A program made the position numbers and the translations under genes. This document shows, piece by piece, positions 1-34,159 of a DNA stretch of 34,159 bases. Every line of letters begins with the position of its first letter. Position 1 is the stretch's first letter. The DNA is taken from the NCBI GenBank assembly GCA_905478975.1, contig CAJQKW010000046.1, forward strand, positions 1-34,159. Reading direction: 5' to 3'. This stretch comes from an uncultured Pseudomonadales bacterium (lineage in GTDB: Bacteria > Pseudomonadota > Gammaproteobacteria > Pseudomonadales > Porticoccaceae). The notes beneath the pieces were generated by a model. It was not told the origin of the DNA and made no database searches. It was given only the letters and a program-made list of their open reading frames with translations.

Positions 1-860
1 AGCTGAAATTCACCTATGGCTTGGCCAAACTGAGTGCGCTCGTGAATATAGGGCAGCACCACATCGAGACAGGCTTGCATTATGCCCACCGGGCCGCCGG
101 ATAAAACGGTGCGCTCATAGTCGAGACCGGACATAAGGACGGCGACACCGCGGCCTTCACCGCCGAGAATATTTTCCGCTGGCACTTCACAGTCTTGAAA
201 GACTAGCTCACAGGTATTGGAGCCGCGCATACCCAGCTTGTCGAGCTTTTGGTGGCGGGAAAAACCGGGGGAGTCGCGCTCAACAATAAAGGCAGTGATG
301 CCCTTTGATCCGGCGCTGGTATCGGTTTTGGCGTAGATAATATAGGTGTGGGCATCGGGTCCATTGGTGATCCACATTTTGTTGCCATTGAGCAGGTACT
401 TGTCTCCCTGTTGAGTGGCGCTGAGTTTCATGCTCACCACATCGGATCCGGCATTGGGCTCGCTCATGGCCAGGGCGCCTATGTGTTCACCGGAGCAGAG
501 TTTCGGCAGATATTTTTGTTTCTGTTCTGGGCTGCCGTTTTTGGCTAGCTGATTAACACAGAGATTGGAGTGGGCGCCGTAGGACAGGCCGACTGATGCG
601 GAGGCTCTGGAGATCTCTTCCATGGCCACAGAGTGAGCCAGATAGCCCATGCCGGAACCGCCGTACTCTTCGTCGACGGTAATGCCGAGCAGACCCATAT
701 CGCCAAACTTGCGCCACAGGTCCATGGGAAATTCATTGCTCTGATCGATCTCGGCGGCACGCGGGGCGATCTCGGCCTGACAGAATTGGAAGACGCTGTC
801 GCGGAGCATATCGATGTCTTCGCCGAGATTAAAATTTAAGCTGGGATAGATAGTGTTCAT
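1..860 (-). CDS. liuA: Isovaleryl-CoA dehydrogenase, N-terminal 286 residues (runs off the left edge)
   Basis: FAD-dependent acyl-CoA dehydrogenase that oxidises isovaleryl-CoA to 3-methylcrotonyl-CoA in leucine degradation. Reading the minus strand from ATG 858-860 gives 286 residues before the window edge. Visible family motifs are [10 protein letters not shown] near residue 66, the flavin/substrate segment [10 protein letters not shown] (131-140), the WITNG motif (163-167) and [11 protein letters not shown] (246-256). The Glu at 249 sits where isovaleryl-CoA dehydrogenases carry their catalytic base; most other acyl-CoA dehydrogenases place it about 120 residues later. This makes the isovaleryl assignment stronger than a generic one. 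The gene starts 3 bp after the MerR-type regulator stops, so the two are almost certainly co-transcribed. The remaining liu genes would lie outside the window to the left. Confidence 0.93.
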
Positions 861-863
861 AAA

Positions 864-1292
864 TTATTGGCTTCCATTGGTTTTAAGCGCGTCGATGCAG
901 TCTGCTTCGGCCTGGTTGAGGTCTTTGAGCAGCTTGCTGATATCGTCGAGCTGTTGATTGAGTTTGTGGCGCTGTAGCTGAATGGCGTCGATAAGTTTTT
1001 TCAGCTGGTCGATATTGGTTTTGCCCGGTTCGTACATATCGATAATTTCGCGGGAGTCTTCCAGAGAGAGGCCGAGGCGCTTGCCACGCAAGATAAGTCG
1101 CAGTCGGGTGCGGTCTGCCTGGCTGTAGATACGGGTTTGGCCGCGGCGATTGGGGGAGAGTAGGCCAATATCTTCGTAGTGACGAATACTGCGGGTGGTG
1201 ACATCAAACTCCTGCGACAGCTGCGAGATGCTGTATTCGGTGCTGATGTCAGAACCGTTGTCTGGGGCTGTATGTGCTGCTTTTTTCGCCAT
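864..1292 (-). CDS. liuR: MerR-family regulator of leucine/isovalerate catabolism, LiuR-like
   Basis: A 142-residue MerR-type DNA-binding protein. After a 17-residue polar lead it has the winged helix-turn-helix (YSISQLSQEFDVTTRSIRHY, about 21-40, then GLLSPNRRGQTRIYS). The dimerising coiled-coil helix follows at about 90-132 (repeated Leu and Gln). There is no cysteine-rich metal site, so it is not a metal sensor. Its position directly before liuA is the hallmark of LiuR, which in proteobacteria controls branched-chain amino acid utilisation genes (established knowledge). A TTACGT-N2-ACGTAA inverted repeat overlapping a good promoter lies upstream at 1347-1362, so it probably controls its own operon. 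The function rests on context plus family; the effector is not visible. Confidence 0.88.
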   Translation of the reverse strand: MAKKAAHTAPDNGSDISTEYSISQLSQEFDVTTRSIRHYEDIGLLSPNRRGQTRIYSQADRTRLRLILRGKRLGLSLEDSREIIDMYEPGKTNIDQLKKLIDAIQLQRHKLNQQLDDISKLLKDLNQAEADCIDALKTNGSQ

Positions 1293-1326
1293 TACAAAAT
1301 CCGATCGAAGTGAATAACCGGTGGGC

Positions 1327-1356
1327 AGTATAGATAATATCTAACGTTTACGTCAA
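1327..1356 (-). promoter_or_regulatory. Sigma-70-like promoter of liuR-liuA
   Basis: On the minus strand TTGACG (1351-1356) and TATACT (1327-1332) are separated by 18 bp. This places the transcription start near 1320, about 28 nt before the liuR ATG. The -35 hexamer lies inside the inverted repeat at 1347-1362. The 18-bp spacer is close to, but not, the 19 bp typical of MerR-activated promoters. Confidence 0.6.
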
Positions 1357-1362
1357 CGTAAG
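1347..1362. promoter_or_regulatory. Probable LiuR operator
   Basis: TTTACGTCAACGTAAG contains the inverted repeat TTACGT-CA-ACGTAA. It resembles the LiuR-type palindromes described for proteobacterial branched-chain amino acid genes (from memory, not checked), and it overlaps the -35 box of liuR-liuA. No second copy was noticed elsewhere in the window. Confidence 0.65.
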
Positions 1363-1392
1363 CTTTATGGTGTTTTATCTGAGATGGGATGA

Positions 1393-1439
1393 GGGCTTTT
1401 TAATCGGGCTTTTTAATCGGGCTTCTTAATCGGGCTTTG
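1393..1439. repeat. 13-bp tandem repeat, 3.6 copies
   Basis: The unit GGGCTTTTTAATC occurs at 1393-1405 and 1406-1418. It recurs with one change at 1419-1431, and a partial copy follows (1432-1439). It fills the gap between the GntR gene's stop and the liuR promoter. The high identity between units suggests recent replication slippage. Confidence 0.9.
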
Positions 1440-1453
1440 CAGTGCAGTAGGGC

Positions 1454-2236
1454 TTAGTCCAGCTTGAGATCCATCTGATACTGAAACAGCTCGGTGTTAT
1501 AGAGCGCCAGCAGATAGTCTACCAACTCTTCGTGGTCGCCATTTTGCTTGTAGGAGCGCCGCACTAAGCTGAGTAGCGGTGCCCCAGGTTCTATGTTGAG
1601 GTGTTTGGCGATAATCGGGCTGGCGGCGATGGCGCCGATGGTCTGCTTGATATGGCTGACATGCATGCCGCTCTCGCGAAAGTATTTGTGTCGCGACTCA
1701 TGGATAAAGATATCGCTGTTTTCGGGCGCTTCGACACCGGCACTCCAGCTATCGAAGTAGCCGAATACTCCACCTGCGCGCTCACGGGTTCTGACCAGAT
1801 GGAACAGGGTATGACTACGTTTGAGGGCAAACTCGGCAGCAATACTCTGGGGTGGTTTAATCAGTGCAGATTCCAAAACAGTGGCGGTTGAGCTTTCGGC
1901 AATGCTATCGATCTCTTCGAGAACGCCTATCATCGGTGCCTGCACGGGCTTCGGTGAATATTTGTAGATGATATGGGTGCCCTTGCCGCGAGCCCTTTCC
2001 ACCAGCTGTTCTACAGCCAGTTCATTGACTGCGCGCTTGGCGGTAATTCGCGATACTTCAAATAGCTCTGCCAGCTCTTGCTCACTGGGCAGTTTGTCAC
2101 CGTGGTGCAGAGAGCCGTCGAGAATAAAGCTTTTGATCAGGCTGTAGAGCTGGTGGTAGAGGGGCACAGGCAGGTCGGCAGAAACATGACGGCGCAGATT
2201 CTGACTGAAAAGAGTTGCGTTCAATGGATTGCTCAT
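1454..2236 (-). CDS. GntR-family transcriptional regulator, HutC/UTRA subfamily
   Basis: A 260-residue regulator. The N-terminal GntR winged helix-turn-helix spans about residues 24-90, with the signature GDKLPSEQELAELFEVSRIT and the wing RGKGTHI. A UTRA ligand-binding domain (about 105-250) follows, the type that usually binds a small acidic, sugar or amide metabolite. The gene is transcribed away from the GST/CoA-transferase/hydantoinase cluster with a 182-bp gap between them. An 18-bp palindrome of GntR-operator type lies in that gap. The likely role is ligand-responsive repression of the divergent catabolic cluster and of itself. The family call is firm; target and ligand are inferred. 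Confidence 0.9.
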   Translation of the reverse strand: MSNPLNATLFSQNLRRHVSADLPVPLYHQLYSLIKSFILDGSLHHGDKLPSEQELAELFEVSRITAKRAVNELAVEQLVERARGKGTHIIYKYSPKPVQAPMIGVLEEIDSIAESSTATVLESALIKPPQSIAAEFALKRSHTLFHLVRTRERAGGVFGYFDSWSAGVEAPENSDIFIHESRHKYFRESGMHVSHIKQTIGAIAASPIIAKHLNIEPGAPLLSLVRRSYKQNGDHEELVDYLLALYNTELFQYQMDLKLD

Positions 2237-2304
2237 TGGGACTGCCTTGTTGGGTAGCTACTGCTGATATTAAGAAAAAGACTGTTGTGTGGTGAATGAT
2301 TCTT

Positions 2305-2322
2305 TGGTATAACAATATACCA
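2305..2322. promoter_or_regulatory. Candidate GntR/HutC operator
   Basis: TGGTATA-ACAA-TATACCA is a perfect 7+7 bp inverted repeat in the divergent gap between the GntR gene and the GST gene. AT-rich GGTATA/TATACC half-sites fit HutC-subfamily operators (established for the family). I could not identify a convincing -35/-10 pair for either gene, so the geometry relative to the promoters is unknown. Confidence 0.6.
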
Positions 2323-2418
2323 TTAAGGTTCGATGATCCATTGCTCCAAGGTTATACGAGTATTTGCGGCGCGGGTCAATCGACAAATCACTGAAGTAAC
2401 ACCGGCTCGGGCGCGATT

Positions 2419-3117
2419 ATGAAGCTGTATAGCCTAGATCACTCTCCTTATTCAACACGGATTCGCGCGCAAATTCGGCACAAGAATTTGCCAATTGTCT
2501 GTGTCAGCCCACCACAATTAAAGTCGGCGTTGTTACATAGTATTTTTCCTTTTGGTCAACTGCCAGTGTTATCTCTGGATGACGGTGAGCTGCTCGGTGA
2601 ATCGACGGTGATTATGAATTACCTCGAGGAAGTCTATTCCCAGCGCGCTCTGCGCGGTGAATCGGCGATAGAAAAGGCCCGTGCCAATATGATGGTGCGC
2701 TGGTCCGATACTCATTTGGGCCCATTGATCCGCGATGTGCTGAGTGCTGATTGTGCTGATGTCATTGGCAGTGCCGAGCTACAGGTGGTGGCGGAGTTGC
2801 GCAAGATTGATGCCTTGGTTGAACGACAGCTTGATTATCGCGAGCGGGATATTCACATCGGTGATTTCTGTGCCGTGGTCTCAATTGCCTACACTCAGGC
2901 GCTGTTTGAACTCTGCGCCGCCACATCACTGCTGGATCAGTTTCCCCGCCTGTTAGCCTGGTGGAAGTTCAGTTTAGAGCGAAATTCGTCGCTTAATGAG
3001 TCGGTTATTGAAATGCTCGAGGCGATGAAAATTTGGTTGCCTGTCGCGGATCATCGAGACAGCTACCTTAGTGGGGGACTGCTTGAGACGTTGTCGGCTC
3101 GCCAGGAGGCCTTATGA
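2419..3117 (+). CDS. Glutathione S-transferase family protein
   Basis: A 232-residue cytosolic GST-fold protein. The N-terminal thioredoxin-like domain (1-80) has the active-site region LDHSPYSTRIR (Ser9 or Ser12 candidate), the cis-Pro element FGQLPVL (about 46-52) and the glutathione gamma-glutamyl-binding motif ESTVIMNYLEE (about 61-71). An all-helical C-terminal domain follows. It is the first gene of the plus-strand cluster and overlaps the next gene by 4 bp (ATGA), so it is translationally coupled. It could be a glutathione-dependent isomerase or dehalogenase-like step, or a detoxification accessory; the substrate cannot be told. The Shine-Dalgarno sequence is weak. Confidence 0.85.
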   Translation: MKLYSLDHSPYSTRIRAQIRHKNLPIVCVSPPQLKSALLHSIFPFGQLPVLSLDDGELLGESTVIMNYLEEVYSQRALRGESAIEKARANMMVRWSDTHLGPLIRDVLSADCADVIGSAELQVVAELRKIDALVERQLDYRERDIHIGDFCAVVSIAYTQALFELCAATSLLDQFPRLLAWWKFSLERNSSLNESVIEMLEAMKIWLPVADHRDSYLSGGLLETLSARQEAL

Positions 3118-4313
3118 GTCAGCCTTTGGGTGGTGTCCGCGTCCTCGATTTGACCCATATGTTATCTGGCCCCTATGGCAGCATGATTTTGGCTGATCTG
3201 GGTGCCGAGACGATTAAGGTGGAACCCCTGGCTGGGGAGGGCACTCGCAAGCTCTTGGCCACCGATCCCAATAATTCTCTCGACGGTATGGGGGCTTATT
3301 ACATTACCCTGAACCGCAATAAGAAGAGTGTTGCGGTGGATCTCAAGACTGAAGAGGGTTTGGCCCTGTTTAAAGATTTGGTGGTCAATGTGGATGTGGT
3401 GATCAGCAATTTTGGCGCCGGTGTTCCCGAGCGGCTGGGTATTGATTACGACTCTTTAAGTGCGGTTAATCCGCGAATTATAACCTGCACCGTGTCTGGC
3501 TTTGGTTCCGATGGCCCCGGCAGCAGGCGCCCGGCCTTTGATCAGGTGGCCCAGGCTATGGGTGGGGGTATGTCGATTACTGGGTCGGATTCAGAGCATA
3601 AGGTTCGCGCGGGTATTCCTATAGGGGATCTTGGCGGTGGCATGTTTGGGGTGATGGGAATTTTAGCGGCGCTCTATGAACGGGAGGGCAGCGGCCAGGG
3701 GCAGCATGTGGATATCTCTATGCTGGACTGTCAGATTTCTATGCTCAACTATATGGCGACCATGCATTTTCTCTCGGGGGAAGATCCCTATCCCATAGGC
3801 AATAGTCACTTTGTCCATGTGCCCTATGACACCTTCGCTTGCTCCGACGGGTCAATCGTTATTGCGGTGATTACGGATAACTTCTGGCACAACCTTAAGC
3901 AGGTCATCAGCTGTCCTGAGTTTGATAACGGCAAATATGATACTCAACCGGGTCGCTGGGAAGATCGCGAAATAATCAATGCCAAGCTCAATCAGTTGTT
4001 GGCGGTGAATAGCTGTGCCCATTGGTTGGCCCTATTTGAAGCTAAGCGCATTCCCTGTGCGCCGGTTAACAGTCTCAGTCAGGCTCTGGCAGACATTCAG
4101 GTGTTGCATCGGAATATGGTGATCGATTTAAAACACCCCAATGGCAATTCCACCAAGGGGCCAGGTAACCCGATTAAATTGTCTCGCAGCAGTGATCAGG
4201 TATTCACCGCAGCACCCACACTGGGGCAGCACACCGATGAAATAATGACCCAACTGCTCAATTTGAGCGTAGAGCAAATAGAGCAGATGAAAGTGCAGGG
4301 GATTATTAAATAA
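3114..4313 (+). CDS. CaiB/BaiF family (family III) CoA-transferase
   Basis: A 399-residue cytoplasmic enzyme that moves CoA from a donor such as succinyl-CoA or acetyl-CoA to a carboxylate. Family landmarks are GGVRVLDLTHMLSGPYG at the N-terminus, DLGAETIKVEP (28-38), LNRNKKSVAVDLK (66-78), SGFGSDGPGSRRPAFDQVAQAMGG (from 128) and GIPIGDLGGGMFG (167-179). Asp172 aligns with the catalytic aspartate of formyl-CoA transferase. Length is normal for the family. It overlaps the GST gene by 4 bp, and its TAA overlaps the next gene's ATG in TAATG, so three genes form one tight operon. The following lyase-family gene suggests that the product is a CoA ester that is then cleaved. Confidence 0.93.
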   Translation: MSQPLGGVRVLDLTHMLSGPYGSMILADLGAETIKVEPLAGEGTRKLLATDPNNSLDGMGAYYITLNRNKKSVAVDLKTEEGLALFKDLVVNVDVVISNFGAGVPERLGIDYDSLSAVNPRIITCTVSGFGSDGPGSRRPAFDQVAQAMGGGMSITGSDSEHKVRAGIPIGDLGGGMFGVMGILAALYEREGSGQGQHVDISMLDCQISMLNYMATMHFLSGEDPYPIGNSHFVHVPYDTFACSDGSIVIAVITDNFWHNLKQVISCPEFDNGKYDTQPGRWEDREIINAKLNQLLAVNSCAHWLALFEAKRIPCAPVNSLSQALADIQVLHRNMVIDLKHPNGNSTKGPGNPIKLSRSSDQVFTAAPTLGQHTDEIMTQLLNLSVEQIEQMKVQGIIK

Positions 4314-5227
4314 TGCTAGAGCGCGTTGTTATTACCGATGTGGGACCACGGGATGGCCTACAGAACCAGCAAAAAACACTCTCGATAGCAGAGCGTATTG
4401 AGCTAGTGCGGGCAATTGCAGCCGCTGGCGTGCCGCAGATTGAGGTGGGCAGTTTTGTCTCGCCAAGAGCGGTTCCTGCCATGGCTGGCACCGATCAGGT
4501 TTTTGCCGCCTTAGAGGCCGCTAATTTTACCACGCCAACCATTGCCCTGATTCCAAATATGAAGGGCTATGAGTTAGCCCGTGCCGCTGGCGCCAAAACT
4601 GTCACCATGGTGCTCTATGCCAGTGATGGTATGGCGCAAAAGAATGCCGCCATGAGTATGGCTGAGGCGGAAGTGATCACCTTAGACATTCTTACATTAG
4701 CCAAGCATGATGGAATAGAGGTTATCGCCACTATAGCCGTGGCCTTTGAGTGCCCATTTGATGGGCCGACGGATCCCGCCGTTGTAGAAACTATAGCGGC
4801 GAAGTTCATTGCCGCTGGTGCTGATCAACTGGTATTGGCTGACACCATAGGGGCTGCCCATCCCCAGCAGGTGCGTGAATTAACCGCGGCACTGGTGGCT
4901 AGCCATGGTGCTGAACAGCTTGGCTGCCACTTTCACGATACTCGAGCCATGGGCTTGGCCAATGTCTATGCCGCAGTAGAGTCGGGTATTCGGCGCTTCG
5001 ACAGTTCTATTGCCGGATTGGGAGGCTGTCCTTTTGCCCCTGGGGCATCGGGGAATGTGGCCACTGATGATATTGCCATGATGTTGCAGCAGATGGGGTT
5101 TGATACTGGAATTGATTTGGATAAACTGATGAATGCCTCAGATTTGGCGCAAAGCTTAACTGGCACAGCGCCCGGAGGTAGGGCAAAAGCTTGGTTGCAG
5201 GGGTATTTGGCAAAGCTTGTCAGTTAA
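4313..5227 (+). CDS. HMG-CoA lyase family (DRE-TIM) acyl-CoA lyase
   Basis: A 304-residue TIM-barrel lyase that retro-cleaves a 3-hydroxyacyl-CoA into an acyl-CoA plus a keto acid, ketone or aldehyde. The full catalytic set of HMG-CoA lyase is present at equivalent spacing: Arg13/Asp14 in DVGPRDGLQNQ, Glu44 in EVGSFVSP, Asp177, metal-binding His206 and His208 in HFHDT, Cys239 in GLGGCPF and Asn248 in GASGN. The segment after HFHDT reads RAMGLANVY, whereas classical HMG-CoA lyase has YGQALANT, so the substrate may differ. It could be a genuine leucine-pathway HMG-CoA lyase. Being fused by TAATG overlap to the CoA-transferase, and not in the liu operon, argues for a dedicated substrate. Confidence 0.9.
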   Translation: MLERVVITDVGPRDGLQNQQKTLSIAERIELVRAIAAAGVPQIEVGSFVSPRAVPAMAGTDQVFAALEAANFTTPTIALIPNMKGYELARAAGAKTVTMVLYASDGMAQKNAAMSMAEAEVITLDILTLAKHDGIEVIATIAVAFECPFDGPTDPAVVETIAAKFIAAGADQLVLADTIGAAHPQQVRELTAALVASHGAEQLGCHFHDTRAMGLANVYAAVESGIRRFDSSIAGLGGCPFAPGASGNVATDDIAMMLQQMGFDTGIDLDKLMNASDLAQSLTGTAPGGRAKAWLQGYLAKLVS

Positions 5228-5266
5228 AAGCTTTCTAGTTAAAAGCTTTCTAGCTAAAAGCTAGAC
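5222..5266. repeat. 15-bp tandem repeat, two perfect copies and one degenerate
   Basis: AGTTAAAAGCTTTCT at 5222-5236 and 5237-5251, then a degraded copy at 5252-5266. The first copy contains the stop codon of the lyase gene. The unit is nearly the same as that of the array downstream of ppiD: 5221-5237 matches 26641-26657 at 16 of 17 positions. It lies in the 82-bp gap between the lyase gene and hyuA. Confidence 0.9.
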
Positions 5267-5309
5267 AAGAAAAAAAATTAAAAAAAACAAAAAATGCTCG
5301 GAGAAGAAG

Positions 5310-7406
5310 ATGAGTTATAGGTTAGGGGTAGATGTAGGGGGAACGTTCACAGACCTTCTTCTAATTAATGAAGGCACAGGGGAGACTCACACGGCCAAGG
5401 TGCCGTCCACGCCGGAGGATTCCTCCATCGGTGTACTCAATGGTATTGCCCGCATCTGCGACGAGTCTGGAGTCAATCCAGCGGATGTTAGCAGAGTGAT
5501 GCACGGCACGACTGTCGCCACCAATGCGGTTTTAACCGGACGCGGTGCAAAAGTCGGTCTGGTGACTACGGCGGGCTATGAAGATACTTTGCAGGTGGCG
5601 CGATCTTTCTGCCCCGGCGGTTTGGGTGGCTGGGTTAGCTTTGTTAAGAAGCCCTTATTAGCCCCTCTCGAATTGACCATTGGTGCCCATGAACGAATGA
5701 GTGCTGATGGCGATGTGGTGAGAGAGTTGGATGAAGATCAGCTGCGTGCCGATCTGACAACACTGCATGCCACCGGTGAGGTGGAAGCTTTAACCATCTG
5801 CTTTATCAATGCCTATATCAATGGTACCAATGAACAGCGCGCCAGTGAAATTGCCGCTGAGATTTTTACCGATACGCCGATTTCTATCTCCAGTGATGTA
5901 GTGCCGGAGATGCAGGAGTATGAGCGCACCGAAACCACTGTAGTCAATTCCTATGTGCGTCCCGAAGTGGCCAGCTATGTGAGTAATTTGCAGGCGGCTC
6001 TGGACGACAAGATGGGTCCTGATACTCAGCTTTCGATTCTCCGTTCTGACGGCGGTCTGGCTTCAGCTCGAGCTTCCGCGGAGTCACCAGTGAACATGCT
6101 GATGTCTGGTCCTGCTGGGGGTGTCTCTGGAGCGATCTACTTCTGTAGCCGCGCCGGGTATGACAATATTTTGACCTGCGATATGGGTGGAACTTCCACC
6201 GATGTGGCGCTAATACAAAACTCCCGTGCCCGAGTGCGTCGCGAGACCATTGTTGCGGATGTGCGAGTGCGCGCACCCTCAGTAGATGTGCGCACAGTGG
6301 GTGCTGGCGGCGGTTCCATTGCCTTTGTTCCCGAGTTGACCAAAGCATTGCGTGTTGGCCCTGAGTCTGCCGGTGCAGTGCCCGGCCCTGCCTGTTATAT
6401 GAAAGGCGGTGTTCAGCCTACTGTTTGCGATGCCAACGTGGTCTTGGGTTATCTGCCCTCGGATGTGCAGCTTGGCGGCAAGATGGAAATTAATCGCGAA
6501 GCCTCTGTGGCGGCAGTGCAGTCGGTTGCGGATGCTATGGGCATTGATCTGATGGCTGCGGCGGAAGGCATTATCAAAATTGCCAATGAATCGATGTTTG
6601 GCGCTCTGCGTCTGGTATCGGTTGAACAGGGCTACGATCCCCGTGACTTTGCTCTGGTAGGTTTCGGCGGTGCAGGTCCACTGCACGCTAATGCTCTGGG
6701 TGTTCTCACTGATGCCTGGCCGGTGATTATTCCACCTGGTCCCGGTGTGCTTTGTGCCTATGGTGATGCTACCACGCAGGTACAGGATGAAGCGGCACGA
6801 ACCTATCTGACCATGGCCGGTGATCTCAGTGATGAGAAACTGACTGCGGATCTGATGGAGTTGCAGGTAAGGGCTGGTGACGCGCTGTTAAAAGACAATA
6901 TTCCCGCCTCAGAACATGAGATCTCCTATCAGGCTGATCTGCGTTATGCGGGACAGGCTTTCCAAATCACTATCGACTTTACCGAAGCCGAACTGAAAGA
7001 GAAGGGCGTTGCGCTATTAACCGGTCAGTTTGATGCGGAGCACGAGCAGCTATTTACCTTTAAGTTGGATGATGGACACGAGATTTTGATGATTCGTGCT
7101 CTAGCTAAGGCCAAGGCCAAAGCCATTGCCGAGCGCAAGATCGGCCAGACCGGTATGAGTCTCGAAGAGTGCAAAATTGCCAATAGCCGTTTCTATTACG
7201 AAGGCGACTGGTACGACTCGACTATTTACGATCGCAATAAGCTCAGCACTGGGTTGGACGTTTCGGGTCCGGCGATTGTCGGTGAGATGGACTCTACTAC
7301 CGTAGTGTTACCCGGCTATGTTGCCACGGTAGATAAGGTCGGCAATCTGCTTATTAATCCAGACACTACAGCCACGCACTCTTTAAACCAACAGGGGAGT
7401 AAATAA
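5310..7406 (+). CDS. hyuA: Hydantoinase/oxoprolinase family protein, subunit A (HyuA-like)
   Basis: A 698-residue ATP-binding subunit of the family that includes N-methylhydantoinase, 5-oxoprolinase, caprolactamase and acetone/acetophenone carboxylases. The N-terminal actin-like phosphate-binding motif is DVGGTFTD (8-15), then HGTTVATNAVLTGRGAK (65-81). Downstream are TCDMGGTSTDVAL, the glycine loop VGAGGGSIAF, GPACYMKGG and GFGGAGPLHA, all family signatures. A Shine-Dalgarno GGAGAAG precedes the ATG. hyuB follows after 2 bp, and together they match the length of fused oxoprolinases (about 1,300 residues). The region RSFCPGGLGGWVSF (99-112) differs from the common RQNRP-type segment, so substrate transfer from known members is unsafe. 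It is either an ATP-dependent amide-ring hydrolase or an ATP-dependent carboxylase. Confidence 0.92.
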   Translation: MSYRLGVDVGGTFTDLLLINEGTGETHTAKVPSTPEDSSIGVLNGIARICDESGVNPADVSRVMHGTTVATNAVLTGRGAKVGLVTTAGYEDTLQVARSFCPGGLGGWVSFVKKPLLAPLELTIGAHERMSADGDVVRELDEDQLRADLTTLHATGEVEALTICFINAYINGTNEQRASEIAAEIFTDTPISISSDVVPEMQEYERTETTVVNSYVRPEVASYVSNLQAALDDKMGPDTQLSILRSDGGLASARASAESPVNMLMSGPAGGVSGAIYFCSRAGYDNILTCDMGGTSTDVALIQNSRARVRRETIVADVRVRAPSVDVRTVGAGGGSIAFVPELTKALRVGPESAGAVPGPACYMKGGVQPTVCDANVVLGYLPSDVQLGGKMEINREASVAAVQSVADAMGIDLMAAAEGIIKIANESMFGALRLVSVEQGYDPRDFALVGFGGAGPLHANALGVLTDAWPVIIPPGPGVLCAYGDATTQVQDEAARTYLTMAGDLSDEKLTADLMELQVRAGDALLKDNIPASEHEISYQADLRYAGQAFQITIDFTEAELKEKGVALLTGQFDAEHEQLFTFKLDDGHEILMIRALAKAKAKAIAERKIGQTGMSLEECKIANSRFYYEGDWYDSTIYDRNKLSTGLDVSGPAIVGEMDSTTVVLPGYVATVDKVGNLLINPDTTATHSLNQQGSK

Positions 7407-7408
7407 TC

Positions 7409-9292
7409 ATGACCGCAAGACTATTAGAAACTAACCATGATCCCCTAAAGCGTATTGATGTAGATGGTGTCACCGTCGATATTATTGAGAATGCTCTGCG
7501 CAATGCTCGTGAAGAGATGGACGCGGTGCTGTTTAGAACGGCCATGTCTCCGGGTATCCGCGAACAGGGTGACTGCTTCCCGATGATCGCCAATAAAGAA
7601 GGCAAGATGGTCGTGGGCCAGTTCGGTTCCTTTATCGGACCCTTTTTAGAAGCCTATGACGAAGAGATCGAAGAGGGGGATATTATCCTTACCAACGATC
7701 CCTATATGTGCAATGCCGCAGTCTCTCACCTGCCGGATTGGGTGGTGTTGGTGCCAATCTTTAAAGATGGCCGCCATATAGCCTGGTCGGCGATGTTTGG
7801 CCATATGTCGGATAACGGCGGTATGGTGCCGGGATCCATTCCTATTCAGGCGACGACAATCTTCCAGGAAGGTATTCGTATTCCCCCCACCAAGCTGTAT
7901 AAAAAAGGGGTGTTGCAGAGCGATCTGCTGGAACTGATTCTGCATAACGTGCGCACGCCTCAGTGGAACCGTTTTGATCTGAACGCATTGGTTGCCGCCT
8001 GTAATACTGCTGCCAAGCGCTGCGTGGAACTAGCCGTTCGCTTTGGCGACGATGTGCTGTTCTCGACCATGGATATTATGTTACAGCGCAACTATGAAGC
8101 CATGAAACATATTATCGGTATGTTTATCCCTGAAGAGCCCCGCGAGTTTGAAGACTATATCTGCGATGACGGCATGGGCATGGGTCCCTACAAAATTAAG
8201 TGCACCATGTGGCGTGAGGGAGAGAAGGCAATCTTTGATTTTGCCGGCACCGATCCCCAGGCCCAGAGTTCAGTGAACTTCTTCCTCAACGAAGATATGT
8301 TCAAAATGTTCTTTGGCTCTTTCACCATTAACGTGGTGGATCCGCAGATCGTGTTTAACGATGGTTTCTATGATCTGGTGGATGTGCGCATTCCTCAGGG
8401 CACGCTGTTAAAGCCCAATTATCCTGCGGCACTGTCCGGCAGAACCCACGCTCTGGGTCGTATCTTTGATGTGCTCGGTGCTCTATTGGGTATGGGCGCA
8501 CCAGAGATGATGCTGAACGCGGCGGGCTTCTCCGATTCGCCACACCTGTTCTTCTCGGGTTATGACAGCCGTGAAGGCAAGGGCAATGAGTGGTTCCAGC
8601 TGTTCCAAATTGGTTTCGGTGGGGTGCCCGGTCGCCCGGTGGGTGATGGGCCCGATGGACACAGTTTGTGGCCCGGGTTTACCAATGTGCCGAATGAATT
8701 TATTGAGTCCTATTTTCCGCTGCGTATCGAGCGCTATGAAACCATTGCCGATTCCGGCGGTGCCGGTTTGCACCGTGGCGGCAATGGTTTGAGTGTGGCC
8801 TATCGCTTCCTCTGTGACGGCGATATTGGTATTCACGACGATCGCTGGCTGACCTACCCCTGGGGTGTGCTCGGGGGTGAAACCGGACTCCGTTCGACCA
8901 AGAAGTTAGTCCGCGTGGATGGCTCTGAAGAGTCGCTGCCGGCGAAGGTGGAAGGCATCAAGGTGAAGACCGGCGATGTGCTCTATTTCAATACCTGGGG
9001 TGGCGGTGGCTGGGGCGATCCCTTTGCCCGGGATCCTGAATTGGTGCGCCAGGATGTTGTGCGACGACTGGTTTCTGTGGAAGGCGCCAAACGTTACGGA
9101 GTGGTTATAGCGACAGATGCGACAGTTGATCAGGCGGCCACAGAAACCCTGCGTGCTGAGTTGATTGCAGCGCGCGGCGAGAACAGCGCGCTATTTAACT
9201 TTGGTGGCGATCTAGAAGATATTCGCAGTCGGTGTGAGGCGGAGACTAATCTGTCAGCGCCGGTGAAGCCGACGTTTGTGGGGGCAAATTAA
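7409..9292 (+). CDS. hyuB: Hydantoinase/oxoprolinase family protein, subunit B (HyuB-like)
   Basis: A 627-residue partner of the A subunit. Family features in order: DGVTVDIIENALRNAREEMD near the N-terminus, RTAMSPGIREQGDC (about 43-56), GDIILTNDPYMCNAAVSHLPD (from about 89; the family's NDP...HLPD metal-site region), GHMSDNGGMVPG, LSGRTHALGRIFDVLG and the glycine-rich end GGGGWGDPFARDPE. Its Shine-Dalgarno GGGGAG lies inside the last codons of hyuA, so the subunits are translationally coupled. The usual GGxHLPD glycines are replaced by CNAAVSHLPD, marking a divergent branch. Substrate unknown. Confidence 0.9.
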   Translation: MTARLLETNHDPLKRIDVDGVTVDIIENALRNAREEMDAVLFRTAMSPGIREQGDCFPMIANKEGKMVVGQFGSFIGPFLEAYDEEIEEGDIILTNDPYMCNAAVSHLPDWVVLVPIFKDGRHIAWSAMFGHMSDNGGMVPGSIPIQATTIFQEGIRIPPTKLYKKGVLQSDLLELILHNVRTPQWNRFDLNALVAACNTAAKRCVELAVRFGDDVLFSTMDIMLQRNYEAMKHIIGMFIPEEPREFEDYICDDGMGMGPYKIKCTMWREGEKAIFDFAGTDPQAQSSVNFFLNEDMFKMFFGSFTINVVDPQIVFNDGFYDLVDVRIPQGTLLKPNYPAALSGRTHALGRIFDVLGALLGMGAPEMMLNAAGFSDSPHLFFSGYDSREGKGNEWFQLFQIGFGGVPGRPVGDGPDGHSLWPGFTNVPNEFIESYFPLRIERYETIADSGGAGLHRGGNGLSVAYRFLCDGDIGIHDDRWLTYPWGVLGGETGLRSTKKLVRVDGSEESLPAKVEGIKVKTGDVLYFNTWGGGGWGDPFARDPELVRQDVVRRLVSVEGAKRYGVVIATDATVDQAATETLRAELIAARGENSALFNFGGDLEDIRSRCEAETNLSAPVKPTFVGAN

Positions 9293-9367
9293 TTAATCTA
9301 AATGCAGTAAAAATACAATTAATAAAATAATAGCAATAAAACTAAAAAATGGATGAGGGGAAATATT

Positions 9368-11899
9368 ATGAAAGCAATTAACAGTAGAAATGTTATGGCA
9401 ATGGCGATATTGGCCAGCATAGCAACCACCTCGGTGGCAGAAATCACTATCGAAGAAGTTGTGGTTTCGGCGCGAAAGCGTGCGGAAAATCTTCAGGAAG
9501 TGCCTATTGCAGTAACCGCCTTTACCGCATCTCAAATTGAGAGTGCCGGTATCCAGCGTCCAGCTGACTTTATTAGCCTGATGCCCAATGTGACCATGGT
9601 TGACTCCGCTAATGTGGGTGATACGCAGGTCAGTATTCGCGGTATTGTTTCAACCCGTGATGCGGAATCCACCTTTGCCTATGTGGTCGATGGCGTGCTG
9701 GTTACCAACCCCAACGGCTTTAACGAAGAGCTGATGGATGTGAGTCAGATCGAAGTGCTTAAAGGCCCTCAGGGTGCGCTCTATGGACGCAACGCAGTGG
9801 CTGGTGCCATTATTGTCACCACTAACCGCCCCGACGAAGAGTTTGAAGGCAAGGTTAAAGTGGGTGCCGGTAATAATGGCTCTAAGAATGCCAGTTTAAC
9901 CCTAAGCGGTGGTTTGGCTGAGGGTGTGCTGGGTCGTGTCAGTGTCAGTCAGCGTGAGACCGATGGTCACTACAGCAATGCGCTGACTGGTGCCAAGTCT
10001 GTTGATTTTATGGAAGATACCACGGTTCGCGGGCGTCTGATCTGGGATGTTAATGAGGAGTTGTCCTTGGATTTCCGTGCCGGAATGAGTGAAGTCAGTG
10101 GCGGTGCAATCAACTTTAATGCGGTATTTGCGATTCCAGCATTTGCGGCAGGTTTCGGACCTTCGTTCTTCAAAGATGTTAACGATCATGAGTTTATCTT
10201 TTCGAACAATGTTCCCGGTGAAAATGAGCAGGAAACCACTGAGTTTTCTATGAAAGCAGATTGGGATCGAGATGGTGTTGATGTCACCGCAATCCTCAGC
10301 TACAGCGATCTGGAAGAGTATTTGCTGTCCGATGGTACCAGTGCAACGTTCTACGGTTATGAATTAACCGATGCCTGTCAGTCAGATCGCGCGACATTGA
10401 ATAATACTCCGGCCGGTCTCGGTGGTGCAGATCGCACTGATTTGTTCGGCGATTTCTTTGGTCCATTCGGTGTATTCCCTGGAAATAGTGGTGCTGATCC
10501 CGACTTTACCGGTATCTATGGCCCCTACACTCCCACTGCCTGTGACGGTTATCAGTATCAGGAACGCAATCAGTCAGATACCAGTCTGGAAATTCGTCTG
10601 ACTTCAGATGATGATTCAGATATTAGCTGGATCGCCGGTGTCTATGCCGCTGAGATTGAGCGTGAAGTTGTGGTCGCCTATGGTGCCGATACAGGTAATG
10701 GCTTCTTGCGCCAGGGTTATGTTGCCCCAACTGGGCCCAACCCAACGGACCTAATGTTCAGTGATCAGTTTGATACCTCAGTTGTGGCGATATTTGGTCA
10801 GCTTGAGTTTGATATTAGCGATGATATGGAAATAGCCGTCGCTGGACGCTATGACCGTGAAGAGCGCGATGTCAGAAATCAGGTGCCAAATGAAGCTGGG
10901 TCAGGTCTGAATATCAATTCCTCTGGTTCAATTAATCCCGCGTTTGCTGGCAATCCAAATGGTATTCCCAAGCGAAGTGCGACCTTTAGTCAATTTCAGC
11001 CCAAGGTTACCTGGAGTTGGAATGCTGCCGAAGATCTCAATCTCTATGCTAGTTGGGGTGTTGGTTTCCGCAGTGGTGGCTTTAACTCTATAGGCAGTGA
11101 AGCGCTGTTAGATCTCTGGTATGGCGACACCTGCCCATCATTCGTTCCTACTTGCGGCGATCCAGGTGTAGCTGTGGATGCCAATTTGAGTGTCAGCGAT
11201 GAGTACAAGAAAGAAGTCTCTACGAGCTTTGAGTTCGGTAGCAAGATGGAATTCTTCGACAACCGTTTGCGGGTTAATGCCGCAGTGTTCCAAACTGAAG
11301 TTGAAGACAACCAGTTCTTTGAATTCTATGCCGGTCCCTTTGGTTTGATGCGAGTTGTGACAACCATTGATGAGCTAGAGATCCAAGGTTTTGAAATGGA
11401 CTTTAACGCAGTGATTACCGAAAATCTGTCGTTGTTTGGTGGTGCAGGATTCTTGGATAGTGAAATTATCCAGAATGATCACCGTCCGCTCTCAGAAGGT
11501 AATGAAGCGCCACAGGCACCAGATCGTACTTACAACCTGGGTGCACAGTTCGAGATGGCGGTGAGTAATACTGTCGAGATGACTGCACGTTTGGATTGGC
11601 AGTATGTTGGTGAGATGGCGTTCCACACCTTGCAGGGCGAAGCTACTCCGACCATTTGGCAGGTGTTTAACGGTCCTGGTTTGACTCAGGATATGAGCAA
11701 AGCCAAGCGTGATGCCTATGACACGCTCAATGCGCGTATCTCCTTTGATGCGGAAAACTGGGGCGTGACTATCTGGGGTCGCAATGTCACTGACGAAAAG
11801 TATCTGGAAGAGATTATTCCAGCGCCTGAATTTGGTGGTTCATTTGTCCACCCAGGTGCCAAGGATTCTTACGGCATTGACTTTAACTACCGTTTCTAA
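9368..11899 (+). CDS. TonB-dependent outer-membrane receptor
   Basis: An 843-residue ligand-gated outer-membrane channel. I choose ATG 9368 and not the ATG at 9353, because GAGGGG (9355-9360) is well placed for it and it yields a clean signal peptide (MKAINSRNVMAMAILASIA...SVA, about 24 residues). A TonB box-like EEVVVSARKR follows at once. The plug domain carries PIAVTAFTASQIESAG, VSIRGI, VVDGVLV and IEVLKGPQGALYGRNAVAGAI. A long beta-barrel follows and ends in an aromatic residue (DFNYRF), as outer-membrane proteins do. It follows hyuB by 75 bp and is closed by a strong terminator, which suggests it imports the substrate of the cluster. There is no siderophore biosynthesis nearby. Confidence 0.93.
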   Translation: MKAINSRNVMAMAILASIATTSVAEITIEEVVVSARKRAENLQEVPIAVTAFTASQIESAGIQRPADFISLMPNVTMVDSANVGDTQVSIRGIVSTRDAESTFAYVVDGVLVTNPNGFNEELMDVSQIEVLKGPQGALYGRNAVAGAIIVTTNRPDEEFEGKVKVGAGNNGSKNASLTLSGGLAEGVLGRVSVSQRETDGHYSNALTGAKSVDFMEDTTVRGRLIWDVNEELSLDFRAGMSEVSGGAINFNAVFAIPAFAAGFGPSFFKDVNDHEFIFSNNVPGENEQETTEFSMKADWDRDGVDVTAILSYSDLEEYLLSDGTSATFYGYELTDACQSDRATLNNTPAGLGGADRTDLFGDFFGPFGVFPGNSGADPDFTGIYGPYTPTACDGYQYQERNQSDTSLEIRLTSDDDSDISWIAGVYAAEIEREVVVAYGADTGNGFLRQGYVAPTGPNPTDLMFSDQFDTSVVAIFGQLEFDISDDMEIAVAGRYDREERDVRNQVPNEAGSGLNINSSGSINPAFAGNPNGIPKRSATFSQFQPKVTWSWNAAEDLNLYASWGVGFRSGGFNSIGSEALLDLWYGDTCPSFVPTCGDPGVAVDANLSVSDEYKKEVSTSFEFGSKMEFFDNRLRVNAAVFQTEVEDNQFFEFYAGPFGLMRVVTTIDELEIQGFEMDFNAVITENLSLFGGAGFLDSEIIQNDHRPLSEGNEAPQAPDRTYNLGAQFEMAVSNTVEMTARLDWQYVGEMAFHTLQGEATPTIWQVFNGPGLTQDMSKAKRDAYDTLNARISFDAENWGVTIWGRNVTDEKYLEEIIPAPEFGGSFVHPGAKDSYGIDFNYRF

Positions 11900-11917
11900 A
11901 ATAGCGTAGTATCAATA

Positions 11918-11960
11918 GCGGGCTCTGCTTCTTGTTATGAGAAGCAGAGCCCGCTTTTTT
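11918..11960 (+). terminator. Strong rho-independent terminator after the TonB receptor
   Basis: Perfect 15-bp stem: 11918-11932 pairs with 11940-11954, with a 7-nt loop TGTTATG, followed by six T residues (11955-11960). It ends the GST-to-receptor transcription unit and separates it from the next hydrolase gene. Confidence 0.95.
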
Positions 11961-11977
11961 ACGATTAAAAAACACTG

Positions 11978-12607
11978 ATGAGAATGGCTATGACCTCGAA
12001 TGATCTGCTGCAAAATGCTCTCGGCCTAACCGCCAGCCCGGCTCTGCTATTGGTGGATATGATCAATGGGTTTACCGATTCAGCTTGCGCTCTGGGAAGT
12101 GACTGTCCCGAGGTGGTGGCGGCCAATGTACAGCTGCTCGAGGCTTTTCGGGCTCTGGGTCTACCGGTATTTTTCACCACAGTGGTTTACCGCAATGATC
12201 AGCAGGCCAAAGTGTTTCGTCAGAAAGTACCGGCGCTAAACGTTTTGCAGCCCGACAGTCACTGGGTAAAAGTTGATTCGGCATTAGAGCCGCTGGATGG
12301 CGAGCCGGTGATAGAGAAACAGTGGGCCAGTGCTTTTTTTGCTACGGATCTCGACCAGCAGCTCTCGGTTCTGGGAGTCGATTCGATAGTTGTGACAGGT
12401 TTGACCACCAGTGGCTGTGTGCGTGCCTCGGCGGTGGATGCTTTACAGAATGATTATCAGGTAGTGATTGCGGAAGAGGCTGTGGGGGATAGAAACCCTG
12501 AGGCCCACCGTGCCAATCTATTTGACTTGAATGCTAAATATACCGATGTGTTACCGGTTGCGCAGGTGCTGAGTCAATTGACAGCACTCTGCGGTGGCAA
12601 GGGTTAG
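11978..12607 (+). CDS. Isochorismatase-superfamily cysteine hydrolase, N-carbamoylsarcosine amidohydrolase-like
   Basis: A 209-residue cytoplasmic amidohydrolase-type protein. The superfamily triad is visible: Asp27 in LLVDMINGF, Lys114 in PVIEKQWASAF and Cys147 in GLTTSGCVRASA, preceded by the cis-peptide-type VVTGLTTSG. The tail EAVGDRNPEAHRANLFDLNAKYTDV (from about 167) is typical of the N-carbamoylsarcosine amidase-like branch and not of nicotinamidases or true isochorismatases. Known members release ammonia and CO2 from N-carbamoyl amino acids, the product type made by ATP-dependent hydantoinases such as HyuAB. Start alternatives are Met3 (11984) or Met5 (11990); none has a clear Shine-Dalgarno. 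It lies just after the terminator, so it needs its own promoter or read-through. Confidence 0.82.
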   Translation: MRMAMTSNDLLQNALGLTASPALLLVDMINGFTDSACALGSDCPEVVAANVQLLEAFRALGLPVFFTTVVYRNDQQAKVFRQKVPALNVLQPDSHWVKVDSALEPLDGEPVIEKQWASAFFATDLDQQLSVLGVDSIVVTGLTTSGCVRASAVDALQNDYQVVIAEEAVGDRNPEAHRANLFDLNAKYTDVLPVAQVLSQLTALCGGKG

Positions 12608-12639
12608 GCCGAGAGGGAAAAGTGTGTAATTAAGGGCGT

Positions 12640-13122
12640 CTATTTAAGAGCTGCGTATTTACCGCGATTAAAGATCAGTGGCTCTAGACCATTGTCTCTA
12701 AACTCAATCACGCGGCCGACCAAAATAATATGGTCGCCGCCTTCATATTGGTTCTCAATCTGACATTCAAAGCAGGCACTGTAGTGGGGCAGAATGGGCA
12801 CGCCCGCTAAGCCTTCAGTACATTCCAGATCAGCAAACTTATCCGCACCGCTTTTAGCAAAACGATTGGACATAGCTTCTTGGTCGGCCGCGAGCACGTG
12901 AATGGCAAAAGACTTTGCACCGATAAAATCATCAAAACAGTTGGCGTCCCGAGCGACACTCCAGAGCACCAGTGCTGGGTCCAGAGACACTGAGTTAAAG
13001 CTGTTGGCGGTCATGCCGACCTTCTGACCATCTTTGCCCAGTGCGGTGATCACGGTGATACCGGTGGCGAAACTGCCCAGTGCATTGCGGAAGTCGAGGG
13101 TTTGCTGTTTTTTATCAGACAT
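12640..13122 (-). CDS. Flavin reductase family protein (HpaC/NtaB-like, FMN-binding split barrel)
   Basis: A 160-residue protein of the flavin reductase (DIM6/NTAB) family. These small enzymes supply reduced FMN or FAD to a partner monooxygenase. Visible motifs: RNALGSFATGITVIT (12-26), GMTANSFNSVSLDPALVLWSV (from about 36; the flavin-binding region), SFAIHVLAADQ and the C-terminal GDHIILVGRVIEF...PLIFNRGKYAAL. Length is typical. It is convergent with the hydrolase gene (32 bp apart) and downstream of fadH on the same strand. No flavin-dependent oxygenase lies in the window, so the partner is unknown. Short 13-bp repeats lie just before its start codon. Confidence 0.87.
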   Translation of the reverse strand: MSDKKQQTLDFRNALGSFATGITVITALGKDGQKVGMTANSFNSVSLDPALVLWSVARDANCFDDFIGAKSFAIHVLAADQEAMSNRFAKSGADKFADLECTEGLAGVPILPHYSACFECQIENQYEGGDHIILVGRVIEFRDNGLEPLIFNRGKYAALK

Positions 13123-13130
13123 AGTTTTCT

Positions 13131-13156
13131 ATTAAGTTCTTCTAGTAAGTTCTTCT
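13131..13156. repeat. 13-bp tandem duplication before the flavin reductase gene
   Basis: ATTAAGTTCTTCT (13131-13143) and AGTAAGTTCTTCT (13144-13156) differ at one base, and flanking sequence on both sides continues the pattern partially. It lies in the 5' leader of the flavin reductase gene, 8 bp from its start codon. Confidence 0.8.
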
Positions 13157-13283
13157 ATTAGGCTATTCGTTGAAAGCTGCTGGTTGCTGATTGTGGCGTT
13201 AGAAGTCAGCAACGGTGCGCCGTTTAAATTAGCGCGCATGATCCGTTGCTTGACTCTTTGTTGCAAGGACTATTCCCAGTTAG

Positions 13284-15395
<2,112 letters not shown>

Positions 15396-15418
15396 CTAAT
15401 AGCGGATATACGAAAGTT

Positions 15419-15444
15419 TTTGCACTTTGGTTGATCTGTGCAAA
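15419..15444. promoter_or_regulatory. Inverted repeat in the fadH/tetR divergent region
   Basis: TTTGCAC (15419-15425) and GTGCAAA (15438-15444) with a 12-bp spacer. It is one of three inverted repeats packed between 15419 and 15489, consistent with regulator binding between the divergent genes. The binding protein is unknown. Confidence 0.4.
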
Positions 15445-15461
15445 GAGATTAATGATGCATT

Positions 15462-15490
15462 TTGACACTGTCAAGATGTATTGCTACATT
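15462..15490 (+). promoter_or_regulatory. tetR promoter with overlapping palindromes
   Basis: A consensus TTGACA (15462-15467) and TACATT (15485-15490) with an ideal 17-bp spacer. Two inverted repeats overlie it: TTGACA-C-TGTCAA (15462-15474) on the -35 and ATGTA-TTGC-TACAT (15476-15489) on the -10. Transcription would start at about 15497, which is the A of the chosen ATG, predicting a leaderless or nearly leaderless mRNA. Autoregulation by the TetR protein is the simplest reading. Confidence 0.6.
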
Positions 15491-15496
15491 GGCCCC

Positions 15497-16117
15497 ATGA
15501 ATCCAACTGCATCACAGAGCACGGCTCGTCCAAGTTACCATCACGGTGACCTCCGCCAGGTGTTACTGCGCTCGGCAAAGCAGCTGATAGCCGAGGCTGG
15601 AATAGAGAATTTGTCCCTGCGTCGATTGGCTGAAAGGGCAGGGGTTTCACGCACTGCGCCCTATCACCACTTCTCAGATAAAAATGATTTGCTCTGCGCC
15701 ATTGCTGCGGCAGGCTTTCGTCGTCGCCATCAGACTGCTGCGGCGGAGTTTGATGATGCAGGCAAGACAATGCTGGAAAAATTTCACGCCTATATCAATG
15801 GCTATATGCAGTTTGCCGTGGATAATCCTGAAGAGTATGAGCTGATGTTTGGGCGCAGTATCTGGAAACAGCAGAACAGCACCGAAGAGCTCCGTGATGT
15901 CGCCTACCCCTGTTTTCAGCATCAGGTGGATATGATGCGCTGCTGGCAGGATTGCGGGGTAATCTCTGGTGATAATCCCCTGCGTACGGCTCAGGTTATC
16001 TGGGGCGCGCTGCACGGCATTGCCAAGTTATTTATTGATGGTATCTACACCGACACCGCGCAAATTGAAGAAGTTACTCACTGTGCGATCAATATGTTCG
16101 TTATCAGCAAGATCTAG
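15497..16117 (+). CDS. TetR/AcrR-family transcriptional regulator
   Basis: A 206-residue regulator. The TetR helix-turn-helix is at about residues 14-60: YHHGDLRQVLLRSAKQLIAE, then LSLRRLAERAGVSRTAPYHHF. A helical ligand domain follows (about 75-206), with FHAYINGYMQFAVDNPEEYELMFG and a C-terminal WGALHGIAKLFIDG typical of AcrR-type proteins. The frame is open further upstream, with ATGs at 15452 and 15455 preceded by AAAGAG. I prefer 15497 because the strong promoter lies in between and family members usually have only a short tail before YHHGDL. The upstream start is the main alternative. Divergence from fadH suggests control of fatty-acid oxidation; this is inferred. Confidence 0.87.
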   Translation: MNPTASQSTARPSYHHGDLRQVLLRSAKQLIAEAGIENLSLRRLAERAGVSRTAPYHHFSDKNDLLCAIAAAGFRRRHQTAAAEFDDAGKTMLEKFHAYINGYMQFAVDNPEEYELMFGRSIWKQQNSTEELRDVAYPCFQHQVDMMRCWQDCGVISGDNPLRTAQVIWGALHGIAKLFIDGIYTDTAQIEEVTHCAINMFVISKI

Positions 16118-16396
16118 TAGATAGCTTTATAAAATCGCCCTAACTATCTGATTTAATTGGCATCTAGTTCCCAATCCCTTGACACATTTCCAGCGTTCCG
16201 CTGCCTTGCTATTCGACTTTGAATTCGATAGATAAAAAGCTTAACAAAAGAAAGCTTTATTTTTTGACTTTCCAAAAAATGAGAACTACGTTTACTTAGC
16301 CTGTTAAGCAGTTTCCAATTAAGTTTCAAAATGTGGACTTGGTCGCATTCACCCCTAAGTACTTTGTTTCTGGATATGGGGTCGTTATGCGAGGTT
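16118..16396. other. AT-rich intergenic region between tetR and the VPLPA-CTERM gene
   Basis: The full gap (16118-16424) is 307 bp with no credible gene on either strand. It contains a weak terminator-like hairpin for tetR (16236-16258 followed by T residues) and, at its end, a duplicated Shine-Dalgarno element. I found no clear promoter pair or sigma-54 type GG-N10-GC motif. Confidence 0.5.
16236..16265 (+). terminator. Weak terminator candidate after tetR
   Basis: AAAGCTT (16236-16242) can pair with AAGCTTT (16252-16258) across a 9-nt loop, followed by an A and then six T residues. The stem is short and AT-rich, so efficiency is doubtful. Confidence 0.35.
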
Positions 16397-16416
16397 TTAT
16401 TAGGAGTTATTAGGAG
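16397..16416 (+). repeat. 10-bp direct repeat duplicating the Shine-Dalgarno site
   Basis: TTATTAGGAG occurs twice head to tail (16397-16406, 16407-16416). Both copies contain TAGGAG; the second is 8 nt from the ATG at 16425 and is the working ribosome-binding site by spacing. Confidence 0.8.
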
Positions 16417-16424
16417 TTTTAGCT

Positions 16425-17093
16425 ATGAATAAGAGTTTTATTAAATTACTGCAGTCATGCGCAGGCGTCTTACTGTTATCCACCGCTGGTTTTTCAATGG
16501 CGGCGACTTACGATTATGATTTTGATGCAGACGAAAATGAGCGAGGGGGACAGCCATTAAACTTTGGTGACCTCAATGTTAAGGGTTATCACAATGGTGC
16601 TAATTATGATGCTGGCGAGGCTTACTTGGATGCCGGTTATCTGTCGGGCTTGGGTGTTTGTAAAGGGCCGGTAGCTTCAGGCACTACAGGAACCAATAAC
16701 AAGTGTAATACACCTGGTACTGGCTCTAGTGACGACAATTTGCAAGTGGGTGAAATGCTTGAGTTTGTCTTTGACACTGCAAAGCAGATTGAAGTGGGTA
16801 TTAATGGTCCTCACACTTCCGCGAATGGCCAGAACGTTTTGATCTGGACTGATGCGGGTAACTGGGATCTGCTAACTGTAGTTGCGGGTAAAATCACCTT
16901 GGGCGTTCAGCACATCGGCTTGATGACGCTGAAGATCTTTGGTCAGGGCGACTTTGGTCAGCAAAATGGTAGAACCACGACTGATCTCTATGTGGCTGGT
17001 ATCAACGAAGTGCCTCTTCCAGCAGCAGTTTGGTTGTTTGGTTCGGCTCTTCTCGGTCTTGCTGGATTGCGTCGTCGCAAGCTAGCAGCCTAA
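16425..17093 (+). CDS. Exported VPLPA-CTERM (PEP-CTERM type) sorting-domain protein
   Basis: A 222-residue secreted protein of unknown function. It has a Sec signal peptide (LLQSCAGVLLLSTAGFSMAA, cleavage near residue 27), a Gly/Asn/Asp-rich middle, and a C-terminal sorting signal from residue 196. That signal is VPLPA, then a hydrophobic helix with WLFGSALLGLAG, then the basic cluster RRRK. Such tails are recognised by exosortase-type enzymes and mark envelope or exopolysaccharide-associated proteins (established for the family). No exosortase lies in the window, so it must be encoded elsewhere. The middle holds two cysteines (in GVCKGP and NKCNTP) that could form a disulfide. It has its own terminator, so it is probably monocistronic. 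Confidence 0.88.
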   Translation: MNKSFIKLLQSCAGVLLLSTAGFSMAATYDYDFDADENERGGQPLNFGDLNVKGYHNGANYDAGEAYLDAGYLSGLGVCKGPVASGTTGTNNKCNTPGTGSSDDNLQVGEMLEFVFDTAKQIEVGINGPHTSANGQNVLIWTDAGNWDLLTVVAGKITLGVQHIGLMTLKIFGQGDFGQQNGRTTTDLYVAGINEVPLPAAVWLFGSALLGLAGLRRRKLAA

Positions 17094-17177
17094 CTCGGGA
17101 CGTTAAAGCCTGGCTTTATGTGTCGAGTTTGATACATGCAATAGCGCCGTAATTCTTGTCTGTTAGGATTAGGGCGC
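17092..17177 (+). other. Structured 3' region of the VPLPA-CTERM gene
   Basis: Two potential hairpins lie between the stop codon and the terminator. AACTCG (17092-17097) pairs with CGAGTT (17124-17129), enclosing the inner pair TAAAGCC/GGCTTTA. GCGCC (17144-17148) can pair with GGCGC (17173-17177). Function not known; they may protect the mRNA 3' end. Confidence 0.4.
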
Positions 17178-17181
17178 AAAT

Positions 17182-17209
17182 AAAAACCCCGGTTTTCACC
17201 GGGGTTTTT
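17182..17209. terminator. Bidirectional rho-independent terminator
   Basis: AAAAACCCCGG (17182-17192) pairs with CCGGGGTTTTT (17199-17209) around a 6-nt loop. The A tract and T tract make it usable on both strands. It serves the VPLPA-CTERM gene on the plus strand and can serve the small lipoprotein gene on the minus strand. Confidence 0.93.
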
Positions 17210-17298
17210 AGTTTCTGGCTTTTACCTTTTTTCCTTTGTTGCGCTTCTTTCTCTTGCTGCTTTTACGTAGTTTTAGTGCCAATGGCCTGAGGCGGCAA

Positions 17299-17550
17299 TT
17301 ACTTGTCCATTTTCCCCATTGCGTCAGAAAGGTCTTCTTCAGCATCATCCATCATTTTATCCACGCCGTCGGATGCTTCGTCCACGGTATCCTCTATGAT
17401 ATTTATCGCATCATCCGCCGCGCTTTCAAATGTGCTAGACATTGTAGATTCTGCTGGGGCTGTGCCTTCTTCTGGAGAGCCTCCTTTATCACATGCACTC
17501 AGTCCCAAGGTAGCCAGTGTGGCAATTAGCAAAACATGGTAATTTTTCAT
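17299..17550 (-). CDS. Small acidic lipoprotein of unknown function
   Basis: An 83-residue predicted lipoprotein. The signal peptide MKNYHVLLIATLATLG ends in the lipobox LSAC (17-20), giving a lipid-anchored Cys20. The mature part is strongly acidic and predicted helical: DDAINIIEDTVDEASDGVDKMMDDAEEDLSDAMGKMD, with a roughly heptad pattern of Ile/Val/Met. A good ribosome-binding site (AAGGAG) precedes the ATG. I do not recognise a named family. The lipobox and Shine-Dalgarno make it a real gene even though longer reading frames overlap it on the other strand. Confidence 0.8.
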   Translation of the reverse strand: MKNYHVLLIATLATLGLSACDKGGSPEEGTAPAESTMSSTFESAADDAINIIEDTVDEASDGVDKMMDDAEEDLSDAMGKMDK

Positions 17551-17831
17551 ATCTCTACTCCTTCCTAGGTTATTGTCATAATGTGTTTTTTCTCCTCAAG
17601 CATAGTTCAAGGGGGCTCAGGTGGAGCTAGATAGGGCGAAAATATTTTTACCTGGGTCAATCAGTTAGTTATTTAGGCCTTCTTGCAAAATAAGACTGTT
17701 ATTTCGACTTATATAGCCGCTAATCGGTTGCTGATTGCGAAACGCTGTGGCAAACTTCACGCCGCTTTTAGAGGGGCTTTGAGAAACAAAAAAGTTCCTA
17801 AAACTACCTAATACTAAGAGCGAGTTTTTAT
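17551..17831. other. Intergenic region before tRNA-Leu
   Basis: 281 bp without a credible gene. TAATAC at 17809-17814 could be a -10 element for the tRNA, but I see no matching -35 at 16-18 bp. Nothing else stands out. Confidence 0.4.
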
Positions 17832-17916
<85 letters not shown>

Positions 17917-17947
17917 AATTTACTGAGTATCATCGTGAGGAAAATCC

Positions 17948-19261
17948 ATGCAGGTTTCCATCGAGTCTAGCACTGGTCTTGAGCGTCAACTTAAGATTGG
18001 TGTCCCTGCCGACCGTATTGAGAGTGAAGTTGCTCAGCGTCTTCAAAAAGCCACTAAAACCGTTAACATTAAAGGTTTTCGTAAGGGCAAAGTGCCTCTC
18101 AAAGTGGTCAAGCAGCAGTTTGGCAAGGGCGTGCGTCAGGAAGTGGTTGGCGAAATCGTCAACTCCAGCTTCTACGAAGCCATTGCTCAAGAAAAACTGC
18201 AGCCAGTAGGGCAGCCGCGAATCGATGATATTAAGGACACTGAAGGTCAGGACCTAGAGTTTCTGGCGGTTTTTGAAGTGTACCCAGAGGTTGAGCTAGC
18301 CGATCTGAGTAAAGTGTCGATTACCCGTCCGGTAACCGAGCTCAATGACGCCGATGTCGCCAAGATGATCGATGTGCTGCGTGATCAGCAAGCGACCTTT
18401 GAAGCCTCAGACAAGCCTGCTGTAGACGGCGATCAGCTCAATATCGACTACGTCGGTACCAAAGGCGGAGAAGAGTTCGCTGGCGGTAAAGCTGAAGGTC
18501 AGGATCTAGTGCTGGGTTCAAATAGCATGATCCCCGGCTTTGAAGACGCTCTTGTTGGCGCCAGCGCTGGCGATGAAAAAGTCTTAAAGTTGAAGTTCCC
18601 CAAAGATTACCACGCAGAAGAACTCAAGGGCGCGAAAGTCGAATTCGCCGTTGTGGTTAACTCTGTGTCGTCAAAGCAACTGCCAGAGATGAACGATGAG
18701 TTCTTTAAACTCTATGGTGTTGATGAAGGCGGCGAAGAGAAGTTCCGCGAAGATGTTATGAATAACATGGAACGCGAGCTGCGCAATGCAATGCGCGCGA
18801 AAATTAAGAACCGCGTTATGAATCAGTTGTTTGACCTGAATAAGGTCGAGTTGCCAGCAATGCTGGTAGACAATGAGATCACTCAGCTCAAACAGCAGAT
18901 GGTTCAGCAGTTTGGTGGCGGTCAGCAGATCGACCTAAGCATGCTGCCCGATGATATGTTCCGCGAGAAAGCCGAACGCCGTGCTGCATTAGGTGTGATT
19001 GTCTCTGAAATTGTTAAAGTTGAAGAGCTTACTCCCGATGAAGATAGTGTCCGCGAAAGAATTAACGAAATCGCTTCAACTTATGAGCAGCCGAAGGAAG
19101 TCGTCGACTACTATTATAGCCAGCAGCAGCTACTGAGCTCTGTAGAGGCCGTGGTATTAGAAGACCAGGTAACGGAGTTAGTATTGTCTAAGGCGACTGT
19201 TGCTGACGAAGTATGCTCTTATGAAGATGCTGTAAAGCCTGATCCAGAGCCGGGTGCATAA
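17948..19261 (+). CDS. tig: Trigger factor, ribosome-associated chaperone/prolyl isomerase
   Basis: A 437-residue cytoplasmic chaperone that docks at the ribosomal exit tunnel and shields nascent chains. The N-terminal ribosome-binding domain has the signature GFRKGKVP (43-50). The FKBP-type PPIase domain lies at about 158-240 (GDQLNIDYVGTKGGEEFAGG, then MIPGFEDALVGASAGDEK). The long helical C-terminal substrate-cradling domain follows with RMALGV-like and YYYSQQQL segments. Length matches E. coli (432). GAGG precedes the ATG at proper spacing. The order tig-clpP-clpX-lon-hupB-ppiD is conserved in gammaproteobacteria. Confidence 0.98.
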   Translation: MQVSIESSTGLERQLKIGVPADRIESEVAQRLQKATKTVNIKGFRKGKVPLKVVKQQFGKGVRQEVVGEIVNSSFYEAIAQEKLQPVGQPRIDDIKDTEGQDLEFLAVFEVYPEVELADLSKVSITRPVTELNDADVAKMIDVLRDQQATFEASDKPAVDGDQLNIDYVGTKGGEEFAGGKAEGQDLVLGSNSMIPGFEDALVGASAGDEKVLKLKFPKDYHAEELKGAKVEFAVVVNSVSSKQLPEMNDEFFKLYGVDEGGEEKFREDVMNNMERELRNAMRAKIKNRVMNQLFDLNKVELPAMLVDNEITQLKQQMVQQFGGGQQIDLSMLPDDMFREKAERRAALGVIVSEIVKVEELTPDEDSVRERINEIASTYEQPKEVVDYYYSQQQLLSSVEAVVLEDQVTELVLSKATVADEVCSYEDAVKPDPEPGA

Positions 19262-19301
19262 ACGGCTCGCTGCACGGAAACAGACTATAGTTATATTAAT
19301 C

Positions 19302-19330
19302 TCGGGCATTGGGATCTGAGTGCCCGATTT
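19302..19330 (+). terminator. Hairpin between tig and clpP, weak terminator candidate
   Basis: TCGGGCA (19302-19308) pairs with TGCCCGA (19321-19327) across a 12-nt loop, followed by only three T residues. It may attenuate transcription between tig and clpP and is unlikely to stop it fully. Confidence 0.4.
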
Positions 19331-19387
19331 GGTGCGTATAGTTCACCACAAGCACTGAAGAATGATAACGAAAATAGCGAGGAAGCG

Positions 19388-20029
19388 ATGAATTTTCAGC
19401 AACCCAATGCCGGGCAGATGCAAGACGTTCAAGCCAGTGGTCTAGTGCCAATGGTAGTAGAGCAAACCTCACGCGGTGAGAGAGCCTATGATATTTACTC
19501 TAGGCTGTTAAAAGAGCGTGTGATCTTCTTGGTCGGCCAGGTCGAAGACCATATGGCCAACCTGATTGTTGCTCAGATGTTATTTCTGGAATCTGAAAAT
19601 CCCGATAAAGATATTCATCTCTATATCAATTCTCCCGGTGGCTCCGTCACTGCGGGAATGTCTATCTACGACACCATGCAATTTATCAAACCAGATGTCA
19701 GCACTATGTGTATTGGCCAGGCTGCCAGCATGGGCGCGTTTTTGCTCGCCGCCGGTGCCGAGGGCAAGCGCTACTGCCTGCCAAACTCGCGCACCATGAT
19801 TCACCAGCCAAGTGGCGGTGCTCAGGGTCAGGCGACGGATATTCATATCCAGTCTCAGGAAATTCTCAAGATCAAGGCGCGCCTTAATGACTTGATGGCC
19901 AAGCACACCGGGCAGCCGGTTAAAAAGGTCACTGAAGATACTGAGCGTGACAACTTTATGAGTGCAGAAGAATCCAAGTCCTACGGCCTGGTTGATGATG
20001 TGCTGGACAAGCGTGCACAGAGTAGCTAG
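19388..20029 (+). CDS. clpP: ATP-dependent Clp protease proteolytic subunit
   Basis: A 213-residue self-compartmentalised serine protease subunit that forms tetradecamers with ClpX or ClpA. The catalytic triad is present: Ser114 in GQAASMGAF, His139 in RTMIHQP and Asp188 in DTERDNF. The oxyanion-region motif [11 protein letters not shown] is at 80-90. An N-terminal propeptide of about 15-20 residues before [23 protein letters not shown] is expected. GAGGAAG lies before the ATG. clpX follows after 76 bp, as in related genomes. Confidence 0.98.
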
Positions 20030-20105
20030 GTTGTTATAACGTCGTAGGCATAGACGTTAGCCAGCTGTTCTACATTAGTTTTGATGATTTTATTGGAGGT
20101 GTACC

Positions 20106-21392
20106 ATGAGCGATGATGACACTTTAGGAGAAGGCGGAAAGCTGCTCTTCTGTTCATTCTGCGGCAAGAACCAGAATGAAGTGCGACGTCTTATTGCAGG
20201 ACCCTCAGTCTATGTCTGTGACGAGTGTGTTGACCTCTGCAACGACATCATCTCTGAAGAGGCGATAGTTGCCGAATCCAGTGATGAGAGCCACGAGCTG
20301 CCAATCCCCTCTGATATCAAAGGCAATCTCGATGCCTATGTTATCGGCCAAGAGCGCGCTAAGCGTATTCTATCGGTCGCCGTCTACAACCACTATAAAC
20401 GCCTGCAAGTGCGTGAGGCTGGCACCAGTGACTCCGAAGTTGAGTTGGGCAAGAGTAATATCCTGCTGATCGGTCCTACCGGTAGTGGTAAAACACTACT
20501 CGCTGAAACTCTGGCACGCATGCTTGATGTTCCCTTCACGATCGCCGATGCGACCACCCTCACAGAAGCCGGTTACGTGGGTGAAGATGTTGAAAACATT
20601 ATTCAGAAGCTGTTGCAGAAATGCGATTATGATGTCGAAAAAGCCCAGCGTGGTATTGTCTATATTGATGAGATCGACAAGATTTCGCGCAAGTCTGACA
20701 ATCCCTCAATAACGCGAGATGTCTCCGGTGAAGGCGTGCAGCAAGCACTGCTCAAGCTGATTGAAGGCACAGTTGCCTCAGTGCCACCTCAGGGTGGGCG
20801 CAAGCATCCGCAGCAGGAGTTCCTGCAAGTTGATACCTCTAACATCCTATTTATCTGTGGCGGTGCATTCGCAGGACTTGAAAAGGTCATCAGAGATCGC
20901 TCTGAAAAGGGTGGAATAGGTTTTAGTGCAGAGGTCAGTAGCAAAGACAGTCAGAAGTCCATCGGCGAAACACTGCTCGATGTGCAGCCAAGTGATCTGA
21001 TTGGCTATGGTTTGATTCCCGAGTTTATCGGTCGCCTACCGGTAGTGGCGACACTCCAGGAACTTGATCGCGATGCGCTGGTTAATATTCTGGTGGAACC
21101 AAAGAATGCGCTGTTTAAGCAGTATCAAGCGCTGTTCTCCATGGAAGGGGTTGAACTGGATCTCCGACGTGACGCACTGGATGCCATCGCTGAGAAAGCG
21201 ATTGAGAGAAAGACCGGTGCCCGTGGTCTGCGTTCAATTCTAGAGAATGTTCTGCTGGATACCATGTATCGCATTCCCTCTGAACCCAGTGTGGTGAAAG
21301 TTGTGGTGGATGCCGCAGTGATCAATGGCGAAAATGAGCCACTTCTAGTTCATGAACAAGTTGATCAAAAACTGGCAACCGACGAAGCCTAA
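20106..21392 (+). CDS. clpX: ClpX, AAA+ unfoldase of the ClpXP protease
   Basis: A 428-residue hexameric unfoldase that delivers tagged substrates to ClpP. The N-terminal zinc-binding domain has Cys16, Cys19, Cys38 and Cys41. Walker A is GPTGSGKT (123-130), Walker B IVYIDE (184-189), the pore loop GYVG (157-160) and the RKH loop GRKHP (231-235). The ClpP-docking IGF tripeptide is at 271-273 and sensor 2 (GARGLRS) near 369. Length and order are normal. TTGGAGGTG supplies a strong ribosome-binding site. A terminator follows at 21430. Confidence 0.98.
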
Positions 21393-21429
21393 GTTCCACT
21401 CCGCTAATCGGCGAAGCAGAAGAGATCTA

Positions 21430-21457
21430 AAAAAAGGCGACGCGAGTCGCTTTTTTT
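21430..21457 (+). terminator. Rho-independent terminator after clpX
   Basis: GCGAC (21437-21441) pairs with GTCGC (21446-21450) around the tetraloop GCGA. A G-U pair and six A-T pairs from the flanking A and T tracts extend the stem, which ends in T residues to 21457. It separates the clpPX unit from lon. Confidence 0.85.
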
Positions 21458-21720
21458 ACGCCTGTAAAACTAGCCTATAGAAATTGCCGCTAAATCGAGG
21501 GGTTGATTGAAAAGTGAATTTTAATCAATTAAGCGTCGGGCTGAGGTTGTTTTTCTGTCGCGAGTCCCAATATAAAAGACTAATCTGATAATAATGCCGT
21601 TTTATCTGATTGCCGTTGTTTAAGCCGTTGCCAAGTGATCGTTTACACTTAGCAGAGCAGGCTCAATCGATAGAATAGAACTGGGGCATTTAGCCTCACT
21701 CCAGACAATCTGAGGTACCC
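21458..21720. promoter_or_regulatory. lon upstream region with a sigma-32-like promoter candidate
   Basis: The clpX-lon gap totals 328 bp. At 21547-21552 TTGTTT is followed after 13 bp by CCCAATAT (21566-21573), a partial match to the heat-shock consensus (CTTGAAA, 13-15 bp, CCCCATNT). lon is heat-shock regulated in many gammaproteobacteria, but the -35 match is poor. The strong GAGG before the lon ATG is the ribosome-binding site. No gene is visible in the gap. Confidence 0.35.
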
Positions 21721-24135
21721 ATGACCGCCACACCAACTGAAATTAACGACATGACTTATCCGCTACTACCGCTGCGTGATGTTGTCGTCTATCCGCATAT
21801 GGTCGTCCCACTATTTGTCGGTCGCGAGAAGTCGATTACCGCCCTGGAAGATGCCATGGAGAATGACAAGCAAGTTGTCTTGCTGGCTCAGCGCAATCCC
21901 GCAGATGACAATCCTGGACTCAAAGACCTCTACTCTGTGGGCACCCTTGCCACCATTCTGCAAATGCTTAAGTTGCCGGATGGCACGCTCAAGGTGTTGG
22001 TGGAAGGCGCTTCCCGGGTCAACTTAGTTGATGCGTTAGATGGCGAAGCCTTTATGCAGACCAAAATTGAAGAGCTACCCGATGGCGATCTCGATGAGCG
22101 CGAGGCCGAGGTGTTGACTCGCTCGGCAATGTCGCTGTTTGAGCAGTATGTTAATTTAAGCAAGAAGATCCCCGCCGAAGTGATTGCCACGGTCAGCGGC
22201 ATAGAAGACGCCAATCGCCTGGCCGATACTATTGCCTCGCATATGAGCCTGAGTATTGAGCAGAAGCAGGATGTATTGGAAGTAGCCGATCTCACTGAGC
22301 GCTTCGAGCATTTGATGGGGCTGATGGAGTCTGAGATTGATCTGTTCCAGATTGAGCAGCGGATTCGTGGCCGCGTTAAAAAGCAGATGGAAAAGAGCCA
22401 GCGTGAGTACTATCTCAACGAACAGATGAAAGCCATCCAGAAAGAACTGGGTGATATCGATGACGGTGGCTCAGAGATCGATCAGCTTGAGACAAAAGTT
22501 GAAGAGGCCGGTATGCCAAAAGCGGCTCTCGAGAAAGCCAAGTCTGAGTTGAGCAAACTGAAGATGATGTCGCCCATGTCAGCCGAAGCCTCGGTTCTAC
22601 GCAACTATATCGATTGGATGATCGGTGTGCCTTGGAAAAAGCGCAGCCGGGTCAAACACAATCTGGTGGAGGCGAAGCAGACTCTTGATCAAGACCATCA
22701 TGGTTTAGACGAAGTCAAAGAGCGCATACTCGAGTTTTTGGCAGTTCAACAGCGGGTTAAAAAGCTCAAGGGTCCGGTGCTCTGTTTAGTCGGGCCTCCT
22801 GGTGTGGGTAAAACCTCCCTCGGTGAATCTATCGCCCGAGCCACTGGTAGACAGTTTGTCCGTATGAGCCTCGGTGGAGTGCGTGATGAAGCAGAAATTC
22901 GCGGCCATCGTCGAACCTATATTGGCTCGCTGCCGGGCAAGGTGATTCAGAAACTCTCCAAGGTGAAAGTTAAGAATCCCCTGTTCCTGCTCGACGAAAT
23001 CGACAAGATGGGTATGGACCAGCGTGGTGATCCGGCCTCGGCGCTGTTAGAGGTGCTAGATCCAGAGCAAAACCATACCTTTAACGACCATTATCTCGAG
23101 GTGGACTTCGATCTCTCTGATGTGATGTTTATCTGTACCGCTAACTCGATGAATATTCCGGGGCCGCTGCTCGATCGCATGGAAGTGATTCGTATTCCCG
23201 GTTATACCGAAGGGGAGAAGGTCGCCATTGCTGAAAAGTATCTGGTACCCAAACAGCGCAAAGCCAATGGCTTAAAAGAGTCCGAGCTGGAGATTACCGA
23301 AGGGGCACTGCAAGACGCTATCAGGTATTACACCCGTGAAGCTGGCGTCCGTGGGCTGGATCGAGATATCGCCAAGATCTGCCGCAAAATTGTCACTGAG
23401 CACGTGCGTGACGGGGCTGCCTCAACCGACAGTGTTGGCTCCGAGCAATTAGAGACACTGCTGGGTGTTCGACGCTTTGACTACGGTCGCGCCGAAGCTG
23501 AAAATCAGATCGGGCAGGTGACGGGTCTGGCCTGGACCTCAGTGGGTGGCGAGTTGCTTACCATTGAATCCGCAGCAATCCCCGGTAAAGGCCGTGTAAT
23601 CAAAACCGGCTCTCTGGGTGATGTGATGCAGGAATCCATTCAAGCGGCGCTTACAGTCGTTAGAAGTCGCGCTAAGGCGCTCGGGATTCGCAAGGACTTT
23701 TATCAAGAGAACGATCTGCATATTCACGTTCCTGAGGGCGCAACGCCAAAAGACGGTCCTTCGGCTGGTGTTGGCATGTGTACGGCGCTGGTCTCGGTTT
23801 TAAGCGGTATTCCGGTGAAAGCGAACGTCGCCATGACCGGTGAAATAACCCTGCGTGGTCAGGTGTTGAAGATTGGCGGACTCAAGGAAAAGCTACTTGC
23901 AGCCCATCGCGGAGGTATCACCACAGTGATCATCCCCGACGATAATGGTAGTGATTTGAAGGAGATACCGGACAATATTAAAGCAGACCTTACCATCTGT
24001 CAGGTGAAATGGATCGATGAAGTGTTGGCCATTGCACTGGAGCATAATCCGGAATCTTTGAGTGACGAAGAATTTAATCGTAGCAGTGGTGCGAAGGATC
24101 AGGGGCAGCAGTCCTCTAGGCCAAGTACTCACTAG
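21721..24135 (+). CDS. lon: Lon ATP-dependent serine protease
   Basis: An 804-residue hexameric cytoplasmic protease degrading misfolded and regulatory proteins. The N-terminal substrate-recognition domain spans about 15-300 ([24 protein letters not shown]-type start, coiled region around 240-290). Walker A GPPGVGKT is at 358-365 and Walker [11 protein letters not shown] follows. The C-terminal protease domain holds the Ser-Lys dyad: Ser681 in [11 protein letters not shown] and Lys724 in [14 protein letters not shown], with the 43-residue spacing known for E. coli. Length is that of LonA proteins. The tail after about 780 is Ser/Gln-rich and variable. Confidence 0.98.
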
Positions 24136-24147
24136 GGATAAAGAAAT

Positions 24148-24188
24148 TAGCCATTTCGGCAAACGGGGCTTGACCCGCGAAATGGCTA
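24148..24188 (+). other. Bulged hairpin between lon and hupB
   Basis: TAGCCATTTCG (24148-24158) pairs perfectly with CGAAATGGCTA (24178-24188). Inside, a one-sided GCAAA bulge leads to a second stem CGGG/CCCG (24164-24167 with 24174-24177) and the loop GCTTGA. No T tract follows, so it is not a standard terminator. It starts 12 bp after the lon stop and may act as a 3'-end stabiliser or processing signal. Confidence 0.6.
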
Positions 24189-24298
24189 TTGGTATAACGT
24201 ATCCACGATTGAGCTTGAGACCCGATGTGTAGTGAGTTTGGACTCATAAAGCCTTTCTATTTGACTACGCAATACTAATTCCAAAAAAGGGGAATACC

Positions 24299-24571
24299 GT
24301 GAATAAATCTGAACTTATCGACGCAATTGCTGCTGGTGCAGACATCTCTAAAGCTTCAGCAGGACGTGCTCTTGACTCAGCACTCGAAGCAGTAACAGGA
24401 TCATTGAAGAATGGCGACCAGGTTTCATTGGTTGGCTTTGGTACTTTTGCTGTTAAGCACCGTGCAGCTCGTGCGGGCCGCAACCCGCAGACTGGTCAAG
24501 AAATCCAGATTAAAGCAGCTAACGTGCCTAGCTTTAAAGCTGGTAAAGCGTTGAAAGACGCCGTTAACTAA
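24299..24571 (+). CDS. hupB: DNA-binding protein HU-beta
   Basis: A 90-residue histone-like nucleoid protein that binds and bends DNA as a dimer. It has the HU fold in full: N-terminal helices [32 protein letters not shown], then the signature [21 protein letters not shown] (46-66) forming the DNA-binding arm, and the closing [11 protein letters not shown]. The start codon is GTG, preceded by GGGGAA at proper spacing. Position after lon is standard. A strong terminator follows. Confidence 0.98.
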
Positions 24572-24599
24572 GATACAGCCAAAGGTTTGTTAATTTGGT

Positions 24600-24630
24600 A
24601 AAAAAGGCGCATCGGTGATGCGCCTTTTTT
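24600..24630. terminator. Rho-independent terminator after hupB
   Basis: GGCGCATC (24606-24613) pairs with GATGCGCC (24617-24624) around the loop GGT. It is flanked by six A residues on the left and six T residues on the right, so it also works as an extended stem. Confidence 0.95.
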
Positions 24631-24721
24631 AATGAACACTTTAAGAGCAGCATAAGAAACGTTTAAGCAGCACCTCAATAAAAATTACACATTGTATTAA
24701 CCGCATTAAAGGGACAGACAA

Positions 24722-26578
24722 ATGTTAGACAGTTTTAGAAGCAACATGAAAGGCATCGCCTTCGGTATCGTTATCTTGATTGCCATTGTCTTCGCTTTTT
24801 CTGGTATAGGTTCACTGTCTATGTCCGGTAGTGGGGCTGATACAGCAGTCACCGTCAATGGTGAGAAGGTTACTGAGTTGAGTGTGCAGCGAGCCATCAA
24901 TGGCGAGAAGCGACGCATCCTCAGCGAAAATGAAGGCCTCGATGCCGCGATAGTCACCGACGAGCTTATTCGCCCGCAGGTGTTGGAACAAATAATTGGC
25001 CGCAAACTGCTTACCCAGGCGGCAAAATCTGCTGGTATGGGCGTCTCATCGCGCAGCACCAGCAAATTACTTCTAGCTACCCCGGCTTTTCAATCAGATG
25101 ATGGCCGTTTTGATCAGGATCTCTATCTCTACACCATTCGCAATCAGGGCTACACCAGTGGCACCTTTCTGGAAATGCTGAAAGGGGATATGTTGATTGA
25201 ACAGTATGTTCGCGGCTTTATGGCATCGGGTTTTACCACTGATAATGAAGTTGATCTGTTGGCCAGCATCACCGAACAGCAGCGCGATTATTACTACCTG
25301 ACTCTGCCACTACAGTCTTCGGTTAACGCTATCGAGCTGAGTGATGAGCAGGTTGAAACCTACTACCAAGCGAACAAGCAGAGCTATCAGGCAGCGGAAC
25401 AGGTTGTCATTGATTATATTGAGCTCAACCCGGCCCTGTTTAGCGCGACTCAAACGATTCCGGAAGAGCAGTCGAGAGCTCGCTATGAAGAGCAGCTTGA
25501 AACGCTCGACGCAACCACATCCCGTCAGGCGGCGCATATCCTTTTGGCAGATCCCAGCGACGAGACGCTAAACGAAATAAATCAAAAGTTGGCTGCCGGT
25601 GAGAGCTTTGAAGCCTTGGCCAAAGAGTACTCAGAAGATGTTGGCTCAGCAGACTTTGGTGGCGACCTCGGTTACACCTCTGGCGACACTTTCCCCGAGT
25701 CCTTTGAAGCGGCACTAGAAGCTCTTCAGCTGGGAGAAGTCTCGGCACCGGTATCGACCGATAGTGGCACGCACTTAATCAAGCTGCTGGACATACAGGA
25801 GCAGACCATTGATTTTGATACTGAGCGCGGGCGCATTGAACAAGAGCTGATTGCCGAGCTGACCGATGTCTGGTTAGTTGAGAAGTTAGCCAATTTGAAA
25901 GAGCTTAGCTACAACGCAGAGAGCCTTGCTGAGATTGCCGATGACCTCGAGTTGACTGCACAGGTCTCAGAGCCCTTTTCACGAGCCGGCGCCGCGGGCA
26001 TCAGTTCTAATAAGACCGTAGTCAATGCGGCCTTTAGTGCTGAAGTGCTAGAGGATAGCTATGCCAGCGAAGTGCTGGAGTTAGGGGGCGATCGCTACGT
26101 CGTACTGAAGCTGAACAAAGCCATTCCCGCGCGTCAGAAAGAATTGACTGAAGTGAAGGACACTGTAGTCGCAGCCCTGACTAATCAAATGGCTCGCGCC
26201 AATCTCGCCGCACAGGGCGCAGAATTGTTGGCCAGAGTTAGCTCCGGTGAGCAGATTGAAGCAGTAGCCAAAGCTGAAGAGCTAGACTGGCAAGTGGTTT
26301 TGGATGCCAAGCGCAGCACCGGTGGCGTCAATGCAGAGATCAAGCGTTTTGCTTTTCAGTTACCGGCCACCGCCACTGATGACATGATCGAGAGTTTTTA
26401 CACCCGCAGCGGCGACTTTGTTGTAGTGGCTTTAACCGATGTTGAAGCGGGAGATAGCCGCAAGCTAAGCAATGAGCAAAAAGCCAGTCTTAGTTATGCT
26501 GGCATATCAGCTACAGGTGGTCGCGAGTTGCAGGCAGTGCAGGTGAGCTTGCTCGAGAGTGCTGATATAGAGCGTTAG
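24722..26578 (+). CDS. ppiD: Peptidyl-prolyl isomerase/periplasmic chaperone PpiD
   Basis: A 618-residue inner-membrane-anchored periplasmic folding factor that acts near the SecYEG exit. It has a short cytoplasmic N-terminus (MLDSFRSNMKG) and one membrane segment at about 12-34 (IAFGIVILIAIVFAFSGIGSL). A SurA-like N-terminal chaperone region is at about 37-180, and a parvulin (PPIC) domain at about 267-360 (RQAAHILLADP, then FGGDLGYTSGDTFPESFE and SDSGTHLIKL-like end). A long C-terminal SurA-like region follows. Length matches E. coli PpiD (623). It is downstream of hupB as in related genomes, with its own start after a terminator. Confidence 0.95.
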   Translation: MLDSFRSNMKGIAFGIVILIAIVFAFSGIGSLSMSGSGADTAVTVNGEKVTELSVQRAINGEKRRILSENEGLDAAIVTDELIRPQVLEQIIGRKLLTQAAKSAGMGVSSRSTSKLLLATPAFQSDDGRFDQDLYLYTIRNQGYTSGTFLEMLKGDMLIEQYVRGFMASGFTTDNEVDLLASITEQQRDYYYLTLPLQSSVNAIELSDEQVETYYQANKQSYQAAEQVVIDYIELNPALFSATQTIPEEQSRARYEEQLETLDATTSRQAAHILLADPSDETLNEINQKLAAGESFEALAKEYSEDVGSADFGGDLGYTSGDTFPESFEAALEALQLGEVSAPVSTDSGTHLIKLLDIQEQTIDFDTERGRIEQELIAELTDVWLVEKLANLKELSYNAESLAEIADDLELTAQVSEPFSRAGAAGISSNKTVVNAAFSAEVLEDSYASEVLELGGDRYVVLKLNKAIPARQKELTEVKDTVVAALTNQMARANLAAQGAELLARVSSGEQIEAVAKAEELDWQVVLDAKRSTGGVNAEIKRFAFQLPATATDDMIESFYTRSGDFVVVALTDVEAGDSRKLSNEQKASLSYAGISATGGRELQAVQVSLLESADIER

Positions 26579-26586
26579 AGTGGGGC

Positions 26587-26661
26587 AGAGTCCTAAGGTT
26601 GAGAGCTCTGGAGTGCAGAGCTCTAGGGCTAAGAATTCTGCAGTTAAGAGCTTTCTAACTC
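26587..26661. repeat. Degenerate 15-bp tandem array, five units
   Basis: Units begin at 26587, 26602, 26617, 26632 and 26647. Each starts AGAG or AGAA followed by nnCT, with the common form AGAGCTCT/AGAGCTTTCT. The array begins 8 bp after the ppiD stop codon. The last units match the array at 5222-5266 in both sequence and period, so these are two copies of one repeat family. Confidence 0.75.
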
Positions 26662-26670
26662 AGACGTTTT

Positions 26671-26698
26671 AACAGGGGCTTTCTAACAGGGGCTTTCT
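26671..26698. repeat. Perfect 14-bp tandem duplication
   Basis: AACAGGGGCTTTCT at 26671-26684 and again at 26685-26698, identical. It shares the GCTTTCT core with the adjoining 15-bp array and probably arose by the same slippage. Confidence 0.9.
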
Positions 26699-26715
26699 AT
26701 TAAAGACTTTAACCC

Positions 26716-26738
26716 CTTGCAGGCTATCTGCCTGCAAG
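26716..26738. terminator. Hairpin between convergent ppiD and mltD, possible terminator
   Basis: CTTGCAGGC (26716-26724) pairs with GCCTGCAAG (26730-26738) around the loop TATCT. The 9-bp stem is perfect, but neither side has a T tract, so any termination would be inefficient or factor-dependent. The convergent position supports the role. Confidence 0.45.
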
Positions 26739-26809
26739 TCATTACCAAATTCCATTAGCTACATTAGCCATTAGCGCTAGAGAGACAAACAAAGGCTTTG
26801 CTGAAAGGT

Positions 26810-28468
26810 TCAGATTTTCAGCGCGTTGATAAACAGTGTCAGGCGCTGACCCGGCTGCAACAGCGCGCTGCGACCAATCTTATTCCACCCTGTAATATCC
26901 GATATTGCAACATCAAAGCGGCTCGCGATAAGCGACAGTGAATCTCCGCGTCTTACCCGGTAAGACAGCTTGCGCACATGCTTCGACTTCACTTCGGCGT
27001 TCTTGCTGCCCACCACTAATCGCTCATTGAGCTGTAAGGTATTGCTGGATAATTTATTGGTCTCACGCAGACGTTTAATACTGGTATTAAACTGCTTAGC
27101 GATAGACCAGAGTGAATCGCCGCGGCTGACAGTATGGTAGCGAGGCTCTTGAGCGCCACTCTTCGGGGCACTGCTTGCATAGCTACCATTGTCTCCGGCA
27201 TGGGGAATCAGCAATACCTGCCGAATCCGCAGACGGTCATTTTTTAGATTGTTGCGCTCGCGCAACCAAGAGACTGGGATATCAAAGCGCAGCGCTATTT
27301 CAGAGAGGGTATCACCGTTGACCACTGCGTACTCGGTGTGCGGCACCCAGGTTTTGGGGTCAGTTGTCGCCATCATGTCCCGCAGAGGCTGTGCACTACC
27401 CACAGGTAACAATAGACTATGGGTGTTTTGCGGCGGCGTTAGAGCACGGCGATAGGCCGGGTTAAGTCGTGTGAAGTCGGCGATTTCAATATCACTGAGC
27501 TGAATAACTTTGCCCAGATCGATCTGCGAGCTAATCTCGACAATCTCAAAATAGGGCTGGTTAGCGATGCTCGGTAGCTCCAGGTCGTACTTGTCGGGGT
27601 CGCGGATCAGGGTCGCCAGAGCCAGTAGCTGTGGCACATAGTTGCGGGTTTCTCGGGGCAGCGAGATGGACCAAAAATCCGTGCCTTTCTGCGCTTTGCG
27701 ATTGCGTCGAATGGATTTGGCGACATTTCCCTGGCCTGAGTTATAGGCCGCCAGCGCCAACAGCCAATCCTTGTCAAAGCGTCGGTGCAGGCGGGTCAGG
27801 TAGGTAATGGCCGCATCAGTGGAGGCGACAACATCCCGTCGTCCGTCGTACCAGCGATCGCGACGCAGCCCCAGAGAGGCGCCTGTCGAGGGCATAAACT
27901 GCCAGAGACCCACGGCATGACTGTGGGAATAGGCGAGGGGATCATAGGTGCTCTCAACAATGGGCAGCAGAGCCAATTCCAATGGCAGCCCGGCTTCAGC
28001 CAGTTGCTCGGTGACATAGTAAATAAAGGGTTTGGCACGGCCAAAAACTGTCTCCAGGTAGCTTGGATTACGCAGATACCAATCTCGCTGTTTGGCCACG
28101 CTTGCCGGCATAGTTTCCGGTGTTAAGGCAAAGCCGTCACGCAGGCGTTGCCACAAATCAATAGACACATTTTCAGAGGTTGGCAGATTTACAGTGCTGG
28201 CAATAGCCTCACTACTTTCAGCGGACCCTCTTACCAAGGCCTCTTCTGTTGTTGTCGATACTGGGACTGCGTCTATAGCCTCTGAGCTGTTATCGGCATT
28301 GACTGGAACTGCTGTCTCCAGGAGCAGGGTATCGGGGCTTGACTCTGGCTCTAGCTCTGGCAGTAGTACACAGCTGGCTGTTATCAGCGCCAGCAGGCTG
28401 AGGATTAGGCCCGAGTGCAGAGGTCGCTCGCGGGATACAGATAGGGCTTTTGGCACATCAGGCAACAA
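26810..28468 (-). CDS. mltD: Membrane-bound lytic murein transglycosylase D with three LysM repeats
   Basis: A 552-residue lipoprotein that cleaves peptidoglycan glycan strands to 1,6-anhydro-muropeptides. The signal peptide has a hydrophobic core LILSLLALITA and lipobox-like TASC with Cys33. An acidic Ser/Thr-rich linker (34-100) precedes the SLT catalytic domain at about 140-270, with catalytic Glu172 in PIVESTYDP and GLWQFMPSTG (187-196). Three LysM peptidoglycan-binding repeats follow near the C-terminus (starting at YAVVNGDTL, YHTVSRGDSL and YRVRRGDSL). Length exceeds E. coli MltD (452) because of one more LysM and the linker. It is divergent from the methyltransferase gene. Confidence 0.95.
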   Translation of the reverse strand: MLPDVPKALSVSRERPLHSGLILSLLALITASCVLLPELEPESSPDTLLLETAVPVNADNSSEAIDAVPVSTTTEEALVRGSAESSEAIASTVNLPTSENVSIDLWQRLRDGFALTPETMPASVAKQRDWYLRNPSYLETVFGRAKPFIYYVTEQLAEAGLPLELALLPIVESTYDPLAYSHSHAVGLWQFMPSTGASLGLRRDRWYDGRRDVVASTDAAITYLTRLHRRFDKDWLLALAAYNSGQGNVAKSIRRNRKAQKGTDFWSISLPRETRNYVPQLLALATLIRDPDKYDLELPSIANQPYFEIVEISSQIDLGKVIQLSDIEIADFTRLNPAYRRALTPPQNTHSLLLPVGSAQPLRDMMATTDPKTWVPHTEYAVVNGDTLSEIALRFDIPVSWLRERNNLKNDRLRIRQVLLIPHAGDNGSYASSAPKSGAQEPRYHTVSRGDSLWSIAKQFNTSIKRLRETNKLSSNTLQLNERLVVGSKNAEVKSKHVRKLSYRVRRGDSLSLIASRFDVAISDITGWNKIGRSALLQPGQRLTLFINALKI

Positions 28469-28565
28469 AGTGAATACTCTTAATCTTTATGTTGGGCGGG
28501 ATTGTAACGATCAGCCGCAGACGAAACAATCATCGGTTTCACAGGCCTCTGAATGGCAATGGGTT

Positions 28566-29591
28566 ATGTCTCAACTTGATGATCTCAGAACAGGTCATCA
28601 TCCACTGGCCTTTATCCGACTCAGAGAACATAATATGCCATATGAAAACTACCTTGTTTTTGACGCCTTTTTCGGGGCTTTTTATTCCATGCTTTTAAAG
28701 CGTCTACGCCGCGCCGGCGAGCGCCTGCTCAATCGGCTCAAGGTCAATGAGCTGGCCAGCGCATCTGCGGATCTGCGGTGCTGGCTCGAGAGTGATTTTG
28801 GCCGTTATCTGCTCCGCCATGAACGCCATATGCTGCGTCAGACCTTATCCAAACTGCCTGGTTATCGGCTATTGCGCTTAGGCCTTAGCGAAGACACCGA
28901 CACTCTCGACTGCTTTGATCATATTCATCGCTTCAGCATGCATCCTTCGGAATTTAAAGCCGGTCATGGGGCCATTTCAAGTTATACGGAATTGCCCTTG
29001 ATGTCGGAAACCGTCGATGGGATGTTGCTGCATCACGCGCTGGAGTTCTCCACTTCACCGCGAGCGGTGTTGGCCGAAGCCAGCAGGGTGGTGATGCCCG
29101 GCGGCCATCTGGTGCTCTGTATGCTCAACCCCTACGGCCCCATGGGCATACTTAAATTTCCCATGCAGCTGTTCTCAAAACAGGCCCAGTACCGTTTTCA
29201 CAACCTGCGTATGAGCCGGGTGATCGACTGGCTGTCGCTGCTCAATTTTCATGTCGTAGAAATTGAACATGGCGCCTATAATCCCCCGCTCAATTCACCT
29301 CGCTGGGTCGAACATGAGAGTCCCTGGGAGCGAGCCTGCCAAAAGATTCGCTTTCCATTGGGCAATATCTATATGATCCACGCGGTCAAACGAGTTCCGC
29401 GAGGTATCAAGACCACCGCGCCGGTATGGAAGCGTGCAGCCAATAATGGTTTCCGCACCTCGAGTGGGGTTAAACAGGCTCGCCATAGTGCAAACAGCAG
29501 CACTAACAGTAGCCGCAATAGCAACCGCAATAGACCAAACAATCAAGCATTTACCAGCAAGACCCTAAGGGCCGATCATGAAAGCAGTTGA
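28566..29591 (+). CDS. SAM-dependent methyltransferase, YafS-like
   Basis: A 341-residue class I methyltransferase-fold protein (Methyltransf_11 type) of unknown substrate. The core has [11 protein letters not shown] (motif I region, glycine-poor), [43 protein letters not shown] (motifs II and III) and a C-terminal [24 protein letters not shown]. coli YafS occupies the same place beside rnhA. The start is uncertain: the frame is open far upstream across the mltD start. ATG 28566 or ATG 28635 (318 residues) are the sensible options, and I pick 28566 to leave room for the divergent promoters. The last 45 residues are Ser/Asn/Arg-rich low complexity. The gene overlaps rnhA by 14 bp. Confidence 0.82.
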
Positions 29592-30009
29592 ATTATTTAC
29601 CGATGGCGCTTGTCGCGGCAACCCGGGCCCAGGTGGCTGGGGCGTATTGATGCGCTACGGTGACAAGGAGAAAAGCCTCTGCGGCGGTGAGGCGGATACC
29701 ACCAATAACCGTATGGAGTTAACCGCGGTTATTGAGGGCATAGCCGCCCTCAGTCAGCCCTGCAAAATATCTGTTACCTCGGACTCCACCTATGTGCTCA
29801 AAGGGGTTCAGGAATGGATGCCGGCATGGAAAAAGCGCAATTGGAAAACCGCCAGCAAAAAGCCGGTAAAGAATGTTGATCTGTGGCAGAAACTCGATGC
29901 CGTGATTACGCAACATGATATTGATTGGCACTGGGTAAAAGGGCACAGTGGACACGCTGAAAATGAAATTGCCGATCAGCTGGCCAACCGCGGTATCGAC
30001 GAGCTTTAA
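29578..30009 (+). CDS. rnhA: Ribonuclease HI
   Basis: A 143-residue cytoplasmic endonuclease that cuts the RNA strand of RNA-DNA hybrids. The catalytic carboxylates are all present: Asp9 in [17 protein letters not shown], Glu47 in TNNRMELTA, Asp69 in TSDSTYV and Asp133 in EIADQLA, plus His123 in VKGHSGH. The basic handle region [17 protein letters not shown] (83-99) is present. Translation is coupled to the preceding gene by a 14-bp overlap. dnaQ follows after 37 bp. The rnhA-dnaQ pairing is common in gammaproteobacteria, but in E. coli the two are divergent, whereas here they run in the same direction. Confidence 0.98.
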
Positions 30010-30046
30010 CCGCCTAATAAACACAAAAATATAAGCAGCAGAAACC

Positions 30047-30766
30047 ATGAGACAGATCGTCCTCGACACAGAGACTACCGGCCTAGAAACCTCACAGGAC
30101 CACCGTATTATTGAAATCGGCTGTGTCGAGCTGGTGGGGCGCAAGCTCACCGGCAGGCACTACCATCAATACGTCAATCCCCAGCGCAAAGTCGATGCCG
30201 GCGCCATGGAAGTTCATGGTATTAGCGATCAATTTCTCGAGGACAAACCGCTGTTTGAAACCGTCGCCCGGGAGTTTCTTGAATTTGTCGACGGCGCCGA
30301 TCTAATTATTCATAACGCCCCCTTTGATGTCGGCTTTATCAACCATGAAATCGCCAAGCTAAAAGGTGCCTATCAGGTCATCGAGAGCGGCTGTCGCATC
30401 ATCGATACCTTGGCCCTGGCACGACAAAAGCACCCGGGACAGAAAAACAATCTCGACGCCCTGTGTAAGCGCTATGGCGTCGATAACTCCCAGCGCGATC
30501 TCCACGGCGCACTCTTGGATGCCGAAATTCTCGCCGACGTCTATCTGCTGATGACCGGCGGACAGGTGAACCTCAATATCAGTGGCCAGCAATCTGCCGA
30601 TGGCGGTCAAGACGGCAGCCGCGGTGGTATTCGTCGTCTAACTCAAGATCGCCAGCCGCTGCCTGTTGTCACCGCCAGTCAGGAAGAGGTAGAACTCCAC
30701 CAACAGAAGCTCGATGCGATTCATAAAAGCAGCGGCAACTGTGTCTGGATGAATGGCGGCGACTGA
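30047..30766 (+). CDS. dnaQ: DNA polymerase III epsilon subunit, 3'-5' proofreading exonuclease
   Basis: A 239-residue DEDDh exonuclease of the replicative polymerase. ExoI is VLDTETTGL with Asp7 and Glu9, ExoII is HNAPFDVGFIN (Asp near 92), and ExoIII ends in DLHGALLDAEILADVYL with the general-base His and the last Asp. After the domain, GGQVNLNI matches the place and form of the beta-clamp-binding motif of E. coli epsilon (QTSMAF). The C-terminal tail, ending SSGNCVWMNGGD, corresponds to the alpha-binding segment. Length is normal. hrpA starts 9 bp later. Confidence 0.96.
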   Translation: MRQIVLDTETTGLETSQDHRIIEIGCVELVGRKLTGRHYHQYVNPQRKVDAGAMEVHGISDQFLEDKPLFETVAREFLEFVDGADLIIHNAPFDVGFINHEIAKLKGAYQVIESGCRIIDTLALARQKHPGQKNNLDALCKRYGVDNSQRDLHGALLDAEILADVYLLMTGGQVNLNISGQQSADGGQDGSRGGIRRLTQDRQPLPVVTASQEEVELHQQKLDAIHKSSGNCVWMNGGD

Positions 30767-30775
30767 TACCTAACC

Positions 30776-33700
30776 ATGACCATGCCGCCAGCGCCTGACC
30801 TACCCAGCGGTCAGCAAGACTTTCAGCGCCTCCAGCTGTTGGTCGACGAGACCGCCAGTACTCGAGATAGCTTTAGACTCAGCCGCCAGCTGAGGGAACT
30901 GGCGCAGCAGTTTAAACGCGGTCGCGATATCAGCAGCGGCTGGCAACAGTGGCATACAGGGCTGTTAAAAACCCAAGCCTTGACCGACAGCCGCCGTCAG
31001 ACAATTCCCAACTTCACCTATCCCGAACTGCCAGTCAGCGCCAGAGCCGATGAAATTGCCGAACTGCTGAGCAAGCACCAGGTGATCGTGGTCGCCGGTG
31101 AAACCGGGTCCGGTAAAACCACCCAGATACCGAAGATTTGCCTGCAAGCCGGGCGCGGAGTCAGAGGCCTTATTGGTCATACCCAGCCGCGACGAATCGC
31201 CGCACGGACCGTCGCCACCCGCATCGCCGAAGAGCTCAAGGTCAAAATGGGTGAAGCGGTAGGCTATCAGGTGCGCTTCTCCGACCAGAGTTCCCCCAAC
31301 AGTCTGATCAAGTTGATGACCGACGGTATATTGCTGGCAGAGATTCAGCGGGATCGTTTTCTCAGTGCCTATGACACATTGATTATTGACGAAGCCCACG
31401 AGCGCAGCCTGAATATTGATTTTCTGCTCGGCTATCTGAAAAATCTATTGCCCCAGCGTCCCGATCTCAAAATCATCATCACCTCGGCGACCATTGATGT
31501 GGCCAAGTTTTCTAAACATTTTAACGACGCACCAGTGGTTGAAGTCTCGGGTCGCAGTTTTCCGGTAGAGGTTATCTACAACCACCCGGATACAGTGGAG
31601 ACTGATCGCGATCAGATGATTGTCGACTGTCTGCAAGATATTCACAGCAATCAAAAGGCTGGCGATGTACTAATTTTCCTTAGCGGCGAACGTGAAATCC
31701 GCGAAGTGAATCTGGCGATTAAACGGGCGCAACTACCCCATACAGAAGTGGTGCCTCTCTATGCTCGGCTCAGCCTAGCGGAACAGAGCAGAATCTTCTC
31801 AGCCCATCGGGGGAGGCGTATTGTACTCAGTACCAATGTCGCGGAAACCTCACTCACGGTGCCCGGTATTCGCTATGTTATCGATACCGGCAGGGCGCGA
31901 GTCTCGCGTTATAGTTTCCGTACCAAGGTGCAGCGCCTGCCTATCGAGGCGATCTCACAGGCCAGTGCCAATCAGCGCGCGGGGCGCTGTGGTCGGGTTG
32001 CCGATGGTGTCTGTTATCGACTCTATTCCGAAGAAGACTTTCAGGGCCGACCCGCCTTTACCGACCCAGAAATAATACGCACCAATCTCGCCGCGGTGAT
32101 ATTGCAGATGCTGCATCTAAGAATCGGCGATATCCGCAACTTCCCCTTTGTCGATCCCCCAGATCACCGCATGATCAGCGATGGCTTTAAGCTGTTGGAA
32201 GAATTGCAGGCGGTGACCGAAGACGGCAAATTGAGCAGTCTTGGCAAACGTTTGGTGAATATTCCCCTGGACCCGCGGTTTGCACGGATGCTTTTAGAGA
32301 GCGCCAACAATGGTTGTCTCGCCGAAGTGATGATTATCACCACCGGCTTAAGTATTCAGGATCCCCGTGAGCGTCCCGCCGATAAACAGCAGGCCGCGGA
32401 TCAGAGCCATAAAAAATGGCAGGAGCCGAACTCGGATTTTGTCTCGTTGCTAAATTTGTGGCGTCACTTTGAAGAGCAGCGTCAGCAGCTCTCAGGCAAT
32501 CAATACAGCCGCTACTGCAAGAGCAATCATGTCTCCTATCTACGTATGCGCGAATGGCGTGACCTCCATCATCAGGTACACACAGCCTGTCGCGGACTTA
32601 AGCTGACGTCCAATACTGAGCCCGCAGAGCAGGATGCCATTCATCGCTCAATTCTCTCTGGACTGCTGGGACAGGTGGGTATTCTTCAGGACAAGTGGGA
32701 ATACCTCGGCACCCGCAATCGCAAGTTCTTTATCTTTCCCGGCTCCGGTTTAAGTAAAAAGCCACCGAAGTGGCTGATGGCTGGCTCATTGATGGAGACC
32801 ACCAAACAGTTCGCCTTGACCGTTGCCAAAATCGACTCTGACTGGCTCGAGCCCCTGGCCGCGCACCTGGTGAAAAAGAGTTACAGCGAGCCCTTCTACA
32901 ATAAAAAGTCCGGCCAGGTGATGGCCAAAGAGCGCCAGACATTGTTTGGCCTGAGTATTGTCGAAAACAAAAATCGCGTCTATGGACAGGTTGCACCCCA
33001 AGAAGCGCGCAAAGTCTTTGTTCAGCAGGCTTTGGTGGAAGAGGGCTATCGCGGCAAGGGCGAGTTTTACGCTCACAACCACAAGCTGGTGGAAGAGCTA
33101 CAGGCTCTGGAAGATCGCTTTCGCCGCCGCGACTTACTAGTAGAACAGCAGGCGATATTCGACTTCTATGATCAGCTGGTTCCCGAAGGTATCTACAATC
33201 TCGCCGCCTTTGAAAAATGGCGCAAGCAAGCCGAGGCCAAAAATCCCAAGCTGTTGATGCTGGAAAAAGAGTACCTGTTGCTGCGCGGGCTGTCTCAGGA
33301 TGAGCAGGCGCAGTTCCCGGAAAGCATCAGCTGTGATGGTATTCCCTTCCAGCTGCGCTATCACTTTCAGCCTGGCCATGTGGAAGACGGCGTCAGTGCC
33401 GTGCTGCCACTGGCACTGTTACATCAGCTGCCGAGGTACTTTTTTGAATGGCTGGTGCCGGGCATGCTACGGGACAAATGTATCGCCCTAGTGAAGAGTT
33501 TGCCGAAACAGACAAGGCGACATTTTGTGCCGGTGCCCGACCATGTGGATGTGTTTCTGCGCAAGGCCAAACCCCAGGACCGACCTCTTACTGAGGTACT
33601 GGCCGAGCATTTGCGTACCGTTAGCGGGGTGATCATTGATCCGGAGCAGTGGCGCCAGGAAAGTCTGGATAACTGGTATCAGATGAATTTTGTGCTCGAG

Positions 33701-34159
33701 GACGAGCATGGTGCCACCATCGCCATGGCCCGCAGTCTTGAGCAATTACAGCGGGACTTTAAACAGCAGATTAGTCAAGGTTTGGAGAAAGCTGCGGATC
33801 AGAGCTCGTCGCGACAGGGCATTACTGAATGGGACTTTGACGAACTGCCAGAAGAAGTGGCACTGCAACACGGCAAGATCAGTATTAAAGCCTGGCCAGC
33901 GCTGCGTGACTGTGGTGATTCGGTGGCCCTCGAAGTGATGGACAACCCCTTACAGGCAGAAAAGATAAGTCGCCAAGGGCAGCTGCGTCTGGCACTGCTG
34001 CGGGGGCGCGAGCAGGTCAAATACTTAGACAAGAACCTGTTGCGGGGCAAAGACCTTGCCCTCAAAGCAGCAAATATTGGTTCCCGTCAGGTTTTGATTG
34101 ACGCGCTGATTAGCGCCAGCTTTCAGCAGGCTATTTTTAGGACTCAAGCTGTTTTTGGG
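30776..34159 (+). CDS. hrpA: ATP-dependent RNA helicase HrpA (C-terminal end outside the window)
   Basis: 1,128 codons are present without a stop; the family is about 1,300 residues, so about 170 are missing at the right edge. The start ATG 30776 is 9 bp after dnaQ. It is a DEAH-box helicase: Walker A GETGSGKTTQ (about residues 109-118), TQPRRIAA (motif Ia), DEAH in IIDEAHERS, SATID (motif III), STNVAETSLTVPGI (motif V) and QRAGRCGR (motif VI). The helicase-associated and OB-fold region follows, then the long HrpA-specific C-terminal domain (DUF3418-type), which distinguishes it from the shorter HrpB. E. coli HrpA acts on mRNA and rescues stalled ribosomes. Its tight attachment to dnaQ suggests co-transcription. 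Confidence 0.96.
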   Translation, partial: MTMPPAPDLPSGQQDFQRLQLLVDETASTRDSFRLSRQLRELAQQFKRGRDISSGWQQWHTGLLKTQALTDSRRQTIPNFTYPELPVSARADEIAELLSKHQVIVVAGETGSGKTTQIPKICLQAGRGVRGLIGHTQPRRIAARTVATRIAEELKVKMGEAVGYQVRFSDQSSPNSLIKLMTDGILLAEIQRDRFLSAYDTLIIDEAHERSLNIDFLLGYLKNLLPQRPDLKIIITSATIDVAKFSKHFNDAPVVEVSGRSFPVEVIYNHPDTVETDRDQMIVDCLQDIHSNQKAGDVLIFLSGEREIREVNLAIKRAQLPHTEVVPLYARLSLAEQSRIFSAHRGRRIVLSTNVAETSLTVPGIRYVIDTGRARVSRYSFRTKVQRLPIEAISQASANQRAGRCGRVADGVCYRLYSEEDFQGRPAFTDPEIIRTNLAAVILQMLHLRIGDIRNFPFVDPPDHRMISDGFKLLEELQAVTEDGKLSSLGKRLVNIPLDPRFARMLLESANNGCLAEVMIITTGLSIQDPRERPADKQQAADQSHKKWQEPNSDFVSLLNLWRHFEEQRQQLSGNQYSRYCKSNHVSYLRMREWRDLHHQVHTACRGLKLTSNTEPAEQDAIHRSILSGLLGQVGILQDKWEYLGTRNRKFFIFPGSGLSKKPPKWLMAGSLMETTKQFALTVAKIDSDWLEPLAAHLVKKSYSEPFYNKKSGQVMAKERQTLFGLSIVENKNRVYGQVAPQEARKVFVQQALVEEGYRGKGEFYAHNHKLVEELQALEDRFRRRDLLVEQQAIFDFYDQLVPEGIYNLAAFEKWRKQAEAKNPKLLMLEKEYLLLRGLSQDEQAQFPESISCDGIPFQLRYHFQPGHVEDGVSAVLPLALLHQLPRYFFEWLVPGMLRDKCIALVKSLPKQTRRHFVPVPDHVDVFLRKAKPQDRPLTEVLAEHLRTVSGVIIDPEQWRQESLDNWYQMNFVLEDEHGATIAMARSLEQLQRDFKQQISQGLEKAADQSSSRQGITEWDFDELPEEVALQHGKISIKAWPALRDCGDSVALEVMDNPLQAEKISRQGQLRLALLRGREQVKYLDKNLLRGKDLALKAANIGSRQVLIDALISASFQQAIFRTQAVFG

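Follow-up and report, generated by a model that had tools for sequence, protein, structure and literature searches.

A candidate GntR-controlled cassette for the catabolism of a nitrogen-ring compound in SAR92 bacteria

We have found that a 34,159-nucleotide stretch of DNA from an uncultured marine SAR92 bacterium (the window) contains a group of genes that may constitute a catabolic cassette, under GntR control, for a nitrogen-ring compound, possibly a backbone-substituted lactam or imide; we put the probability of this reading at roughly one half (0.48). A sequence-only reading of this DNA had proposed that the genes, among them a receptor, form an import and degradation unit beside a GntR/HutC regulator, and the comparisons presented here support a unit of this kind with a regulator of its own. 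As that reading also held, the substrate cannot be read from the window alone. The enzyme families involved are known, and their combination, which the sequence-only reading did not recognise, and the route we propose were likewise not found described in the literature that we searched.

Table 1. Features of the candidate cassette, with window positions and the basis of each assignment
Feature	Position	Strand	Basis
GntR/HutC-type regulator (GntR + UTRA), divergent	1454..2236	-	Pfam GntR 68 bits, UTRA 71.5 bits
Candidate operator TGGTATAACAATATACCA	2305..2322	.	Perfect palindrome TGGTATA-ACAA-TATACCA
GST-fold protein, accessory	2419..3117	+	GST_N_3 53 bits; recognised part is the N-terminal domain only
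Class III CoA-transferase (CoAT)	3114..4313	+	CoA_transf_3 398 bits
HMG-CoA-lyase-like lyase (HMGL)	4313..5227	+	PRK05692 subfamily 315 bits, cut-off 246
HyuA, ATP-dependent hydantoinase/lactamase alpha subunit	5310..7406	+	Three Pfam HyuA domains
HyuB, hydantoinase B subunit	7409..9292	+	Hydantoinase_B 473.5 bits
TonB-dependent outer-membrane receptor	9353..11899	+	Plug and barrel domains
Intrinsic terminator	11917..11955	+	18-pair stem, 3-base loop, T-run
Isochorismatase-fold cysteine amidase (N-carbamoylsarcosine amidase / maleamate amidase group)	11978..12607	+	Isochorismatase 143.5 bits

A check of the open reading frames places all eight where the sequence-only reading had put them, and its family assignments are the Pfam families that we find (Table 1). 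The overlaps that it described are also present, with 4 bases shared by the GST and CoAT genes and 1 base by the CoAT and HMGL genes, as is the coupling of hyuA to hyuB, which are 2 bases apart. The one strong terminator that it reported exists, but is located between the receptor and amidase genes; the amidase is thus not obviously on a shared transcript, which argues against the single seven-gene transcript that had been envisaged. Nor does the GST gene hold up as a member of the unit: it occurs within 6 kb of HyuA at only 2 of the 64 loci considered below (and at locus L022, which is outside those 64), and we therefore regard it as accessory. Translation of the receptor probably begins at the ATG at 9368 rather than at 9353, since GAGGGG lies just 5' of the former. 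In a comparison with the sequences of solved structures the receptor has no close relative (best match 75 bits), and so an assignment of its ligand from solved relatives was dropped. A scan for sigma-70 promoters was uninformative (8 sites versus 16.4 expected).

The regulator has the GntR and UTRA domains of the GntR/HutC family and adjoins a palindromic site, and it scores below the HutC equivalog cut-off (99 of 220 bits). The palindrome, which is absent from the sequence-only reading, is the only exact copy in the window. It is present with at most 2 mismatches of 14 in all 19 intergenic regions, the window counted in, beside minus-strand regulators of at least 60% identity (L110, whose site is that of L035, is not counted). 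Exact copies occur in 12 of 39 genomes, once in each and nowhere else in them, 59-80 bases away from the stretch of the regulator that was matched, and the reversed palindrome, used as a control, occurs in none of the 39. The palindrome was not seen at the more distant paralogous regulators that we examined. Orthologues of the regulator (at least 64% identity) are found in 19 of 39 SAR92 genomes. We take the cassette to be under its own GntR/HutC-type regulator, which would bind the palindrome as its predicted operator.

We note that several neighbouring genes were considered and rejected. The MerR gene at 864-1292 was set aside as a regulator of the cassette; elsewhere in SAR92 its neighbours, judged by eye from the first 260 residues, read as genes for an acyl-CoA dehydrogenase and a carboxylase, and farther out there is a lyase of 35-43% identity, so that it looks like the leucine-cluster regulator. 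The adjacent flavin reductase, 674-aa FMN/FAD reductase and TetR genes (12640-16117) were not retained as members: among the 100 loci mapped, only those of SAR92 type have all three with the cassette, and the reductase, compared by eye, reads as a FadH-type 2,4-dienoyl-CoA reductase.

Co-occurrence of the gene families in other genomes, which the sequence-only reading had named as the way to check its proposal, largely bears that proposal out. We examined 106 loci (L022-L127) and kept the 64 that have HyuA with more than 6 kb on both sides, dropping 42 in which the flanks were too short or HyuA was absent. The 64 loci contain, within 6 kb of HyuA, HyuB (64), HMGL (54), CoAT (50), the amidase (42, a count that takes in module-B amidases such as that of L070), a receptor (40, of which 6 are under 40% identity), LeuC (12) and LeuD (12), where each count is a match to any of several queries per family. 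The loci are not independent, and the 80 from genome contigs are the best 80 of 377, many of them SAR92; some genomes were possibly counted twice. Across 35 SAR92 genomes (G000-G034), orthologues of CoAT, HMGL, receptor, amidase and regulator track HyuA (Fisher p 5e-9 to 7e-7, values that are only indicative, given the relatedness of the genomes and the scoring of presence by eye). The exceptions are G001, G012 and G022, where contigs end, G007, whose regulator is only 53% identical, and G003 and G019. G019 has CoAT, HMGL and the first 29-30 codons of HyuA only, with no receptor, amidase or regulator orthologue, and looks like a decayed cassette; G003 has a piece of the amidase at a contig edge and no HyuA. 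Thus parts without the others, which had been named as grounds for abandoning the proposal, do occur but are rare (two of 35 genomes). Other lineages, among them different classes, and plasmids also carry most of the set, with the genes in a different order. The grouping of these genes is more than chance. Although the terminator within the set and the SAR92 genome that retains only CoAT and HMGL might suggest neighbours brought together by an accident of layout in one clade, with no common function, the rearranged but retained sets in other lineages, classes and plasmids contradict this and make it extremely improbable.

HyuA contains the Hydant_A_N, Hydantoinase_A and Hydant_A_C domains and the adjoining gene encodes Hydantoinase_B, which places the pair in the HyuA/HyuB superfamily. 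The solved structures closest to HyuA are N-methylhydantoinase (450 bits) and 6yra (401 bits), and HyuB matches N-methylhydantoinase at 252 bits. Both subunits have caprolactamase CapAB as their best NCBIfam match (HyuA 535 bits to the alpha subunit, HyuB 194 bits, with equivalog cut-offs of 1000), but caprolactam would presumably yield no substrate for LeuCD, CoAT or HMGL. HyuAB and CoAT fall under all NCBIfam equivalog cut-offs. HyuAB could instead be a ketone carboxylase of the acetone/acetophenone type, with CoAT and HMGL cleaving a branched product and no cyclic amide involved. Those enzymes share its superfamily and HyuA matches the acetophenone carboxylase gamma subunit at 295 bits; nevertheless, the subunit scores (295 and 129 bits) are far under the cut-off of 1500, hydrolases score higher than carboxylases (535 for caprolactamase alpha; 450 and 401 versus 293 and 234 among structures), and the amidase and LeuCD would be left unexplained. 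We therefore consider a carboxylase very unlikely.

The amidase shares its fold and D/K/C triad (D27, K114 and C147, invariant in 66 of 66 sequences) with 3ot4, which, along with 3uao, we take to be the maleamate amidase NicF of the nicotinate route. It is closer, however, to N-carbamoylsarcosine amidohydrolases (140 bits for 26st and 119 bits, versus 107 bits for 3ot4), passes no NCBIfam equivalog cut-off, and appears to lean to the N-carbamoyl kind. We did not use the amidase tree to choose between the maleamate and N-carbamoyl kinds, as it was read without support values and its deep branches put 2.2 to 2.8 substitutions per site between the window protein and the solved enzymes. The proximity to 26st favours a hydantoin-type product, in which case HyuAB would open a hydantoin or N-methylhydantoin and the amidase would take off the carbamoyl group to give an amino acid, with CoAT and HMGL acting on the side chain or in a separate step. 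The closest solved relatives of both HyuA/HyuB and the amidase fit such a scheme, and one of the plasmid genes in the set bears the annotation N-carbamoylsarcosine amidohydrolase, but the compact cassettes L115-L117 contain no recognisable aminotransferase, deaminase or sarcosine oxidase (judged from matches and the first 60 residues only), and LeuCD and the lyase pair would have no evident role once an amino acid had formed, so that we regard a hydantoin as a rather unlikely substrate. The creatinine route, which uses N-methylhydantoinase and N-carbamoylsarcosine amidohydrolase, resembles the cassette in its ATP-dependent HyuA/HyuB ring opener and isochorismatase-fold amidase; the cassette differs in having CoAT, an HMGL-type lyase and a TonB receptor, and LeuCD in sister cassettes. 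Among 20 window genes scanned there are no genes for creatinine deaminase or sarcosine use, and none for the dioxygenase, deformylase or maleate isomerase of the nicotinate route or, the amidase apart, for any other step of it.

The sister cassettes are informative as to chemistry. In L115-L117 a PrpR-like regulator (PrpR_N confirmed in L116, 94 bits), receptor, CoAT, HMGL, HyuA, HyuB, amidase, LeuC and LeuD lie side by side, and 8 of the 10 loci with neither CoAT nor HMGL within 6 kb have LeuC and LeuD there. Six of these eight also have no amidase within 6 kb, and so amidase and hydratase are not always together. All 6 genomes tested have a further LeuC away from the cassette, which marks the cassette LeuC as a paralogue. 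No SAR92 locus of the 64 has LeuC within 6 kb of HyuA; the window has no local hydratase, and one LeuC is found in its 80%-complete genome. A second arrangement, module B, contains two PuuE-like hydrolases, an amidase, LeuCD, CoAT and HMGL, lies near HyuAB in several genomes and plasmids, and repeats the logic of the cassette with other ring-opening candidates. Nicotinate fermentation employs a dimethylmaleate hydratase (LeuCD-like) followed by dimethylmalate lyase, and two module-B plasmid loci recall this in having a methylisocitrate-lyase-like protein adjoining, or one gene from, LeuCD; the window, with CoAT and HMGL and no local hydratase, does not. The presence of LeuCD-type hydratases beside HyuAB or the amidase would narrow the chemistry to a substituted cis-dicarboxylate derived from a cyclic amide or imide.

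CoAT is probably of the dicarboxylate type: its best NCBIfam matches, both far under cut-off, are succinate-glutarate and succinyl-CoA:mesaconate CoA-transferases, and it scores 250 bits against structures named succinate-hydroxymethylglutarate CoA-transferase. The lyase belongs to the HMGL-like superfamily, and R13, D14, H206, H208, C239 and N248, which we take to be catalytic and metal residues, are invariant in 81 of 81 sequences. Position 211, after the HxHDT motif, is Arg in the window and in all 67 of the lyases encoded no more than 4 kb from HyuA, and Tyr in 8 of 8 LiuE-type lyases (all seven SAR92 second lyases and 2ftp), and by this criterion, which is our own and unpublished, the window lyase is not LiuE-type. 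Five lyases farther from HyuA, four of them in module B, have Arg (3) or Tyr (2), and thus Arg211 does not mark a whole pathway type. It might be argued that HMGL is a true HMG-CoA lyase, CoAT and HMGL degrading free 3-hydroxy-3-methylglutarate or a relative while HyuAB acts on something else. HMGL passes the cut-off of the 'hydroxymethylglutaryl-CoA lyase' subfamily PRK05692, the CoAT structure matches agree, and the only LiuE-type lyase found in the window's own genome is a 66-residue piece at a contig end. We nonetheless think this quite unlikely given the co-inheritance with HyuAB and the second lyase (38-44% identity), differing at position 211 in the seven aligned, in most other SAR92 genomes searched. 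CoAT/HMGL pairs only ~30% and ~40% identical to those of the window occupy the same place in other lineages, which suggests that the pair is kept despite divergence.

Comparable pairs are known. The Ccl lyase of itaconate degradation is of the CitE kind, unlike the window lyase, whereas (R)-citramalyl-CoA lyase is HMGL-like and its gene adjoins the transferase gene in Chloroflexus; we know of no HyuAB or amidase in the latter route. (R)-citramalyl-CoA lyase (EC 4.1.3.46) and succinyl-CoA:(R)-citramalate CoA-transferase (EC 2.8.3.20) are described as linking citramalate with acetyl-CoA and pyruvate (PMC8307300), and the itaconate cluster Ict/Ich/Ccl as containing a CoA-transferase and a C5-dicarboxyl-CoA lyase (PMC12290011). 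The cassette may encode a pair of this kind; it differs from the itaconate cluster in that the itaconyl-CoA hydratase required there is not among ten window genes scanned.

From these observations we infer a substrate, products, reactions and their order. The receptor would import the substrate or its precursor, HyuAB would open a cyclic amide at the expense of ATP, and the amidase would take off the amide nitrogen as ammonia to leave a substituted maleate, which a LeuCD-type hydratase would convert, by addition of water, to a substituted malate (in the window genome through its one LeuC found, or otherwise). The class III CoAT would then activate the substituted malate, probably from succinyl-CoA, and the HMGL-type lyase would release a 2-oxo acid, which for a methyl substituent would be pyruvate, together with acetyl-CoA or a different acyl-CoA. 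We favour this route because of the co-location at 64 loci, the LeuCD cassettes, the retained CoAT/HMGL pairs, module B and residue 211. Counting against it are the amidase's affinity to 26st and position behind a terminator, the presence of LeuC at 12 of 64 loci, the six of eight LeuCD loci with no amidase, the mixed residues at 211, the HyuAB and CoAT scores, the 6 of 40 receptors under 40% identity and the non-independence of the loci. Oxidative breakdown of tetrapyrroles gives two kinds of substituted maleimide, and a long shot is that the cassette serves as one arm in the degradation of pyrrole rings from bilins, haem or chlorophyll. Bacteria that have both module A (HyuAB) and module B would then possess a separate ring-to-acyl-CoA line for each kind of maleimide, and the receptor would import the pigment or its fragments. 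If so, two dialkylmaleates would be hydrated and cleaved by CoA-lyases to pyruvate and acyl-CoA.

The SAR92 cassette, then, most likely imports a nitrogen-ring compound, opens the ring and cuts the product into building blocks of central metabolism, and it has been kept together in many related bacteria, partly on plasmids. SAR92 and Halieaceae are common members of the coastal plankton, and for the question of what many of their TonB receptors take up, a receptor linked to a dedicated degradation line under local regulation offers a concrete test case. Of the recurring logic of ring opener, amidase, LeuCD hydratase, CoA-transferase and HMGL lyase some bacteria have two parallel versions, in part located on conjugative plasmids. 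If our reading is correct, many genes annotated as 'hydantoinase', 'isopropylmalate dehydratase' or 'HMG-CoA lyase' could have a catabolic role rather than one in biosynthesis or leucine metabolism.

The cassette in the window, which belongs to a SAR92-type genome, runs in the order divergent GntR/UTRA regulator, GST, class III CoA-transferase, HMG-CoA-lyase-like lyase, HyuA and HyuB (subunits of an ATP-dependent hydantoinase/lactamase) and TonB receptor; a strong terminator then separates the receptor from an isochorismatase-fold amidase. Gene calling and a domain search bear out the coordinates and overlaps given in the sequence-only reading, which had proposed a seven-gene import and degradation unit beside this regulator. 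HyuA is present in 20 of 35 SAR92 genomes (G000-G034), and CoA-transferase orthologues occur in 18 of these 20 versus 1 of the 15 genomes lacking HyuA; the corresponding figures are 19 versus 1 for the lyase and for the amidase, 19 versus 0 for the receptor and 17 versus 0 for the regulator. Contig ends account for most of the exceptions. Genome G019 retains the CoA-transferase and lyase with HyuA reduced to its first 29-30 codons; judged by eye, the flanking oxidoreductase copies (see table) read as the same gene, as if a piece of the cassette had landed with a duplication. Genome G022 carries the regulator, CoA-transferase, lyase and HyuA start twice (G022:C44 and G022:C75), and G016 has two HyuA copies (G016:C19 and G016:C70).

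Coordinates of the candidate operator and of cassette-related features in compared loci
Feature	Locus	Position
Only mismatch-free TGGTATA-N4-TATACCA site	Window	2305-2322
CoA-transferase-lyase-hyuA remnant between 130-aa and 380-aa oxidoreductase copies	L109 (G019:C4:168000-187000)	6131-10265
HyuAB cassette and module B amid type IV secretion and several transposase genes	L138/L142 (NZ_CP041720.1)	~36-56 kb
Member of the ~240-aa family c30	L101	11618-12349

The same families recur in several gene orders in added loci, drawn from the best 80 of 377 genome contigs (many of them SAR92) and from 14 HyuB loci of 13 other genomes in a 398-genome sample of the phylum. Across 64 usable loci, the genes lying no more than 6 kb from HyuA include HyuB in 64, the lyase in 54, the CoA-transferase in 50, the amidase in 42, the receptor in 40, a PrpR-like regulator in 14, LeuC and LeuD in 12 each, GntR in 8 and GST in 2. 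The 3.0-Mb single-contig genome G023 has five CoA-transferase-like and five lyase-like matches, so that chance would place only about 0.02 of each in 14 kb. A methylmalonyl-CoA-epimerase-like VOC protein, which could be an epimerase for a CoA intermediate, lies near HyuA in 9 of the 64 loci (L053, L054, L056, L068, L075, L078, L080, L085 and L091).

We note that the regulator appears to have its own site. A palindrome pattern derived from the window occurs, with no more than 2 of its 14 bases mismatched, in all 19 intergenic regions of a set comprising the window and 18 loci with regulators of at least 60% identity, a level reached by 0 or 1 of 100 shuffles; no such palindrome lies beside more distant paralogous regulators (40-54% identity). 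Of 39 SAR92 genomes, 12 contain the palindrome without mismatch, each at a single site (reversed control, 0 of 39) that is always separated by 59-80 bases from the matched regulator segment. These 12 all belong to the 19 genomes whose regulator orthologue is at least 64% identical. The regulator thus looks local and dedicated, and the palindrome is a candidate operator.

The amidase triad (D27, K114, C147) is unchanged in all 66 sequences. Among solved enzymes, the window amidase comes closest to N-carbamoylsarcosine amidohydrolases (140 and 119 bits), followed by 3ot4 (107 bits), which we take to be a maleamate amidase. In the amidase tree the window sequence is closer to 26st, one of the N-carbamoylsarcosine enzymes, than to 3ot4, which is joined on a deep branch by amidases from the Acidiphilium and Novosphingobium HyuAB cassettes (module A) and by those from genomes of other classes. 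Taken alone, the amidase evidence leans to the N-carbamoyl side, without deciding between N-carbamoyl and maleamate chemistry. A hydantoin route is the main rival for the window cassette, and we consider it unlikely.

The LeuCD genes bear on the chemistry from another direction. In each of three loci (L115, L116 and L117) a PrpR-like regulator, receptor, CoA-transferase, lyase, HyuA, HyuB, amidase, LeuC and LeuD lie together; the PrpR_N domain scores 94 bits in the L116 regulator, as it does in that of L069. Ten of the 64 loci lack both CoA-transferase and lyase within 6 kb of HyuA, and eight of these have LeuC and LeuD there; of the other two, L095 has lyase, CoA-transferase and LeuC farther away, and L068 has none of these. 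An additional LeuC outside the cassette in all six genomes tested identifies the cassette LeuC as a paralogue. LeuCD (3-isopropylmalate dehydratase) works on cis-dicarboxylates, and on that basis the product to expect from HyuAB plus the amidase is a substituted maleate. The common logic is ring opener, amidase, hydratase, CoA-transferase and lyase, and we put the probability that the window cassette follows it at roughly one half (about 0.48). Our confidence in this reading of the window cassette is slightly reduced because six of the eight HyuAB-LeuCD loci also lack an amidase within 6 kb. Among the 64 loci no SAR92 member has LeuC within 6 kb of HyuA; a single LeuC is seen in the window genome, with one or two extra in G007, G016 and G024, and the absent local hydratase is a weak point. 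Naming the substituent as methyl (citraconate, citramalate, pyruvate) goes beyond this and is a guess.

Residues R13, D14, H206, H208, C239 and N248 are kept in all 81 aligned lyases. At position 211, directly following the HxH motif, the window lyase has Arg, as do all 67 lyases lying no more than 4 kb from HyuA, including those of other lineages at about 40% identity; 2ftp of P. aeruginosa and all seven SAR92 second lyases have Tyr there. Most of the other SAR92 genomes that were searched contain such a second lyase, 38-44% identical to that of the window. The window's own genome, 80% complete, shows only a 66-residue fragment, at the end of a contig. Five lyases farther from HyuA, four of them from module B, have three Arg and two Tyr, and Arg211 therefore marks the HyuA side only. 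Arg211 fits a lyase substrate other than HMG-CoA, and we infer a branched malyl-CoA. Lyases for C5 and C6 acyl-CoAs can share activities: citramalyl-CoA and HMG-CoA are both cleaved by an M. tuberculosis enzyme from a different family (PMC6689899).

Module B, a parallel set, contains its own amidase, two PuuE-like hydrolases as candidate ring openers, LeuC/LeuD, CoA-transferase and lyase. It is found, partial or whole, in SAR92 genomes G007, G015, G016, G024 and G033, at loci L041, L057, L064 and L070, and on plasmids of Acidiphilium multivorum JZ-6 (from activated sludge), Sphingomonas JE1 and Sphingobium TomTYG65. The JZ-6 plasmid is conjugative and has module A beside module B; that of TomTYG65 also carries HyuAB. 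Eight of the 10 HyuA plasmid records listed (of 20) are also among the 20 listed (of 21) for the module-B amidase, and in seven of these eight the two genes lie within 45 kb. In the 398-genome phylum samples the module-B amidase occurs in 7 and HyuB in 14, with both in only two (G344, where 22 kb separate them on a single contig, and G448, where the amidase match is only 47% identical), so the amidase is frequently without HyuB; HyuA is likewise absent from the stretches examined of the Comamonas and Burkholderia plantarii plasmids. Next to or one gene from LeuCD, the B. plantarii and Sphingobium plasmids encode a methylisocitrate-lyase-like protein that scores below the PrpB cut-off, and we propose it as another possible means of alkylmalate cleavage. 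The amidase-LeuCD genes of G024 have as neighbours genes for a molybdenum hydroxylase, a UbiD-type decarboxylase, a berberine-bridge-type FAD oxidase and a ureidoglycolate-lyase-like protein; these would be consistent with an N-heteroaromatic carboxylate being attacked in an upstream step. On Terrarubrum and Thioclava plasmids (L154 and L156) relatives of the module-B amidase lie near an HpaB-like monooxygenase, a flavin reductase, amidases and a protein annotated as leucyl aminopeptidase that has no Pfam match; these look like a different N-ring pathway. Family c30 recurs next to these modules in loci of SAR92, of other gammaproteobacteria and of plasmids, one member having a DUF3108 match below the cut-off.

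All enzyme families in the cassette are already known. We found no description of the gene combination in the open-access literature searched, a result that does not by itself prove novelty. No gene or match here specifies a tetrapyrrole as substrate; the hints are the TonB receptor, the pairing of modules A and B, and a weak match (35 bits) on pJE1 to HapK, a member of the prodigiosin gene set. The boldest reading, a long shot, is that tetrapyrroles leave behind the two kinds of substituted maleimide that modules A and B would process.
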